From: Microbispora corallina
GTDB lineage: Bacteria > Actinomycetota > Actinomycetes > Streptosporangiales > Streptosporangiaceae
Assembly: GCF_016863035.1 (NCBI RefSeq)
Contig: NZ_BOOC01000010.1
Location: 1-64,000 of the forward strand
Reading direction: 5' to 3'
Length of the DNA stretch: 64,000 bases
A program made the position numbers and the translations under genes. The notes beneath the pieces were generated by a model that was not told the DNA's origin, searched no databases, and was given only the letters and a program-made list of their open reading frames with translations. Below, piece after piece: positions 1 to 64,000 of the stretch. How positions within the stretch are numbered: the first letter of the stretch is position 1; each line of letters begins with the position of its first letter.

Positions 1-15
1 CGGGCGAGGCAAGTG

Positions 16-606
16 TTACCGCGTGGCGCCGGGTTTCCAGAGGATCTCCTGGCCGGCTGACGCGATCCGGCACAGGATGAACATGAGGTCGGACAGGCGG
101 TTGAGGTAGGTCGCCGTCACCGGGTTCACGTCGTCGTGGGCCTCCAGCGCCGCCCAGGCCGACCGCTCTGCCCGCCGTACGATGGTGCGGGCGAGATGGA
201 GGAACGCCGTCGCCGGGGCGCCGCCGGGGAGGATGAAGCTGCGCAGCGGCGTGAGGGCGGCGTTGAAGAGGTCGCACTGCTCCTCAAGCCAGGCGACGTA
301 CGTCTCCTCGATCCGCAGCGGCGGGTACTCGGGGTCCTCCACGACCGGGGTGCACAGGTCCGCGCCGACGTCGAAGAGCTCGTTCTGCACGCGCGCCAGG
401 ACGGCCGTCACGTCCTCGGGCAGCCCGCCGGCGGCGAGGGCGACCCCGATGGCGGCGTTGGCCTCCTCGACGTCGGCGTACGCCGCCAGCCGGGCGTCGG
501 TCTTGCGCGTGCGGCTCATGTCGCCGAGAGCGGTCGTGCCGTCGTCGCCGGTCTTTGTGTAGATCTTCGACAGCACGACCGGCTTGTCGTTGTCAGCTCG
601 GGTCAT
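16..606 (-). CDS. Cob(I)yrinic acid a,c-diamide adenosyltransferase, PduO type
   Basis: This cytosolic enzyme (196 aa) transfers the adenosyl group of ATP to the cobalt of reduced corrinoid, making adenosylcobalamin. The N-terminal signature KIYTKTGDDGTTALGD (residues 14-29) and the ATP-binding helix RTIVRRAER (140-148) followed by NRLSDLMF (169-176) are typical of the PduO/MMAB family, and the length is normal. Adenosylcobalamin is the cofactor of the isobutyryl-CoA mutase subunit encoded at 23147. The epimerase and MeaB-type genes near 15-17 kb fit the same pathway, although the genes are not contiguous. The ORF is complete, with a TAA stop close to the window edge. Confidence 0.95.
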   Translation of the reverse strand: MTRADNDKPVVLSKIYTKTGDDGTTALGDMSRTRKTDARLAAYADVEEANAAIGVALAAGGLPEDVTAVLARVQNELFDVGADLCTPVVEDPEYPPLRIEETYVAWLEEQCDLFNAALTPLRSFILPGGAPATAFLHLARTIVRRAERSAWAALEAHDDVNPVTATYLNRLSDLMFILCRIASAGQEILWKPGATR

Positions 607-680
607 GCGCTCAGCGTAGCCACCGGCCCGGCTCCGCCCGCGCCGTCACCGCTCACGGCGGAGTGCGCGAACGGTCCGGG

Positions 681-1286
681 TCATGTGGCGAAGGTGCGGC
701 GGAAGATGTGCACGGACGCGTCGATCAGTTCGTCGATCGGCGGCGCCGGGTCGGCAAGCACCCACTCGATGAGCAACTCGGTGATGGCCCCGATGAGGCC
801 GAGCGCCAGCAGGTGCAGGTCGATGGGGAGCGTGTTGGGAAGCTCCTGCACCGAGCTCTCGATGATCTTCGTGAACGCGCTCACCGCGTTCTGCCGGGCG
901 CCGCTGAGCACGTCTCCCGCCCGCCGGACCTCCAGGTGCATGATGCGTGCCCGCCGCACGTCCTTGGTGACGAAGCGGACGTACTCCCCGATGCCGGCCA
1001 CGATCCGGTCGTCGAGGGTGGGCGGGGCGCTGTCGATGGCGCCGTTCACCGCGTCGAGCGTCTCGTCCACGCAGCGCTCGTACACGGCTCGCATGAGGTC
1101 CTCGCGACTGGAGAAGCACTCGTAGAAGGCGCGGTTGGAGATGCGGGCCGTGGAGCAGAGCCGCTCGATCGTGGTGGCGTGGAAGCCGGGATGGGCGAAG
1201 AGGGTGTAGGCCGCCGACACCAACCTTTCTCGACGGTCGGCCAGCCTTTCCGCGGCCGACATCCCCCGGTAATCCCGTCCCACCAC
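681..1286 (-). CDS. TetR family transcriptional regulator
   Basis: The protein is a 201-residue one-component repressor. The N-terminal 60 residues carry a TetR helix-turn-helix (TTIERLCSTARISNRAFYEC, about residues 38-57) preceded by the usual basic helix. The C-terminal ligand domain is predicted helical with no recognisable ligand signature. It lies downstream of a response-regulator gene on the same strand but 228 bp away, so it probably has its own promoter. The inverted repeat CTTGAC-N6-GTCAAG about 116 bp upstream is a candidate autoregulatory operator. Ligand and targets cannot be named from sequence. Confidence 0.9.
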   Translation of the reverse strand: MVGRDYRGMSAAERLADRRERLVSAAYTLFAHPGFHATTIERLCSTARISNRAFYECFSSREDLMRAVYERCVDETLDAVNGAIDSAPPTLDDRIVAGIGEYVRFVTKDVRRARIMHLEVRRAGDVLSGARQNAVSAFTKIIESSVQELPNTLPIDLHLLALGLIGAITELLIEWVLADPAPPIDELIDASVHIFRRTFAT

Positions 1287-1401
1287 TTTTCACCTCACGT
1301 TGTCATGGCCCCCCCAGAACTCACCATTATGAACGCAAGATCCTTTATGCGGAAGTGCCGTGAAATCAGCAGCTCCCGGTCATGCCAAAGACGCTGGTCA
1401 G

Positions 1402-1419
1402 CTTGACAGCCCCGTCAAG
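1402..1419. promoter_or_regulatory. Inverted repeat, candidate TetR operator
   Basis: CTTGAC and GTCAAG form a perfect 6-bp inverted repeat around a 6-bp spacer, in the relatively AT-rich intergenic stretch 1287-1514 upstream of the TetR gene. A second small palindrome, TGCAATTGCA, sits at 1458-1467. Size and location fit a repressor site; binding is inferred only. Confidence 0.4.
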
Positions 1420-1514
1420 TATGTTTCAAATTGAGCGCAGTTACTCCACCCGGTCTGTGCAATTGCATTTGCATGTGATTCGGCAAGAGCAGGTGGTAAG
1501 CCCCTCAACGAGGG

Positions 1515-2168
1515 TCACAGCAGACCCCGGTCGAGGGCCGTGGTGACGGCCGCCGTCCGGTCGGAGACGCCCAGCTTGCCGAAGATCCGCAGCAGGTGGG
1601 TCTTCACCGTGGTCTCGCTGATGAACAGCTCCCTGCCGATCTCGGCGTTGGTCAGTCCCCGCGCGACCAGGGCGAGCACCTCGGTCTCGCGCCTGGACAG
1701 CGACCCGCCGGGAGGCGTCCGCAGCCGTGTCACGAGCCGGGTCGCGACCGAGGGGGACAGCACGGTCTCGCCGCGCACCGCCGCCGCCACCGCCGTGAGC
1801 AGGTCGGCGCGGGAGGTGTCCTTGAGCAGGTAGCCGGCGGCGCCCGCCTCCACGGCGCGGATGATGTCCTGGTCGTTCTCGTACGTCGTCAGCACGATCA
1901 CCCGGGCGTCCGGGTGGCCGGCCAGGATCCGTGTGGTCGCGCTCACGCCGTCGCCGCCCGGCATGCGCAGATCCATCAGCACGACGTCGGGCCGCAACGC
2001 CGCCGCCCGGGCCACGGCCTCGTCGCCCGAGCCGGCCTCCCCGGCGACCGCGACCCCGTCGGCCGACTCCAGCATGCCGCGCAGCCCCTCCCGTACGACG
2101 GGATGGTCGTCCACGATCAGCACCCGGATCACGGCGGCGTCTTCCATCTCGTTCCTCGCCGTGCTCAT
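1515..2168 (-). CDS. LuxR/NarL-type response regulator
   Basis: This is a 217-residue two-component response regulator. The receiver domain occupies about residues 13-130, with the acidic pair D20/D21, phosphoacceptor D66 (VVLMDLRMP) and the conserved lysine in LLKDTS. The C-terminal LuxR-type HTH (LSRRETEVLALVARGLTNAE) covers about 150-215. Its start codon overlaps the stop of the upstream histidine kinase by 4 bp (ATGA), so the pair is translationally coupled. The adjacent ABC exporter genes in the same operon are its likely targets or signal source, for example antibiotic or cell-envelope stress sensing, but the stimulus is unknown. Confidence 0.95.
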   Translation of the reverse strand: MSTARNEMEDAAVIRVLIVDDHPVVREGLRGMLESADGVAVAGEAGSGDEAVARAAALRPDVVLMDLRMPGGDGVSATTRILAGHPDARVIVLTTYENDQDIIRAVEAGAAGYLLKDTSRADLLTAVAAAVRGETVLSPSVATRLVTRLRTPPGGSLSRRETEVLALVARGLTNAEIGRELFISETTVKTHLLRIFGKLGVSDRTAAVTTALDRGLL

Positions 2169-3382
2169 GGGGCGGCCGGCAGCGTCACGGTCAGCGTGGT
2201 GCCGTCGCCCGGGGCGCTGTCCACGCCGAGCGAGCCGCCCTCCTGCTCCACCCGGGTGCGCATGGCCCGCAGGCCGAACCCGTGGGCCGTCCCGGCGTCG
2301 AACCCGCCCCCGTCGTCGCGCACCCCCATCCGCACATCCGCCTCGCCGTACGCGAGCGAGACCGTCACGGACGACGCGCCGGCATGCCTGCGGACGTTCG
2401 CGAGGCCCTCCTGGGCGGCCCGGACCAGCACGACCTCGACGTTCGGGGGAAGCGGCCGGGACCGCCCCGACGTGGTGAACGCCGCCTCGACGCCGAGTTC
2501 CTCGCCGAGCCGCGCGGTGACCCGGCGCAGCGCCTCCTCAAGCGTCGAGCCGTCCAGCGGGGGCGGGCTGAGCGCGGCGATCAGGGCCCGGGCCTCGGCC
2601 AGGTTCTCCCGGGCCGTCTGGACGGCGAGGCCGAGGTGCCGTGTGGGGTCGGGCTGCGCCTGGGCGGCCTGGATCAGCATGATGATGCTGGTCAGACCCT
2701 GGGCCAGGGTGTCGTGGATCTCGCCGGCAAGCCGTTCCCGCTCGGCCAGCGCGCCCCGCTCGGCGTACAGCCGGGCCGCCTCCGCCCGGCTGGCCTCGAG
2801 TTCGGCGATGAGCTGGGCGCGTTCGGCGCTCTGGGCGATGATCCGGGAGATCCACGGCCCGAAGACCAGCGTGAACGTCAGGACGACCGCGGCCGACGCG
2901 CCGAACAGCAGGACGCGGGCCGGCCCGGCCCCGGGCGCGGTCAGGAACCGGATCGCCGGTGCGACGTTGAGCACGATCACGGCCCCGGCGGCCGTCCGGG
3001 TGCCGAGCGTCATGAACGCCTGCGGGCACAGGGCGAACAGCGCGAACGACGCGGACGGGCTCAGCACGGTCGCCGGTACGAACGTGACGAGGACGACGGC
3101 CCAGTAGGCGAGGGCACGCCGCCCGCCGTCCTCGTCCTCGAGGATCGCGGGCCGTCCCAGCAGCACGTACGCGACCACGTCGACGACGAGCAGCGCGACG
3201 CTCACGCCGCGGGTGACCGGCGAAGGGCCGTCGCCGACGACCACGAAGAGCACAGCCACCGCCACGGAGAGGCCGAACAGCACCTCCCAGCCCCGGAGGG
3301 CCTCCCACGCGTGCGGCCCCGGCGTCGCCGGGCCGGCGGCGTCCTGGGACCGGCACTCGCCGGCGGTCGTGACCCCGGTCAT
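2165..3382 (-). CDS. Sensor histidine kinase (HisKA_3/HATPase)
   Basis: The protein is a 405-residue membrane sensor kinase. The N-terminal half has about five to six hydrophobic segments (residues 33-180) with almost no extracytoplasmic loop, resembling intramembrane-sensing kinases. It is followed by a short coiled coil and the dimerisation helix with phosphoacceptor H223 (GEIHDTLAQGL). The HATPase domain follows, with EGLANVRRHAG as N box and DDGGGFD and GFGLRAMR as G boxes. The chosen ATG (3380-3382) overlaps the permease stop by 4 bp, and its own stop overlaps the response regulator start by 4 bp. It is the third gene of the ATPase-permease-kinase-regulator operon and probably senses the export substrate or envelope damage. 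Confidence 0.93.
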   Translation of the reverse strand: MTGVTTAGECRSQDAAGPATPGPHAWEALRGWEVLFGLSVAVAVLFVVVGDGPSPVTRGVSVALLVVDVVAYVLLGRPAILEDEDGGRRALAYWAVVLVTFVPATVLSPSASFALFALCPQAFMTLGTRTAAGAVIVLNVAPAIRFLTAPGAGPARVLLFGASAAVVLTFTLVFGPWISRIIAQSAERAQLIAELEASRAEAARLYAERGALAERERLAGEIHDTLAQGLTSIIMLIQAAQAQPDPTRHLGLAVQTARENLAEARALIAALSPPPLDGSTLEEALRRVTARLGEELGVEAAFTTSGRSRPLPPNVEVVLVRAAQEGLANVRRHAGASSVTVSLAYGEADVRMGVRDDGGGFDAGTAHGFGLRAMRTRVEQEGGSLGVDSAPGDGTTLTVTLPAAP

Positions 3383-4224
3383 CCGTCCCGCCGGCCCTTC
3401 CACCGGAACGTGGTCAGGCACAGGACCAGGCCGCCGACCAGCCAGGCCGCCAGGACCAGGGCGACCCGGTCCAGCTCGTACGACTTGGCCAGCTCCAGGG
3501 AGGCCCCCGCGTCCCCCAGGAACACGGACCGGAAGCCCTGGCACATCCACTTGAGGGGGAACAGGGACGCCACGTTGATCAGCCAGGGCGGCATCTGGGT
3601 GAACGGGATGAACACCCCCGAGATGAACTGCAGCACCACGAACGGCATGCTGATCACGGCGGCCGCGCTCTTGGCCGAACGGGGCAGGCTGCTCGCGGCG
3701 ACGCCGAGCAGGGCCGAGGCCGACACGCCGAGCACGAACACCCAGGCGAAGGTGAGCCAGCCGGAGACCTCGCCGGGCAGCTTCAGGTCGTACAGCGCCA
3801 CCCCGATGGCGAGCAGGATCGCGACCTCGAGGAACGCGATCACCAGGACGTTGACCACCTTGCCGATGAAGTAGGCCGCGCGGGGCATGGGCGTGCCGGC
3901 GAGCCGCTTGAGCGTGCCGTCGTCGCGGTCGCCGGCGATGCCGATCCCGAGGCTCTGGAACCCCGCTCCCATCACGCCGGCGCCGATGAGCCCGGCCGTG
4001 TAGAGCTGGGAGAACGTGATGCCGGTGCCCGCGAGGCCGCCGGAGAAGATCGAGCCGAACAGCACGAGGAGGATGATCGGGAAGGAGAACGTGAAGACGA
4101 CGGCGTCCTTCTCCCGGAAGAACATCTTCGTCTCGACGGCGCCGCGGGCAAGGCCGAGCGCGAGCGTCGACGGCATGCGGGCGGGGGCGGCCGCCGGGGC
4201 GACGGCCTGGGCGATGTCGGTCAT
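3379..4224 (-). CDS. ABC-2 type exporter permease
   Basis: This 281-residue integral membrane protein has about six transmembrane segments (for example VFTFSFPIILLVLFGSIFSG and VVLQFISGVFIPF) and a cytoplasmic N terminus. The pattern is that of the ABC-2/DrrB permease family that exports drugs, lipids or polysaccharides. The ATPase gene lies 18 bp upstream and the kinase start overlaps its stop. In actinomycetes such permease, ATPase and two-component sets often give antibiotic resistance, but the substrate here cannot be read from sequence. Confidence 0.93.
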   Translation of the reverse strand: MTDIAQAVAPAAAPARMPSTLALGLARGAVETKMFFREKDAVVFTFSFPIILLVLFGSIFSGGLAGTGITFSQLYTAGLIGAGVMGAGFQSLGIGIAGDRDDGTLKRLAGTPMPRAAYFIGKVVNVLVIAFLEVAILLAIGVALYDLKLPGEVSGWLTFAWVFVLGVSASALLGVAASSLPRSAKSAAAVISMPFVVLQFISGVFIPFTQMPPWLINVASLFPLKWMCQGFRSVFLGDAGASLELAKSYELDRVALVLAAWLVGGLVLCLTTFRWKGRRDG

Positions 4225-4242
4225 GGGGGTGTGCTCCGCTGG

Positions 4243-5073
4243 TCAGGAGGGGTGCTCGATGAGCCGGAGGTAGACGTCCTCCAGCGTGGGACGGGTGACC
4301 GACAGGCCGGGGACCTCGCCGCCGTACCGCCGGCCGAGCTCGGCAACGGTCGCGGTCGGGGTGTCGGTCTCGACCGTGCCCTCCGACCACGCGACGCGGG
4401 CCTTGGCGGTGGCCCGGCCGCCCAGCGTGGCGGGGTCGCCGAGGGCGACGACCTGGCCGCGCGCGACGACCGCGACCCGGTCGGCCAGTGTCTCGGCCTC
4501 CTCCAGGTAGTGGGTGGTGAGCACGATCGTGGTGCCGTCGTGGGCCAGGTTCTCGATGAGGTCCCAGAACTGCCGCCGGGCCTCCGGGTCGAACCCGGTG
4601 GTGGGCTCGTCGAGGAACAGCAGCTCGGGCCGCCCGACCAGGCCGAGCGCGACGTCGACGCGCCGCCGCTGGCCGCCGGACAGCTGGCGGACCCGCTTGC
4701 CCGCGCTCTCCGTGAGGCCCACCTGGGCGATCACCTCGTCCGCGTCGCGCGGCGAGGGGTAGTAGCGCGCGAAGTGCCGCACGGTCTCGCGGACGGTCAG
4801 CTCGGCCGCGTCGTTGGCGGTCTGCAGGACGATCCCGATGCGCGAACGCCACTCCCGGGTGGGCCGGGCCGGATCGGCGCCGAGCACCGAGACCTCCCCG
4901 GAGTCGCGCGAGCGGTAACCCTCCAGGATCTCGACCGTGGTGGACTTGCCCGCGCCGTTGGGCCCGAGGATGGCGAACACCTCTCCCTGCTCGATGTCCA
5001 GGTCGAGACCGGCGACCGCCTGGACGTCGCCGTACCGCTTCGTCAGCCCGCGGACGTGAATGGCCTGTTTCAT
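4243..5073 (-). CDS. ABC transporter ATP-binding protein (DrrA-like)
   Basis: The protein is a 276-residue ATPase subunit of an ABC-2 exporter. Walker A GPNGAGKST is near residue 38, the ABC signature LSGGQRRRVDVALGL near 135, and Walker B LLFLDEPTTGFD near 155, followed by the H-loop TTHYLEE. The C-terminal 60 residues form the regulatory extension seen in DrrA-type ATPases. It is the first gene of the minus-strand operon that continues with permease, kinase and response regulator. Start and length match the family. Confidence 0.95.
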   Translation of the reverse strand: MKQAIHVRGLTKRYGDVQAVAGLDLDIEQGEVFAILGPNGAGKSTTVEILEGYRSRDSGEVSVLGADPARPTREWRSRIGIVLQTANDAAELTVRETVRHFARYYPSPRDADEVIAQVGLTESAGKRVRQLSGGQRRRVDVALGLVGRPELLFLDEPTTGFDPEARRQFWDLIENLAHDGTTIVLTTHYLEEAETLADRVAVVARGQVVALGDPATLGGRATAKARVAWSEGTVETDTPTATVAELGRRYGGEVPGLSVTRPTLEDVYLRLIEHPS

Positions 5074-5161
5074 GCCTCAAGGGTCCACGGTTGCCGGCCC
5101 CCGTGGCACCCCCGACCGGATGAACGCCGTGTCCTCCGAACGATGGACACGCGATCGGGAC

Positions 5162-5836
5162 CTAGAAGAGCGTGGGGTTCTCCGGCTCGATGCCGCGCAG
5201 GGCGTCGTAGTCGAGCGTGACGCACTCGATGCCGCGGTCGGCGGCGAGCACCCGGGCCTGCGGCTTGATCTCCTGAGCCGCGAAGATGCCCTTGACGGGG
5301 GAGAGCCGGGGGTCGCGGTTGAGCAGCTCCAGGTAGCGCGTCAGCTGCTCGACGCCGTCGATGTCGCCGCGCCGCTTGATCTCGACGGCCACCGTCCCGC
5401 CGAGGTGGTCGCGGCACAGGATGTCCACCGGCCCGATGGCCGTCATGTACTCCCGGCGCACCAGGCTCCAGCCGTCGCCCAGCGTGGTGATGTGCTCGGC
5501 CAGGAGCTCCTGGAGGTGGGCCTCCACGCCGTCCTTGATGAGCCCGGGGTCGACGCCCAGCTCGTGGCTGGAGTCGTGGAGGACCTCGTCGATCGTCAGC
5601 ACCAGCTTCTCGCCGGTCTTGCCGTGGACGACCGACCAGGTGATCGCGCCGTCGATCGTCTCCTCGCGGACCTTGCACGGCGGGTTCATCCAGTTCAGCG
5701 GCTTGAACGCCCGGTCGTCGGCATGGATCGACACAGAGCCGTCCGCCTTCATCAGGATGAGCCGGGGCGCCATCGGGAGATGGGCCGTCAGCCTCCCCAC
5801 GTAATCCACGCTGCACCGCGCGATGACCAGCCGCAT
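5162..5836 (-). CDS. nucS: Mismatch-specific endonuclease NucS/EndoMS
   Basis: NucS cleaves both strands at mismatched bases and replaces MutS/MutL in most actinobacteria, which fits the apparent lineage. The protein has 224 residues: an N-terminal beta-rich DNA-binding and dimerisation domain (1-115) and a C-terminal RecB-like nuclease domain with the PD-(D/E)xK residues D138, E152 and K154 (GPVDIL ... VEIKRRG). It ends in a hydrophobic ENPTLF tail, which resembles a sliding-clamp-binding motif; that role is inferred. It is monocistronic, with a hairpin separating it from the upstream GNAT gene. Confidence 0.95.
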
Positions 5837-5920
5837 GGGGCAAGGCTAGCCGGTCCCGATCGCCAGAGAGGCCCCCATGGCGTGGGACCCCCACAGGTCG
5901 ATCAACTCGGCCATGCGCGC

Positions 5921-5956
5921 CACCGCCGTCGTCCGTGTCGTGCGACGACGGTGGTG
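5921..5956 (-). terminator. Hairpin between GNAT gene and nucS
   Basis: CACCGCCGTCGTC (5921-5933) and GACGACGGTGGTG (5944-5956) pair over 12 of 13 bases around a 10-nt loop, just downstream of the GNAT gene stop. There is no U tract, as is common for high-GC actinomycete terminators. Confidence 0.5.
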
Positions 5957-5989
5957 GCCAGGGTCAGGACGTCCTTCCGGGCTTCCCGG

Positions 5990-6763
5990 TCAGTGCTCCT
6001 CCGCCGGATCGAACTGGAACAGGCGGTAGTGGGAGATGGTCCTGAACCCGATCCGCTCGTAGACTGGCCGGCCCTCCGCGCTCGCCTGGAGCGTGGCGAC
6101 GTCCAGACCGGCTGACCGTGCGACCCGCAGCGACTCCAGCGTGAGGGCCGTCGCCACGCCACGGCGCCGGTAGTTCTCATCGGTGGCGATGCAGTAGAGC
6201 GCCGCGACGTCCCCGCTCAGCGACACGACCGCCGTCCCGACGGTCTTCCCGTCGAGGACGCCGGCGAGATGGATCAGCTCAGGATCCCGCGACAGGTACT
6301 CCATGTGACGCTCGGCCATCGCGTCGGCGGCGTCCCGCGGGAAGCCGAGCGGCCCGGCGTACGCGTTCACCAGGTCCCGCATGCCCGGCCGGTCGGTGAC
6401 GTGCCGGATCGTCAGGCCTTGGGGAATCGGCAGTTCCACCACGTCGGTGAGGTCCGCCGCCATGACGGGCATCTGGCTGATCTGTTCGGCGCCGTGAGCG
6501 ACGAGGTGATCGGCCACCTTCTCGTCGCTGTCGCCTCCGACCCACCACGCCCACGACGACCCGGCCAGCCGCTGCTTCGCCTCGGTGACCGCCTCGTCGA
6601 ACGGGTGGTTCCGCACATGCATGACTCCGTTGAAGAGCACGTGCGGGATGTCCGAACGGTAGATCGACGGGTCGGCGTCAGGATCGTCGCCGGCCCAACC
6701 GGTCCAGAACCGCCGGTTCGCGGCCAGCTGGGGCTCTAGGTCATCGATGGAGTGTCGTGTCAT
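5990..6763 (-). CDS. GNAT family N-acetyltransferase
   Basis: This is a 257-residue acetyl-CoA-dependent transferase. The C-terminal half carries the GNAT fold with the acetyl-CoA pyrophosphate loop YRRRGVATALTLESLR and the final strand YERIGFRTISHYRLF. The N-terminal half is a second, weaker domain with no clear motif, so this may be a two-domain GNAT. I chose the ATG at 6763 (MTRHSIDDLEP), because the upstream extension lacks coding character. It lies 48 bp downstream of the sigma-factor gene on the same strand and may be cotranscribed with it. Substrate unknown. Confidence 0.85.
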   Translation of the reverse strand: MTRHSIDDLEPQLAANRRFWTGWAGDDPDADPSIYRSDIPHVLFNGVMHVRNHPFDEAVTEAKQRLAGSSWAWWVGGDSDEKVADHLVAHGAEQISQMPVMAADLTDVVELPIPQGLTIRHVTDRPGMRDLVNAYAGPLGFPRDAADAMAERHMEYLSRDPELIHLAGVLDGKTVGTAVVSLSGDVAALYCIATDENYRRRGVATALTLESLRVARSAGLDVATLQASAEGRPVYERIGFRTISHYRLFQFDPAEEH

Positions 6764-6811
6764 GCCAACGTGACGCGGGCCGGAGGCACGAAAGTTCGAT
6801 CCCATGCCCGT

Positions 6812-7792
6812 TCACCCCGAGTGATCTGAGTCACACACACGTGCCGGGCGCGGAGCATGGAAGAGACGCACCGACTGGATCCGGCCCTCCGACTCTCTGA
6901 GCAGCCAGGTAGCCGCGGGAGGACAGTGGTCCGGGTCCTCCGGGGGGTTGACGAACTGGTTCTCCCAGACGGTGATGTCAGGGCCCGCGACGACGTTCGT
7001 CACGCGGTATCGGACGCCGTCGGCGTAGTCGGAGGCGAAGGCCTCGAACAGCGAGGAGAGACCGATCCGCCGGTCGCCCTTCGGCCAGATGATCTCGGCG
7101 TAGGGCGACCACCGCCCGCCGAAGAACGCCTGCGGCGTGGCGGACGGGACCGACGACAGCAGCGCGATCGCCTCCTCACGGCGTTCGGCCGTCAGCGCTC
7201 CGACGTCGCGATGCCGCCCGGCGACCGTTTCGGGTAGTGCCTCGGCGAGCCGCCTCCGTGCCTCGCTGAGGCGGCTCCGCACCGTTCCCACCGGGACGCC
7301 ACACGCACGCGCGATCTCCTGATAGGAGTTCATCCGCGTGAAGTACCGCAGAATCGCGGCATCACGCAGGGCCGGGGTCAGCCCCATCAAGCCGTCCCAG
7401 ATCCAGTCGCGCGTCGCGTGACGCTCGATGATCTCAGCGGGATCGTCGGCACAGGCCATCAGGGCCGAGTCGTCGGGAAGACCCACGGGAACCGGCAGCC
7501 TGGTCCGAAGCCGGACGATGCAGTTGTTGCGGACGATCGCCTTGAGCCAGGGCCCGGCCGCGGCGGGGTCACGCAGGTCCGTCAGCCGGGCCATGGCCGT
7601 GATGGCGGCGTCCTGGCAGACGTCCTCGGCATCGGCGCCGTTTCCGAGGATTCGGTAGGCGACGGCGTACATCCCGGCGTAATGAATCGTGAGTAGGAGT
7701 CCGAGGCTTTGCAGATCACCTTGCTGTGCCGCACGGGCTAGATCGATCTGAGCATGTGCAGCGGCTTCCGACCGCTTTCGTCCCGACGACAT
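6812..7792 (-). CDS. ECF-type sigma factor with SnoaL-like C-terminal domain
   Basis: The protein has 326 residues. Sigma region 2 spans about residues 15-90 (YAVAYRILGNGADAEDVCQDA) and region 4 about 120-180 (LRDAAILRYFTRMNSYQEIA, then VPVGTVRSRLSEARRRLAEA). The remaining 130 residues resemble an NTF2/SnoaL-like domain, as in SigJ-like and some other ECF groups, where the tail modulates activity in place of an anti-sigma factor. No anti-sigma gene is adjacent, which fits. The ATG at 7792 is preferred over an upstream in-frame start because the extra 26 residues are low quality. The downstream GNAT gene is a possible target. Confidence 0.88.
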   Translation of the reverse strand: MSSGRKRSEAAAHAQIDLARAAQQGDLQSLGLLLTIHYAGMYAVAYRILGNGADAEDVCQDAAITAMARLTDLRDPAAAGPWLKAIVRNNCIVRLRTRLPVPVGLPDDSALMACADDPAEIIERHATRDWIWDGLMGLTPALRDAAILRYFTRMNSYQEIARACGVPVGTVRSRLSEARRRLAEALPETVAGRHRDVGALTAERREEAIALLSSVPSATPQAFFGGRWSPYAEIIWPKGDRRIGLSSLFEAFASDYADGVRYRVTNVVAGPDITVWENQFVNPPEDPDHCPPAATWLLRESEGRIQSVRLFHAPRPARVCDSDHSG

Positions 7793-7866
7793 GGCGTGAA
7801 ATCTAGCAGCGCTCACCGCATGGTCTGCCCTGGGCGGAAGACGATGGCGCCGAGCCCGGCCTGACC

Positions 7867-8028
7867 TCAATCCCGATCGAATTCGATGAGCCCATATAGC
7901 GCGGACTTTCTCGGCAGCCCGTGCCGGCGGGAGGGGCCGCGGGGGACGGACTCCAGCTCGGCCAGGGCGGCCTCGTGCTCCTTCATCGCCCTGATGGCGG
8001 CGTTCGCGCCGGCGCCTCCCGGCTTCAT
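7867..8028 (-). other. Possible small or remnant ORF (53 aa)
   Basis: A 53-codon frame starts with ATG at 8028 and has a plausible helical stretch (AAIRAMKEHEAALAELESV) with good codon use, but no ribosome binding site. Immediately upstream another minus-strand frame ends at 8045 (AKAAEAKSRYMKFWERNS) and also looks protein-like, but it has no start codon. Together they could be the remains of a decayed gene. I recognise neither. Confidence 0.25.
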
Positions 8029-8280
8029 GCCGACAGGTACGTCTTCAGGAATTCCGCTCCCAGAATTTCATGTATCGGCTTTTCGCCTCGGCGGCCTTGG
8101 CGGAGGAAGAGGTCTCCGGCGAATCGTCGGGGAGTTTCCGTATGGCCGAACCGAGTAATACCTCTCAGTGCACGGGCGGAAAATCACGCCGACGAACCGG
8201 TCGTTTCCATCAGGATGAGCCAGGGCGCCAACCCCACCGGGGGTGGGGCGGCCCGGCGGCACTCTGGGAGACTGGCTGCC
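7870..8280. other. Intergenic region without a confident gene
   Basis: This 410-bp interval between the divergent sigma-factor and hydroxyacyl-CoA dehydrogenase genes is less GC-rich in its middle part than its surroundings. Apart from the two small minus-strand frames described separately, I see no gene. It must contain both promoters, but no convincing -35/-10 pair stood out. Confidence 0.5.
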
Positions 8281-9792
8281 ATGACGCGGACGTTTGAGAC
8301 GGTCGGAGTCGTCGGACTCGGCACGATGGGCGCCGGCATCGCCGAGGTGTTCGCCCGCGCCGGGCTCCGCGTGATCGGGGTCGAGGCCGACGAGGCGGCC
8401 CTGTCCCGCGGGCGGGGGCACCTGGAGGGCTCGACGGGCAGGGCCGTGGCCCGGGGCCGGATGACCGCCGAGGAGCAGGCCGCCCTCCTCGGCCGGATCG
8501 CGTTCACGACCAGCCGGGACGACCTGGCGGGCGCCGACCTCGTGGTCGAGGCGATCCCCGAGGTGATGGAGTTCAAGCGGGGCCTGTTCGCCGACCTCGA
8601 CCGCATCTGCAAGCCGTCGGCCGTCCTCGCCACCAACACCTCCTCGCTGTCGGTCACCGCCATCGCCGCCACCACGTCACGGCCGGCGCAGGTGATCGGC
8701 ATGCACTTCTTCAACCCCGCCCCGGTCATGCGGCTGGTCGAGGTGGTCCGCACGGTGGTGACCGAGGACGGGCTGCCGGACGAGATCGCCGGCCTGGCCC
8801 GCCGGCTCGGCAAGACGCCCGTCACGGTCGGCGACCGGGCCGGGTTCGTGGTCAACCGGCTGCTGCTGAGCTACCTCAACCACGCGTGCGCGCTGCTGGA
8901 GACGGGGCTCGCGAGCCGGGACGACATCGACGCCGCCATGCGCCTCGGCGTCGGGCTGCCGATGGGCCCGTTCACGCTGCTCGACCTGATCGGCCTGGAC
9001 ACCTCCTACGAGGTGTGCGAGGTGCTGTTCCGGGAGAGCCGCGAGCGCCGCCACGCGCCCGCGCCGATCCTGCGCGAGCTGGTCACCGCGGGCCTGCTGG
9101 GCCGCAAGACCGGACGCGGCTTTCACTCCCACGACCGGGACGCCCCGGAGACGGCCGGCGAGCCCGGAGGCAGGCCCGAGATCTCCCTGGTCGGCCTGGT
9201 GGGCGGCGGCCCGGACGCCGCGACCGTCCTGGAGGCCCTGGAGGCGGCCGGCTTCAAGGCCGCGGTGGCCGAGCCCGGGGACCTCACCCCGGTCGCCGAG
9301 GCCGACGTCGTGGTCGCCCTGTCGGACACCCCCGTCGTCGAGCTCGCCGTACGGCTTCCGCGTCCCGAGCGGCTCGTCGGCCTGCACCTCGTGGGGGAGC
9401 GGGTGGCCGAGGTGGCCGCCACCGTCGTCACCTCGCGGGAGGCGGCCGAGACCGTACGCGACCTGGTGCGGATGATCGGACGGACCCCCGTGCGGTGCGG
9501 AGACCGGGCCGGGTTCGTGGTGAACGCCCTGCTCTACCCCTACCTGAACGACGCGGTCCGGATGCTGGAGGCCGGGTACGCGTCGGCCGCCGACATCGAC
9601 GCCGCGATGCGGCTCGGGTGCGGCTACCCCGCCGGGCCGTTCGAGATGCTCGACGCCATCGGGATCGAGCGGGTCAGGGACGGCCTGCGGGCGCTGTACG
9701 CCGAGTATCGCGAGCCCTCCTTCGCGCCCGCGCCGCTCCTCGACCAGCTCGTCACCGCGGGCGTGCCGGGCATCCGGGCGCACGTGGGCTGA
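8281..9792 (+). CDS. 3-hydroxyacyl-CoA dehydrogenase with duplicated C-terminal domain
   Basis: This NAD-dependent enzyme oxidises 3-hydroxyacyl-CoA (for example 3-hydroxybutyryl-CoA) to 3-ketoacyl-CoA in beta-oxidation or related pathways. The 503 residues comprise an N-terminal Rossmann domain (VVGLGTMGAGIAEVFARAG, 10-28), catalytic H142 in MHFFNPAPVM with N119/S121 upstream, and a helical C domain (GDRAGFVVNRLLLSYLNHA). A linker and a partly degraded second Rossmann-like unit (about 300-400) lead into a second helical C domain (GDRAGFVVNALLYPYLNDA). The tandem arrangement is known in actinobacterial members. The chosen ATG is where conservation begins. Confidence 0.92.
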   Translation: MTRTFETVGVVGLGTMGAGIAEVFARAGLRVIGVEADEAALSRGRGHLEGSTGRAVARGRMTAEEQAALLGRIAFTTSRDDLAGADLVVEAIPEVMEFKRGLFADLDRICKPSAVLATNTSSLSVTAIAATTSRPAQVIGMHFFNPAPVMRLVEVVRTVVTEDGLPDEIAGLARRLGKTPVTVGDRAGFVVNRLLLSYLNHACALLETGLASRDDIDAAMRLGVGLPMGPFTLLDLIGLDTSYEVCEVLFRESRERRHAPAPILRELVTAGLLGRKTGRGFHSHDRDAPETAGEPGGRPEISLVGLVGGGPDAATVLEALEAAGFKAAVAEPGDLTPVAEADVVVALSDTPVVELAVRLPRPERLVGLHLVGERVAEVAATVVTSREAAETVRDLVRMIGRTPVRCGDRAGFVVNALLYPYLNDAVRMLEAGYASAADIDAAMRLGCGYPAGPFEMLDAIGIERVRDGLRALYAEYREPSFAPAPLLDQLVTAGVPGIRAHVG

Positions 9793-9861
9793 CCGGTCCT
9801 GGAAGAATGTGCGCCGGTCGCCCGTTCTGCCTGACATGAGCCCCCCGGAAGGACCGCTGTC

Positions 9862-10179
9862 GTGAGCCCTCGCCGCGCCCGGCGCCTCGACCCGTTCGAG
9901 CGCCCGGACGGCCGCGGAGCCGCGCGGCCGGTCACGTCCGTGCCCGGCGTGGACCGCGTGGAGAGCGCGCCCGACGGCGACTGGGTGGTGCGCAACGTCG
10001 CGGGCGCCGCGCTGGGCAAGAGCTACCGCTGCCCGGGCTGCGAACAGGAGATCCGGCAGGGCCTGCCGCACGTGGTGAGCTGGCCCGCGTGGCCGGGCGG
10101 CGAGGAGGAGCGGCGCCACTGGCACACGGCCTGCTGGCGGAACCGGGCCAACCGCGGCCCCGGGCGCAGCCGCTACTGA
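9862..10179 (+). CDS. Small conserved hypothetical protein with CxxC/HxxxC motif
   Basis: This 105-residue protein starts at GTG. Its basic N-terminal 30 residues are followed by a compact domain with CPGCEQEI and a later HWHTACW, four likely Zn ligands. This resembles a small zinc-ribbon protein seen in many actinomycetes, for which I know no function. The stop lies 3 bp before the start of the following alpha/beta hydrolase, so the two genes are almost certainly cotranscribed. Confidence 0.75.
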   Translation: MSPRRARRLDPFERPDGRGAARPVTSVPGVDRVESAPDGDWVVRNVAGAALGKSYRCPGCEQEIRQGLPHVVSWPAWPGGEEERRHWHTACWRNRANRGPGRSRY

Positions 10180-10182
10180 CAC

Positions 10183-10911
10183 ATGACGACGAGGGGTTCT
10201 GTGGGAATGGACATCAGGGCGTCCACGGTGCTGGCGGCCCGGCGCGAGGACATCGAGCTGCACACCTCCGACGGGCTGACGCTGGTCGGCGAGCTGGCGC
10301 TGCCCGAGAGCAGGCCGCCCGTCGCCACCCTGGTCTGCCTCCACCCGCTTCCCACGCACGGCGGCATGATGGACAGCCACGTGCTGCGTAAGGCGTCGTA
10401 CCGGCTGCCGGCCCTGGCCGACCTCGCCGTGCTCCGCTTCAACACGCGTGGCACGACCTCCGAGCGCGGCACCTCTCAGGGGGCCTTCGACGAGGGCGAG
10501 GGGGAGCGGTGGGACGTCGCCGCGGCCCTGGAGTATGCCGACTTCGACGACCTGCCGCGCCCCTGGCTCGTCGGCTGGTCCTTCGGCACCGAGCTGGCGC
10601 TGCGGTGGGGGCGCGACCCGCTCGTGGAGGGCGCGATCCTGCTGTCGCCCCCGCTGCGCCGGGCGACCGACGCCGACCTCGACGCCTGGGCCGCGTTCGG
10701 TCGGCCGCTGGTGGCCCTGGTGCCGGAGTTCGACGACTACCTGCGCCCCGAGGAGGCCGTCCGGCGGTTCTCGCGGGTGCCGCAGGCCGAGATCGTGGGC
10801 GTCGAGGGGGCCAAGCACCTGTGGGTGGGCGAGCCGTACGTGCGGATCGTCCTCGACGAGATCGTCAAGCGGGTCAACCCGGCGGCCGCTCCGCTGCCCA
10901 CCGCGGTCTGA
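10183..10911 (+). CDS. Alpha/beta hydrolase family protein
   Basis: The 242-residue cytosolic protein has the alpha/beta hydrolase fold. The nucleophile elbow GWSFG is near residue 130, an oxyanion-side strand (TLVCLHPLPTHGGMMDS) lies at 48-64, and a C-terminal histidine sits in GAKHLWVG. An alternative in-frame ATG at 10207 (MDIRAST) is equally plausible. Its acyl substrate is unknown. It is coupled with the small zinc-ribbon-like gene upstream. Confidence 0.82.
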   Translation: MTTRGSVGMDIRASTVLAARREDIELHTSDGLTLVGELALPESRPPVATLVCLHPLPTHGGMMDSHVLRKASYRLPALADLAVLRFNTRGTTSERGTSQGAFDEGEGERWDVAAALEYADFDDLPRPWLVGWSFGTELALRWGRDPLVEGAILLSPPLRRATDADLDAWAAFGRPLVALVPEFDDYLRPEEAVRRFSRVPQAEIVGVEGAKHLWVGEPYVRIVLDEIVKRVNPAAAPLPTAV

Positions 10912-10986
10912 TTCCCCGGCGGCCGGTGAGATCCCGGTTCGGTGACGAACCGAGGGGGGCGGCCGGGTGCGCGTTACCGTGACCTG

Positions 10987-11757
10987 ATGCGGCTCTACTC
11001 GCGATCGGCCGGAAGCGGCCTGCCCGTCGTTTTGCTCCACGCGTTCCCCCTCTCCTCGGCCATGTGGCTCGCGCAGCGGGAGGCGCTGGCCCCCGTCTGC
11101 CGCGTGATCACGCCCGACCTGCGTGGTTTCGGCGGGTCGCGGCTGGGGGACGACGAGCCGTCGATCGACGCGATGGCCGACGATGTGGCGCAGCTGCTCG
11201 ACGAGGAGGGCGTCGAGCGCGCGGTCGTGGGCGGCCAGTCGCTGGGCGGGTACGTGACGATGGCGCTGTGCCGCCGCCACCCCGGCCGGGTGGGGGCGGT
11301 GATCCTCGCCGACACCAAGGCCGCGGCCGACACCGAGACCGCCAAGGCCAACCGGGAGCGGATCGCCGAGGCCGTGCTGCGGGACGGCACCGGGATCCTC
11401 GTGGACGAGAACATGCCGGCCATGCTGGGCGCCACCACCAGGGAGCGCAGGGGGATGGTCGTCGGCCGGGTGCGCGCCCTGATCCAGGCGGCGCCACCGG
11501 CGGCCGTGGCCTGGGCGCAGCGGGCGATGGCCGCCCGCCCCGACTCGTTCGGCACCCTCCGGTCCCTGGGCGTCCCGGCCCTGGTCGTCGTCGGCGACGA
11601 GGACGGGCTGACCCCGCCGGCGGACGCCGAGGCCATGGTGGAGGCCATCCCCCAGGCGACGCTCGCCGTGATCGAGAAGGCGGGCCACCTGTCGGCCATC
11701 GAGCAGCCCGAGGCGTTCAACCGGGTCGTGGCGGAGTTCGTGAAGACCCTCGCGTAG
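10987..11757 (+). CDS. Alpha/beta hydrolase (3-oxoadipate enol-lactonase-like)
   Basis: The protein has 256 residues with a complete alpha/beta hydrolase signature: HAFPLSSAMW oxyanion strand, nucleophile in GGQSLGGYV, acid residue in VGDEDGLT, and catalytic His in KAGHLSAIEQPE. The overall pattern resembles enol-lactonases and non-haem haloperoxidase-like esterases. No other aromatic catabolism genes are nearby, so the specific reaction is not assigned. The ATG at 10987 is chosen over an upstream frame that lacks coding character. Confidence 0.85.
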   Translation: MRLYSRSAGSGLPVVLLHAFPLSSAMWLAQREALAPVCRVITPDLRGFGGSRLGDDEPSIDAMADDVAQLLDEEGVERAVVGGQSLGGYVTMALCRRHPGRVGAVILADTKAAADTETAKANRERIAEAVLRDGTGILVDENMPAMLGATTRERRGMVVGRVRALIQAAPPAAVAWAQRAMAARPDSFGTLRSLGVPALVVVGDEDGLTPPADAEAMVEAIPQATLAVIEKAGHLSAIEQPEAFNRVVAEFVKTLA

Positions 11758-11759
11758 CC

Positions 11760-11778
11760 CTGAACGTTTCACCCGCTG
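11760..11778 (+). promoter_or_regulatory. Candidate LacI-type operator upstream of the Fn3-CBM2 gene
   Basis: TGAACGTTTCACCCG (11761-11775) has the CG-centred TGAAC-GTTTCA form of LacI-family operators. The identical 15 bases occur, in the same orientation relative to the gene, upstream of the secreted mannanase at 30504-30522. The start codon lies about 130 bp downstream. Function is inferred. Confidence 0.45.
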
Positions 11779-11905
11779 ACCTGGGAAGAGGCGGCCGCCG
11801 GGCGATCTCGCGTTGACGCGGCCGAGGTGGCGGATCACCATCGCGGCGAGAGGCGCCGGGGCGGCCCGGGGCCGGTTCCGAGCGCCCAGCCGAGGTGAGC
11901 CGTAC

Positions 11906-13102
11906 ATGAGACCGCGCACGCCGATGACCGTGACGGGGATCGTCAGCGCCGCCCTCCTGGCGGGCGCCGCCCCCGCCCTCGGAGCCGTGAAAGCCGTCGA
12001 CGCCGTGGCGCCGCACGCGCCGGCCGCGGTCCACGCGGGGATCGCGGCGGCGGACGTGTCGCCGCCGTCCCGGCCGTCCGGGCTGCGGGCCTGCCCGCCT
12101 CCGGTGCCGTCGGGCGGCACGACGGGCTACGTGGGCCTGTGCTGGACCGCGTCGTCCGACGACGTGGGCGTCGCGGGCTACGACGTCTACCAACTGGGCT
12201 CGGACGGCTTCCAGAAGGTGGCGAGCGTCACCTCGGCCACCGCCATCCTGAGCGGGCTGCGGCCCGCCCGCGACTACACGTACTACGTCGTCGCGCGGGA
12301 CGCGGCGGGCAACGTCAGCCCGCCGTCCTCGCTCATCACCACGGTCGCGGTGGCGGGCCCGTACGTCAGTCCCACGCCCATCCCGGGCGACACCACCCCG
12401 CCGTCGGCGCCCACCGGGCTGCGCGATTACTGCGTGGCCGACCTGGAGGGCGTGAGCTTCTGCTGGAACGCCTCCACGGACGACGTCGGGGTGGCCCGGT
12501 ACGACGTGTACCGGCAGACCGACACCGCGTGGACGAGGGTGGGCACGCGCACGTCCACCTGGTTCTACGAGCAGGGACTCGTCGTCGGCCGGTCGTACAC
12601 CTACGTGGTGGTGGCCGAGGACGCGGCCGGCAACGTCAGCGCGCCGTCGGCGCCGCTCGTGGCGGTGGCCCACCAGGGGTACCCGACCGCCAGCCCCACA
12701 CCGACTCCGACGCCCACGCCGACGCCCTCGCCGACGCCCACACCCACTCCGACGCCGTCACCGACGCCCTCGCCGTCCCCGGCGACGTGCGCGGTGTCGT
12801 ACGGCGTCTGGTCCTGGAACGGCGGGTTCAGCGCGAGCGTGACGATCGGCAACACCGGCACGGCCCCGATCGACGGGTGGACCCTGCGCTTCACGTTCCC
12901 CGACGCGGGGCAGCGGCTGGTGAACGGCTGGTCGGCTGCCTGGTCGCAGTCGGGATCCGCCGTCTCGGCCACCGACCTGCGCTGGAACGCCGTGATCAAG
13001 CCCGGCGCGTCGGTCCTGATCGGCTTCAACGGAGCCTTCACCGGGGCCAACCCCAGCCCCTCCGCCTTCACGCTCAACGGCCGTCCCTGCACGAAGGCCT
13101 GA
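11906..13102 (+). CDS. Secreted protein with two Fn3 domains and a CBM2 domain
   Basis: The predicted exported protein has 398 residues. It starts with a signal peptide (MRPRTPMTVTGIVSAALLAG, cleavage probably after ALG near residue 27). Two fibronectin type III repeats follow (about 50-145 and 165-260), each with the DDVGVAxYDVY strand and DAAGNVS turn. After a Pro-Thr-Ser linker (about 265-295) comes a C-terminal family 2 carbohydrate-binding module with two terminal cysteines. CBM2 binds crystalline cellulose or chitin. No catalytic domain is present, so it may be an adhesin or substrate-anchoring protein. A 14-bp stem terminator follows. Confidence 0.85.
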   Translation: MRPRTPMTVTGIVSAALLAGAAPALGAVKAVDAVAPHAPAAVHAGIAAADVSPPSRPSGLRACPPPVPSGGTTGYVGLCWTASSDDVGVAGYDVYQLGSDGFQKVASVTSATAILSGLRPARDYTYYVVARDAAGNVSPPSSLITTVAVAGPYVSPTPIPGDTTPPSAPTGLRDYCVADLEGVSFCWNASTDDVGVARYDVYRQTDTAWTRVGTRTSTWFYEQGLVVGRSYTYVVVAEDAAGNVSAPSAPLVAVAHQGYPTASPTPTPTPTPTPSPTPTPTPTPSPTPSPSPATCAVSYGVWSWNGGFSASVTIGNTGTAPIDGWTLRFTFPDAGQRLVNGWSAAWSQSGSAVSATDLRWNAVIKPGASVLIGFNGAFTGANPSPSAFTLNGRPCTKA

Positions 13103-13129
13103 GGCGCCCCCACGAGGACGCGCACGCGA

Positions 13130-13160
13130 AGCGGGGCCCGGCGAACCGCCGGGCCCCGCT
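13130..13160. terminator. Bidirectional intrinsic-type terminator
   Basis: A perfect 14-bp stem (AGCGGGGCCCGGCG at 13130-13143 with its complement at 13147-13160) closes on a 3-nt AAC loop. It sits between the convergent CBM2 and coiled-coil genes. Confidence 0.85.
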
Positions 13161-13198
13161 CGATAGCCGTCGTGAGACTCCCCGATGTGCGCCAGTGG

Positions 13199-14497
13199 CT
13201 ACTCCTGCCACCACTCCGCGTCGTCGTCGCTCTTGACCGGGGCGGGCTCGACCGGAGCGGCGGACACGACGGGCTTCTCGGCGACCGGCGGCGCCGCCGA
13301 CAGGGCCGGCTTCTGCGGGGCGGCGGTGACCGGAGCGGGCTCCGGCTCCATCCCCGGCAGGGCGGCGCCGCCGAGCAGCTGACGCAGCTGGGCGAGGTGG
13401 CTGGTGATGCTGTCGCGCTGGCGGGTGAGCTCGTCCACCTGGCGCTGCATGGCGGTGCGGGTGCGCTCGGCCTCGCTCTTGGCGTCGCTCACGATGGAGT
13501 CGGCGCTCGACTTGGCCTCGGCGACCAGCTGGTCGGCGTTCTTCCGCGCGTTCGCGAGCAGCTGCTTGGCGTGGGTGTCGGCCTCGCGCCGGGTCTGCTC
13601 CGCCTGCTGGGTGGCCTTCGCGGCCCGCTGCTCGGCGGTGGCGGCCCGCTGCTCCGCCTCGGCGACCAGCTTCTGCGTGTTGGCCTGGGCGGTGGCGTGC
13701 CGCTCGGCCTCCTGCCGCTCGGCCTCCTCGCGGCGGGCGGCGAGCTGGATCTCGAACTCGGCCTCGTCCTGGGCCCGCTTGGCCTCGGACTCCTCCAGGA
13801 TCCGCTGCGCCTGCGCGCGCATCTCGTCCGCCTGACGCTTGGCGGTGGTGAGCACCTCGTCGCGCTCGCGCTTGGTGGAGGCCCGCAGCTGGGCGACCTC
13901 GCGCTCGGTCGTGGTGCGCAGCTTGGCGATCTCCCGCTCGGCGTCCGCCCGCTTCTCGGCGACCTCGTGGTCGGCGGTGGCGCGGATCTTGGCGACCTCG
14001 CGCTCGGTGGTGGCGGTCAGCTCGTCGGCCTCGCGACGCGCGGTCGACCGGATCTCCTCGGCGTCCCGCTCGGCGCTGCTGCGCAGCTCCTCGGCCTCCC
14101 GCGTCGCGAGGGCCCGCTTCTCGGCCGCCTCGTTCTCCGCGGCGGCGCGCAGGTCGGCCGCGTCGACCTTGGCCGCGGCGCGGATCTCGTTCGCCTCGGA
14201 CCTGGCCGCCTGCACCAGCTCGGTGGCCTGCTCCTCCGCCAGACGCAGCAGCTGCTCGATGCGGGCGCCGAGACCCGAGTACGTCGGCCGCTCCTGCTCC
14301 TGCAGCTGGCGCTGGGAGTCCGACAGGTCCCGCTGGAGCGCGGTGACCTGCTCCTTGGCCTGACGCAGTTCGGTGTCGAGCGTCTTCAGGTGGTCGTGGA
14401 CCTGGTGCCGGTCATAGCCCCGGAGCACCACGTCGAATTCGCGAGAAGGGGCGTCCTCGAAGAAGTTGTTTAGCTGGGCGTCGATGTCGGACTGCAT
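13199..14497 (-). CDS. DivIVA-domain coiled-coil cytoskeletal protein (FilP/Scy-like)
   Basis: The 432-residue protein has a short DivIVA-like head (FDVVLRGYDRHQVHDHL, about 20-37). An almost uninterrupted Ala/Glu/Arg-rich coiled coil follows (about 40-375) with repeating AExExxxxR units, then a Pro/Ala-rich tail ending in DDDAEWWQE. In Streptomyces the related FilP and Scy proteins form filaments that support polar growth with DivIVA, and scy/filP lie beside the methylmalonyl-CoA epimerase gene; the same neighbour is found here. Which of the two it corresponds to cannot be decided. Cytoplasmic, probably at hyphal tips. Confidence 0.85.
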   Translation of the reverse strand: MQSDIDAQLNNFFEDAPSREFDVVLRGYDRHQVHDHLKTLDTELRQAKEQVTALQRDLSDSQRQLQEQERPTYSGLGARIEQLLRLAEEQATELVQAARSEANEIRAAAKVDAADLRAAAENEAAEKRALATREAEELRSSAERDAEEIRSTARREADELTATTEREVAKIRATADHEVAEKRADAEREIAKLRTTTEREVAQLRASTKRERDEVLTTAKRQADEMRAQAQRILEESEAKRAQDEAEFEIQLAARREEAERQEAERHATAQANTQKLVAEAEQRAATAEQRAAKATQQAEQTRREADTHAKQLLANARKNADQLVAEAKSSADSIVSDAKSEAERTRTAMQRQVDELTRQRDSITSHLAQLRQLLGGAALPGMEPEPAPVTAAPQKPALSAAPPVAEKPVVSAAPVEPAPVKSDDDAEWWQE

Positions 14498-14683
14498 GAG
14501 GCTCGATCCTGGTTGTCGAGACGGCTACAGGGGGGCCGGACGGGGGGTCAGACTTCCGAGGCGGGGAGCCGAAATGGCGCCCACGTCCGGTGGTACGCCA
14601 GCGTACTCCGGTACTGCCGCGTTGGAGGCCCCCTCCGACTTTCTGCGCGACTTGTTACGTATGAACCTTTCTTGCGTTCGGGA

Positions 14684-15106
14684 TCAGCGCCTGGGGGTCT
14701 CCACGAGCTCCGTGAGAACCCCTCCCACGTCCTTCGGATGCAGGAACGCGATCGACGCGCCCATGGATCCGTGCCGGGGCCGCTCGTCGATCAGACGCAC
14801 GCCCTTGGCCCCGATCTCCTCCAGGGCCTTGGTGACGTCCGTCACGCCGTACCCGACATGATGCACGCCCTCGCCCCTCTTGGCGAGGAACCTGCCCACC
14901 GCGGTGTCGGGGTGGAGGGGCTCAAGGAGCTGGACGTACGACCCCCCCTGGGCGCCGTCGGCGACGTGCAGCATGGCCTCGCGGACGCCCTGCTCCTCGT
15001 TCACCTCGCGGCTCACGACGGTCAGGCCGAACACCGACTCGTAGAACTCGATCTTCTCTTCCAGGCTGTGACAGGCGATTCCGACATGGTCGATCCGGAG
15101 AAGCAC
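14684..15106 (-). CDS. mce: Methylmalonyl-CoA epimerase
   Basis: This VOC-fold metalloenzyme (140 aa) interconverts (2S)- and (2R)-methylmalonyl-CoA, linking propionyl-CoA carboxylation to methylmalonyl-CoA mutase. Family features are the metal His in RIDHVGIACHS near residue 6, the Glu-rich EEKIEFYESVFGLTV stretch, GGSYVQLLEP, and EGVHHVGYGVTDV near 88. Length is typical. It is divergent from the thiolase gene, with about 100 bp between, and lies in the same acyl-CoA neighbourhood as the MeaB-type and mutase genes. Confidence 0.95.
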   Translation of the reverse strand: MLLRIDHVGIACHSLEEKIEFYESVFGLTVVSREVNEEQGVREAMLHVADGAQGGSYVQLLEPLHPDTAVGRFLAKRGEGVHHVGYGVTDVTKALEEIGAKGVRLIDERPRHGSMGASIAFLHPKDVGGVLTELVETPRR

Positions 15107-15210
15107 TGTCGTCTCCCTTTCCCTTGCGCTGACATACGGCCGGGCGGGGGCGCCGGGCTACTCATGGGTATGGTGGCACCGTCGCCCTGATCTCGTGATG
15201 GAGGCCCCCA

Positions 15211-16404
15211 ATGTCTGGTTCCGTCATCGTCGCCGGAGCGCGCACGCCCATCGGACGGCTGCTGGGGTCGCTCGCCGACCTGCCGGCCGTCGACCTCGGC
15301 GGCATCGCCATCGAGGCGGCCCTGTCCCGCGCCGGCGTGTCGCCCCACCAGGTCCAGTACGTGATCATGGGGCAGGTCCTCCAGGCGGGGGCGGGCCAGA
15401 TCCCCTCGCGCCAGGCGGCCGTCAAGGCGGGCATCCCGATGACGGTCCCCTCGCTCACGATCAACAAGGTCTGCCTGTCGGGCCTCGACGCCATCGCGCT
15501 CGCCGACCAGCTCATCCGAGCCGGGGAGTTCGACATCGTCGTCGCGGGCGGCATGGAGTCGATGACGAACGCGCCCCACCTGCTGCCCGGCCTGCGCAAG
15601 GGCGTGAAGTACGGCAACGCGGGCGTCCTCGACTCGATGGCCCTCGACGGCCTCACCGACGCGTTCGACCAGATCGCGATGGGGGAGTCCACCGAGCGGC
15701 ACAACGCCCGCCTCGGCCTCACCCGCGAGGAGCAGGACGCGTTCTCCGCCCGGTCCCACCAGCTCGCCGCCCAGGCGACCAAGAACGGGCTGTTCGACGA
15801 CGAGATCGTCCCCGTGCCGCTGCCCCAGCGGAAGGGCGACCCGATCCCGTTCACGGCCGACGAGGGCATCCGTCCCGACACCACGGCCGAGGCGCTCGCC
15901 AGGCTGCGCCCGGCGTTCACGAAGGACGGCACGATCACGGCCGGGTCCGCCTCGCAGATCTCGGACGGCGCGGTGGCCGTGGTCGTCATGTCCCGGGCCA
16001 AGGCCGAGGAGCTGGGCCTGGAGTGGCTCGCCGAGATCGGCGCGCACGGCAACGTGGCCGGTCCGGACAACTCCCTGCAGTCGCAGCCCGCCAACGCCAT
16101 CAAGCAGGCGCTCGGCAAGCAGGGCCTCACCGTCGACGACCTCGACCTGTTGGAGATCAACGAGGCGTTCGCCCAGGTCGTGCTGCAGTCGGCCAAGGAG
16201 CTTGGCGTCGGGCTCGACAAGGTCAACGTCAACGGCGGCGGCATCGCCCTCGGCCACCCGATCGGCGCGTCCGGCGCCCGGATCGTGCTGACGCTCGCGC
16301 ACGAGCTGCGCCGCCGCGGCGGCGGGCTGGGCGCGGCGGGCCTGTGCGGCGGCGGCGGGCAGGGCGACGCCCTGATCATCCGGGTCCCGTCCCGCGCGTC
16401 GTGA
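15211..16404 (+). CDS. Acetyl-CoA C-acetyltransferase (thiolase)
   Basis: This 397-residue type II thiolase condenses or cleaves acetoacetyl-CoA. Catalytic C88 lies in [12 protein letters not shown], the [11 protein letters not shown]is motif in the C-terminal quarter, and the second catalytic Cys in [11 protein letters not shown]. Length and the NEAFAQV motif agree with biosynthetic thiolases. It is followed after 19 bp by the MeaB-type gene, suggesting cotranscription. It could supply acetoacetyl-CoA for butyryl- and isobutyryl-CoA metabolism. Confidence 0.94.
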
Positions 16405-16423
16405 GCCGGCGAGGGGGGCGCGC

Positions 16424-17422
16424 GTGAGCGAGCAGACCGCGGCGACCCGGGCCCGGACCGCGCCGGACCTGGGGGAGCTCGTCGAGCAGGCGCGGCAGGG
16501 CCGTCCGCGGGCCGTGGCCCGGCTGATCTCGCTCGTCGAGAACGCCGCCGGATCGGCGGTCCCGTCCGCGCCGCTGCGCGCCGTCATGGCGGCGCTCGCC
16601 ACCGGCGCCCGCCGGCCGTACGCGGCCCGGGTCATCGGGCTGACCGGCTCGCCCGGCGTGGGCAAGTCGACGGCCACCGGCATGCTGATCCGGGCGTTCC
16701 GCCGCAGGGGCGCCCGGGTGGGCGTGCTCGCCGTGGACCCGTCGAGCCCGTTCACCGGAGGCGCCCTGCTGGGCGACCGGGTCCGCATGCAGGAGCACGC
16801 GACCGACCCCGGCGTCTACATCCGCAGCATGTCCAGCCGGGGACACCTGGGCGGGCTGGCCTGGGCCACCCCCCAGGCCCTCCGGGTGCTCGACGCGGCC
16901 GGGTGCGACGTCGTCCTCGTCGAGACCGTCGGGGTCGGGCAGGCCGAGGTGGACGTGGCCCGGCTCGCCGACACGACCGTCGTCCTGGTCGCGCCCGGGA
17001 TGGGCGACGAGGTCCAGGCGGCCAAGGCGGGGATCCTGGAGGTCGCCGACGTCTTCGTGGTCAACAAGGCCGACCGCGACGGCGCGCAGTCGGCCGTACG
17101 GGAGCTGCGGTCGATGGCGGGCCTCGTGGACGCCCCCTGGCGGCCCCCGATCGTCCCGACGGTCGCGGCGCGGGGCGAGGGCGCCGACGACCTCATGGCC
17201 GCGCTCGACAAGCACCAGGCGTACCTGGAGGAGTCGGGCGAGGCGGAGCGCCGCCGCCTGGCCCGCGCGCGCGACGAGATCGAGGCCGTCGCGCTCGCCG
17301 CGCTGCGCTCCCGGTTCGCGAACCTGCACGGTGACCGGCTCGACGCGCTCGCCGCCCGCCTGGTCGCGGGGGAGACCGACCCCTACGCCGCCGCAGACGA
17401 CCTCATCGCCGCCCTGGCCTGA
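16424..17422 (+). CDS. MeaB/ArgK-type GTPase chaperone of B12-dependent acyl-CoA mutase
   Basis: This G3E-family P-loop GTPase (332 aa, GTG start) gates cofactor loading and protects methylmalonyl-CoA or isobutyryl-CoA mutase. Walker A is GLTGSPGVGKST (near residue 72). The base II/switch regions AVDPSSPFTGGALLGDRVRM and ETVGVGQAEVD are intact, and NKAD is the G4 motif. The older annotation as LAO/AO transport ATPase refers to the same family. It lies 19 bp after the thiolase gene and close to the icmA homologue. A hairpin terminator follows. Confidence 0.94.
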   Translation: MSEQTAATRARTAPDLGELVEQARQGRPRAVARLISLVENAAGSAVPSAPLRAVMAALATGARRPYAARVIGLTGSPGVGKSTATGMLIRAFRRRGARVGVLAVDPSSPFTGGALLGDRVRMQEHATDPGVYIRSMSSRGHLGGLAWATPQALRVLDAAGCDVVLVETVGVGQAEVDVARLADTTVVLVAPGMGDEVQAAKAGILEVADVFVVNKADRDGAQSAVRELRSMAGLVDAPWRPPIVPTVAARGEGADDLMAALDKHQAYLEESGEAERRRLARARDEIEAVALAALRSRFANLHGDRLDALAARLVAGETDPYAAADDLIAALA

Positions 17423-17446
17423 CCCCCGGCCCCGTACGGCTCTCGC

Positions 17447-17471
17447 GTCCCGGCGGCCGACGGGCCGGGAC
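17447..17471. terminator. Hairpin between convergent genes
   Basis: GTCCCGGC (17447-17454) and GCCGGGAC (17464-17471) form a perfect 8-bp stem with a 9-nt loop, between the MeaB-type gene and the converging DUF4230 gene. Confidence 0.65.
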
Positions 17472-17474
17472 ACG

Positions 17475-18164
17475 TCAGGGCTCGTCCTCGTACTTGACGA
17501 TCACCGTGGTGAAGCCGAGGGACTTCAGCATGCCCTCCAGCATGGCCTTGGTGTTCTGGTCGGCCCGGTTGCGCAGGTCGCTGGCGGTGGCCGCCTCCCC
17601 GATCTTCCGCTCGGCCAGCAGGTAGAGCTCCTGCTGGTTCTGCGGCGACGACGACAGCAGGTCGGAGATGCGGTCGAAGATCCCGCGCTGCTGCGCGAAC
17701 ACGTACGACCGTTTGTTGTCGAGGTTGGGCTTCTCCAGCTGGGCGTGCGGGATCCGCACGGTGACCGTCTTGCGGTCGGCGGAGACCGTGATGGCGTCCT
17801 TGGGCAGCGAGGAGAAGTCGACGTAGGCGTCCACATTGCCCGCGCCCACGAACAGGGTCCTGGAGCCCTTGATGGCGTCGGGCAGGAATTTGGCGTCCTT
17901 CTCGAGGTCGACCACGACCTGGAAGTTGCCGGTCGCGGCCTCGAATCGGCTCAGGTTCTGCATCGACTGCAGCAGCACCGGGCCGCTCCGGTCGATCGTC
18001 TGCTCGCCCAGCGGGTTGAGCCACGACAGGGTCAGCCGCGCGCCCACCAGCAGGAGGAGGGCGACGAGCAGCAGCCCGGCGAGCCAGCGCCACGCGCGCC
18101 GGCCGGGTCGCGGGGAGCCCTCCGCGGGGGCTGACGCGGGGAGGGCACTCGTCTGACGGTCCAC
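17475..18164 (-). CDS. DUF4230-like membrane-anchored protein
   Basis: This 229-residue protein has a single N-terminal transmembrane segment (about 27-48, WLAGLLLVALLLLVGARLTL). The extracytoplasmic domain is typical of DUF4230 in its length and the GxVDAYVDFSSLPKDAITVS region. GTG at 18164 (MDRQTSALP) is chosen because it leaves a short cytoplasmic tail before the membrane segment and has GGGAAG-like purines upstream. The function of the family is unknown. It is 31 bp downstream of a large membrane protein gene and probably in its operon. Confidence 0.78.
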   Translation of the reverse strand: MDRQTSALPASAPAEGSPRPGRRAWRWLAGLLLVALLLLVGARLTLSWLNPLGEQTIDRSGPVLLQSMQNLSRFEAATGNFQVVVDLEKDAKFLPDAIKGSRTLFVGAGNVDAYVDFSSLPKDAITVSADRKTVTVRIPHAQLEKPNLDNKRSYVFAQQRGIFDRISDLLSSSPQNQQELYLLAERKIGEAATASDLRNRADQNTKAMLEGMLKSLGFTTVIVKYEDEP

Positions 18165-18195
18165 GGAAATGAATCTTCCCGTGAATGTCGCGATC

Positions 18196-20265
18196 TCACC
18201 TTTCCATCCCGTCCACGGGGAGAAGTTCCGGCGGCACGAGGCCGGGCTCGGCCGGCGGCGGCGACGCGGACCGGGTGGGGACCTGCCGGGAGACGCCGGA
18301 TCCGGCGCCGGTCCCGCCCCTGCCGCCGGTTCCGGTCCCGGCCTTGGCGGCGCCGGTCCCGGCCTTGGCCGCCGTGCCGGTTCCCGCCTTGCCGCCGGCG
18401 CCGGTGCCGCTGCCGGTGGCGCTGCCGGCCCCGGCCTTGGCGGCGGTGGGCGTCCTGGCGCCGGACGCGGCGCCGGTCCTGGCGTTGGACGCGGCGGGCG
18501 TCGCGCCCGCCGCCGAGCCGGTCGAGCCGTTCGAGCCGGAAGAGCCGGCAGAGCCGGACGGGCCGGACGACGGCCGGTCACCGTGCCGGTGCCAGCCCCA
18601 GTGAGGGTGGCGGTATCGGGGGTCCCGGTTGAAGCGCGGACGGTGCGGGAAGCGGTGCCCCCACGGGCGCATGCTCGCGTACGGACTGCCCGACTGGGAG
18701 GGGAGGCCGGACGAGGGCGCGGAGGACGGATCGTCCGAGGACCCCGGGGTCGGCTCGGGTGACTGCCCGCCGGGTGTGGTCGGCTGCCCGGGCGAACCGG
18801 GGGGTCCCGACGTTCCGGGCGTACCCGGCGTGCCGGGAGCGCCGCTCGGGATCCCAGGAACGCTGGGCGACCCCGGCCCGCTCGGCGGCCGGCCCGGGAC
18901 GGACGGCGGCCGGGCGGGCGACGTCGCCGGCCTGACCGTGTACGGCGGCGTGGGGGCGACCGGATAGGCGCCCGGCGAGTACGCGGCGGCGGGGTTGACG
19001 GGGTAGCCGGTGATGCCCGGGTCGCTCCGCCGGGAGCCGCCGCCGAAGTGCCTGCTCTGCAGCCCGCAGGAGACGAAGTCGGAGTAGAACATGCGCAGCC
19101 AGTCGTGCCGCTGGGCCTCGGTGAGCTCGGAGAACCACAGGGCGGCGATCCGGTGCTCGGCGAGCGGGCCCGGCGGGAGCGGGTTGCCGCGCAGCCACGC
19201 CACCACGATCGCCCGGTAGCCCGCGGCGACCCGGCCCGGGCACGGCCGGGCCAGCCGGTCGAGGAACTCGGTGGCCGCCCGCTGCGCGAAGCCGGTGCCC
19301 AGGTCGTCGAGGTGGATGACCACCACCCCGGGCGGGGCGGGGGCGTCGTCCCCCGGCGCGCGCTGCTCGACCCGCCGGAACTCGGCGGGGGTGCCGGCCA
19401 GCCGGAGGGCGAGCGGGGTGAACACCTCGGCCAGGTCCGGCAGCCCGCCGCGCAACGTGGGGCGCACGCACACGCTGATCGGCCACTCCTGGCAGCTGTA
19501 CACGATGCGCTCGCTGGCGGCCATCGTCCGCGGCTCGGCCACCAGGCGGGCCGCGCCGGTGCCCGCCGCCAGCACGGCGGTCGCGGCCGCCGCGAGCGCC
19601 AGGACGCGGCGGGTGACCAGCGCCACCCACCCGAGCAGCAGCGCCGCGCTCAGGCCCAGCAGCCACAGCGTCTGGTTGGCGAAGGCCGTCTCGCTGACCC
19701 CCGCGAACAGGTCGTACGGCTCCCGCGTCGTGGGCGCCAGCCGGACGGCCCACGCCGAGCGGTCGGCGAGCAGGGTGAACAGGCCGTAGGTCCCGGCCCC
19801 GGCCAGGACGGGGGTCACGGCGAAGGGCAGCAGCCAGCCGGCGATCCAGCCGACCACGACGTACAGCGCCAGCCCGGCCACGGACATCGCCAGCCCGCCC
19901 GGCATGAGGGGGCCCGACTGGCCGGTCAGCGCGGCGCGCAGCCCGAGCAGCGCGACGGTCGCGCCGAACGACCCCGTGACGAGCGCGAGGATCGCCAGCG
20001 GCGCCGTGGCGGCCCGCCACGGCGTCAGCGCGTGCCCGCGCTCGGCCCGCCGCCTGCGCGTCGCGACCCACGCCGCGAACGCCGCGGCCACCGGGCCGGT
20101 CAGCCGCAGCGAGCCGATGACGCCCAGCACGATGTCGTCCCAGTCCATGAAGCCAGGAATGAGGACGCTCCACGCGGCGACGAGCCCGAGCGCGAGCAGC
20201 ACGGTCACCACGACGACCGTGCCCTGCCTCAGCTCCCCACGTGGACCGCCCCTGTGGTCACCCAC
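18196..20265 (-). CDS. Polytopic membrane protein with long low-complexity C terminus
   Basis: The protein has 689 residues from a GTG start. Residues 1-240 contain six or seven hydrophobic helices. Residues 250-430 form a soluble domain with four cysteines (SCQEWPISVCV; PCPGR; SCGLQ) and recurring FSELTEAQRHDWLRMFYSDF-type helices, which I do not recognise. From about 430 to the end the sequence is low complexity: Pro/Gly-rich with a short collagen-like Gly-X-Y stretch, a His/Arg/Pro segment, then Ala/Gly/Thr/Lys repeats (AKAGTG). Tail composition varies greatly among such proteins. No function can be given. Transcribed towards the DUF4230 gene. Confidence 0.7.
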   Translation of the reverse strand: MGDHRGGPRGELRQGTVVVVTVLLALGLVAAWSVLIPGFMDWDDIVLGVIGSLRLTGPVAAAFAAWVATRRRRAERGHALTPWRAATAPLAILALVTGSFGATVALLGLRAALTGQSGPLMPGGLAMSVAGLALYVVVGWIAGWLLPFAVTPVLAGAGTYGLFTLLADRSAWAVRLAPTTREPYDLFAGVSETAFANQTLWLLGLSAALLLGWVALVTRRVLALAAAATAVLAAGTGAARLVAEPRTMAASERIVYSCQEWPISVCVRPTLRGGLPDLAEVFTPLALRLAGTPAEFRRVEQRAPGDDAPAPPGVVVIHLDDLGTGFAQRAATEFLDRLARPCPGRVAAGYRAIVVAWLRGNPLPPGPLAEHRIAALWFSELTEAQRHDWLRMFYSDFVSCGLQSRHFGGGSRRSDPGITGYPVNPAAAYSPGAYPVAPTPPYTVRPATSPARPPSVPGRPPSGPGSPSVPGIPSGAPGTPGTPGTSGPPGSPGQPTTPGGQSPEPTPGSSDDPSSAPSSGLPSQSGSPYASMRPWGHRFPHRPRFNRDPRYRHPHWGWHRHGDRPSSGPSGSAGSSGSNGSTGSAAGATPAASNARTGAASGARTPTAAKAGAGSATGSGTGAGGKAGTGTAAKAGTGAAKAGTGTGGRGGTGAGSGVSRQVPTRSASPPPAEPGLVPPELLPVDGMER

Positions 20266-20606
20266 AGCCCGGCGCGGCCCCCGGCCACGCCGTCATCGGC
20301 GTCCGGCGCGCATGCGGCGCCGGGACAGCGGTGCTGCCCATCGAGAAAACCCCCCGTGTCTGTGTGAGTGGCCGGCGTCGGACCGCGCCCTTCCCCGTGA
20401 CGCCTGTCCGCCGGACGAGCTCGTCCCGCCTGCGGTTAGCAGACGCGACTCCCCGTGCCGCCGGGTTTGCCGCCGCCTCACCTTTCGACGTGGCAACCAT
20501 AACGGAGCGTGACCCTGAGGGAGGGAGTTCTGGGGTCAAGGAATGAATCCGGTTACGCTACGTGCGCCGGTCGATCACTCCCGGGGCCGCGCTACCGTAT
20601 ATCGCT
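20266..20606. other. Divergent intergenic region
   Basis: This interval separates the minus-strand membrane protein gene from the MarR gene. No gene is visible. TACCGT at 20593-20598 is positioned as a -10 hexamer for a leaderless MarR transcript beginning at or near the GTG at 20607. Confidence 0.45.
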
Positions 20607-21152
20607 GTGTCCGTCCCGCCCAGTTCAGACCATGTGCCCGCCGGCGGCGCCAGGCCGCTCAAGCTGCCGTTCGACCCGATCGAACGGGCGGCCGCGACCT
20701 GGCGCGAGACCTTCGGGCCGTCGTCGGCCATGGCCGCCGTCACCTCGATCATGCGGGCCCACCAGATCCTGATCGCCCAGCTCGACGGGCTGCTGAAGCC
20801 GTACGACCTGACCTTCGCCCGGTACGAGGCGCTGGTGCTGCTCACCTTCAGCAGGACGGGCGCGCTGCCGCTGTCGAAGATCGGCGAACGGCTCATGGTG
20901 CACCCGACCAGCGTCACCAACACCGTCGACCGCCTGGAGCGGGCCGGCCTCGTGCGCCGGATGCGCAACCCGAGGGACGGCCGCGGCGTGCTCGCCGAGA
21001 TCACCGACGAGGGCCGTGACGTCGTCCGCCGGGCCACGGGCGACCTGATGGGCGCCGGCTTCTGCATGGGGATGTACGAAGAGGACGAGCTGGGGGACAT
21101 GTTCGACCTGCTGAAGACCCTGCGCGTATCCGCGGGCGACTTCAGCGTCTGA
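20607..21152 (+). CDS. MarR family transcriptional regulator
   Basis: The 181-residue protein is a winged-helix regulator. The recognition region is GALPLSKIGERLMVHPTSVTNTVDRLERAGL (about residues 92-122), with the wing RRMRNPRDGRGVLAEITDEG immediately after. I prefer the GTG at 20607 as start because a -10-like TACCGT lies 9-14 nt upstream and no Shine-Dalgarno sequence is visible, which suggests leaderless translation; an in-frame GTG at 20562 is possible. It is monocistronic, followed by a strong terminator. Ligand and targets unknown. Confidence 0.88.
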   Translation: MSVPPSSDHVPAGGARPLKLPFDPIERAAATWRETFGPSSAMAAVTSIMRAHQILIAQLDGLLKPYDLTFARYEALVLLTFSRTGALPLSKIGERLMVHPTSVTNTVDRLERAGLVRRMRNPRDGRGVLAEITDEGRDVVRRATGDLMGAGFCMGMYEEDELGDMFDLLKTLRVSAGDFSV

Positions 21153-21158
21153 GACGGC

Positions 21159-21193
21159 GGACGGCCGCCGCGCCAGGTGCGCGGCGGCCGTCC
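21159..21193. terminator. Bidirectional terminator
   Basis: GGACGGCCGCCGCGC (21159-21173) and GCGCGGCGGCCGTCC (21179-21193) form a perfect 15-bp stem with a CAGGT loop, between the convergent MarR and subtilase genes. Confidence 0.85.
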
Positions 21194-21209
21194 CGGGACG
21201 CGGACGGGG

Positions 21210-22949
21210 TCAGCGTCCGACGGCCCGCAGGGCGTCGACGATGCCCCTGCCGTAGAAGCCGTTGTTCTGCGGCGTCCCCTCGCAGGTGTGCGTGGCGGTC
21301 ACCGTGGTGCCGTTCGGCAGGTGGCGGACGTAGGTGTAGGCGGGCGGGTTCGGGCAGGGCGTCGGGGTCGCCGTGCCCTTGAGGACGCCCTCGACGACGT
21401 CCGGGTCGAGCGTCAGGCCGCCGTGGACGTGGTCGCGGTGGCCGTACCGGCTGACGATCAGCGCCGCGACGCCGGCAGCGCGCGGCGAGGCCATCGAGGT
21501 GCCCTGCAGGTACTGGTAGTAGCCGCAGGTCGAGCCCTTGCAGTCCTTCACGACGTACGGCACTGTCGGGTCGCCGTTGGCGTCGATCTCACCGTTGGCG
21601 ACGGCCAGCGCCTTGGGATAGGCCGCGAGCGTGGCCTTGGTGATGTCCCGCGTTTGGTCGGGCGTGTCGTAGACGTCGCCGCCGGGGGACGCGACGTCGA
21701 TGTAGCCGTTGCCGTAGTCGGAGTAGTACGCCTTACGGGTGCTGATGCCGGTGGAGGAGACGGAGATGACGTGCTCGCCCTCGCTCGGCATCGAGACGCA
21801 GCTCGCCGGGATGGTCCGGCTGCGGGGCTGCTGGCCGGCGAAGGCGGCGAAGTCCGGGCTGGAGGCGTCGACGATGGTCTTGGTGTAGTCGGTCGCCCCG
21901 TTTCCGGCCGCGGAGACCAGTGTGACGCCGTGCCGGTGGGCGTAGTCCAGCGCCCGCTGCACGGCGGCGATGATCGTCCGCTGGTCCTGCTGCTCCTGCG
22001 GCGAGTCGGCGGGGTTGTCGGTGCAGTTGAACAGCCAGGGGTCGACGTAGTAGCTCATGTTCACCACGTCGACGCCGATGTTCCCGGCGTAGGTCAGGGC
22101 GTCCACGGTCGGCTGGAGGAAGAAGTAGCCGGAGTCCTGGCCCGCCCGAAGGTTCACCAGCGTCACCTTCGGCGCCACGCCCGCGATGCCGAGACGGTTG
22201 ATCGGGGAGGCGATCGAGGAGGCGACGTGGGTGCCGTGGCCGTCCTCGTCCACGTCGTTCGGGTCGGTGCAGGAGCCGTCGGGGTCGCTCTCACAGGGGC
22301 CGTCGATGACGGTGCCGTTGGCGTCGGCGGGCAGGTCGACGGTGAAGTTGCGGCTGAGCCGCCGGTCGAAGTTCGGCGCGATGTCGGGGTGCGAGCCGTC
22401 GATGCCGGTGTCGAGGACGCCGACCAGGACTCCCTTGTCGCCGGGCTCGTACGCGTGGGCCTTGTCGGCGTGGATCTGCTTCATGTCCCACTGCAGGTCC
22501 GCGAGCGGCTCGTCCTTGGCGCCGCGCCGCCACGTGGCGGGCGACGCGCCGTCCCGGCCCTCCTTCTCGACGGCCCTGCTCCTGGCCTGGGCGGCCTGCG
22601 CAGCGGCCCGCGCGGCCGTCGCGGACGCCTTGGCCTCGGGCGGCACGCTGCCGATCACCCGGTTGCGGGCCACTCCCTCGATGGCGGCGGAGCCGCGGAG
22701 GGCGTCGGCGAAGCCGGCGTCGCCCGTCCTGACCGTGGCCAGTCCGACATCGGTGTTGACCGTGACGACGCTGCCGCCCGCGGCCTCGATCGCCTTCTGG
22801 GCGTCCGCGGGGGCGGCGCCCTCCTTGTAGAGCACCAGGTACTCGGTCTGCTCTGCCGAGCCGGCGGCCGTGGGGACGGCCTGCGCCGGCGCCGTCAGGG
22901 CCGCCGCGATCATCGCCGCGGTCGCGGCGACGACTGTCACGCGCTTCAC
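21210..22949 (-). CDS. Secreted subtilisin-like serine protease (S8)
   Basis: The 579-residue exported protease begins with a signal peptide (MKRVTVVAATAAMIAAAL, cleavage after AQA near residue 24). An inhibitor I9-like propeptide follows (about 34-100), then an Ala-rich linker and the S8 catalytic domain with D180 (GVLDTGIDGSHPD), H238 (DGHGTHVASS), oxyanion N350 (SAAGNG) and S485 (GTSMASPRAAG). Six cysteines suggest disulfides outside the cell. I chose GTG at 22949 because GGAGG lies 5 nt upstream; GTG at 22955 abuts that GGAGG. The target is unknown, and no partner gene is adjacent. Confidence 0.92.
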   Translation of the reverse strand: MKRVTVVAATAAMIAAALTAPAQAVPTAAGSAEQTEYLVLYKEGAAPADAQKAIEAAGGSVVTVNTDVGLATVRTGDAGFADALRGSAAIEGVARNRVIGSVPPEAKASATAARAAAQAAQARSRAVEKEGRDGASPATWRRGAKDEPLADLQWDMKQIHADKAHAYEPGDKGVLVGVLDTGIDGSHPDIAPNFDRRLSRNFTVDLPADANGTVIDGPCESDPDGSCTDPNDVDEDGHGTHVASSIASPINRLGIAGVAPKVTLVNLRAGQDSGYFFLQPTVDALTYAGNIGVDVVNMSYYVDPWLFNCTDNPADSPQEQQDQRTIIAAVQRALDYAHRHGVTLVSAAGNGATDYTKTIVDASSPDFAAFAGQQPRSRTIPASCVSMPSEGEHVISVSSTGISTRKAYYSDYGNGYIDVASPGGDVYDTPDQTRDITKATLAAYPKALAVANGEIDANGDPTVPYVVKDCKGSTCGYYQYLQGTSMASPRAAGVAALIVSRYGHRDHVHGGLTLDPDVVEGVLKGTATPTPCPNPPAYTYVRHLPNGTTVTATHTCEGTPQNNGFYGRGIVDALRAVGR

Positions 22950-23096
22950 ATCCACCTCCGTGTGGATTCTCGGGGGGCGTTGCCCATCGTTGAAGAGATC
23001 GGGGGTCTGTCATAGATCCGTAAGAATTCGCGACCAACGTGTGACATGAGCGCGACGCGGGCGAGGTTCCGGAGGGGAGGCCTGGTGGCAGGAAAC

Positions 23097-23114
23097 TACT
23101 AGGACGTCCTAGTA
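23097..23114. promoter_or_regulatory. 18-bp perfect palindrome over the icmA promoter
   Basis: TACTAGGACGTCCTAGTA is a perfect palindrome whose 3' half contains TAGTAT (23110-23115), a good -10 hexamer for icmA. A repressor bound here would block the promoter. The symmetry and length fit a TetR- or MarR-type operator. The regulator is not identified. Confidence 0.65.
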
Positions 23115-23146
23115 TTTTCTCGACGACCACATCAGCGGAGGGGCGC

Positions 23147-24826
23147 ATGGAACCGGAACCCACGAGCGCGGCGGCCATCGAGGCGGGCAGGGCGCGCTGG
23201 CAGGCGCGCCACGACGCGGCGTACAAGCGGGCGCGCGAGTTCCGGACCCTGTCCGGCCTGGACGTCGACCCGGTCTACGGGCCGCCCGGCGACGACCCCC
23301 GGTTCGAGCGCATCGGCTGGCCCGGCGAGTTCCCCTTCACCCGCGGCCTGTACGCCACCGGGTACCGGGGCCGGCCGTGGACCATCCGCCAGTTCGCCGG
23401 CTTCGGCAACGCCCGGCAGACCAACGAGCGGTACAAGATGATCCTGGGTGCGGGCGGCGGCGGCCTGTCGGTGGCCTTCGACATGCCGACGCTGATGGGC
23501 CGCGACTCCGACGACCCCCGCTCGCTCGGCGAGGTCGGCCACTGCGGGGTCGCGATCGACTCGGCCCTCGACATGGACCTGCTGTTCGACGGCATCCCGC
23601 TCGGCGAGGTCACCACCTCCATGACCATCAGCGGGCCCGCCGTGCCGATCTTCTGCATGTACGTCGTGGCCGCCGAGCGGCAGGGTGTTCCGGTCGGGCG
23701 GCTCAACGGGACGCTCCAGACCGACATCTTCAAGGAGTACATCGCCCAGAAGGAGTGGCTGTTCGCCCCCGAGCCGCACCTGCGGCTGATCGGCGACCTC
23801 ATGGAGTTCTGCGCGGCGGAGATCCCCGCGTACAAGCCGCTGTCGGTCTCCGGCTACCACATCCGCGAGGCCGGGGCCACGGCCGCCCAGGAGCTCGCCT
23901 TCACGCTGGCCGACGGCTTCGGGTACGTCGAGCTGGGCCTGTCGCGCGGCCTCGACGTGGACGTGTTCGCGCCGGGCCTGTCGTTCTTCTTCGACGCGCA
24001 CATCGACTTCTTCGAGGAGATCGCCAAGTTCCGCGCCGCCCGGCGCATCTGGGCCCGGTGGATGCGCGACGTGTACGGCGCCCGCACCGAGAAGGCCCAG
24101 TGGCTGCGCTTCCACACGCAGACGGCGGGGGTCTCGCTCACCGCCCAGCAGCCGGACAACAACATCGTCCGCACCGCGATCGAGGCGCTGGCGGCCGTGC
24201 TCGGCGGCACCAACTCCCTGCACACCAACGCGCTGGACGAGGTGCTCGCGCTGCCGTCGGAGAAGGCCGCCGAGATCGCCCTCAGGACGCAGCAGGTGAT
24301 CATGGAGGAGACCGAGGTCGTCAACGTGGTCGACCCGCTCGGCGGCTCCTGGTACGTCGAGGCGCTGACCGACCGGCTGGAGGCCGAGGCGGAGAGGATC
24401 TTCGCGAGGATCAGGGAGATGGGCCGCGGCGACATGACGTCCGGCATCCTGCGCGGCATCGAGGACGGCTGGTTCATGTCGGAGATCGCCGAGTCGGCCT
24501 TCGATTACCAGCGCAAGCTGGAGAAGGGCGACAAGAAGATCGTCGGCGTGAACTGCCACACCTCGACCGTCGAGGAGCCGCTGGAGATCCTGCGGATCAG
24601 CCACGAGGTCGAGCTGGAGCAGCGCCGGGTGCTCGCCGGGCGCCGCGCCGCCCGCGACCAGGTGGCGGTGGACACCGCCCTGGCCGCGCTGGCGGCCGCC
24701 GCCCGGACCGGCGAGAACATGATCCCGCCCATGCTCGACGCCGTGCGCGCCGAGGCCACCCTCGGCGAGATCTGCGACGTGCTGCGCGCGGAGTGGGGCA
24801 CCTACACCGAGCCCGCGCGGTTCTGA
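23147..24826 (+). CDS. icmA: Isobutyryl-CoA mutase large subunit
   Basis: This catalytic subunit of the adenosylcobalamin-dependent mutase interconverts isobutyryl-CoA and n-butyryl-CoA. The 559 residues form the TIM-barrel substrate domain without the C-terminal B12-binding domain, as in IcmA, which works with a separate small IcmB. Specificity residues support this: F83 (TIRQFAGFG), where methylmalonyl-CoA mutase has Tyr, and Q201 ([11 protein letters not shown]), where that enzyme has Arg. No icmB is in the window. GGAGG lies 6-10 nt upstream of the ATG, and an 18-bp palindrome overlaps the probable -10. A MeaB-type chaperone is encoded 6 kb upstream. Confidence 0.92.
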
Positions 24827-24847
24827 CCGCCGTCAGGCACTCAGCGG

Positions 24848-24863
24848 GGCCGGGAAACCGGCC
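24848..24863 (+). terminator. Short hairpin with GAAA tetraloop after icmA
   Basis: GGCCGG and CCGGCC enclose a GAAA tetraloop about 20 bp after the icmA stop. It is a compact, stable hairpin with no U tract. Confidence 0.4.
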
Positions 24864-24970
24864 GGTCCAGGGCCCTGTCCGCCGAACCGCGGGCGGCGTC
24901 CGGAGGAACGGACGTCGAAGGAGGCGGGGATGGCACGGATCAGCCGCGAGGGTACGGCAGGATTGGGGGT

Positions 24971-25888
24971 ATGGCAGCGGAGTTCTCTCGACCTGGATCG
25001 CTCTACGGCGCCGTGGACCTCGGCGCGCGCAAGCAGGCACTCGAAGCGCAGGCGCGGCGCGAGGCCGCCGGTCCCGCCGGGGCCGCCGAAGCGGACGTCG
25101 TCGACGTCACCTCGGCCACGTTCAACGCCGAGGTGGTGGAGCGCTCGCTGAGCGTTCCGGTGATCGTCGAGGCGACGGTGACCCGGGCCGAGCAGGTCCG
25201 CCAGTTCAGCGCCGTCCTGGAGAAGCTGGCCGCGGAGGCCGCCGGGGCGTGGGTCCTCGCCCGCGTCGACGTGGAGGCCGATCCCCAGCTCGCCCAGGCC
25301 CTGCGCATGCGGGCCGTGCCCACCGTCTACCTGGCCGTCCAGGGCCAGCTCATGCCCCTGTTCGAGGGGCCGCTGCCGGAGTCCCAGCTCCGGCAGGCCC
25401 TGGCGCAGGTCTTCGAGCAGCTCGGCATCGAGCTGGGCGCGCCGGCCGAGGCGGAGGCCCCGGACGAGCCGCCGCTCGACCCCGACCTCGCCGAGGCGGA
25501 GCGGGCCATGGACAAGGGCGACCTCGACGCCGCCGCGGCGGCCTTCGAGCGCCTGCTGGCCCGCTCGCCCGGCGACGAGGGCGCGAAAATCGGCCTGGCC
25601 GGGGTCGGGCTGTTCCGGCGCATCCAGGACCTCGACGCCGCCGACGTGCTCCGGCGGGCCGCCGAGGACCCGGCCGACCTCGACCTCCAGACGCAGGCCG
25701 CCGACCTGGAGATGGTGAACGGCCAGGTGGACGAGGCGTTCGACCGGCTCATCCGGCTCATCCGGCAGACGAGGGGCGCCGACAGGGACAAGGTGCGCCT
25801 CCACCTGCTCAACCTCTTCGAGGCGCTGCCCGCCGACGACCCGTCGGTGTCCAAGGCGCGCCGGGCCCTGGCGAACGCGCTGTTCTGA
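24971..25888 (+). CDS. Thioredoxin-fold/TPR co-chaperone (CnoX/YbbN-like)
   Basis: The 305-residue cytosolic protein has an N-terminal thioredoxin-like domain (about 45-155) and C-terminal TPR-like helices (about 175-305), the architecture of YbbN/CnoX, which protects clients and hands them to DnaK or GroEL. The thioredoxin active-site CxxC is missing (the site reads VEATVTRAEQV), so it cannot act as a disulfide oxidoreductase. This is normal for many actinobacterial members. Cis-Pro is kept in RAVPTVYLAV. It is monocistronic. Confidence 0.85.
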   Translation: MAAEFSRPGSLYGAVDLGARKQALEAQARREAAGPAGAAEADVVDVTSATFNAEVVERSLSVPVIVEATVTRAEQVRQFSAVLEKLAAEAAGAWVLARVDVEADPQLAQALRMRAVPTVYLAVQGQLMPLFEGPLPESQLRQALAQVFEQLGIELGAPAEAEAPDEPPLDPDLAEAERAMDKGDLDAAAAAFERLLARSPGDEGAKIGLAGVGLFRRIQDLDAADVLRRAAEDPADLDLQTQAADLEMVNGQVDEAFDRLIRLIRQTRGADRDKVRLHLLNLFEALPADDPSVSKARRALANALF

Positions 25889-25929
25889 GCCCACTCGTAC
25901 AAACCCAGATGTAGGGGCATAAAGGGGAC

Positions 25930-26559
25930 GTGCAGGTCGTCACCCTCTCCGCGACGTACGGCACGGGCGGGAGCGTCATCGGCCCGGCGGTCGCCGAGCG
26001 GCTCGGCGTGCCGTTCCTCGACCGGGCGATCCCGGGCGCGGTCGCGCAGGACCTCGGGGTCACGCTGGAGGAGGCCCTGGCCCACGACGACCGCGCCGAG
26101 AGGGGGCTCGCCCGGCTGCTCCTGGGGATGACCCGGCTGCCCAGCGTGACGTGGGGCGGCGTGGAGGCCCACCTGCCCCCGTCGGCGCCGCTGACGCCGG
26201 AGGAGTTCACCCAGCGGACCGAGCAGGTCATCAGGGAGACCGCCCGGACGACCGGAGGGGTCTTCCTGGGGAGGGCCGGCGCCGTCGTGCTCGCCGACCA
26301 TCCCGGGGCCCTGCACGTGCGCCTCGACGGGCCGCTGCGGCGGCGCGTGCTGCAGACGGCCGCCTTCTCCGGCGTCGACGAGCGCGAGGCCCGGCGGGTC
26401 GTCTGCGCCAACGACCGGGCCCGGGCGGCGTACGTGCGGCAGTTCTACCGGGCCGACCCGGCCGACCCCGGCCTCTACCATCTGGTGCTGGACAGCACCG
26501 TCGTCCCGGTCCCGACGTGCGTGGAGCTGATCGTGACCGCGTCGCTCTCTTTGGGCTGA
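25930..26559 (+). CDS. Cytidylate kinase-like family protein
   Basis: This 209-residue protein (GTG start) belongs to the AAA_26/cytidylate-kinase-like family. The N-terminal SATYGTGGSVIGPAVAERLG corresponds to the P-loop and first helix, but the canonical GKS/T is replaced by GGS. FLGRAGAVVLADHPGALHVRL is the second conserved block and NDRARAAYVRQFY the LID-like segment. The nucleotide substrate is unverified. True Cmk is usually encoded elsewhere, so a different role is likely. Confidence 0.8.
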   Translation: MQVVTLSATYGTGGSVIGPAVAERLGVPFLDRAIPGAVAQDLGVTLEEALAHDDRAERGLARLLLGMTRLPSVTWGGVEAHLPPSAPLTPEEFTQRTEQVIRETARTTGGVFLGRAGAVVLADHPGALHVRLDGPLRRRVLQTAAFSGVDEREARRVVCANDRARAAYVRQFYRADPADPGLYHLVLDSTVVPVPTCVELIVTASLSLG

Positions 26560-26690
26560 ATCACCCGGTCGGGGATGGCACGATGGATACACCCACGGAG
26601 CCGTCGAGCCGGGCGCGTGAGCGTGGCCCCGAGTGGCCCGCGCGGGAGCAGCCGGGTGAGCGCGGCCGGACATACCCCGCAAAGGAGCGG

Positions 26691-28106
26691 ATGAACGTGG
26701 CCACCGTGCCCAGCGTTTCCTACTCGATCACCGTCCGTCTCGAGGTGCCCGCGGGGGGCAAGGCCGTCAGCCTGCTCACCCACGCGGTGGAGAACGCGGG
26801 CGGCGTGGTGACCGCCCTCGACGTCACCAACGCCGGCCACGAGAAGCTCAGGATCGACGTGACCTGCGCCGCCAAGGACGCCGACCACGTCCAGGCCATC
26901 GTCGACAGCCTCGGCGCGGTGGAGGGCGTGGCCATCCACAAGGTGTCCGACCGGACGTTCCTCATGCACCTCGGCGGCAAGATCGAGATGCAGTCGAAGG
27001 TCCCGCTGCGCAACCGCGACGAGCTGTCCATGGCGTACACGCCGGGTGTGGCCCGGGTGAGCCTCGCCATCGCGCGCAACCCGGAGGACGCGCGCCGCCT
27101 CACGATCAAGCGCAACTCGGTCGCGGTCGTGACCGACGGGTCGGCCGTCCTCGGGCTCGGCAACATCGGCCCGGCCGCCGCCCTGCCGGTGATGGAGGGC
27201 AAGGCCGCCCTGTTCAAGCGGTTCGCCGGCATCGACGCGTGGCCGATCTGCCTCGACACCCAGGACGTCGACGAGATCGTCCGCACCGTGCAGCTGATCG
27301 CGCCCGGCTTCGGCGGCATCAACCTGGAGGACATCTCCGCGCCCCGCTGCTTCGAGGTCGAGCGGCGGCTGCGCGACCTGCTCGACATCCCGGTCTTCCA
27401 CGACGACCAGCACGGCACCGCGATCTGCGTGCTCGCGGCGCTGACGAACGCGCTGAAGGTGGTGGGCAAACGCCTGCCCGACGTGCGGATCGCGATGGCC
27501 GGGGCCGGCGCCGCCGGCACCGCCGTCCTGCGCCTGCTGCTCGCCGCCGGGGCACGCAACATCATCGTCTGCGACTACCTCGGCTCCGTGCACCTCGGCC
27601 GCGACGACCTCGACACGTCGCTCCGGTGGATCGCCGAGCACACGAACGGCGAGGGGTACGGCGGCGACCTGCGCGGCGCGGTCAAGGGCGCGGACGTCTT
27701 CATCGGCGTGTCCGCGCCGGGGATCCTGACCGGCGACGACGTCGCGACCATGGCCGAGGGCGCCGTGGTGTTCGCGCTGGCCAACCCCGAGCCGGAGGTG
27801 TCGCCCGACGACGCGAGGGAGCACGCCGCGGTGGTGGCGACCGGCCGGTCCGACTACCCCAACCAGATCAACAACGTGCTCGCCTTCCCCGGCGTCTTCC
27901 GCGGCCTGCTGGACGCGCAGGCGACCGAGGTCAGCCAGGAGATGCTGCTCGCCGCGGCCAAGGCCCTCGCGGCGGTCGTGAGCCGCGAGGAGCTCGGGCC
28001 CAACTACATCATCCCGAGCGTCTTCCACCCCGACGTGGCCAACGCGGTCGCGGCGGCGGTGCGGGAGTCGGCCGGGGGACGGCCCCGCGGCTTCACCGAG
28101 GCCTGA
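26691..28106 (+). CDS. NAD-dependent malic enzyme with N-terminal ACT domain
   Basis: This enzyme oxidatively decarboxylates malate to pyruvate and CO2. The 471 residues start with an ACT regulatory domain (about 8-85, SYSITVRLEVPAGG). The malic N-terminal domain (AYTPGVARVS; NSVAVVTDGSAVLGLGNIGP; FHDDQHGTA) and NAD-binding domain (IAMAGAGAAGTAVLRLLLAAG) follow, and the catalytic Lys/Tyr region is intact. I chose the ATG at 26691, 5 nt after AAAGGAG; an in-frame ATG at 26583 would add 36 low-complexity residues. The ACT domain suggests allosteric control by an amino acid. Confidence 0.93.
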   Translation: MNVATVPSVSYSITVRLEVPAGGKAVSLLTHAVENAGGVVTALDVTNAGHEKLRIDVTCAAKDADHVQAIVDSLGAVEGVAIHKVSDRTFLMHLGGKIEMQSKVPLRNRDELSMAYTPGVARVSLAIARNPEDARRLTIKRNSVAVVTDGSAVLGLGNIGPAAALPVMEGKAALFKRFAGIDAWPICLDTQDVDEIVRTVQLIAPGFGGINLEDISAPRCFEVERRLRDLLDIPVFHDDQHGTAICVLAALTNALKVVGKRLPDVRIAMAGAGAAGTAVLRLLLAAGARNIIVCDYLGSVHLGRDDLDTSLRWIAEHTNGEGYGGDLRGAVKGADVFIGVSAPGILTGDDVATMAEGAVVFALANPEPEVSPDDAREHAAVVATGRSDYPNQINNVLAFPGVFRGLLDAQATEVSQEMLLAAAKALAAVVSREELGPNYIIPSVFHPDVANAVAAAVRESAGGRPRGFTEA

Positions 28107-28209
28107 TCCACGTCACGTTCCGTAACCATTTCAGACCGGTCGGTAATAGACGGCGGGCAAATAGGGGGTGACGTACCCGATTCGCCATTCCTCCCTCATC
28201 ATGGGAAGT

Positions 28210-28785
28210 ATGGCGGAAGCGATCTACGTCGGCGGGTTGCTCGTAGCGACGCCACTGCTCGACGACCCCAACTTCCGGCGTAGCGTCGTGCTCGTCCTGG
28301 AGCACGACGAGGACGGCGGCACCCTGGGCGTGGTCCTCAACCGGCCCAGTGAGATCTCGGTGACCCAGGTCCTGCCCTCGTGGGACTCCCTGGTCACCGG
28401 CCCCCCGGTGCTGTTCGAGGGCGGCCCGGTCCAGACCGACAGCGCGCTCGCCCTCGCCGTCGTGCTCAGCGGCGAGGAGCCGCTGGGCTGGCGGCGGCTG
28501 CAGGGCAGGGCGGCGGTCTCCCGCCTCGGCACGGTGGACCTCGACGCGCCCCCGGAGATCCTCGCGGGGGAGATCTCCCAGATGCGGATCTTCGCGGGCT
28601 ACGCCGGCTGGACGGCCGGGCAGCTCGAGAACGAGCTGCGCGAGGGCGCCTGGTACGTGGTCGACTCCGAGCCGGGGGACACCTTCCACTCCGATCCCGA
28701 GACGCTGTGGCGCACCGTGCTGCGGCGCCAGCAGGGCGACCTCGCGCTGGTCGCCACGTTCCCCGACGACCCCATGCTCAACTAG
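28210..28785 (+). CDS. YqgE/AlgH family protein
   Basis: This 191-residue cytosolic protein belongs to the YqgE/AlgH (DUF179) family. Conserved blocks are GGLLVATPLLDDPNFRRSVV, LGVVLNRPSEI, LFEGGPVQTD and RIFAGYAGWTAGQLENEL. The biochemical function of the family is unresolved. Start choice is uncertain: ATGs at 28201 and 28210 and a GTG at 28168 are all in frame, and I chose the one giving the usual length and N terminus. Confidence 0.88.
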   Translation: MAEAIYVGGLLVATPLLDDPNFRRSVVLVLEHDEDGGTLGVVLNRPSEISVTQVLPSWDSLVTGPPVLFEGGPVQTDSALALAVVLSGEEPLGWRRLQGRAAVSRLGTVDLDAPPEILAGEISQMRIFAGYAGWTAGQLENELREGAWYVVDSEPGDTFHSDPETLWRTVLRRQQGDLALVATFPDDPMLN

Positions 28786-28833
28786 CGGAGCGGGTCCGGC
28801 GCGCGTGGAGGCGTGCGCCGTGCGGATGTTGGG

Positions 28834-28859
28834 GGCCGGGCGCGGTCCCGCGCCCGGCC
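28834..28859. terminator. Bidirectional terminator
   Basis: GGCCGGGCGCG (28834-28844) pairs perfectly with CGCGCCCGGCC (28849-28859) around a GTCC loop, between the convergent yqgE-like and mannanase genes. Confidence 0.8.
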
Positions 28860-28877
28860 ACCGGTCCCCGATCCTGC

Positions 28878-30299
28878 TCAGGCCGCCGTGCAGGAGGGCG
28901 ACGGCACGCCGTTCGAGCCGTTCCACGACCCGAGGAATCCGAAGGTCGTGCTCGCGCCCGCGCCGAGCGAGCCGTTGTAGCTCACGTTCCCGGCGGTCAC
29001 GGCCGAGCCGCTCGTCGTCACCGACGCGTTCCACGACTGGGTGACCGTCTGGCCGTTCGCGAACGTCCAGGTGACCGTCCACCCGCCGATGGCGGCGTTG
29101 CCGGCCTTGACCGCGACCTCACCCTGGAAGCCGCCGCCCCACTGGTTGACGACCTTGTACGTCGCCGTGCACCCCTTGGAGCCCGGGGACGGCGAGGGGC
29201 TGGTCGAGGGGCTGGGCGACGGACTGGGCGACGGACTGGGGGAGAGGCTGGGGGAGAGGCTGGGGGAGAGGCTGGGGGAGAGGCTGGGGGAGGGGCTGGG
29301 CGACTGCGGAGGGTTCCCGCTGTAGACCGTCGCCTCCTTCGCGGTCGCCTTGATGCCGTTGGCGCCGTTGAACAGCCGCTGTCCCCACGAGGTGAGCTGG
29401 CTGACGGTGAAGTTCGTCACCTGGTCGAGGTACTCGACGCCGCCGCCGTTGCCGCTCCACGACCAGCCGAGGTAGCCGATGCCCCGCGACTGGGCCTGCG
29501 CCATGATCGTGTCCTCGTCCGGGTCGCCGTCGGAGTGCATGTAGCCGAACTCGCCCACGACGAGCGGGAGTCCCGCGGTCTGGAACGCCTGCATGTAGTC
29601 GGTGACCTCGGCCGCCGTGTCGTACACGCCGTACATGTGGATGGAGAAGACGGTGTTCCTCTGGGGGTCGGCGTTGAACACCGCGGCGGCGTTGTCGCGC
29701 ATCGTGAAGCTCCAGTCCTGGCCCCAGTTCGGCGCGTCGACCATGATCAGGTGCTGGAAGCCGTTGCTGCGCAGCCGGCTGATCGCGTTGCTGGTCGCGG
29801 CGGTCCAGCCGGAGGTGTTCGTGTTGCCGTACGGCTCGTTGCCGATGTCGATGACGACGTAGTTCTCCTGGCCGGCCAGCACGCTCTTGAGGCCGAGCCA
29901 GTAGGTCACCGCCTGGTCCAGCGTGTAGGCCGCGCCGTCCTCGCCGTAACCGGTGGTGTCGTGGTCCTCCAGAACGCAGATTAACCGGTTCTGCTTGCAC
30001 AGGGAGATGACGTTGGCGACATCGCTCGCCGTGTTCGCCGTCCAGCGGCCGCCGCTCAGCACGACGCGGACCGTGTTGGCGCCGAGCGACTTGATGTTCG
30101 CGAAGGAGCCTGTCTGCGAGGGGAACCACGTGTGCGCGTGGCTGGTGCCCCGCATGACGAACGTGCTGCCGTTGGCCTCGAGGATCTTCGTGCCGCTGAC
30201 GTGGAGGCCGGTGGCCGCCTGGGCGGTCCGCGTCAGGGCGGTCACCGACATCAGGAGGGCGAGGATGGCCGTGCCCACGGCGATGATTCGTGTTCTCAT
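28878..30299 (-). CDS. Secreted endo-1,4-beta-mannanase (GH5, subfamily 8 type) with CBM2
   Basis: The 473-residue extracellular enzyme should hydrolyse beta-mannan backbones. It has a signal peptide (1-28, cleavage after AQA) and a GH5 catalytic domain (about 30-330) with acid/base E155 (DIGNEPYGN) and nucleophile E250 (VVGEFGYMHSD). The MRGTSHAHTWFP and HMYGVYDTAAEV blocks closely follow Streptomyces mannanase A. A Pro-Ser-Leu linker (about 335-378) encoded by 12-bp DNA repeats leads to a C-terminal CBM2. A LacI-type palindrome lies upstream, suggesting induction by oligosaccharides. Confidence 0.93.
   Translation of the reverse strand: MRTRIIAVGTAILALLMSVTALTRTAQAATGLHVSGTKILEANGSTFVMRGTSHAHTWFPSQTGSFANIKSLGANTVRVVLSGGRWTANTASDVANVISLCKQNRLICVLEDHDTTGYGEDGAAYTLDQAVTYWLGLKSVLAGQENYVVIDIGNEPYGNTNTSGWTAATSNAISRLRSNGFQHLIMVDAPNWGQDWSFTMRDNAAAVFNADPQRNTVFSIHMYGVYDTAAEVTDYMQAFQTAGLPLVVGEFGYMHSDGDPDEDTIMAQAQSRGIGYLGWSWSGNGGGVEYLDQVTNFTVSQLTSWGQRLFNGANGIKATAKEATVYSGNPPQSPSPSPSLSPSLSPSLSPSLSPSPSPSPSPSPSTSPSPSPGSKGCTATYKVVNQWGGGFQGEVAVKAGNAAIGGWTVTWTFANGQTVTQSWNASVTTSGSAVTAGNVSYNGSLGAGASTTFGFLGSWNGSNGVPSPSCTAA
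29226..29300. repeat. 12-bp tandem repeat encoding the SPSL linker
   Basis: About four to five near-identical copies of a 12-bp unit (GAGAGGCTGGGG on the plus strand) encode SPSL-type linker repeats on the minus strand, flanked by diverged copies. The number of units probably varies by replication slippage. Confidence 0.85.
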
Positions 30300-30535
30300 G
30301 CTCTACCTCGGGTGGGGGGATCGGCGCGCGTCCGGGCGCCGCACGCACGATAGGCAGGGCGGAGCGAGGCCGTACAGGACGCGGGCCGGCGCGCGGCCGA
30401 GGCGGCCCCGGCGCCTGCTGAACCGGTTCGGTTGGGCAGGTGCCGGGACCAGCGGGATCCCCGCAGACGCGGTCCTTCGCGGGGTCGCGTCACCCGGGCG
30501 GGACGGGTGAAACGTTCACCCGGGCCCGCGGCCCC
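30300..30535. other. Upstream region of the mannanase gene
   Basis: This is noncoding sequence between the mannanase start and the end of the TetR gene. It holds the palindromes listed separately. No -35/-10 pair is clear. Confidence 0.45.
30504..30522 (-). promoter_or_regulatory. Candidate LacI-type operator upstream of mannanase
   Basis: CGGGTGAAACGTTCACCCG is a 19-bp palindrome (8-bp arms, CG-containing centre) about 205 bp upstream of the mannanase start. Its minus-strand sequence shares TGAACGTTTCACCCG with the site at 11761. GAACCGGTTC at 30420-30429 is a second small palindrome in the same interval. Confidence 0.5.
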
Positions 30536-31201
30536 TCATGTGGCCGGGGACGGCCGGGGGACGGTCGCCGCGGCCGTCTCGGGGGTGCCGGTGGCGGCGG
30601 GCTCCAGCCGGTCCCAGCCCGGGCGCAGGGACGCCGCGGCCAGATCCAGCAGGTCCTCGAACCGCTGCACGATCAGGCGCGGATCCTGGCACCCGCCGTA
30701 GCAGACGATGCCCATCGAGGCGAACAGCGACACGACGAACTGGGCGCGCAGGTCGTCCGGGCCGGCCCCCATCCGGCGGGAGACCTCGGCCACCATCTGC
30801 CGTTCGTTGTCCATCATCAGCCGCAACTGTCCCGCGAGCAGGGCGGGCGTGGCCTGGATGAGCTCCTGGAGCCGCAGGAAACGGGTTGCCTCGGCCGGCT
30901 CGAGCCCCCGTAGGATGCCGAGCACCGCGCGCATGGCCTCGGTGAGCGCGGTGAAGGGGGGCTCGTCCGCGGGGCGCGCGGCCAGTTCGGCGATGAAGAC
31001 CTCGTGCTGGTCGGCCAGGAGCGACAGCGCGGCCTCCTCCTTCGAGGCGAAGTACCGGAAGAACGTCCTGGTCGAGACATCCACCTCCGCCGCGATCCGG
31101 TCGACCGTCGTCGCCTCGTAGCCCTGGGCCAGGAAGAGGTCGACAGCCGCGTCGATCAGGGCGGTCCTCGTCCGGTGCTTCTTGCGCTCGCGAAGACCCA
31201 T
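30536..31201 (-). CDS. TetR family regulator of the divergent MFS exporter
   Basis: The 221-residue repressor has a clear HTH (EATTVDRIAAEVDVSTRTFF, about 28-47) and a TetR_C-like ligand domain (LEPAEATRFLRLQELIQATP). The ATG at 31201 is preferred because GGAGG lies 8 nt upstream; the GTG at 31210 overlaps that site. Divergent arrangement with an MFS exporter is the classic pattern for a drug-responsive local repressor. The intergenic region holds repeats of TGTCA that are probable operators. Confidence 0.92.
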   Translation of the reverse strand: MGLRERKKHRTRTALIDAAVDLFLAQGYEATTVDRIAAEVDVSTRTFFRYFASKEEAALSLLADQHEVFIAELAARPADEPPFTALTEAMRAVLGILRGLEPAEATRFLRLQELIQATPALLAGQLRLMMDNERQMVAEVSRRMGAGPDDLRAQFVVSLFASMGIVCYGGCQDPRLIVQRFEDLLDLAAASLRPGWDRLEPAATGTPETAAATVPRPSPAT

Positions 31202-31243
31202 GGCCGTCACCTCCTGGAAATTCGGGGTTCACACACTGCCAGA

Positions 31244-31292
31244 TGTCACCGTATGTCGGATAAAAGGATTTGTCATCTGTCATCGACTGACA
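31244..31292. promoter_or_regulatory. TGTCA repeats, probable TetR operator region
   Basis: TGTCA-TCGAC-TGACA (31278-31292) is a perfect inverted repeat. TGTCA also occurs at 31244 and 31271, giving several half sites between the divergent tetR and MFS genes. Confidence 0.55.
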
Positions 31293-31334
31293 TAAATTAC
31301 GACGCGTTGACGAGGTCAAAGGGGGGAACCATCC

Positions 31335-32900
31335 ATGGCTCAGGCTGTCGCCGTAGACGCCGAAGCGCCGCCGGGACAAGGGCTCGGCCGTCCGTGGCTC
31401 ACGCTGCTCGCCGTCTCGCTCGGCGTCATCATGGTCATGCTCGACGGCACGGTCGTCGCGATCGCGAACCCGGTGATCGGGGTCGATCTCCACGCGTCGC
31501 TGTCGGACCTGCAGTGGATCACCAGCGGCTACCTGCTCGCGCTGGCGGTCTTCCTGATCACCGCCGGAAAGCTCGGCGACCTGTTCGGCCACAAGATGGT
31601 CTTCCTGATCGGCGTCGCCGGGTTCGCCCTGAGCTCGCTCGCCATCGGCCTGACCTCGTCGGTCGGCATGCTGATCGCCCTCCGGGTACTGCAGGGCCTG
31701 TTCGGCGCGCTGCTGCAGCCCGCCGCGCTCGCGCTGCTGCGGTCGGCCTTCCCCGGCGAGAGGCTGAACATGGCGATGGGGGCGTGGGGCGCCATCATCG
31801 GCCTGTCGAGCGCTGCCGGCCCGATCGTGGGCGGCCTGCTCGTGGAGAACGTGAGCTGGCAGTCGGTCTTCTTCATCAACGTGCCGGTCGGCGCGGCGGC
31901 CCTGATCTTCGGCCTGCTGGTCCTCAAGGAGAACAGGGCGAAGACGCTGTCGAGGGTCGACTGGCTGGGCGTGCTGCTGCTGTCGCTCACGATGTTCGCG
32001 CTGGTGTGGGCCATCATCAAGGCGCCGGAGTGGGGCTGGGGCGACGCCCGGACGATCGGCTTCCTGGCCGCCGCGGTGGTCGTCGGGGGCGTGTTCCTGT
32101 TCTGGCAGGCGCGCGTGCGTGAGCCGCTGCTCCCGCTCAGCCTGTTCCGCAACGTCTCGGTCTCCATCGGCACGGCGCTGATGATCCTCATGGCGTTCTC
32201 GATGTTCGGCGCCATGTTCTTCCTGACGTTCTTCTTCCAGGGCGTCCACGGGCTCAAGCCGCTGGACTCCGGTCTGCGGATGCTCCCGATGAGCGCCGGC
32301 ATGATCGTCGCGTCCCCCATCGCGGGCGTCCTCATCGGGAAGCTCGGCGCGCGGATCACCATCGCGGGCGGCATGGTGATCACCGCGGTCGCGATGTTCC
32401 TGATGTCGCGGCTCGGCGTCGACGCTTCGTTCGTCGACAGCGGGATCCCGTTCGCTCTGCTGGCGTTCGGCCTGTCGCCGGTGTTCGTCGGCGCGACCGA
32501 GATCATCGTGGGCAACGCCCCCGAGGAGCTGAGCGGCGTCGCCGGCGGCGTGCAGAACTCGGCGATGCAGGTGGGCGGCGCCCTCGGCACCGCCGTCCTC
32601 GGCGCGATCGTGTCGGCCCGGGTGGCGAGCGTGTTCCCCGGACACCTCGGCCCGGCGGCCGCCGCGATCCCGCCGGCCCAGATGGAGGGACTCAAGAGCC
32701 TGGCCGCCGTCGGCATGGCCCCTCCCGGGCTCACCGGGCCCGCGGCGAAGGTCATCGCCGACGCGTCGCACCTGTCGTTCATGGACGGCCTTCACCTCGG
32801 GTTCGTCGTGAGCACGATCGTGGCCGTGGTCGCCGCGATCCTCGCCCTGTTCGTGCGCGCCGGCCGCAAGACCGAGGGCGCGGCGGTCCACATCGGCTGA
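31335..32900 (+). CDS. MFS drug:H+ antiporter, DHA2 family (14 TMS)
   Basis: The 521-residue integral membrane exporter has 14 predicted helices. Motif D1-like LDGTVVAIANPVIG follows the first helix, motif A-like GKLGDLFGHKMVF lies at about 79-91, and motif C-like GPIVGGLLVENVSW in helix 5 marks antiporters. The size and 14-TMS pattern are those of the EmrB/QacA group. The divergent TetR gene shares a control region with TGTCA repeats. Substrate unknown. A strong hairpin terminator follows. Confidence 0.93.
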   Translation: MAQAVAVDAEAPPGQGLGRPWLTLLAVSLGVIMVMLDGTVVAIANPVIGVDLHASLSDLQWITSGYLLALAVFLITAGKLGDLFGHKMVFLIGVAGFALSSLAIGLTSSVGMLIALRVLQGLFGALLQPAALALLRSAFPGERLNMAMGAWGAIIGLSSAAGPIVGGLLVENVSWQSVFFINVPVGAAALIFGLLVLKENRAKTLSRVDWLGVLLLSLTMFALVWAIIKAPEWGWGDARTIGFLAAAVVVGGVFLFWQARVREPLLPLSLFRNVSVSIGTALMILMAFSMFGAMFFLTFFFQGVHGLKPLDSGLRMLPMSAGMIVASPIAGVLIGKLGARITIAGGMVITAVAMFLMSRLGVDASFVDSGIPFALLAFGLSPVFVGATEIIVGNAPEELSGVAGGVQNSAMQVGGALGTAVLGAIVSARVASVFPGHLGPAAAAIPPAQMEGLKSLAAVGMAPPGLTGPAAKVIADASHLSFMDGLHLGFVVSTIVAVVAAILALFVRAGRKTEGAAVHIG

Positions 32901-32913
32901 TCCCGCACCCGTC

Positions 32914-32947
32914 CGTACGGCTCCCGCTCACCCGCGGGAGCCGTACG
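32914..32947 (+). terminator. Terminator after the MFS gene
   Basis: CGTACGGCTCCCGC (32914-32927) and its perfect complement (32934-32947) enclose a TCACCC loop. Confidence 0.8.
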
Positions 32948-32971
32948 TGTGCGAAGGGGTCAGTAGACTCG

Positions 32972-33229
32972 GTGACCGTGAGCAGCACGAAGATTCTTCC
33001 CGAGAGCGACACCACGCCGAGGCTGTCGCACGGCGACGGCGACCACGAGCGCTTCTCGCACTACGCCGACAAGAACAAGATCACGGAGAGCTACGTGACC
33101 GGCAACCCGGTCCGGGCCCTGTGCGGCAAGGTGTGGGTGCCCAGCCGGGACCCGAAGAAGTACCCGGTGTGCCCCGAGTGCAAGGAGATCTACGAGGGTC
33201 TGCCCAAGGGCGAACCGTCCGGCGACTGA
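32972..33229 (+). CDS. DUF3039 family protein
   Basis: The 85-residue cytosolic protein matches the actinobacterial DUF3039 family: HGDGDHERFSHYADKNKI, then RALCGKVWVPSRDPKKYPVCPECKEIY, with three Cys suggesting a small metal-binding site. The function is unknown. From general knowledge its gene often lies beside a DEAD/DEAH helicase gene in actinobacteria. Here the helicase (36742) is about 3.5 kb downstream, separated by three other genes. Confidence 0.9.
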   Translation: MTVSSTKILPESDTTPRLSHGDGDHERFSHYADKNKITESYVTGNPVRALCGKVWVPSRDPKKYPVCPECKEIYEGLPKGEPSGD

Positions 33230-33300
33230 GTGTCGGTCCGGGCCGGGCACCCCGCGGACGGCTAACGTCAGGCTCCTGACCAGCCGTATCGGGGGAACGA

Positions 33301-34602
33301 ATGGCCCGGCGCTCGATCGCCGTCTTCTTCGCATGCCTGTGCGCCTGTGGCGCGCTGTCCGGCCGGGCCGACGCCTCGGCCCGTCCGGGGGCCGCCGGGG
33401 CGCACGCCCAGGGGGTGACCGGGGCCGAGCGCGTCGTCGCGTCCGCGCGCGGTCGCGGCGGACGGGCGGCCCGCCTGTCCGCCTGCGCCGCCCCGACGCG
33501 GCATCCCGGCGCCGAGGAGCTCACCCACGCCCTGGAGCCGCGTGACCCGGGCCCCGCCGAGGTCGCCCGGATGGACGCGGACCTGCGGCGCCGGCTCAGC
33601 GGATCGGCGACCACGGACGCCGCCCACCGCGACCCCGACGCCGTCCGGGAGATCCGGGTGCCGGTGTGGGTGCACATCATCAGGGACGGCTCCCTCGGGC
33701 TCCCCGACACCTCCGTTCCCCGCCAGATCGCCATCCTCAACCAGGCGTACGGCGGGAGGTTCGGCGGCGTGGACACCGGCGTGCGGTACACGCTCGCGGG
33801 CGTGACGCACACGGCCAACCGGGCGTGGTTTCGCGACCCGCTCGGCAACGAGGCCGCGATGAAGGAGAAGCTCCACGTCGGCGGCCCCGAGACGCTCAAC
33901 CTGTACGTCGCGCAGTTGGGCGAGCTGGTGCTCGGCTACGCCACCTACCCGTACTGGTACAAGGACGAGCCCCTCCTGGACGGCGTCGTGATCGACTGGC
34001 GCAGCGTCCCCGGCGGGCCGCTCCGGCAGTTCGACCGGGGCTTCACGGCCGTCCACGAGATCGGCCACTGGCTGGGGCTGCTGCACACCTTCGAGAACGG
34101 CTGCAAGGCGCCCGGCGACTCCGTGGCCGACACCCCCGCCGAGGCGTATCCCACGACCGGCTGCCCGGCGAAGAAGGACAGCTGCCCCGCCTCCGGCGGG
34201 GACCCCACGCACAACTTCATGGACTACGGCCAGGACCGGTGCATGCGGGAGTTCACGGCCGGGCAGGCCGTGCGGATCCGGCAGATGTGGGACGCCTACC
34301 GCCGCCCGAGCCCCGCGGCCGCCGCCATCGCATCGTCCGCCGACGCCTCGTCCACCGCCGCTTCGTCCACCGTCCCGGCCGCGGTCGCCCCGCCCGCGCT
34401 CGCTCCCGCAGCCATGGCTCCGCCCGCGGTGGCTCCGCTCGCCCCGGTCGGTCACGCGGCGAGTACTTCGGCAGCCCTTGCTCACTCGGCGGGTGCTCCG
34501 CGCGCGGTCGCGCCGGCTGCGGTCGCTCCGCCCGCCTTCGCTCCGCCCGCCCTCGACGCCCCCGACGCCGCCGTCGCCCAGCCTGTAGCTCCTGGCCTGT
34601 AG
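33301..34602 (+). CDS. Secreted zinc metalloprotease, pappalysin-like (M43)
   Basis: The 433-residue exported protease has a signal peptide (about 1-25) and a propeptide-like region. The metzincin site HEIGHWLGLLH (H252, E253, H256, H262) is followed by a Met-turn M307 in NFMDYGQDRC, with the Cys pairs typical of M43B. The length of the protease core is normal. The C-terminal 115 residues are an Ala/Pro/Val-rich low-complexity tail (VAPPALAPAAMAPPAVAP) that could be a spacer or wall-associated segment. A hairpin plus T tract follows. Extracellular protein degradation is the likely role. Confidence 0.9.
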   Translation: MARRSIAVFFACLCACGALSGRADASARPGAAGAHAQGVTGAERVVASARGRGGRAARLSACAAPTRHPGAEELTHALEPRDPGPAEVARMDADLRRRLSGSATTDAAHRDPDAVREIRVPVWVHIIRDGSLGLPDTSVPRQIAILNQAYGGRFGGVDTGVRYTLAGVTHTANRAWFRDPLGNEAAMKEKLHVGGPETLNLYVAQLGELVLGYATYPYWYKDEPLLDGVVIDWRSVPGGPLRQFDRGFTAVHEIGHWLGLLHTFENGCKAPGDSVADTPAEAYPTTGCPAKKDSCPASGGDPTHNFMDYGQDRCMREFTAGQAVRIRQMWDAYRRPSPAAAAIASSADASSTAASSTVPAAVAPPALAPAAMAPPAVAPLAPVGHAASTSAALAHSAGAPRAVAPAAVAPPAFAPPALDAPDAAVAQPVAPGL

Positions 34603-34638
34603 CTGCGGTGCCTTCCGCCGCGCGGGGCCGCGGTGCCT

Positions 34639-34668
34639 CAGGGCACGCGGGCCCTGGTGCCGGTTTTT
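34639..34668 (+). terminator. Intrinsic terminator with T tract
   Basis: CAGGGC/GCCCTG (or the overlapping GGCAC/GTGCC) forms a stem-loop followed by GGTTTTT, a rare U-tract terminator for this GC content, just after the metalloprotease gene. Confidence 0.6.
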
Positions 34669-34830
34669 CGCGACGCCGGGTCCTCCGCCGCGTGCGGGCT
34701 GGGGCTGCACTTCGCCGCGGTGGGCGGTGACGGGTTCCGGGCGGCTGCGGGGGCCGTTGACGTCGCGGCGCGCGTATGAGTAACTCCTCAGCAGCGCTCA
34801 TGCCCCCCATGGGCGGCTCCGGGAGGCTTC

Positions 34831-35511
34831 GTGGACGATCAGTGGACCCGCCGGGTCTGGCCGCCTGAGGGGCACGGGGAGCCGGCCCCGCAGGAGGAGG
34901 ACCTGCCGCCCTCGGCCCGCTGGTACGGCACGCCCGCCCCGCCGCCTCGCCGGATGCCGCGCTGGCTCCAGCGCCTGCTCGTCGCGGCGGCCGCTCTGGT
35001 GGCCGCCGGGGCCGTGATCGGCGCGGTCACCGTGACGATCCTCGGCCGTGCCGAGAGCGCGCCGCCGCCCGTGGTGAGCGACCCGCTCGCGGGCGTGTCC
35101 TACACGCTGCCGCCCGGCTGGAGCGAGGGGGTGGTCGCGCCCGTCACCGGGTTCACGTCGGTCGCGGCGCACGGCGACCTGGCCACCGTGATGGCCCGGC
35201 CGGGGGACCGGGTGGACCCGCCCAACCTGCGCTCGGCCGTCATCGACCTCGGCGACCTCTACACGAGCCTGCTGCTCCACGGCGACACGGTCGAGGTGGT
35301 GGACGACCATGCGGTCACCGTCAACGGCCGTCCCGGCCACACCCGTGCCGTACGGGCCGCCTACCGCGACGTGGTCAACGAGCCGGCCTTCATGCGGGTG
35401 ACGCTGCTCACCCGCCCGGACGGCGGCAGCACGGTCATGCTCGGGCTCGCACATCCCGACGATCCCCGGTCCCGCGCGGACATCGAGGCCGTGATGGCCG
35501 CCGCCCACTGA
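34831..35511 (+). CDS. Membrane-anchored hypothetical protein
   Basis: The 226-residue protein (GTG start) has a Pro-rich cytoplasmic N terminus (1-45), one transmembrane helix (about 46-71, LQRLLVAAAALVAAGAVIGAV) and an extracytoplasmic domain. That domain starts VSYTLPPGWSEG, and the fold resembles small lipoprotein-like domains that I cannot name. No family was recognised. It lies between the metalloprotease and a small secreted protein and has no obvious operon partner. Confidence 0.7.
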   Translation: MDDQWTRRVWPPEGHGEPAPQEEDLPPSARWYGTPAPPPRRMPRWLQRLLVAAAALVAAGAVIGAVTVTILGRAESAPPPVVSDPLAGVSYTLPPGWSEGVVAPVTGFTSVAAHGDLATVMARPGDRVDPPNLRSAVIDLGDLYTSLLLHGDTVEVVDDHAVTVNGRPGHTRAVRAAYRDVVNEPAFMRVTLLTRPDGGSTVMLGLAHPDDPRSRADIEAVMAAAH

Positions 35512-35992
35512 GCCCGCCCGCTGAGGCCTTCCTCCGGGGCGCCGGCCCGCAGGGACCTTCCGTACCCGCCGGCCCGGGGTTCGGACGCCTCCCGCCGGGT
35601 GGTGGCCCCGGCACATCACCATGCCGTGACTCGGTAACGCCCGGCCCTGAGGCGCCGGCCGGATGCGGCGAATTTGCGAAATGGGAAGCGAGTGGCTTTC
35701 GTGCCGACGGCACGGCATCGAGTGGAAATCGGCCACCGTGCTCGCCGTGCAATACGCGTGAATCGTCCCGGTCATTCCAGGCGAGAATCCGCCGAACGCC
35801 CTTGAAGAGAGTCGATGCCCTGACGTCGGGAAAGATGAGCATTATGCGGTCGCCCTTTTCGATAGGCGGAGCATCTGTTTGCCGTCACCCAATACGTGCC
35901 TCGCTGCCCAGCTTTTCCTCGACAGGTAACTTCGGGGACGCATCGCTAACGCGGTGACCCGGAAAGACCAACTCTCATATGGGGGGAATCAA
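35512..35992. other. Long intergenic region, no gene seen
   Basis: About 480 bp lie between the membrane-anchored protein and the small secreted protein. From about 35660 the GC content drops. I see no ORF with coding character on either strand. The 3' part presumably carries the promoter of the secreted protein gene. GGGGGG just before 35993 is its ribosome binding site. Confidence 0.5.
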
Positions 35993-36511
35993 TTGATTTC
36001 TCGTAGGAGCAGCTCGGCCTCAGGCGCGCGTGGCGCCGTTCGCCTGCTGACGTTGGGCGCCGTTGCCGCGGTGGCCTCTGCAACTGTCGGACTGTCGGGC
36101 TCGATGGCGGCCGACGCCGCCACCGCGACGACGAAGGCCGTTCCCGGCGACCACAAGGTGAACGGGCCGGCCCAGGACCGGCAGGCGGAGAACCGGCCGG
36201 CCCTCGACTCGACCCTCGTCCGGGGCGTCGTCTTCACGGTCTCGGCGAACTACGGCGTCCCGTACGTCAACGACCCGCGCAGCACGCCGACCCGCTGGCA
36301 GAACCTGCGCCGGGTGCCCGGCAGCCAGGGCGCCTACGTGACCAACATCACGGCGACGGAGGACGCGAGGTCCACGACCCTCGCGCCCGCGCTGCGGATC
36401 ACGGCCCGGACCTCCGACAGCCACATCTTCTACACCGTCTGCACCGTCACCTCGGCGCTGCCGACCACGGGTGCCCTGCCCTGCACCACGTGGGCGCCGC
36501 TCCCGGCCTGA
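35993..36511 (+). CDS. Small secreted hypothetical protein
   Basis: I start this 172-residue protein at TTG 35993 because GGGGGGAA lies 5 nt upstream; an upstream GTG at 35954 is in frame. The N terminus is a signal peptide (ARGAVRLLTLGAVAAVASAT; cleavage near AADAA-TAT). The mature part of about 125 residues is beta-rich with two cysteines near the C terminus. I recognise no family. The high Ala/Thr content fits an extracellular protein. Confidence 0.65.
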   Translation: MISRRSSSASGARGAVRLLTLGAVAAVASATVGLSGSMAADAATATTKAVPGDHKVNGPAQDRQAENRPALDSTLVRGVVFTVSANYGVPYVNDPRSTPTRWQNLRRVPGSQGAYVTNITATEDARSTTLAPALRITARTSDSHIFYTVCTVTSALPTTGALPCTTWAPLPA

Positions 36512-36741
36512 CGACTCCGCCGAACGGATGACGCCCTGGGCGGATCGCGTCCCCGGGCCTGACGGCTCCGGGGGCGGTCCGCCCTCGCGCGTCCGGTGGG
36601 CGGCGTAGAACAAGGGGTGAATCCGGGCCAGGATCGCGATCGGTCGGCATGTCTTGTCGGTGGGTCGGGCTACTCTGAGGTCACTGTGAGGGAGCGAACC
36701 GATAGAGGCAGCAGTGTTCCGACGAGCTCGGGGAGGCGTTG

Positions 36742-38493
36742 TTGAGCGTTTCGGCCGCGTCCCATCTGTCCCCCTCCTATCCCGACCGAGCCGCCTGGGG
36801 CACCGCGCCCAAGCTCCGCGCGTGGCAGCAGGAGGCGTACGACCTCTACGTCCAGCGTGAGCCCCGCGACTTCCTGACCGTCGCCACCCCCGGCGCCGGC
36901 AAGACCACGTACGCCCTGCGGATCGCGAGCGAGCTGCTCAGCCGGGGCGTCATCCGGGCGGTGACCATCGTCACCCCCACCGAGCACCTCAAGCGCCAGT
37001 GGGCCGACGCGGCCGCCAGGGTCGGCATCGGCATCGACCCCGAGTTCAAGAACAGCCAGGGCGCGACCTCGCGCGACTACACCGGCGTCGCCGTCACCTA
37101 CGCCCAGGTCGCCATGCATCCGGCGCTCCACCGGGCCCGCACCGAGGCCCGCAAGACCCTGGTGATCTTCGACGAGATCCACCACGCGGGCGACGCGAAG
37201 TCCTGGGGCGACGGCGTGCGCGAGGCGTTCGAGCCGGCCACGCGGCGGCTCGCCCTCACCGGCACGCCGTTCCGGTCCGACGACAGCCCGATCCCGTTCG
37301 TCTCCTACGTCGAGGACGGCGACGGCGCGCTGCGCAGCGTCTCCGACTACTCGTACGGGTACGGCCCGGCCCTGGCCGACGGCGTTGTGCGGCCGGTCAT
37401 CTTCCTGGCCTACTCGGGGGAGATGAAGTGGCGCACCAGGGCCGGCGACGAGATCACCGCGACCCTCGGCACCCCGCTCACGAAGGACCAGCTCTCCCAG
37501 GCCTGGCGGGCGGCCCTCGATCCGAAGGGCGACTGGATCCGGCAGGTCATCCACGCGGCCGACCGGCGTCTCACCGAGGTGCGCCGCGGCATGCCCGACG
37601 CGGGCGGCCTGGTCATCGCCTCCGACCACGAGTCGGCCCGCGCCTACGCGCGGCACATCCGGGCGGTGACCGGGCAGGGAGCGCACGTCGTGCTCTCCGA
37701 CGACCCGGGCGCGTCCAAGAAGATCAAGGACTTCGCGGCCTCCGACGACCGGTGGCTGGTCGCGGTGCGGATGGTCTCCGAGGGCGTCGACATTCCCCGG
37801 CTGGCCGTCGGCGTCTACGCGACGAGCACCTCGACGCCGCTGTTCTTCGCCCAGGCCGTCGGCCGGTTCGTCCGCGCCCGCAAGCGCGGCGAGACCGCGT
37901 CGGTGTTCCTGCCGTCGGTCCCCATCCTGATGGGCCTGGCGGGCGAGATGGAGGCCGAGCGCGACCACGTCCTCGGCCGCCGGCGCGACGAGGACGGGCT
38001 CGACGACCTGCTCCTGGAGCAGGCCCAGCAGGAGAAGAAGCAGCCCGACGCGCTGGGCGACGAGCTGCCCTTCCAGACGCTGGAGGCGTCGGCCACCTTC
38101 GACCGGGTGCTGTTCGACGGCGGCGAGTTCGGCACGGCCGCCGAGCCGGGGTCCCCGGAGGAGGAGGACTTCATCGGCCTGCCCGGGCTCCTCGAGCCCG
38201 ACCAGGTGGCGTCGCTGCTGCGCAAGCGCCAGGCCGACCAGCAGGCCGCTCGGCGCAAGACCAAACCCGACCAGGCTCCGCAGCCGCTCGCCCCGCACGA
38301 GCAGATCCACGAACTGCGCAAGGAGCTGAACGGCCTCGTCGGCGCGTGGAACCACCGTACCGGCCAGCCGCACGGTGTGATCCACGCGGAGCTGCGCCGT
38401 TCCTGCGGCGGCCCGCCCATCGCGCAGGCCACCGCCGAGCAGGTCCGTGAGCGGATCGCGATGATCCGCAAGTGGGCCACCCAGCGCCGCTGA
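36742..38493 (+). CDS. DEAD/DEAH box helicase (superfamily 2)
   Basis: The protein has 583 residues. Motif I is ATPGAGKTTYAL (near 49-60), motif II DEIHH (near 144), motif III-like LALTGTPFR, and motif VI-like QAVGRFVRARKRG. The C-terminal 170 residues are Gln/Glu-rich with a final helical domain (HEQIHELRKELNGLVGAWNH) characteristic of an actinobacterial subfamily. It resembles type III restriction Res subunits in motif pattern, but no methylase gene is present. Tandem TTG codons follow GGGGAGG, and the second (5-nt spacing) is chosen. Nucleic acid substrate unknown. Confidence 0.9.
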   Translation: MSVSAASHLSPSYPDRAAWGTAPKLRAWQQEAYDLYVQREPRDFLTVATPGAGKTTYALRIASELLSRGVIRAVTIVTPTEHLKRQWADAAARVGIGIDPEFKNSQGATSRDYTGVAVTYAQVAMHPALHRARTEARKTLVIFDEIHHAGDAKSWGDGVREAFEPATRRLALTGTPFRSDDSPIPFVSYVEDGDGALRSVSDYSYGYGPALADGVVRPVIFLAYSGEMKWRTRAGDEITATLGTPLTKDQLSQAWRAALDPKGDWIRQVIHAADRRLTEVRRGMPDAGGLVIASDHESARAYARHIRAVTGQGAHVVLSDDPGASKKIKDFAASDDRWLVAVRMVSEGVDIPRLAVGVYATSTSTPLFFAQAVGRFVRARKRGETASVFLPSVPILMGLAGEMEAERDHVLGRRRDEDGLDDLLLEQAQQEKKQPDALGDELPFQTLEASATFDRVLFDGGEFGTAAEPGSPEEEDFIGLPGLLEPDQVASLLRKRQADQQAARRKTKPDQAPQPLAPHEQIHELRKELNGLVGAWNHRTGQPHGVIHAELRRSCGGPPIAQATAEQVRERIAMIRKWATQRR

Positions 38494-38554
38494 CCCGGCC
38501 CCCGCTCGCCGTAACCGCCGGACCGCCGGTCGGCCGGGGCGGCCGGGGCTCACG

Positions 38555-39163
38555 TCAAGCGCGGTGGCGCTGGGGGATACGGCGCCCGGTGTGGCCGTTG
38601 ATCGCGACATAGCGGCGGTGGTGCCGGATGGGCTGGGTGAGGCGCAGGTCGAGCGAGGCCGTTCCGCCGTTCACGTGCACCGGCACGGTCTGCAGGCCCT
38701 CGTGGTGGCGGCTCGGCGTGCCCTCGTGCAGCCACAGCCGCAGCCGTCCCCCGTCGTGGTGCAGCGCGACCGCCGCCGTGTCGCACTCGGCGAACGAGGC
38801 CGGCCAGTAGAGCGTGATGCCGTGCAGGACCCGGCCGCGCAGCGACAGCCGTACGGCCTCGGGGGCGAGCATCCGCGAGGCGCAGTCGTCGCCTGCCGAG
38901 GGCCGGGCGGCCGCCCCCGGCGGGAGCGGAAGCACCGGCAGGGCGCCCGGCGCCCCCGCACGGGCCGCGGGGCGCGGAGTGAGCACGGCCTCCCGGGTGA
39001 GCGGCTCCTCGATGAAGCCGTAGGCCATCGTGGCCGCCTGCAGGCCCGTCAGCGTGACCCCCGCGAGCACGCGGAGCGACGCGGCGCGGTGCCGCCCGAA
39101 CAGGAGCCAGACGCAGACGGGGGTCAGGACGAGCCAGGAGAGTCCGAGCAGGATCGCGAGCAT
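38555..39163 (-). CDS. Hypothetical membrane protein
   Basis: The 202-residue protein has two N-terminal hydrophobic helices (about 3-21 and 33-49). A Pro/Ala linker leads to a soluble domain (about 100-195) with alternating beta-type strands (LRGRVLHGITLYWPASFAEC). Two cysteines (CASRM; CDTAAV) may pair outside the cell. No family is recognised. It converges with the helicase gene, with 61 bp between. Confidence 0.65.
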   Translation of the reverse strand: MLAILLGLSWLVLTPVCVWLLFGRHRAASLRVLAGVTLTGLQAATMAYGFIEEPLTREAVLTPRPAARAGAPGALPVLPLPPGAAARPSAGDDCASRMLAPEAVRLSLRGRVLHGITLYWPASFAECDTAAVALHHDGGRLRLWLHEGTPSRHHEGLQTVPVHVNGGTASLDLRLTQPIRHHRRYVAINGHTGRRIPQRHRA

Positions 39164-39294
39164 CGGGCCGCCAATCGACGAGGAGCTGTCGCTCTAGGTA
39201 ATACACCCGTGACGCTGCGTGGTGAAGTCATTGACCGCCCCGCCGCTCCCGCGTCGGCGAATCTCCCCGGCGCCCGCGACCCTCGGAAAGGCCG

Positions 39295-39867
39295 TCAGGA
39301 CCGGACGACGGGCGTCCCCACGAGCTCCACCCCGGCTCCCGACAGCTGGGTGAGCGCGGCGTCCGTGGTGGGCCGGGCCACCCCGGCCGTCAGGTCGAGC
39401 AGGATCCGTACGCCGAAGCCCTCGCGGGCCGCGTCCAGGGCGGTCGCCCGCACGCAGTGGTCGGTGGCGATGCCGACGACGTCGAGGGCCTCGACGCCGC
39501 GCTCCCGCAGCCATGCGGCGAGCCCGGTGCCGCCGGCCGTGGCGCCCTCGAAGCCGCTGTACGCCGCCTGGCGCTCGCCCTTGCTGAAGACCTCCTCGAC
39601 CTTCGCGGTGTCGAACGCCGGGTGGAACTCGGCCCCCGGCGTCCCCACGACGCAGTGGGCGGGCCAGGTGTCCACGTAGTCGGGCTCGGCGGCGAAGTGG
39701 GCGCCCGGGTCGACGTGGTAGTCGCGGGTGGCCACCACGTGGTCGTACCGGTGGGCGGCGACGTGGCGGCTGATCGCCGCGGCGACCTCGGAGCCGCCGC
39801 CGACCGGGAGGCTGCCGCCCTCGCAGAAGTCGTTCTGCACGTCGACGACGACGAGCGCTGTCTTCAT
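39295..39867 (-). CDS. pncA: Nicotinamidase
   Basis: This enzyme deamidates nicotinamide to nicotinate in the NAD salvage pathway and, in mycobacteria, activates pyrazinamide. The 190 residues have the catalytic triad D9, K96 and C138 ([22 protein letters not shown]) and metal ligands D49, H51, H57 and H71, at the same positions as in mycobacterial PncA. GAGGTGATCCC precedes the ATG. The upstream gene on the same strand encodes nicotinate phosphoribosyltransferase, the next enzyme; a strong hairpin lies between. Confidence 0.96.
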
Positions 39868-39880
39868 GGGATCACCTCGC

Positions 39881-39927
39881 GATCGCGAGAGACCGGCGTC
39901 GTCCTCAAGCGCCGGTCTCCCGCGATC
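39881..39927 (-). terminator. Long hairpin between NAPRTase and nicotinamidase genes
   Basis: GATCGCGAGAGACCGGCG (39881-39898) pairs with 39910-39927 over 17 of 18 positions with an 11-nt loop. The stem overlaps the stop codon of the upstream NAPRTase gene and ends just before the nicotinamidase ribosome binding site, so it may terminate transcription or damp expression of the second gene. Confidence 0.6.
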
Positions 39928-41209
39928 AATTGAAGATAGTAGGGACTGCGGGGTCTCCAGGGGAGAGGCTGCACGCTTCGAGCGGCAACTCCTCCAGCGT
40001 CGCGCGGTGCCGCTCCCGGGCCGCGCCGAGCGGTTCGCGGCCGACGACCTCGCCCTCGCGGACCAGTTCGGCCAGCAGCGGACGGTCCCGGCCCTCGATG
40101 GGGGCGCCGGTGACGATCTCACCGATGGCCGTGCCGCCGCTGGTCCGGCGGTAGGCCCACTTGCGGCCGCCCCTGCTCGGCTTGCCCACCGACCGCTTGG
40201 CGACGGGCAGCATCTCGCCGCCGGGACCCTCCCGGGCCACCAGCTTGTACACGAGGCTGGCCGTCGGGTGGCCAGAGCCGGTGGACAGGGCCGTCCCCAC
40301 CCCGTACGCGTCGACGGGGGCGGCCGTGAGCGCCGCGATGGCGAACTCGTCCAGGTCGCCGGTCACGACGATCTTGGTGTGGTCGGCGCCGTACCCGTCG
40401 AGCTGCTTGCGCACGTCCACGGCGGCGGCCGCGAGGTCGCCGGAGTCGATGCGCACGGCGCCGAGGTCGGCCCCGGCCAGCTCGACGGCGGTGCGGACGG
40501 CCTTGGCCACGTCGTAGGTGTCGACGAGCAGGGTGGTGCCGAGCCCCAGCGAGTCGAGCTGGGCCCGGAACGCCTCCTCCTCCGAGTCGTGGAGCAGCAC
40601 GAACGCGTGGGCCGCCGTGCCCGCCGTGGGAACGCCGTACAGGCGCCCGGCCATCAGGTTGGACGTGGAGGAGAAGCCGCACAGGTACGCGGCCCGGGCG
40701 GCGGCGACGGCGGCGCTCTCGTGGGTGCGGCGGGAGCCCATCTCGATCAGCGGCCGGTCGCCCGCGGCGCGGACCATCCGGGAGGCGGCGGCCGCGATGG
40801 CGCAGTCGTGGTTGAAGATCGACAGGATGACGGTCTCCAGGAGCACGGCCTCGGCGAAGGTGCCCTCCACCACCATGATCGGCGAGCCCGGGAAGAACGC
40901 CTCACCCTCGCGATAGCCGTACACATTTCCGGAAAACCGGTAATCGGCGAGAAACGCCAGAGTCCGCTCGTCGACGATCCGGGCCGCCCGGAGAAACTCC
41001 AGATCGTCGTCCCGGAAGCGGAACCCCTCCAGCGCGTCGAGGACGCGGGCGGTCCCGGCCACCACGCCGTACCGCCTCCCACCCGGCAGCCTGCGGGCGA
41101 ACACCTCGAAGACGGCGCGGCGGTTCGCCGCCCCGCTGGCGAGGGCGCCCTGGAGCATCGTCAGCTCGTACTGATCGGTCAGCAGCGCGGTCCCGATGGT
41201 CGTTGGCAC
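39926..41209 (-). CDS. pncB: Nicotinate phosphoribosyltransferase
   Basis: This enzyme joins nicotinate and PRPP to nicotinate mononucleotide in NAD salvage. The 427 residues carry the family blocks [41 protein letters not shown] (phosphorylated-His region), [25 protein letters not shown] and [12 protein letters not shown] at 41209 starts [10 protein letters not shown]. It is divergent from clpS, with only 39 bp between starts, a conserved-looking compact promoter region. Confidence 0.95.
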
Positions 41210-41248
41210 GTGTCGAAGACTACGACCGCGGTGGTGCAGGATGGTTAC

Positions 41249-41536
41249 GTGGGTAGCACCGCTCCAGCCGAGGTTGAGCGTCCCGCGTCGGACGTGCGTC
41301 CCGACCTGCCCTGGCTCACGATCGTGTGGAACGACCCGGTCAACCTCATGTCGTACGTCACCTACGTGTTCCAGACGGTCTTCGGGTACTCCCGCGAGAA
41401 GGCCGAGAAGCTGATGCTGGACGTCCACCACAAGGGCAAGGCCGTGGTCGCCAGCGGCACCCGCGAGGAGATGGAGCGCGACGTGCAGATCCTCCACTCC
41501 TACGGGCTGTGGGCCACCGTCCAGCGGGACTCGTAG
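41249..41536 (+). CDS. clpS: ATP-dependent Clp protease adaptor ClpS
   Basis: ClpS delivers N-degron substrates to the ClpC/ClpA-ClpP protease. The 95-residue protein has a flexible N terminus then the ClpS core: [20 protein letters not shown] (N-degron pocket residues N, D, M), [19 protein letters not shown] and [17 protein letters not shown] at 41249 gives a standard length. The DUF2017 gene follows 20 bp downstream, the usual actinobacterial neighbour. Confidence 0.94.
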
Positions 41537-41556
41537 GCCGCGGGCCGAGGAGGGGC

Positions 41557-42081
41557 ATGAGCACCGGTTTCAAGGCGACGCGCGACGGCGTCTCCATCCA
41601 CCTCGACCCGGGTGAGGTGTCGATCCTGCGGTCGCTGGTGTCGCAGATCCTGGGCCTGGTCGAGCCGGGCTCGACGGGCGACGACCCGCTGGAGCGCGCT
41701 CTCGGCATCGGCTCGGCCGCCGCGCCCGCCGACCCCGTGCTCGCCCGGCTGTTCCCCTCGGCGTACGCCGACGACGAGGAGGCGGCCGACGAGTTCCGGC
41801 GCTACACGGAGGCGACGCTCCGCGACGGGAAGCGGGCCGACGCGGCCACCCTGCTGGAGACGGCGGCGCCCGGCAGGCTGCACCTCACGTCCGAGCAGGG
41901 GCAGGCGTGGCTGCGGGCCATCAACGACGTGCGGCTCGCGCTGGGCGTCCGGCTGGAGGTCACCGAGGAGATCCACGAGGAGATCGCGGCGATGTCCGAG
42001 GACGACCCCCGCTATCCGGCGCTGGTGACCTACGACTGGCTGACCTACCTGCAGGACACCCTGGTCCGCGCGCTTTGGTAG
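41557..42081 (+). CDS. DUF2017 family protein
   Basis: This 174-residue cytosolic protein belongs to DUF2017, found in actinobacteria between clpS and the JAMM protease gene. GAGGAGGGG precedes the ATG. Conserved features are HLDPGEVSILRSLVSQIL, RLFPSAYADDEEAADEFRRY and VTYDWLTYLQDTLV. The function is unknown. It has 9 bp to the next start, so clpS, DUF2017 and the JAMM gene form an operon. Confidence 0.9.
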   Translation: MSTGFKATRDGVSIHLDPGEVSILRSLVSQILGLVEPGSTGDDPLERALGIGSAAAPADPVLARLFPSAYADDEEAADEFRRYTEATLRDGKRADAATLLETAAPGRLHLTSEQGQAWLRAINDVRLALGVRLEVTEEIHEEIAAMSEDDPRYPALVTYDWLTYLQDTLVRALW

Positions 42082-42090
42082 TTTGCCCGC

Positions 42091-42504
42091 ATGCTGACGA
42101 TCTCACGCGAGCTGGTCGACAGGATCGTGGCCCACGCCCGGGCCGACCACCCCGACGAGGCGTGCGGCGTGGTCGCCGGTCCGGCCGGCTCCGACCGGCC
42201 CGAGCGGTTCGTCCCCATGGAGAACGCCGAGCGGTCGCCCACGTTCTACCGCTTCGACTCGATGGAGCAGTTCCGCGTGTGGCGTGAGATGGACGACCGG
42301 GACGAGGTGCCGGTGGTCATCTACCACTCCCACACGGCGACCGAGGCCTACCCCTCGCGGACCGACGTCAGCTACGCCTCCGAGCCGGACGCCCACTACG
42401 TCCTGGTGTCCACGGCCTCCGACGACCCGCAGTTCCGGTCCTTCCGCATCGTCGAGGGCGTCGTCACCGAGGAGGACGTCAAGATCGTGGAAGCGTACGG
42501 CTAG
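42091..42504 (+). CDS. JAMM/MPN+ zinc metalloprotease (Mec-like)
   Basis: The 137-residue JAB1/MPN protease has a full JAMM motif, E23, H79, H81 and D92 (VVIYHSHTATEAYPSRTD). In Mycobacterium the homologue Mec+ releases cysteine from the CysO-cysteine adduct made by CysM. The cysO and cysM genes follow here, so the same role is likely. In this genome it may also trim the two residues after Gly-Gly of CysO. The gene ends 19 bp before the leader ORF. Confidence 0.92.
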   Translation: MLTISRELVDRIVAHARADHPDEACGVVAGPAGSDRPERFVPMENAERSPTFYRFDSMEQFRVWREMDDRDEVPVVIYHSHTATEAYPSRTDVSYASEPDAHYVLVSTASDDPQFRSFRIVEGVVTEEDVKIVEAYG

Positions 42505-42523
42505 ACTGGCGGCATGCCCATGG

Positions 42524-42673
42524 ATGACGCCCGCCGCGTGTCGTCTCCGGCTGTGCCGCGTCGCCGGGTGCGCCCCGGATCTCCTGTTCGGCCGTGCCTG
42601 TTCGCGCACACGCCGTCCGTCGTCGTGTACGACTGTCGCTGAGCGTTCCGCGCCGGAATCCACACCCACCTGA
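42524..42673 (+). CDS. Cysteine-rich leader peptide upstream of cysO-cysM
   Basis: This 49-codon ORF begins MTPAACRLRLCRVAGC and has five cysteines (6, 11, 16, 26, 35). The RLCRVAxC element is the hallmark of putative leader peptides preceding sulfur-assimilation genes in actinomycetes. It lies 63 bp before cysO. TAGACT at 42502-42507 could be the -10 for a transcript starting just before the ORF. The stop codon is part of a hairpin arm. It probably couples cysteinyl-tRNA supply to cysO-cysM expression by ribosome stalling; that mechanism is inferred. Confidence 0.72.
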   Translation: MTPAACRLRLCRVAGCAPDLLFGRACSRTRRPSSCTTVAERSAPESTPT

Positions 42674-42701
42674 CCATGTTCCAATCAGGTGGACGCCCAC
42701 C
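42666..42701 (+). promoter_or_regulatory. Alternative hairpins after the leader ORF
   Basis: CCACCTGA (42666-42673, including the leader stop codon) pairs perfectly with TCAGGTGG (42685-42692). The GGTGG part of the second arm can pair instead with CCACC (42697-42701). The two structures exclude each other, as in attenuators. No U tract follows. The cysO ribosome binding site AAGGAG is at 42719-42724. Confidence 0.5.
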
Positions 42702-42735
42702 AGTGACGACAAATGATCAAGGAGATTGAGCCGCG

Positions 42736-43014
42736 ATGGCCATCGAGGTCCGCATTCCGACCATCCTCCGCACCTACACCGATGGCGCCAAGGCGGTCGA
42801 CGCCACGGGATCCACCCTCGAAGAGCTGATCGGCGACCTGGAGTCGCGCCACCCCGGTCTGAAGGACCGGCTGGTGGACGGGGGCGCCCTGCGCCGCTTC
42901 GTGAACGTCTATCTCAACGACGAGGACGTCCGTTTCCTCGGCGGCCTGGAGACTCCCGTCTCGGACGGCGACACGGTGACCGTGCTGCCGGCCGTCGCGG
43001 GCGGAGCCCGCTAG
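42736..43014 (+). CDS. cysO: Ubiquitin-like sulfur carrier protein CysO (MoaD/ThiS)
   Basis: The 92-residue beta-grasp protein carries sulfur as a C-terminal thiocarboxylate for CysM-dependent cysteine synthesis. The sequence follows mycobacterial CysO: MAIEVRIPTILRTYTDG, RRFVNVYLNDEDVRFLGGL and DTVTVLPAVAGGAR. Unlike the mycobacterial protein, which ends in Gly-Gly, this one has two extra residues (Ala-Arg) after Gly-Gly, so it needs trimming before adenylation, presumably by the JAMM protease encoded upstream. AAGGAG lies 11 nt upstream. Its TAG stop is followed directly by the cysM ATG. Confidence 0.93.
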   Translation: MAIEVRIPTILRTYTDGAKAVDATGSTLEELIGDLESRHPGLKDRLVDGGALRRFVNVYLNDEDVRFLGGLETPVSDGDTVTVLPAVAGGAR

Positions 43015-43962
<948 letters not shown>

Positions 43963-44007
43963 GTCGTCTTTCGCGGACCATGGGCGGGGCGGCCTCCGCC
44001 GGACACT

Positions 44008-44027
44008 CCCCCGACTCCCTTCGGGGG
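44008..44027 (+). terminator. Hairpin after cysM
   Basis: CCCCCGA and TCGGGGG form a 7-bp stem with a 6-nt loop about 45 bp after the cysM stop. Confidence 0.5.
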
Positions 44028-44095
44028 TCCCCGGTTCTTGCGCCGTTCCGGCCCAACCGCGGAGCGGCGGGCCGGACGGTGGCCTACGATGTGCA

Positions 44096-44229
44096 GTGAT
44101 CTTGCAGAAGCGTGTGTGCAGCGCGCGGACCAGCGCCGCCACTCGTCGTGGTCGTGGTTTCGGCGCGCGATCCCACGCCCACGGGCGGCGCCGCCCAGGT
44201 CCGCTCGCCACGTGCTTCTGCAAGATCAC
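44096..44229. repeat. 134-bp palindromic element with 16-bp terminal inverted repeats
   Basis: GTGATCTTGCAGAAGC (44096-44111) recurs as an exact inverted copy at 44214-44229. Beyond these arms similarity continues (GTGTG against CACGTG; a GGACC block in both halves), so the whole element could fold into a long imperfect hairpin. It lies between the convergent cysM and DUF3352 genes and ends 11 bp from the latter's stop. It has no ORF of its own. It could be a MITE, a REP-like element or a long bidirectional terminator. Confidence 0.7.
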
Positions 44230-44240
44230 CAGGGTTGTGC

Positions 44241-45878
44241 TCAGTCGAAGACGACGCGGAGGGCGAAGGTCGTCTCGGTGGGGGTCTGCCGGCCGCTGAG
44301 CCCGACGGCCCGCAGCGCCTGGACGTCGGCCCGCTCGCCCTCGGGCAGGCCGTTCAGGTAGAGCTTCTCGGCCTTGTCGAGGTCGGCGTAGACCGCATAG
44401 GTGGCGTTCGCGGCGTCCGGCACGGCCAGGCGGAAGGTCTCGTCGTCGCCCAGCGCGCCCTTCTGCGCCAGCCTGCCGGCGTACTCCTGGGAGCTCGCCA
44501 CCACCACAGTGCCGTCACCGGAGCTCCGTGCGAGCTGGACGGGCTCGCCGGAGTCGGCGAGGAACTTCTCCAGCTTGTCCAGCACCTGCCCGGCCTTGTC
44601 CGGGTCGGTCGCGAGTACGGCGCCCACGTTCGGCTGGTCGCCGTCGAGGCCCTGCTCGTCCACGGCGACGGTGAGGCTCGTGCCGAGCAGCGTCACCAGG
44701 TCGTCCGGGAGCGCCAGGCCGTACTGCTGCTTCGCCTGCTCCACGAAGCGGGTGAAGGACTCGCCCTCCGCGCCGGAGCGGGCCGTCTCCTCGATGGCGG
44801 GCCACTGCCGTCCGAGGATGTCGCCGAGCCCGGAGAACGCGGCCGCGCCCACGGTCGAGGCGGGCAGCTCGCCGATCCGGACGGGCCGAGCCGACCCCGT
44901 CGTCAGGGTGCCGCCGCGGGCGACGCCCGCGAGCTCGGCGTAGCTCCCGTCGAAGCGGAGGGCGCCCGCGAGGCGCGCGCCGCGCAGGGGCTGGAGCGCC
45001 GCGCTGGACTCCTGTCCCGCGGCCGACGCGACCTTCTCCAGGTCGGCCCAGAAGGACAGCACGCCCTGCTCGCCGAGGGCCTTCATGTCGCCGTCGAAGC
45101 CCGGGTCGCGCGACAGCGGGGCGGCCGCCGCGTAGGCGTCGGCCTGCCGCTGGGTGGGGGCGAGCAGCGCGTAGCCGTCGCGGAACGCGAGGCCGGCGTG
45201 GTCCGCGCCCAGCTTGGCCAGCCCCGAGCGGGCCGCCGCCTCGTCCTTCACCTGGACGGCCAGCGCGACGTCCGGCTCGCCGCCCTTCCCGCGCTGGGGG
45301 AGCACGGCGAGGCCGATCCGGTCGCCAAGCCACGGCTCGACGTCCCGCGCGTAGTCGACCGACGCCAGGTCCTGCTCGCCCTGTCGCAGGGCCTCGAACA
45401 CGGCCTTCCTGGGGTCGTCGCCGGTGAACGAGTCCCGCGTGGCGGAGAACTTGCGGGCGATCTGGAAGAGCGCCACCTTCTGCCCGGCCGACGGGTCGAG
45501 GTCGAGGCGGACGTAGGCGATCGCGCCGCCCGGCAGGACGTCCTGCGGCTGGCTGCCGCCCCCGCTGAGCCGGGACATCGCCCACACGCCGCCGCCGGAC
45601 AGCAGGCCCACGACCACAGCCGCCACGATCGCGACGATCCAGCCGCGGCCCTTACGACGAGGAGCGGCCGGGGGCGGCGCGGCCGGGCCGGGGACCGTGC
45701 CGTACCCGATCTCCTCGGGCTCGTCCCACTGGGGCAGCCGCCGGGTGTGCCCGGCGTCCTGCGGCGCTCCGGCGGAGGGGCCGGCGGGCCGGAAGGCCCG
45801 GGGCGTCCGGTAGGCGACGGTCCGGTCCAGGTCCTGGTCGTCCGGGAAGGGGTACCCGGAGGTCGTGTCGGAGGGCAT
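44241..45878 (-). CDS. DUF3352 domain membrane protein
   Basis: The 545-residue protein has a Pro-rich cytoplasmic N terminus (1-78) and one transmembrane helix (about 80-101, GWIVAIVAAVVVGLLSGGGVW). A large extracytoplasmic DUF3352 domain follows (PGGAIAYVRLDLDPSAGQKVALFQIARKF, near 117-145). The domain family is found in many Streptosporangiales and Streptomyces proteins, and its role is unknown. It is divergent from the thioesterase gene and convergent with the cysM side. Confidence 0.88.
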   Translation of the reverse strand: MPSDTTSGYPFPDDQDLDRTVAYRTPRAFRPAGPSAGAPQDAGHTRRLPQWDEPEEIGYGTVPGPAAPPPAAPRRKGRGWIVAIVAAVVVGLLSGGGVWAMSRLSGGGSQPQDVLPGGAIAYVRLDLDPSAGQKVALFQIARKFSATRDSFTGDDPRKAVFEALRQGEQDLASVDYARDVEPWLGDRIGLAVLPQRGKGGEPDVALAVQVKDEAAARSGLAKLGADHAGLAFRDGYALLAPTQRQADAYAAAAPLSRDPGFDGDMKALGEQGVLSFWADLEKVASAAGQESSAALQPLRGARLAGALRFDGSYAELAGVARGGTLTTGSARPVRIGELPASTVGAAAFSGLGDILGRQWPAIEETARSGAEGESFTRFVEQAKQQYGLALPDDLVTLLGTSLTVAVDEQGLDGDQPNVGAVLATDPDKAGQVLDKLEKFLADSGEPVQLARSSGDGTVVVASSQEYAGRLAQKGALGDDETFRLAVPDAANATYAVYADLDKAEKLYLNGLPEGERADVQALRAVGLSGRQTPTETTFALRVVFD

Positions 45879-46038
45879 GGCTCACTCGCTAGGGGGAGTC
45901 GTCGGTGGTCGCCCCGACCGTAGGCCGGGACGCTAGCGAGTCGCTTGCATCACACTTGACCGCCCTCGGGGGGCCGGTGGGAGCCGCCACGCTACAGTAA
46001 TGAACAGAACAACATTCGGGAAAAGAGCGAGGGGTGCC

Positions 46039-46833
46039 GTGACGAAGTTCGACGAGGCAACGCAGGCGATCCGCGTCGACGACACGACCTATGACGTGTG
46101 CCTCGACGACGCCTACTCCATCGGCGGCCCCCTGAACGGCGGATACCTGCTGGCCACCGTCCTGCGGGCGGTCGTGGACTCCTCGCCGCACGCGCACCCC
46201 GTCTCGACGAGCGCCCAGTTCCTGCGGGCCCCCGCCCCCGGCCCGGCCAGGGTCGAGGTCGAGACGCTCAAGGCGGGGCGGACCGCCGCCATGAGCCGGG
46301 CCCGGCTGGTCAGGGACGGCGTGCCGTACATCGAGACGCTGGTCACCACGGCCACCCTCGACGCGGAGGCCGAGCCGTTCTGGTCGGACACGCCGTCGGC
46401 GCCGATGCCGGCCTCGGACGGCTGCGTGCGGCTGCCGGACCCGAAGCCCGAGTCGAACATGAACTTCAACGCCCAGGTGGAGCTGCTGTTCGACCCCCCG
46501 ACGATCGGATGGCTCTCGGGCGAGCCGACGGGCAGGCCCGAGTCGCGGGCGTACTTCCGGATGGCCGAGCCGCAGGACCCCGACCCGTACGTCCTGGCGC
46601 TCGCGGTGGACGCGCTGCCGCCCGTCGTGTTCTCGGCCGGGGGACGCGGGTGGGCCCCGACGGTCGAGCTGACCTGGCATCTGCGGGCGCTGCCCGCGCC
46701 CGGGTGGCTGACGCTCATCGGCGGCGGGCGGCTCGTCAGCGACGGCTGGTTCGACGAGGAGGTCGAGGTGTGGGACGCGGCCGGCCGCCTGGTCGCCCAG
46801 TCACGCCAGCTCGCCCGGGTGGGCAGGGGCTGA
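46039..46833 (+). CDS. Acyl-CoA thioesterase-like, double hotdog protein
   Basis: The 264-residue protein has two hotdog folds. The N-terminal half has YSIGGPLNGGYLLATVLRAV and VSTSAQFLRAPAPG, and the C-terminal half has GRGWAPTVELTWHLRALP and GGRLVSDGWFDEEVEVWDA. This matches the TesB-like/4HBT_3 thioesterase family, which hydrolyses acyl-CoA. The GTG at 46039 has GAGGGG 6 nt upstream. Chain-length preference unknown. It lies immediately before murI but has its own stop 66 bp away. Confidence 0.88.
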   Translation: MTKFDEATQAIRVDDTTYDVCLDDAYSIGGPLNGGYLLATVLRAVVDSSPHAHPVSTSAQFLRAPAPGPARVEVETLKAGRTAAMSRARLVRDGVPYIETLVTTATLDAEAEPFWSDTPSAPMPASDGCVRLPDPKPESNMNFNAQVELLFDPPTIGWLSGEPTGRPESRAYFRMAEPQDPDPYVLALAVDALPPVVFSAGGRGWAPTVELTWHLRALPAPGWLTLIGGGRLVSDGWFDEEVEVWDAAGRLVAQSRQLARVGRG

Positions 46834-46899
46834 GAGTTTCCCGCCGTGTGAGGATTCTTACCGTGATCGGTTCCGGGCGGTCCCCTAACCTTGGGAACC

Positions 46900-47736
46900 G
46901 TGCCGGACAACAGCGGGGCCATCGGGATCTTCGACAGCGGGGTGGGCGGCCTGACCGTCGCCCGGGCCATCATCGACCAGCTGCCCCATGAATCGATCTT
47001 CTACGTGGCCGACACGGCGCGTCAGCCGTACGGGCCGAAGACCATAGCCGAGCTCCGCGCGTACGCGCTGGAGGTGATGGACCACCTCGTCGAGCACGAC
47101 GTGAAGATGCTGGTCATCGCCTGCAACAGCGCCAGTTCCGCGGTGCTGAGGGACGCCAGGGAGCGGTACGACGTCCCGGTCGTCGAGGTGATCCAGCCCG
47201 CCGCCCGCCGGGCCGCCCAGGCGACCAGGAACGGCAGGGTCGGCGTGATCGGCACGCGGGCCACCGTCGAGTCGATGGCCTACCACGACGCGTTCGCCGC
47301 CGCCCCGCAGATCGAGCTCGTCACGGTCGCCGCTCCGCTGCTCGTCGACTTCGTCGAGCGCGGCGAGACGATGAGCGACGAGCTCATCGAGGTCATCCGG
47401 GGCTACCTCAAGCCGATCCAGGACGCCGGCTGCGACACGCTCGTCCTCGGGTGCACCCATTACCCCCTGCTGACCGGCGCCCTGTCATACGTCGCCGGAG
47501 ACGGGGTAACGCTCGTGTCCAGCGCGGAGGAGACCGCCAAGGACGTCTACCGGATCCTGCTCGACCGGGGGCTGTCCAACGGCGAGGCCCACCCGGTGCA
47601 CCGCTTCCGCGCCACGGGCGACACGGCCCTGTTCGAAGAGCTGGGGCAGCGGTTCCTCGGGCCCGAGATCCAGTCCGTGGAGCCCGCGCCGGTGGGCGTC
47701 CGCCCCGGCGAGGCCGGCTTTGGGAGGTCGCGATGA
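46900..47736 (+). CDS. murI: Glutamate racemase
   Basis: This enzyme makes D-glutamate for peptidoglycan. The 278 residues contain both catalytic cysteines, C75 (VIACNSASS) and C185 (LGCTHYPLL), plus [12 protein letters not shown] near the N terminus. I chose the GTG at 46900: TAACCT at 46886-46891 is spaced as a -10 for a leaderless transcript beginning at this codon, and no Shine-Dalgarno is present; TTG at 46891 is an alternative. The stop overlaps the next start by 4 bp. Confidence 0.95.
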
Positions 47737-48485
47737 AGGTGACGATCATCGGGTGCTCGGGCAGCTTCCCCGGCCCCGACAGCCCCTCCTCCTGTTATCT
47801 CCTGGAGGCCGAGGGCTTCCGGCTGCTGGTCGACTTCGGCAACGGCGCGCTCGGGGCGCTCCAGCGGCACCTCGGCCTGTACGACGTCGACGCGATCCTG
47901 CTGTCCCACCTGCACGCCGACCACTGCCTCGACCTGTGCGCCTACCACGTCGTACGGACCTACACGCCGCGGGGCCCGCTGCCGAGGGTGCCGGTGCACG
48001 CCCCCGGAGGGGCCGCCAGGCGGCTCAACGCGGCGTACGGCATGCCGGACGAGCCGGTCCTGGAGAGCTCCTTCGACTTCGTCCGCCTGTCGGCCGGCAC
48101 CCGGCACATCGGCCCGTTCGAGGTCACGGCCGCGCCGATGAACCACCCCGTCGAGACGTACGGCGTCCGCGTCTCCCACGGGGGCCGCTCGGTGGCGTAC
48201 TCCGCCGACACGGGCGAGTCCGCCGAACTGGTGAAGCTGGCCCACGAGGCCGACCTGCTGCTGTGCGAGGCGTCCTTCCTCGACGGGCCGTCGCTGACCC
48301 CCGGCCTCCATCTGACCGGCCGGCAGGCGGCCGAGCACGCGGCGCGGGCCGGGGTGGGCACGCTGGTCCTCACGCACCTCGTCCCCTGGCACGACCCGCG
48401 CCGCGTCCTGGAGGAGGCGGCGGACGGCGGGTTCGGCGGCCGGATGGAGTTGGCGCGGAGCGGGGCCGTCTATGACCTAGGGTGA
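47733..48485 (+). CDS. MBL-fold metallohydrolase
   Basis: The 250-residue cytosolic protein has the metallo-beta-lactamase HxHxDH motif (H59, H61, D63, H64 in LSHLHADHC), [14 protein letters not shown] and SADTGES for the remaining metal ligands. It resembles RNase Z/phosphodiesterase-type MBL proteins that commonly sit between murI and rph in actinobacteria. The ATGA overlap with murI indicates coupling. The substrate is unknown; a 3',5'-cyclic nucleotide or RNA phosphodiester are candidates. Confidence 0.9.
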
Positions 48486-48490
48486 CCACT

Positions 48491-49216
48491 ATGGCTCGTA
48501 TCGACGGTCGCCTGCCCGACCAGCTTCGTCCTGTGACAATCACCCGTGACTGGCTCGCCCACGCCGAGGGATCGGTGCTGGTCGAGTTCGGCGGGACGAA
48601 GGTGCTGTGCGCCGCGACCGTCGAGACCGGCGTCCCCCGCTGGCGCAAGGGAAGCGGGCTCGGCTGGGTCACCGCCGAGTACGCCATGCTGCCCCGCTCC
48701 ACGAACACCCGCAGTGACCGCGAGTCGGTCCGCGGCAAGATCGGCGGGCGCACCCATGAGATCTCCCGGCTGATCGGCCGGTCCCTGCGGGCCTGCGTGG
48801 ACTACAAGGCCCTGGGGGAGAACTCGATCCTCCTCGACTGCGACGTCCTGCAGGCCGACGGCGGCACCCGGACGGCCGCGATCACCGGCGCGTACGTCGC
48901 GCTCGCCGACGCCGTGGCCTGGATGCGCAAGCGGCGGATGTGCCCGGGCGACCCCCTGGTCGACTCGGTGGCGGCCGTCTCCGTCGGCATCGTCGGCTCC
49001 GAGCCCCTGCTCGACCTCGACTACAGCGAGGACGTCAAGGCCGAGACCGACATGAACGTGGTGATGACCGGCCGGGGCGAGTTCGTCGAGGTCCAGGGCA
49101 CGGCCGAGGGCGCGCCGTTCGACCGGGCCGTGCTCGACGGCCTGCTCGACCTGGCCGCCGCGGGCTGCGCCGAGCTCACCCGGGTGCAGGCCGAGGTCCT
49201 GGGAGTGCCGGCATGA
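48491..49216 (+). CDS. rph: Ribonuclease PH
   Basis: This phosphorolytic 3'-exoribonuclease (241 aa) trims tRNA precursors. Family signatures include [36 protein letters not shown], the [25 protein letters not shown] phosphate-binding block, [20 protein letters not shown], and [21 protein letters not shown]. Start at ATG 48491 (MARIDG); a GTG at 48482 would overlap the upstream stop. The next gene starts within its stop codon. Confidence 0.96.
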
Positions 49217-49815
49217 CCAGGGTGGTCCTGGCCACGCGCAACGCCGGGAAGATCGTCGAGCTGCGCCGGATCCTGGCCGAGGCCGGGGTGCCGGTCGACC
49301 TGGTCGGGCTCGAGGAGTTCCCGCACATCGGAGAGGTCGCCGAGACCGGTCTCACCTTCGCAGAGAACTCCCTGCTCAAGGCGCACGCCGTCGCGTCCGC
49401 CAGCGGCCTGCCCGCCGTGGCCGACGACTCGGGGCTCTGCGTCGACGCGCTGAACGGCATGCCGGGGATCTTCTCGGCCCGCTGGTCCGGCAGCCACGGC
49501 GACGACAAGGCCAACCTCGACCTGCTGCTCGCGCAGGTCGGCGACGTGCCGGACGGCCGCCGGCAGGCCCACTTCGCGTGCACGGCCGCGCTCGCCCTGC
49601 CGTCCGGGGAGGAGCACGTGGTCGAGGGCTTCGTCCACGGGGTGCTCATCCGCGAGCCTCGGGGGAGCAACGGGTTCGGGTACGACCCGATCTTCGTGCC
49701 GGACGGCGAGACCCGCACGACGGCCGAGATGTCGGCCGAGGAGAAGGACGCCATCAGCCACCGCGGCAAGGCCTTCCGCGCCCTCGCCCTGATCATGGGC
49801 AGGGTCCTCGCCTGA
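49213..49815 (+). CDS. rdgB: XTP/dITP diphosphatase (RdgB/HAM1)
   Basis: The enzyme hydrolyses non-canonical purine triphosphates such as dITP and XTP, keeping them out of DNA. The 200-residue protein has the substrate motif [54 protein letters not shown] and [15 protein letters not shown], all intact. Its ATG overlaps the rph stop (ATGA). This closes the murI-MBL-rph-rdgB run. Confidence 0.96.
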
Positions 49816-49891
49816 CCGGCGGACGGCCCCGCCTCGGTCGCGTAATCGGCCCGTAAGACCTCGGCCGGCGGCCGGGCGTAGCGTTCGACGT

Positions 49892-51631
49892 GTGAACGCA
49901 CAACCCTTCCGCGTGCCCGCGTGGGCGGCGGCCCTGGCGGGTGTGGCCGCCGGAGCGGTGGCGCTGGGCACGTCCCAGCTCGTCGCCGGGCTGACCAACC
50001 CGGAGGCGTCCCCGGTGGTCGCCGTCGGGGACGCCGTGGTCGACGCCACCCCCGCCGGCCTCAAGGAATGGGCCATCCGGACGTTCGGCTCGTCCGACAA
50101 GCTCGCGCTGATCGGCGGCATCCTCGTCGTGCTCGCGCTCGTCGCCGCCGGGCTCGGCCTGCTCGCCCGCCGCCGGATCCGGTACGGCACGGGCGGTCTC
50201 GCCGTGTTCGCGCTCGTCGGCGCCGTGGCGGCGGTCACCCGCCCCGACTCGGGGGCGCTCGACGTGCTGCCGTCCGTCCTGGGGGCCGCGGCGGGCGCGT
50301 GGGCGCTCACGCGGCTGTTCCGCCGCGCCGAACCCGAGGTGCGGGAGTGGGACCGGCTCGCCGCGCCCGCCGACACGACCGCCTGGACGTCGCCCTTCGC
50401 CGAGCCCGTACGGGCGGGCGCCGACGCGGCCACCCTCGCCGACACGGGAGGCGGGCCCGTCCGCACCGCGCCGGCCGGGACGTCGGACTCCGGCGGCGAG
50501 GCGGAGGGGACGGCGGCGGAGAGGCCGCCCGTCATGCGAGCGGGCGGCGAGCCCTACGCGTTCGACCGGCGGCGGCTGCTGACCGGCGTGGCGGTGACCG
50601 TCGGCGTCGCCGGTGCGGCGGGGCTGGGCGGGCGGCTGCTGTCCGGCTTCCGGGACGTCGACCTGGCCCGCCGGGACGTCGCCCGGACGCTGCCACGCGC
50701 CGCGGTCCCGGCCCGGCCCATCCCCGCGGGGGCCGATTTCCGGATACCCGGCCTGTCGCCGTTCGTCACGCCCAACACCGACTTCTACCGTGTCGACACG
50801 GCCCTCGTCGTGCCCTCGGTCGACCCGGCGGCCTGGACGCTGAAGATCCACGGCCTGGTGGACCGGCCCGTCGAACTGACCTTCGCGGAGCTCCTCAAGC
50901 GGCCTCTCGTCGAGGCCGACGTCACCCTCACCTGCGTGTCCAACGACGTCGGCGGGCCGTACATCGGCAACGCCCGCTGGCTCGGCGCCCGCCTGGCCGA
51001 CGTGCTGCGCGAGGCCGGCATCCGCCGCGACGCCGACATGCTGCTCAGCGTCTCCCAGGACGGCTGGACCTGCGGCACCCCGGTCGACATCGTCATGGAC
51101 GGCCGCGACGCCCTGCTCGCCGTCGCCATGAACGGCGAGGTGCTCCCGGCGGCCCACGGATTCCCCGTGCGCCAGGTCGTCCCCGGCCTGTACGGGTACG
51201 TCTCCGCGACCAAGTGGGTCACCGAGATCAAGGTCACCCGGTTCGACAGCGACGAGGCCTACTGGACCCCGCGCGGCTGGTCGGCCAAGGGGCCGATCAA
51301 GACCGAGTCGAGGATCGACGTGCCCAGGGACGGGGACGACGTCTCGGGCGGCCGCACCACGATCGCGGGCGTCGCATGGGCCCAGCACCGGGGGGTCGCG
51401 GCGGTCGAGGTGCAGGTCGACGGCGGGCCGTGGCGTCAGGCGACGCTGGCGGACGTCCCCGGGCCGGACACCTGGCGGCAGTGGTCGATCCAACAGGACC
51501 TCCCGAAGGGCCGGCACACCATTTCCGTACGGGCGACGGACGTGACCGGCTACACCCAGACCCCTGTGGAGGCGCCGCCCGCCCCCGATGGAGCCACCGG
51601 ATACCACTCGATCGTGGTCCAGGTTCGCTGA
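49892..51631 (+). CDS. Membrane-anchored molybdopterin-dependent oxidoreductase (sulfite oxidase family)
   Basis: The 579-residue protein (GTG start) has three to four N-terminal helices (about 10-145) and a disordered cytoplasmic segment. A second hydrophobic segment after twin arginines (DRRRLLTGVAVTVGVAGAAG, 225-244) precedes the extracytoplasmic catalytic domain. That domain has the molybdenum ligand C348 (VTLTCVSNDVGG), the SQDGWTCGTPVD block, HGFPVRQVVPGLYGYVSATKW, and the C-terminal Ig-like dimerisation domain of sulfite oxidases. Substrate uncertain: sulfite, or repair of oxidised residues. No redox partner gene is adjacent. Confidence 0.9.
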   Translation: MNAQPFRVPAWAAALAGVAAGAVALGTSQLVAGLTNPEASPVVAVGDAVVDATPAGLKEWAIRTFGSSDKLALIGGILVVLALVAAGLGLLARRRIRYGTGGLAVFALVGAVAAVTRPDSGALDVLPSVLGAAAGAWALTRLFRRAEPEVREWDRLAAPADTTAWTSPFAEPVRAGADAATLADTGGGPVRTAPAGTSDSGGEAEGTAAERPPVMRAGGEPYAFDRRRLLTGVAVTVGVAGAAGLGGRLLSGFRDVDLARRDVARTLPRAAVPARPIPAGADFRIPGLSPFVTPNTDFYRVDTALVVPSVDPAAWTLKIHGLVDRPVELTFAELLKRPLVEADVTLTCVSNDVGGPYIGNARWLGARLADVLREAGIRRDADMLLSVSQDGWTCGTPVDIVMDGRDALLAVAMNGEVLPAAHGFPVRQVVPGLYGYVSATKWVTEIKVTRFDSDEAYWTPRGWSAKGPIKTESRIDVPRDGDDVSGGRTTIAGVAWAQHRGVAAVEVQVDGGPWRQATLADVPGPDTWRQWSIQQDLPKGRHTISVRATDVTGYTQTPVEAPPAPDGATGYHSIVVQVR

Positions 51632-51763
51632 CCGCCCATCGACGGCCATTTCCGGGCGAACCACGGGGCCGTACGTCTGGAGTTGGAAAAACCCGCCGTA
51701 GCGTCCGCCGGGCCGCCTCTAGCATCGGCACCCTGATGTGCGCGAGGGAGGGGGCCACAGCGC

Positions 51764-54172
51764 GTGAACCAGGAAAGGGCCCGACGGCACGCCAGGTGGC
51801 GGTTGCCGTCGGGCGTGTACAACCCCGTCGTGACGGCGGACGGCCGCCGGTGGCGCGACTACGAGCAGGCCGCCGAGGCGCCGGCTCCGTCGCTCGAGGA
51901 CAGGCGGATGGAGCTTCTCGTCCCGGCCCTGACGAACGGCGCGCAGGCCTTGGGCGTCGCCGTCGCGCACGGCCGGGGAAACGGCGTGACCGGCGGGAAC
52001 GGCACGTCACCGGCGGCGGTCGGGGGGAACGCCGCCGGAGACGCCCACGACGCCTCGGGTGACCGTTCGGACGCTGATCCGGATGCTGTCTCGGGTGCCG
52101 TGGAGCAGACGGACCGGGTCCCGGAGGAGACCTCGGCGGTGTCCGGGGACGAGGAGCCGGACGCCCCTGGAGAGGCTCCGGCGGCCGCCGGGTTACCCAT
52201 GTCTCGGGCTGGCGAGGCGCAGGCCTGCGCCTCCGAGCCGGGAGAACCGGGAGAGCGATACGAGCCCGGCGAGACGACGCCCCCGGCCGAGGCGTGCCCG
52301 GACCTCGCGGTGCCCGGCGCGCTCGGCGCCGAAGAGACCGTGCGGGACGCCGCCACGCCCGCGCCGGTTCCGTCGCAGAGCTCAGAGGGCCACCGCGATT
52401 CCGGCCTGGCGGACGAGCGGCCCGGTCTCGCCGCTCCCGGCGCAGACGCCGCGCACGGCTTCGGCGAGCCCGGTCCCACGCCGATGGCGGGAGATGGCCG
52501 GACCTGTGACGCTGCGGACGGTCGTGGCGAGCCGGGTCCCGTGCCGATGGCGGAAGATGGCCAGACGGGTGACGCCGCGGACGGCGGTGGCGCGGTCGAG
52601 CGGTCCGAGGCCGTGGACGCGGGCGATCCGGACGGTGACGAAGAGCCCGACCTGGACGAGCACGACCGGACCGGGTCGGACGTTCCCGTTGATGCTCTGG
52701 GCGAGTCCGCCGAAGGGCAGGGCGCCGCCGCGTATGACGCCCTCGCCCCGGTCGGCGACGGTGACGGCGCCGGTGCCGCCGTTCCTGTCTCGGCCCGGCG
52801 GGCCGGGCAATCCGCGGCGGAGGCCGCGATCGCCACGGCGTACCCCCTTGAGAGCGTGCGGCCCGCCGACGAGTTCCCGCTCTCCGGCCTCGCCGTGCCG
52901 CCCCGCCAGGCGGTGCAACCGGACGGGGTAGAGCCGGACGTGATGGCCCGGGCCCGCCTTGCGGCACGGGTGCGGCAGCCGGAGGAGGCGGAGGAGAGCA
53001 CCGCTGTGCGGGCGGAGACGCCGACCGATCCGCTGCCGTACCCCCTGGCCGCCCCGGTGGCCGCGGACCACCGGGAGCCCGGGTTCGCGGCACCGCCTCA
53101 CGGGCCCGCGCCCACGGCGGACCCCGACCTCCCGGCCCGCGTCGCCCACCAGCCGAGCCAGAGCGTGCGGCGCACGCCGGTGGCGGACGCGGTCCGCGCG
53201 TTCAAGGCCGAGGCGATGGCCGCGGCCTACGACGACACGGCCGACGCAGCCGACGCAGCCGCCGAGGACGCGACTCAGGACGTGGTCGCCGCGAACCCCG
53301 ACGGGTCGGCCGGTGGAGGGACGGCCGTTCCTCACGGGCCGGAGGCCGGCACCGATCGCCTCCCGGGCGGGCGCATGGGCGACCTGATGGCCGACCTGCT
53401 GGGGAGCCCGGCACGGCCCGAACCGAGATCGGCGCACCCCGAGCTGACGGCCAGGCCGCTGCCCGGCCTGAACGGCGACCCGCTGGCGGACGCCCTGGCC
53501 GCGAAGCTGTTCACACAGGTCGAGGGCCTGTGGACGACCGCCTTCGACGAGGCGGAGCGTGACTGGCTCGACCGGTCGTCCCGCCCGCCGAGGCTGGAGC
53601 ACACCCGCCCGTACGGCAGGCCGGGAGGGCTCGCCGAGCCCGACCCGGAGACGCGGCAGAGCCTCGTCCAGGCCGTGAGCGGACGCTTCCCCGACCCCCG
53701 GGGCACGTGGATCAGGCTGATCAACGCCGAGGGGCCGTCGGAGGACCCGTTCAGGTCGAACAACGCCGTCGACTGCGCCCTGTCCGTCATGTCCACCTGG
53801 CACGGCGAGCCGGTGGTCGCGGCGCGGCGGCTGCCGGAGTTCGACCCGAACGGACGGCCGCTGCTGACCGGCGAGACGGGCGGGGTGACCCGGGCCGAGG
53901 AGTGGCTGGGGCAGCGCTTCGAGTACGTGGGGCACGGCCGCCGCGCCTACGTGGCCATCGCGCAGCGGCTGATCTTCGGCGGGCACGGCGCCGCCGCCGT
54001 CCTCATCACCCGCTGGCCAGGCGGCGGCAGCCACGCCTGGAACGCCGTCAACTGCCGGGGCGAGGTGCTCTGGATCGACGCGCAGCGCGGGCACATGGCC
54101 CTCGAACCGCCGTACGAGGACGTGACCGGGGTGTTCGCGGTGGTCATCGACCGCCAAGGCCAGCGGCTCTGA
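51764..54172 (+). CDS. Large protein with C-terminal papain-like toxin (glutamine deamidase) domain
   Basis: This protein has 802 residues from a GTG start. A short ordered N terminus (RWRLPSGVYNPVVTADGRRW, about 12-31) is followed by some 500 residues of acidic, disordered sequence, including a 21-residue unit repeated twice. The C-terminal 200 residues form a Tox-PL/Toxin_15-like domain with catalytic C671 (NNAVDCALSV), H757 (GGSHAWNAVN) and D772 (LWIDAQ). Related domains deamidate glutamine in polymorphic toxins. No signal peptide, WXG100 partner or immunity gene is recognised next to it. Confidence 0.8.
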   Translation: MNQERARRHARWRLPSGVYNPVVTADGRRWRDYEQAAEAPAPSLEDRRMELLVPALTNGAQALGVAVAHGRGNGVTGGNGTSPAAVGGNAAGDAHDASGDRSDADPDAVSGAVEQTDRVPEETSAVSGDEEPDAPGEAPAAAGLPMSRAGEAQACASEPGEPGERYEPGETTPPAEACPDLAVPGALGAEETVRDAATPAPVPSQSSEGHRDSGLADERPGLAAPGADAAHGFGEPGPTPMAGDGRTCDAADGRGEPGPVPMAEDGQTGDAADGGGAVERSEAVDAGDPDGDEEPDLDEHDRTGSDVPVDALGESAEGQGAAAYDALAPVGDGDGAGAAVPVSARRAGQSAAEAAIATAYPLESVRPADEFPLSGLAVPPRQAVQPDGVEPDVMARARLAARVRQPEEAEESTAVRAETPTDPLPYPLAAPVAADHREPGFAAPPHGPAPTADPDLPARVAHQPSQSVRRTPVADAVRAFKAEAMAAAYDDTADAADAAAEDATQDVVAANPDGSAGGGTAVPHGPEAGTDRLPGGRMGDLMADLLGSPARPEPRSAHPELTARPLPGLNGDPLADALAAKLFTQVEGLWTTAFDEAERDWLDRSSRPPRLEHTRPYGRPGGLAEPDPETRQSLVQAVSGRFPDPRGTWIRLINAEGPSEDPFRSNNAVDCALSVMSTWHGEPVVAARRLPEFDPNGRPLLTGETGGVTRAEEWLGQRFEYVGHGRRAYVAIAQRLIFGGHGAAAVLITRWPGGGSHAWNAVNCRGEVLWIDAQRGHMALEPPYEDVTGVFAVVIDRQGQRL
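52463..52588 (+). repeat. 63-bp tandem duplication in the Tox-PL protein linker
   Basis: Two adjacent 63-bp copies (52463-52525, 52526-52588) encode GEPGPxPMAxDGxTxDAADG. The copies differ at about a dozen positions, so the duplication is not recent. Confidence 0.85.
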
Positions 54173-54181
54173 CCCCGGCGC

Positions 54182-54217
54182 ACGGAAGGGGCGGGCCGGT
54201 CGGCCCACCCCTTCCGT
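54182..54217. terminator. Bidirectional terminator
   Basis: ACGGAAGGGGCGGGCC (54182-54197) pairs with 54202-54217 at 15 of 16 positions around GGTC, between the convergent Tox-PL and ABC permease genes. Confidence 0.85.
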
Positions 54218-54267
54218 CGTCGGTCCCGCCGGCCCCAGCTACCCGGCCGCCATGGGAGCGGGACTTC

Positions 54268-56745
54268 TCAGGCGCTCGCCAGCGAGCCCACGATGGAGGC
54301 GCGGGCGGCCCTGCGGGCGGGCAGCACGGCGGCCAGCACGCCGGCCAGGGCGGACGCGACGATGAACAGCAGGATCTGCGTCACGGGCAGCCGGAAGCTG
54401 ATGTCGTCCCTGAGGGTCTGCGTGGCGGCCCAGCCGTACACCGTCCCGAGCACGACGCCGACGAGCGCCCCGACGAGCCCGAGCACGAGCGCCTCGACCG
54501 ACAGCATGCCCCGCAACTGCGGCCGGGTCAGCCCGAGGGCGCGCAGCAGCGCCGACTCCCGGGTCCGTTCGTGGACCGACAGCGACAGGGTGTTCGCGAT
54601 GCCGAGCAGCGAGATGACGATCGCGAGCCCGAGCAGCCCGGTGACGATCATCAGCATGCTGTCGAAGGCGCCCTCGAACTGGCTGCGGATCTCCGTCGTG
54701 CTGCCCACCTTGACCGCGGGGTAGGCCCTGGTGGCGTCGTCCACGACCCTGTGCGCGGTCTCCGCGGGAACGCCGTCCTTGCGGTCGACGAGGATCTGCG
54801 CGTCGTCAACGGCGCCGAAGTACCGCTGGAAGTCCTGCTCCGGCACGGTCACCGAGGGCAGCAGGGACAGGTCGGATGACAGCACCGCCACCACCCGCGC
54901 CTTCGCCTCGCCCTTGCTCCCTCCGATCGTGACGGTGTCGCCGACGCCGACGCCGAGGTTCTTGGCGGTCGACTCGTTCAGGGCGACCTGGCCGTGTCCG
55001 AAGCCGTCGAGGGTGCCCGAGGTCGCCTGCAGCTTGACGGCCGTGCCGAGCGACGACTGCGTCACGGTCCCGATCTGGTCCTCGTCGCCGTTCAGCGTGC
55101 CGTCCTTCGCGCGGAACTCCGTCACCGACGCCAGCTCCGGCCGGGCGCGCAGCGCGTCCGCCACCGACCGCGGCACCGTGCCCGACTGGGCGGCGACCAG
55201 GTAGTCGGCCGGGAACTGCCGGTCCAGCTCGTCGCCCACCGTCGCCCGTACGGTCGCGGTCAGCACGGACATGAACGTCATCAGCGTGACGCCGATGGTC
55301 AGCGCGACCGTCGTGGTCGCCGCCCGCTTGGGGTTGCGGCGCGAGTTGTCCACGGCGAGCCGTCCCGGCACCCCGAACAACCGCCCCGGCAGCCACCCCG
55401 CCAGGCCGCTCAACGGTCTGACCAGCACCGGGCCGAGGATCAGTACGGCGAAGAACACGAGCACGCCGCCCGCCATGACGACCATGAGCCCGGTCTCGCC
55501 CGGCGGCATGAGCACGGCCGCCGCGGTGAGCCCGGCTCCGGCGAGGCCGAACAGGGCGGCGAACACGACCCGGACGACGCCGGCGCGGAACGTGTGCTCC
55601 TCGACCTGGGTGCGCAGCGCCGCGATCGGCGGCACCCTGGTCGCCGTACGGGCCGGCAGCAGCGCCGCGCCCACGGTGACGAGGATCCCCGTGGCGAGCC
55701 CGATGACGATCGTCTGAGGGGTGAGACGGGCGGTCCCGCCCGGCAGGTCGGTGCCGAGCCGGCCGATGACGAGGATGGCCGCCGCCCCGAGCCCGAGCCC
55801 GATGAGCAGCCCGGCGACCGACGAGATCAGCCCGACGACGGCCGACTCCAGCACGATCGAGCCGAACACCTGCCGCCTGGTCGCCCCGATGCAGCGCAGC
55901 AGGGCCATCTCCCGCATCCGCTGGGCCACCAGGATGTTGAACGTGTTGTAGATGACGAGGGCGGCCACGAGCAGCGCCACCACGCCGAACAGCAGCAGCC
56001 CCACCGTCAGGAACCGGGTGTCCGTCCCCGCCCGCTGGGCCAGCTGGTCGGCCCGCTGCCTGCCGGTCTTCACATCGGCCGACGGCCCGACGGCCGAGGC
56101 GACCACGTCGCGCAGCCGCTCGGGCGACGGGCCCGCCGTGACCGCGTCGATCTCCCGGTAGCCCTTCTCGCCCGTCATGCGGCGAGCGGCCGCGGCGGTG
56201 AAGTCCACCGCGCCCCGGTACGCGAGGTCCTGGTCGACGCCCACGTCGAACAGCCCGACGAGCCGGAACTCATGCCGCGCGTTCTCGTGGTCGAGCACGG
56301 AGATCGTGCCGCCCACGGAGAACCCCTGGGCCTTCGCCGTGTTCCGGTCGAGCACGGCCTCGTCGTCGGAGGCGGGCGCCCGGCCCGCCGTCACCGTGAG
56401 CCGTCCCGCGGGAATCGACACACCGGCGGTGGGGACGTCGCCCACGGCCTTGCCGTCCCTGCCGATCAGGGCGGCGGCGCCGGCGACGACGGGCTGCGCG
56501 TCCCGCACCCCCGGCACCTTCCGTACGGCCGCCAGAACGCTCTCCCGCAGCGCGTCGTCCTTCGCCAGGACGACCACGTCGACCTTGTCGGCGTCCGCGG
56601 CGAACTTCTGCGAGAAGCCCGCCTGCAGGGTGTCCGTCAGCACGAACGTGCCGGCGATGAAGCCGACCCCCAGCGTGATCGCCAGTGAGGTCAGCAGCAG
56701 GCGCAGCTTGTGCGCCAGGAGCCCGGCGAGAGTGGTCCTGAACAC
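54268..56745 (-). CDS. FtsX-like ABC exporter permease
   Basis: The 825-residue permease has two repeats of an extracytoplasmic domain plus FtsX transmembrane unit. An N-terminal helix (about 16-36, [20 protein letters not shown]) is followed by a MacB-type periplasmic domain, helices around 255-365, helices 410-450, a second soluble domain and a last helix triplet ending about 815. It belongs to the MacB/LolE-type mechanotransmission exporters. The ATPase gene ends 3 bp before its start. The response regulator and kinase genes upstream on the same strand probably control it. Substrate could be a lipid, peptide or antibiotic. Confidence 0.93.
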
Positions 56746-56748
56746 GGC

Positions 56749-57492
56749 TCAGGCCTCCAGTGCCACGAGCGTGTCGAGGACGCCCTGCGGCGTCGGCCGC
56801 TCCAGCTCGCTCACCAGCAGCCCGTCCCGCAGGAACACCACCCGGTCGGCGTACGACGCGGCGACCGGGTCGTGGGTGACCATCACGATGGTCTGCCCGA
56901 GCTCGCGCACCGAACGGCGGAGGAACGACAGCACCTCGGCGCCGCTGCGGGAGTCGAGGTTGCCCGTGGGCTCGTCCGCGAAGATGACCTGGGGCTTGCT
57001 GATGAGCGCCCGCGCCACCGCCACCCGCTGCTGCTGGCCGCCCGACAGCTCGCTCGGCCGGTGCCTGAGGCGGTCGCGCAGGCCCACCGTCTCGATCACC
57101 CGGTCGAACAGGGCCTGGTCGGCCTGCCGCCCGGCGATCTCCAGCGGAAGCCGGATGTTCTGCTCGGCCGTGAGCGTCGGCAACAGGTTGAACGCCTGGA
57201 AGACGAACCCGACGCGCTCACGCCGCAGCATCGTGAGCTGCTTGTCGCCGAGGCCGGTGATCTCGACGTCGCCGATGCGGACCTCGCCGTCCGTCACCGA
57301 GTCGAGCCCCGCGAGGCAGTGCATCAGCGTCGACTTGCCCGACCCGGACGGGCCCATGATGGCCGTGAACGCCTGGGAGGCGAAGCCGACGTCGATCCCG
57401 CGCAGGGCGTGCACCGCCGCGTCGCCCTCGCCGTACACCTTGGTGAGTCCTCGCGCGACAACTGCGGTGCGGACATCGGTTGCTGTGGTCAT
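56749..57492 (-). CDS. ABC transporter ATP-binding protein (MacB/LolD type)
   Basis: The 247-residue ATPase partners the FtsX-like permease. Walker A GPSGSGKSTLMHC is near residue 45, Q-loop FQAFNLLPTLTAEQN near 93, signature LSGGQQQRVAVARAL near 148, Walker B VIFADEPTGNLDS near 170, and H-loop VTHDP. The EPTGNLD signature marks the LolD/MacB subfamily. It is translated 3 bp before the permease gene. The gap to the response-regulator gene is 112 bp, enough for a regulated promoter. Confidence 0.95.
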   Translation of the reverse strand: MTTATDVRTAVVARGLTKVYGEGDAAVHALRGIDVGFASQAFTAIMGPSGSGKSTLMHCLAGLDSVTDGEVRIGDVEITGLGDKQLTMLRRERVGFVFQAFNLLPTLTAEQNIRLPLEIAGRQADQALFDRVIETVGLRDRLRHRPSELSGGQQQRVAVARALISKPQVIFADEPTGNLDSRSGAEVLSFLRRSVRELGQTIVMVTHDPVAASYADRVVFLRDGLLVSELERPTPQGVLDTLVALEA

Positions 57493-57604
57493 GAGATCAC
57501 GCTAGGGGCGCGATCTCCGCGTTTCCTCGGCCTGCCGGACGGGCTTCGGCTGCCCCTCCCGGAGGGCGTCGCGAGCCGTGTGCGACTTCTGAGGTACGCG
57601 TCCG

Positions 57605-58276
57605 TCAGCCGTGAGGACGATCGGGCGTCACGACACCCGTCTCGTACGCGTACACGACCACCTGGGCCCGGTCGCGCAGCCCCAGCTTGGCCAGGATGCG
57701 TCCGAGGTGGGTCTTCACGGTCGCCTCGGCGAGGTGGAGCCGCGCCGCGATCTCACTGTTCGACAGGCCCCGGGCCACGTGGTAGAGCACCTCCCGCTCG
57801 CGCGCCGTCAGCAGCCCCGCGTCCCGCGTGCGCGCGTCGCCCTCCGGCAGGAGCACAGCGAAGCGGTCGAGCAGCCGCCGCGTCGTGCTCGGAGCCACCA
57901 CGGCGTCCCCCGAATGCACCGACCGGATGGCGGTCACCAGCTCCGCCGGCGGCACGTCCTTGAGCAGGAACCCCGACGCCCCCGCCTTGATGGCCGCGAA
58001 GGCGTACTCGTCCAGGTCGAACGTCGTCAGGATGAGGACCCGCGGGCCGCCCGGGGTCGCGCAGATGAGCCGGGCCGCCTCCACGCCGTCCATCCGGGGC
58101 ATACGGACGTCCATGAGCACCACGTCGGCCTCCAGCGTCCGCAGCGTCTCGACGGCCGCCCGGCCGTCGGCCGCCTCGCCGACGACCTCGATGTCCGGCT
58201 GCGCCCCCAGGACCATCCGGAACCCCGTCCGCACCAGCTCCTGGTCGTCGACCAGCATGACCCGGATCACCGCCAC
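57605..58276 (-). CDS. LuxR/NarL-type response regulator
   Basis: The 223-residue protein has a receiver domain with D10/D11 and phosphoacceptor D56 (DVVLMDVRMP) and LLKDVPP for the conserved Lys. A C-terminal LuxR HTH follows (LTAREREVLYHVARGLSNSE, about 150-169). Its cognate kinase gene lies 57 bp upstream on the same strand, and the ABC exporter genes lie immediately downstream and are likely targets. Confidence 0.95.
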   Translation of the reverse strand: MAVIRVMLVDDQELVRTGFRMVLGAQPDIEVVGEAADGRAAVETLRTLEADVVLMDVRMPRMDGVEAARLICATPGGPRVLILTTFDLDEYAFAAIKAGASGFLLKDVPPAELVTAIRSVHSGDAVVAPSTTRRLLDRFAVLLPEGDARTRDAGLLTAREREVLYHVARGLSNSEIAARLHLAEATVKTHLGRILAKLGLRDRAQVVVYAYETGVVTPDRPHG

Positions 58277-58333
58277 CTCACCGACACCTCACCGCCACGC
58301 CGCCTCCTCGCACCCGCGACACCGTACGGCGGC

Positions 58334-59521
58334 TCACGCGGCCACGCCGACCGGGATCCGCGCCACCACCTGGAACCCGCCGCCCGGGGAGGGCGCCGCC
58401 TCGACCACGCCGCCGTACATCGCGACCCGCTCCCGCATGCCGATGAGCCCGTGGCCCCCCTCGAGACGGGGCGCGGCCGCGCCCCGGCCGTCGTCCCGGA
58501 TCCGCAGCTCGACCTGGCCGCCCGCGAACCGCACGTCCACCCGCGCCCGCGCGCCGGGCCCGCCGTGCTTCAGCGTGTTCGTCAGGGCCTCCTGCACAAT
58601 GCGGTAGATCGCCAGCTGCTCGCCCTCCGGCAGGTCGCGCGGCGTCCCCGACACCGCGAACTCGATCGGCAGCCCCGACTCCGTGACCTGCTTCACCAGC
58701 TCCGCGAGCTGCGCCACCCCCGGCTGGGGGGCGTACTCCTCGGCCGGGCTCCCGGCGTCCTGCCGCAGCACCCCCACCAGCCGCCGCATCTCCGTCAGCG
58801 CCTGCCGCCCCGTCGCCGAGATCGCGTGCAACGCCCGGCGCGTCTGGTCGGGGTCGGTGTCCATCGCGTACGCCGCCCCGTCGGCCTGCACCACCATCAC
58901 GCTGACGTTGTGCGCCACCACGTCGTGCAACTCCCGCGCGATGCGGGCCCGCTCCGCCGAGGCCGCGATCCGCGCCTGCTGGTCGCGCTCCCGCTCGGCC
59001 CGCTCCGCCCGCTCGACCAGGCTCTCGACGTACCGGCGGCGGGTGTTGACGTAGATCCCGGCGATCCAGATGGCGACGACGAACACCGACAACGACGGGA
59101 GCGCCCGCAGCGTGTCCCCCCACCAGCGCACGACGGCCAGCAGCAGCCCGAACTCGGCGACCAGCCCCGCCGCGACCGCCCAGCGCGGCGTGCACCGTGT
59201 GGCCACGGCGTACATCGCGATCAGCACGGCGAGGTCCCCAGGCACGATCTGGATGTCGGCCACCCACTGCCCGAAGCACAGCAGCGCGACGACCGCGAAC
59301 ACCTCGCGCGGATACCGGCGCCGCCACAGCAGGGGAACCATGAGCACGAACGACAGCAGCAGGATGCCCGACCTGCCGAGGTGCACCGGCGACCCCGGTG
59401 AGGAGAACGCCGACGCCGACAGCAGGCAGATCAGCGCCACCGGCGACACGGTGAGCGCGTCCACCAGGGCGCTGTGGTGCGCACCCCAGGCGCGCAGTCT
59501 GCCGAACACGCCTACAACCAT
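58334..59521 (-). CDS. Sensor histidine kinase (HisKA_3/HATPase)
   Basis: The 395-residue membrane kinase has four to five N-terminal helices (about 20-160) and a short coiled coil. Phosphoacceptor H199 lies in IARELHDVVAHNVSVMVVQA, and the HATPase domain has QEALTNTLKHGG as N box and DDGRG and GHGLIGMRERV as G boxes. The short periplasmic loops suggest intramembrane sensing. It pairs with the response regulator 57 bp downstream and probably controls the FtsX-type exporter. Confidence 0.94.
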   Translation of the reverse strand: MVVGVFGRLRAWGAHHSALVDALTVSPVALICLLSASAFSSPGSPVHLGRSGILLLSFVLMVPLLWRRRYPREVFAVVALLCFGQWVADIQIVPGDLAVLIAMYAVATRCTPRWAVAAGLVAEFGLLLAVVRWWGDTLRALPSLSVFVVAIWIAGIYVNTRRRYVESLVERAERAERERDQQARIAASAERARIARELHDVVAHNVSVMVVQADGAAYAMDTDPDQTRRALHAISATGRQALTEMRRLVGVLRQDAGSPAEEYAPQPGVAQLAELVKQVTESGLPIEFAVSGTPRDLPEGEQLAIYRIVQEALTNTLKHGGPGARARVDVRFAGGQVELRIRDDGRGAAAPRLEGGHGLIGMRERVAMYGGVVEAAPSPGGGFQVVARIPVGVAA

Positions 59522-59675
59522 ACGTATCGGCTGCTCAGCGCTGGTCAGCCTTGCGGCGGATCCCCTTGTACGACTCAGGTCGCAGGTTCGGCCCCGTTTA
59601 CGCCGTCCTTACGGATCTCGGCGCATTCTTACTGGCGGGGGTGCTTCGCTGGATCGGGGTAAAGGGAGATCTGTG

Positions 59676-60629
59676 ATGGCGGATCACGACGCAGGGCCGC
59701 GCGGCGCCGAGGACGAGTCGCGCGGCCCGGAGCCTGGGGAGACTCCGGCGTCGTCCGCCGCCCCCCACGACCCCGCCGCCGAGCCCACTGCTCCGACCTC
59801 CGCCGCCCACCCGGCCGACCCGGCCGAGGCCGCCGGATCGGCCGATGAGGCGCACGGCCACGGGACGGGCACCACGGCCTACACGACCTCCGCGCCATCA
59901 GGCGCACCCGCACCAGGTCCCGCCGCCGAGGCCGCAGGACCGGCCGATGAGGCGCACGGGCAGGGGACGGGCACCACGGCTTACACGACCCCCGCGCCGG
60001 CAGCGGGATCGGCCGCTCATCCGCAGGCAGCGGCCGGCGGAGCGGCAGGCGCACCCGGGGTCGCCGACGCGCGCTTCGCCACCGGACCCGGCGGCCCGGC
60101 TCACACCTACGGCCCGGGACCCGGGGGCGGCTACGCCTACGGCCCGGGCGGCGCCGGGTGGAACGCGCCCGGATGGGGCGCCCCGCCGCCGGCGCAGCCC
60201 CCTACCGCCCTCTCCCGCGCCCTGCCGCCGCCGGGCCGCCGAGGGCCGTTCGTCGCGGTCGGCCTGGCCGGGCTGCTCATCGGCGTCCTGCTGGGCGGCG
60301 GCGCCGTGGCCGCCGGCACCGCCCTGTGGCACCGCGCCCACGACCACTACTACCGCGTGAGCTGGGAGGAGCGGGGCCCCGGCCAGAAGGGCGCCCCGTT
60401 CGGTCGCCGCTTCGGGCCGGGGATGCCGGGGATGCCGGGGGGGCCAGGGGGGCCGGGGCAGCGCGACGGCGGACTTCCCCGGTTCTGCCAGCGGACCCCC
60501 ACCGGCTTCCGCTGCGACATGCCCGGCCCCGGCGCGACCTCCTCGGCCCCGCCGGCTCCGCCGGTCCCGTCCGCTCCGCCCGCCCCGCCGACGCCGCCGG
60601 TCCCGCCGCAGCCGTCCCCGACCTCGTAG
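59676..60629 (+). CDS. Single-pass membrane protein with disordered, repeat-containing N terminus
   Basis: The 317-residue protein has a cytoplasmic Ala/Pro/Gly-rich stretch (1-185) with an internal duplication. One transmembrane helix follows (about 190-213, VAVGLAGLLIGVLLGGGAVAAG), then an extracytoplasmic part with two cysteines (FCQRTPTGFRCDMPG) and a Pro-rich tail. No catalytic domain is visible. AGGGAG precedes the ATG at 59676; the adjacent GTG 59673 is possible. It is divergent from the kinase gene. Function unknown. Confidence 0.7.
   Translation: MADHDAGPRGAEDESRGPEPGETPASSAAPHDPAAEPTAPTSAAHPADPAEAAGSADEAHGHGTGTTAYTTSAPSGAPAPGPAAEAAGPADEAHGQGTGTTAYTTPAPAAGSAAHPQAAAGGAAGAPGVADARFATGPGGPAHTYGPGPGGGYAYGPGGAGWNAPGWGAPPPAQPPTALSRALPPPGRRGPFVAVGLAGLLIGVLLGGGAVAAGTALWHRAHDHYYRVSWEERGPGQKGAPFGRRFGPGMPGMPGGPGGPGQRDGGLPRFCQRTPTGFRCDMPGPGATSSAPPAPPVPSAPPAPPTPPVPPQPSPTS
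59826..59998 (+). repeat. 71-bp direct repeat, 102-bp period
   Basis: Two copies of about 71 bp (59826-59896 and 59928-59998) encode near-identical stretches containing ADEAHGxGTGTTAYTT in the disordered N terminus. Confidence 0.85.
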
Positions 60630-60642
60630 CCGGCGCCGCACT

Positions 60643-61251
60643 TCAGCGACTCGCCGCACGCTCCCGAGCGCGCCGCGACACCACCACGGCGACCGCGGCG
60701 TACACCGCGACGTAGGCCGCGGCGAGCAGCAGAGCCGAGCCGCGGAAGCCCAGCGGTCCGCCCTCGCCCACCGGCCCGCCGACTACCCAGCCGACGGCCA
60801 GCGAGAAGCCCGCCCACCACGGCAGCACCTTGGCGAGCAGCAGCGCGACGGCGAACAGCACCACGCCGACCAGCGACACGAGCATCGACAGCAGGTACAG
60901 CGGGCCGAGCGACTCGGCGTCGGCGCTGAACAGCGACGCCACGAGCGGCGGGACGAAGCCGATCGTGCCGGCCGTCGTCAGGATCAGGGCGAGCGTGCCG
61001 AGCCTGCCGTCCCGGCCCTCGTGCAGCGAGTGGATCGCCGCGACCGACACCAGCAGGGCGCCGATCAGCGGGAACCCGTCCACCGTGAACGCGTAGTCGG
61101 CGACGTCGACGATCCGGTCGTGCTCGGGGACGGTCGTGAACAGATCCAGCAGGGCGAGCACAGCGGCCGCCGCCGCGCCGGTGAGGAGCCCGATCCGGGC
61201 CAGCAGATACGGCCGTGGGCCGGAGGCAGGGGCGTGCGTCTGTGCGGTCAT
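60643..61251 (-). CDS. Hypothetical multi-pass membrane protein
   Basis: The 202-residue protein has about six hydrophobic helices (for example LLTGAAAAAVLALLDLFTTV, FTVDGFPLIGALLVSVAAIH and LLSMLVSLVGVVLFAVALLL), and little sequence lies outside the membrane. GGAG lies upstream of the ATG at 61251. It is divergent from the large histidine kinase gene, so it may be a regulated output or accessory of that system, though this is inference. No family recognised. Confidence 0.75.
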   Translation of the reverse strand: MTAQTHAPASGPRPYLLARIGLLTGAAAAAVLALLDLFTTVPEHDRIVDVADYAFTVDGFPLIGALLVSVAAIHSLHEGRDGRLGTLALILTTAGTIGFVPPLVASLFSADAESLGPLYLLSMLVSLVGVVLFAVALLLAKVLPWWAGFSLAVGWVVGGPVGEGGPLGFRGSALLLAAAYVAVYAAVAVVVSRRARERAASR

Positions 61252-61417
61252 CGTCGAACTCTCCTCGTCGTAGGGGGATGACCCGCATGACGCTAGGAGC
61301 GCACGGCATCCCCGTCGTCCGGCCACGCGGGGAGATCCGGGTCCGCCCGTCGTGCGAGCCGGAAATCCGACCGGGGTGGGACGACGCCCGGGACCGGCGT
61401 CGCCTATCGTGCGGGCG

Positions 61418-63775
61418 ATGAGCATGTTCCCGAGGCCGATCTCCGCGCCCTCCGGACCGCCGTCCGGCGCGGTTCGCGGGCGGTTCGCCTCGGCGCTGTC
61501 CGCGTTCCCGCCCGCCTCCGTGGACGCCGACCTGCTCCTGGGGGCCGCGATCGCGGCGGCGATGGCCGTCGTCGCGGCGTTCGACGGACCGGAGGGGCTC
61601 AGCGGCCGCGTCGGCGCCGTGATCGCGGCGCTCGGCCTGCTCATCCTGGCCCGGCGCCGACGAAGCCCCCTCACCACCGTCGCCGTCGTGGTGACGGTCG
61701 CGCTCGTCGAGGCCGCCGCGGTCCCGCACGGCAACCCCGGCCCGGTGTTCCTCGCCCTGATGGTGGCCGCCTACTCGCTCGGCGCTCACGCCGCGACCTG
61801 GTCGCTCGTGGGCGGCATGGCTCTCGCCTCCGCCGGGGTGGCGGCCGCGCAGTACCTGACCCCTTCGCAGGGGTACGCGCACGCGACCGCGGACGCGTTC
61901 CTGATCGTCCTGCTGGTCGTGGCGCCGGCCTCGGTCGGTGGGATCGTGGGCGCCCGCCGGCGGCTGGCACACCGTCTCGACGCCGGCGGTGAACGGCTGC
62001 GCGCCGGCCGCGACGACCGGATAGCCGCCGAGCTCGCCCGGGAACGCGAGGGCATCCTCGCCGCGCTGGCGGTCCTGCTCGCCGGCCTGGACGACGCCAG
62101 GAGGCACGCGGCCGTCGACGGACTGGCCGACGTCCGCGCGCTGGAGAGCCTCGGCCGCGACATGCTGACCAGGCTGCGGGCTCTGGTGGGCGGCCTGCGG
62201 GAAAGGGACGAGGGCGGCGGCAAGGAGCCCGTCCAGCCGGTCGCCCTGCTGCGCGCGCAGGTGCGGCAGGCCCTCGCCCTCACGGACCTGTCCGACGACG
62301 TCGGACAGGTCCGGCTCACCCGCTGGGCCGTGCTCCGCCCCTACCGGCTGGACGCGGTGCTGGCCGTCCTCGCCGGATGCGTGCTCGCCGGGCTCGTGGC
62401 GCCCGAACTCGCCGGCGGCCCTCCCGGCCTCGCCCAACGGACCGCACACACGCTCCTCGCGTCGGGCATCGCCGTGCCGCTCGCCTGGGCCCGCCGGCGG
62501 CCCGTGACCTCGGCCGCCGTGTGCTCCGCCTTCGCCGCGGCCTACACCTGGGCGACCGCCTCACCCGACCCGCTGGCCGGTCTCCCGCCGTCGGCCGTCC
62601 TCATCGTGTCGCCGTTGCTGGCCGGGGCGAGCCGCCCGCTCGGGAGGGCGTTCGCGGGCCTGGCCGTCTGCCTCGCGGGCGGGATCGCCGTCAGCGTCGT
62701 GAGCCGCGCCGGGACCGTCACCGCCCCGGAGGCCGCCGGCGCGCTCGCCGTGCTGGTGGGCTGCTGGGGCGCGGGATGGGTGCTGCGCGACGCGACCGAG
62801 GTGCTCGCCGCGCGGGCGCAGGCGGCGATCGCCGCGGGTGAGGAGCATCGCGAGCACGCCCGCGCCGCGCTGGCCGAGCAGCGCGCCCGTCTCGCCAGGG
62901 AGATGCACGACGCGGCGGGCCACATGATGACCGTCATCGTCCTGCAGGCCACCGCCGCGCGCCGCGTCTGGGACGCCGATCCTGCCCTCGCGGCCGAGCA
63001 CGTCGACGTCCTGCGCCGGACCGTCGCGGACGCCCTCGACGAGCTCCGGCCCCTTGTGCTCTCGCTGGCGCTCGCGGACGGACGCGCGGCGATCGGGCTC
63101 GCAGGCCTCCCCACGCTCGTGGACCGCGCGAGGACCTGCGGCCTGAGAGTAGAGCTCACCATCGACCCCAGCCCCAGCACCAGCCCCAGCACCAGCCCCA
63201 GCACCAGCCCCAGCACCAGCCCCAGCCCCGGCCCCGACCCCGGCTCGGGCCCCGGCCCGCGGGTGGACCCCGCGGGCGGCCCGGGCGCCGGCTCGGACCC
63301 GGGCCCGCGCAGCGGCGCCGCCCCCGGTGGGGGTGACGGCGAGGAGGCACGCGTGGCCGCGGCGCCGCCTCCCGCCCCGGTCCCAGCTCCGTCTCTCGCG
63401 TCGGCTCCCTACCCGGCCCCGGCTGGGCCTTCCGCGCCGGCGGCGCCTCTCGCCCCGGCTCCGGCTGTGGCGCCGCTACCCCGCGCCGTCGACGCGGCGG
63501 TGTACCGACTCACCCAGGAGGCGCTGACCAACGTCGCCCGGCATGCCCCCGGAGCGTACGTGCGCGTCCGGATCGTCCGAGCCGAACGCCGTCTGTCGCT
63601 CGACGTCACGAACGGCCCACCGGCGTACCGGCCCGCCGCCGTCACGCACGGCGGACACGGTCTCACCGGCATGGCCGAGCGGGTCGCGGCCTGCGGCGGC
63701 ACGTTCCGGGCCGCCCCCCGCCCCGACGGAGGCTTCCACGTCTCCGCGTCGATCCCGTTGGAGGCGTCGTCGTGA
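61418..63775 (+). CDS. Large sensor histidine kinase with duplicated sensor unit and repeat-rich insertion
   Basis: The kinase has 785 residues. Helices at about 40-190 are followed by a dimerisation-like helix without a phosphoacceptor His (AREREGILAALAVLLAGLDD, about 208-227). A second membrane block covers about 310-465. The functional dimerisation helix with H497 (LAREMHDAAGHMMTVIV) and an HATPase part starting near residue 690 with N705 (QEALTNVARHAPG) and GHGLTGMAERV come last. About 105 residues of Pro/Ser/Gly-rich sequence (582-687) separate the two catalytic parts, where relatives have a few residues. It overlaps the response regulator start by 4 bp (GTGA). Confidence 0.88.
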   Translation: MSMFPRPISAPSGPPSGAVRGRFASALSAFPPASVDADLLLGAAIAAAMAVVAAFDGPEGLSGRVGAVIAALGLLILARRRRSPLTTVAVVVTVALVEAAAVPHGNPGPVFLALMVAAYSLGAHAATWSLVGGMALASAGVAAAQYLTPSQGYAHATADAFLIVLLVVAPASVGGIVGARRRLAHRLDAGGERLRAGRDDRIAAELAREREGILAALAVLLAGLDDARRHAAVDGLADVRALESLGRDMLTRLRALVGGLRERDEGGGKEPVQPVALLRAQVRQALALTDLSDDVGQVRLTRWAVLRPYRLDAVLAVLAGCVLAGLVAPELAGGPPGLAQRTAHTLLASGIAVPLAWARRRPVTSAAVCSAFAAAYTWATASPDPLAGLPPSAVLIVSPLLAGASRPLGRAFAGLAVCLAGGIAVSVVSRAGTVTAPEAAGALAVLVGCWGAGWVLRDATEVLAARAQAAIAAGEEHREHARAALAEQRARLAREMHDAAGHMMTVIVLQATAARRVWDADPALAAEHVDVLRRTVADALDELRPLVLSLALADGRAAIGLAGLPTLVDRARTCGLRVELTIDPSPSTSPSTSPSTSPSTSPSPGPDPGSGPGPRVDPAGGPGAGSDPGPRSGAAPGGGDGEEARVAAAPPPAPVPAPSLASAPYPAPAGPSAPAAPLAPAPAVAPLPRAVDAAVYRLTQEALTNVARHAPGAYVRVRIVRAERRLSLDVTNGPPAYRPAAVTHGGHGLTGMAERVAACGGTFRAAPRPDGGFHVSASIPLEASS
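63166..63232 (+). repeat. 12-bp tandem repeat inside the histidine kinase gene
   Basis: Four to five near-perfect copies of AGCACCAGCCCC encode STSP repeats, followed by degenerate CCCGGC-rich sequence. They lie between the dimerisation and ATPase domains. Confidence 0.85.
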
Positions 63776-64000
63776 CGATCCGCGTTCTGCTCGCCGACGA
63801 CCAGACACTCGTGCTTGCGGGGCTGCGCACCATCCTGTCGGCCGAACCGGACATGGAGGTCGTCGGCCAGGCCCGCGACGGACAGGAGGCCGTGACGCTC
63901 GCCCGCGACCTCGACCCCGACGTCGTGCTGATGGACATCCGCATGCCCCGGCTGGACGGGCTTGCCGCCGCACGGACGATCCTCGCCGGCGGCTCCCGCA
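63772..64000 (+). CDS. Response regulator, N-terminal part (cut by window end)
   Basis: The first 76 residues are visible: MTIRVLLADDQTLVLAGL, with acidic D9/D10 and phosphoacceptor D55 (DVVLMDIRMPRLDG). This is a receiver domain of the NarL type; the output domain lies outside the window. The GTG start overlaps the kinase stop, so the two are translationally coupled and form a cognate pair. Confidence 0.92.
   Translation, partial: MTIRVLLADDQTLVLAGLRTILSAEPDMEVVGQARDGQEAVTLARDLDPDVVLMDIRMPRLDGLAAARTILAGGSR

Follow-up and report, generated by a model that had tools for sequence, protein, structure and literature searches.

A probable cysteine leader peptide and an adjacent SigR-type promoter ahead of cysO-cysM in Microbispora corallina and its relatives

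In Mycobacterium tuberculosis, where the route is established, cysteine is made by way of a CysO thiocarboxylate with the products of cysO and cysM. The presence of the same two genes in Microbispora corallina (assembly GCF_016863035.1, contig NZ_BOOC01000010.1) raises the question of how they are controlled, and whether the DNA ahead of cysO encodes a leader that responds to cysteine. The window analysed here is the whole stretch of 64,000 nucleotides at positions 1 to 64,000 of the contig, and the features described below lie on its forward strand. Profile matches identified a gene for a mec-type JAMM/JAB peptidase (Prok-JAB, 42091–42504; Pfam PF14464, 110.5 bits), cysO, encoding a sulfur carrier protein of the ThiS family (42736–43014; Pfam PF02597, 67.6 bits), and cysM, encoding a cysteine synthase (43015–43962; TIGR01136, 362.6 bits, over the cut-off), with a DUF2017 gene upstream of this neighbourhood (NCBIfam and Pfam matches). 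The Shine-Dalgarno (SD) sequence of cysO, AAGGAG, was read from the sequence at 42719–42724. CysO terminates in VAGGAR, and since it ends in GGAR and not in a bare GG, C-terminal trimming may be needed, perhaps by the adjoining JAB peptidase. It should also be noted that a perfect 16-base inverted repeat, GTGATCTTGCAGAAGC, was seen by eye 3′ of cysM (44096–44111 and 44214–44229), with its arms 102 nt apart.

A sequence-only reading of this locus had proposed that an ORF at 42524–42673 is a cysteine leader peptide, in which a ribosome stalled at Cys codons would switch between two hairpins, A:B and B:C. The ORF exists as described, with 49 codons followed by TGA, five Cys codons and the string RLCRVAGC. 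Its conservation across relatives had been set beforehand as the test of its role, and none was found. The register was read in 25 rows, comprising the own genome, 21 Microbispora-type relatives and three Actinomadura-type rows, with the match of the last three to the register being a coincidence. Among these rows the Cys codons vary, early in-frame stops occur in L009, L010, L015, L113 and L114, and the stop codon is common only to L001 (the own genome) and L004, with L110 terminating earlier; neither the Cys codons nor the stop nor the frame is conserved. The pN/pS ratio in this frame was 1.6 and 3.7 in the 22-locus Microbispora-type set and 2.3 in the core of the 115 loci introduced below, and the product (P0001) matched no NCBIfam or Pfam family. 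Although the string LCRVAGC forms part of known leaders, e.g. RRAVDLCRVAGCLC (L230), this likeness was judged to be a coincidence, and the final Cys codon of RVAGC is TGC, not TGT. Being unconserved in the 25-row register and having pN/pS above 1, the ORF was rejected as a leader. Its letters are present and the A:B hairpin is conserved, but a five-Cys ORF acting through competing hairpins A:B and B:C can be given hardly any credence in the face of these results. What survived was the kind of element proposed, a cysteine leader peptide before cysO-cysM, now attached to an ORF at 42514–42642 that is read in another frame and has one conserved Cys and not five. This ORF, its −10 box, a SigR-type promoter under arms A and B, and an ACGAC element before the SD had all lain outside that reading.

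The ORF at 42514–42642 encodes a peptide of 42 residues, MPMDDARRVSSPAVPRRRVRPGSPVRPCLFAHTPSVVVYDCR, with the C-terminal end LFAHTPSVVVYDCR. On the evidence of an HMM search, its position and its pN/pS ratio, it is probably a conserved cysteine leader peptide, one that is known in kind but belongs to a new sequence family. The codon table of 115 loci gave the core V-Q-x-[FY]-L-F-x-H-x-[PR]-x-x-V-V-Y-D-C (42586–42636), from which the own genome deviates with R in place of Q and C in place of F/Y. The peptide matched no NCBIfam or Pfam family. A leader profile (A1) built from 15 peptides gave matches in 231 of 341 genomes of the family and in 33 of its 68 genera, with one match per genome; in a sample of the class, 12 of 296 genomes had a match, every one within the own family. 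A scan of named genomes for the leader gave 114 relatives, and the 80 that were kept belong to Microbispora, Microtetraspora, Planotetraspora, Streptosporangium, Nonomuraea, Herbidospora, Sphaerisporangium, Actinomadura and other genera. Among the 120 of 154 matches listed, nearly all database names are hypothetical, uncharacterised or unnamed, with the exceptions, from one source, of a universal stress protein (P0048) and a DUF397 protein (P0103). One entry of the leader family (P0079) is filed under Mycobacterium tuberculosis, and is probably from a mislabelled or contaminated assembly. A literature search, with most subscription papers outside its scope, returned in the texts covered no description of this leader.

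The placement of the leader was read in fetched loci, the figure of 231 of 341 being the tally of the whole search. A CysO search gave matches in 59 of 60 genomes, and 56 cysO loci were read; together with 120 loci fetched via the leader this made 176, one of which (L127) is without cysO where its contig ends. The strict leader motif stood before cysO in 25 of the 56 cysO-fetched loci, with 31 being without it. Of the leader-fetched loci, 119 contain cysO, and every one of these has a leader ahead of that gene (114 with the strict motif and five variants, read partly by eye). No fetched locus had the strict motif anywhere else. As some genomes were duplicated from two collections, the 139 strict-motif loci were reduced to 115 non-redundant ones; the five variants (L164, L175, L203, L210 and L213), which by eye also carry TGT, are outside the 115. 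As in an attenuator, a short ORF thus appears directly before the biosynthetic gene that it would regulate, judging from its position and its frame-specific conservation.

Conservation of the frame was seen in a pN/pS ratio of 0.31 in the core (115 loci) and of 0.20 in the Microbispora-type set, against 1.4–2.3 in the other frames, the codon and substitution counts here and below being pooled over loci and ignoring relatedness. The L-F, H and V-V-Y-D-C residues are invariant in the 115 loci. The His codon is CAC or CAT in a ratio of 95:20 and the Leu codon CTC, CTG or CTT in a ratio of 58:46:10, and this synonymous variation suggests that the peptide itself is conserved, beyond the DNA. The last codons of the core behave differently, with TAC GAC TGT being invariant in 115 of 115 loci, the two Val codons being GTC in 107 and 109 of the 115 (GTC accounts for 657 of 1124 Val codons in cysO), and pS being as low as 0.13 in the last leader codons against 0.51 further upstream. 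The result suggests that both peptide and RNA are under constraint. The invariant Cys codon at 42634–42636, presumed to be the sensing codon, is the one conserved codon for the product of the pathway and holds a fixed place; it is TGT in all 115 loci, 110 of which were chosen regardless of codon, with five of the seven loci picked for TGT from a pattern listing (L202–L207 and L215) falling within the set. By contrast, the cysO and cysM genes at these loci have TGC and TGT in a ratio of 248:13. The N-terminus of the leader is variable and the entire peptide can be as short as 19 residues. Since the distance from the Cys codon to the stop also varies and the motif ends at the Cys, the working site is more plausibly the Cys codon than the stop codon.

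A similar codon preference was found in a second group of leaders, those of the putative leader peptide family NF042934 (cis_reg_atten), which have a motif of about RxxxDLxRVxxxLC that differs from that of the new leader. Both are short Cys leader ORFs with TGT as the terminal motif Cys. The NF042934 profile (cut-off 27 bits) gave no match up to an E value of 10 with the leader of the window, with two forms of it from other genera or with P0001. Leaders of this family occur in 79 of 118 genomes of the class. In 35 loci, made up of five from the own genome and 30 others (L229–L258) that are mostly best-scoring and non-random, the last motif Cys codon is TGT in 35 of 35, with the other Cys codons within these matches being TGC in 39 cases and TGT in 7. 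The five leaders of this type in the own genome (L221–L225, on contigs C30, C3, C9, C3 and C5), of which four are over the cut-off and one just under, each have TGT as the last Cys codon, and the gene after L223 resembles by eye a TauD-type dioxygenase. In L053 and L256, which represent one genus of another family, an NF042934 leader lies directly before cysO. That two leaders with no profile match between them occupy one and the same place and share UGU is the strongest argument for cysteine sensing by the new ORF. ACGAC, considered as a possible mark of Cys leaders in general, was found within 160 nt after the NF042934 stop in 11 of 30 rows, a count without a shuffle control; one of the 30 rows was a false match on the other strand.

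Polycysteine leaderless sORFs ahead of cysteine genes in mycobacteria, reportedly described by Canestrari and colleagues in 2020, are said to respond to cysteine. They are presumably linked to NF042933 (Ms5788A) and NF042936 (Ms4527A). These leaders have runs of Cys codons, whereas the new leader has one conserved Cys preceded by residues with which it forms a conserved segment of 17. A leaderless transcript is a further mycobacterial trait, for which the new leader has the matching −10 spacing but no −35 element was found. The −10 box TAGACT (42502–42507) lies 6 nt 5′ of the leader ATG as part of a probable leaderless promoter, and the TAG stop codon of mec forms part of this box. Of the 115 loci, 113 have a TANNNT box with an in-frame start 6 or 7 nt further on, compared with 1.6 in shuffles; the start is ATG in 107 and GTG in 6. 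This spacing suggests a leaderless mRNA, which would probably start at ATG 42514. A scan of 42000–43200 found no sigma-70-type promoter with a −35 element as well.

Leaderless leader peptides have been detected by RNA-seq in Streptomyces lividans, where the eight leaders listed depend on Leu, Trp, Ala, Ile, Met or Thr and none on Cys (PMC8079986). For M. smegmatis, a later paper speaks of cysteine genes controlled through translation attenuation by Cys leaders (PMC13236596, citing Canestrari 2020). Seliverstov et al. (2005) described Cys leader ORFs which, like the new leader, precede actinobacterial cys operons and have no terminator (PMC1262725).

Between the leader and cysO, a motif scan identified a SigR/SigH-type promoter with a −35 element GGAAT (42655–42659) and a −10 element GTT (42678–42680) separated by a spacer of 18, in agreement with GGAAY-N18-GTT. 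Of 118 leader loci, 102 have the motif GGAA[TC]-N17-19-GTT no more than 200 nt from cysO, where 1.05 would be expected; among 36 loci without the strict leader motif, five of which have the variant leaders named above, the count was 29 (0.2 expected). The spacer was 18 in 97 of 102 cases with the leader and at 24 of 30 motif places without it. The own genome has a sigR gene (TIGR02947, 353 bits) adjoining rsrA (TIGR03988, 105 bits); another SigR-type gene (308 bits) lies in a separate part of the genome. SigH of M. tuberculosis directly controls mec-cysO-cysM with a consensus of GGAAYR-N17-GTT (PMC4803200). The regulon described there involves the same genes and likewise a GGAAT-N18-GTT promoter, but the promoter is assigned to mec, whereas in Microbispora it lies between the leader and cysO (PMC4803200). 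In S. coelicolor, cysM is barely expressed without diamide and is induced with it (PMC4340878).

This promoter is located under the hairpin of the sequence-only reading. Arm A, CCACCTGA (42666–42673), pairs perfectly with arm B, TCAGGTGG (42685–42692), and the two arms flank the SigR-type −10 element. The hairpin is retained among relatives despite a stem sequence that differs from cluster to cluster, and it scored p ≤ 0.05 against shuffled flanks in 45 of 99 loci with both leader and SigR motif (mean z 1.9), compared with 3 of 25 loci without the leader ORF (mean z 0.7). Comparison by this shuffle test and by consensus folds thus indicates that A:B is real and more than chance. Its location around the −10 element suggests that transcription from the SigR-type promoter would begin within or close to arm B, giving an RNA without arm A and the leader; from the promoter spacing, the start is expected at about 42686–42690. 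A transcript starting beyond 42692 had been named as evidence against the original leader, and the predicted start comes near to that. The claim of a competing hairpin stood as far as the letters go, as GGTGG of arm B can pair with CCACC of arm C (42697–42701), but consensus folding chose B:C in none of eight genus groups, which leaves this alternative with little support.

Comparison favoured another pairing instead of the alternation of A:B with B:C, namely that of GUCGU in the Val-Val codons (42622–42626) with ACGAC (42706–42710) before the SD. ACGAC is the commonest 5-mer before the cysO start (18.5 over 23 clusters, with AGGAG at 16.3), the clusters being a rough guard against relatedness with no tree behind them. 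It is present in 97 of 115 leader loci against 5 of 31 loci without the leader, with 22% expected from shuffles. When the Val-Val 5-mer of each locus itself (mostly GTCGT) was taken, its reverse complement occurred in the window before the SD in a weighted 19.2 of the 23 clusters; adjacent registers of this repeat reached no more than 11.0, and other places no more than 5.6. Consensus folding formed GUCGU(C):(G)ACGAC in four of eight groups (Microbispora, Microtetraspora/Planotetraspora, Nonomuraea and Sphaerisporangium), and in Herbidospora gave GUGGU:ACCAC, a compensating change; in Actinomadura, Streptosporangium and the CPGR group it did not select this helix. Compensation was thus seen in one clade, and L129 and L156 deviate by eye without it. 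A separate complementarity was noted between ATCTCCT in the leader (42579–42585) and AGGAGAT at the cysO SD (42720–42726), which match perfectly, and which by eye do so in several Microbispora but not all.

Folding models gave mixed results for this pairing. Its modelled probability was above 0.5 in 41 of 91 loci, and the helix between ORF and pre-SD region was better than shuffles (p ≤ 0.05) in just 19% of 115 loci (mean z 1.0). With a ribosome mask at the Cys codon, modelled SD openness rose from 0.365 to 0.409, against 0.419 with control masks elsewhere; a second run gave 0.382 and 0.425. Openness increased by more than 0.1 in 27 of 115 loci and decreased by more than 0.1 in 10. As its gain was below that of the control masks, the Cys-codon mask was rejected as proof of SD release. 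The modelled SD openness of the SigR-type RNA was 0.58 against 0.38 for the long RNA, a difference that a shorter RNA favours anyway, with the start-codon region equally open in both (0.42). ACGAC lies 25 nt 5′ of the cysO start codon, at the margin of the footprint that a 30S subunit would be expected to cover. In view of the weak helix and mask results, the Val-codon:ACGAC switch before the cysO SD is best taken as a supported proposal, although a likely one. Rfam gave eight weak matches, none close to the gathering score, and folding of the entire region did not surpass that of shuffles (z −0.04). In erm-type translational attenuation, a ribosome stalled on a leader alters the pairing near the SD. 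The present proposal differs from it in that the signal would be amino acid supply and the pairing lies before the SD and not over it. Attenuators of the trp type with an intrinsic terminator have a terminator hairpin followed by a U tract, and no such structure was found for the cysO leader.

The best explanation of these features, which we regard as slightly better than an even bet, is a cysteine-responsive leader that probably acts on cysO translation and is bypassed by SigR. From a promoter with a −10 box that overlaps the mec stop, a leaderless mRNA would start at ATG 42514, and a ribosome would translate the 42-codon leader, in which UGU at 42634, read by wobble, stands at the end of the conserved LFxHxPxVVVYD stretch of the nascent chain. 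A shortage of Cys-tRNA would keep the ribosome waiting at UGU, where it would cover GUCGU in the upstream Val codons. When cysteine is plentiful it would depart, GUCGU would pair with ACGAC and enclose hairpin A:B, and translation of cysO-cysM would be lowered. Under thiol-oxidative stress the internal SigR-type promoter would produce an mRNA without the leader, which may thereby escape this control. In its most specific form, in which the lone UGU sensor of a new leader family drives an RNA switch before the SD and the SigR promoter inside it overrides the switch under oxidative stress, the proposal is possible, but we put it at somewhat less than even.

The leader and its signal could be the same and the output different, with Rho terminating transcription before cysO once the ribosome leaves, i.e. 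under plentiful cysteine. No intrinsic terminator (hairpin with U tract) was found in 42000–43200, so that the remark in the sequence-only reading that control may be translational or Rho-dependent stays sensible, and Rho was weakly suggested for Cys leader ORFs of Mycobacterium without conserved terminator hairpins (PMC1262725). Nevertheless, the conserved hairpin and the ACGAC by the SD suit translational control better, and we consider termination by Rho unlikely, with perhaps one chance in a handful or a little more. The nature of the signal could also be different. A single Cys codon is few for a sensor of starvation, which counts against the best explanation. Conservation of some 17 residues with synonymous change goes beyond what counting of codons would need; with the variable N-terminus and the peptides as short as 19 residues in total, this is compatible with an arrest peptide, in which cysteine or another sulfur compound, and not a simple lack of Cys-tRNA, would make the nascent LFxHxPxVVVYDC stall the ribosome. 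The variable distance to the stop leaves no room for arrest at a stop codon, and the TGT codon is constrained beyond its residue, which together make an arrest peptide improbable.

A pN/pS of 0.31 would also suit a small protein that works in trans, perhaps as a partner of CysO or CysM. Such a role fits poorly with the fixed place before cysO and the variable N-terminus, as well as with the scarcity of synonymous changes in the last codons and the complementarity to the pre-SD region, and it is the more improbable of the two peptide-based alternatives, with very little weight being given to it.

If the preferred reading of a cysteine-responsive leader with a SigR bypass is true, then together with the unrelated NF042934 leaders it would point to a general rule that the sensing Cys codon of actinobacterial leaders is UGU, not UGC. 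Such a rule would offer a one-codon test of how Cys leaders sense tRNA charging, and a simple means of finding more of them. For Microbispora and its relatives, cysO-cysM would be a meeting point of cysteine supply and thiol stress, and a leader that carries its own SigR bypass would account for the ability of one operon to obey both feedback and stress.
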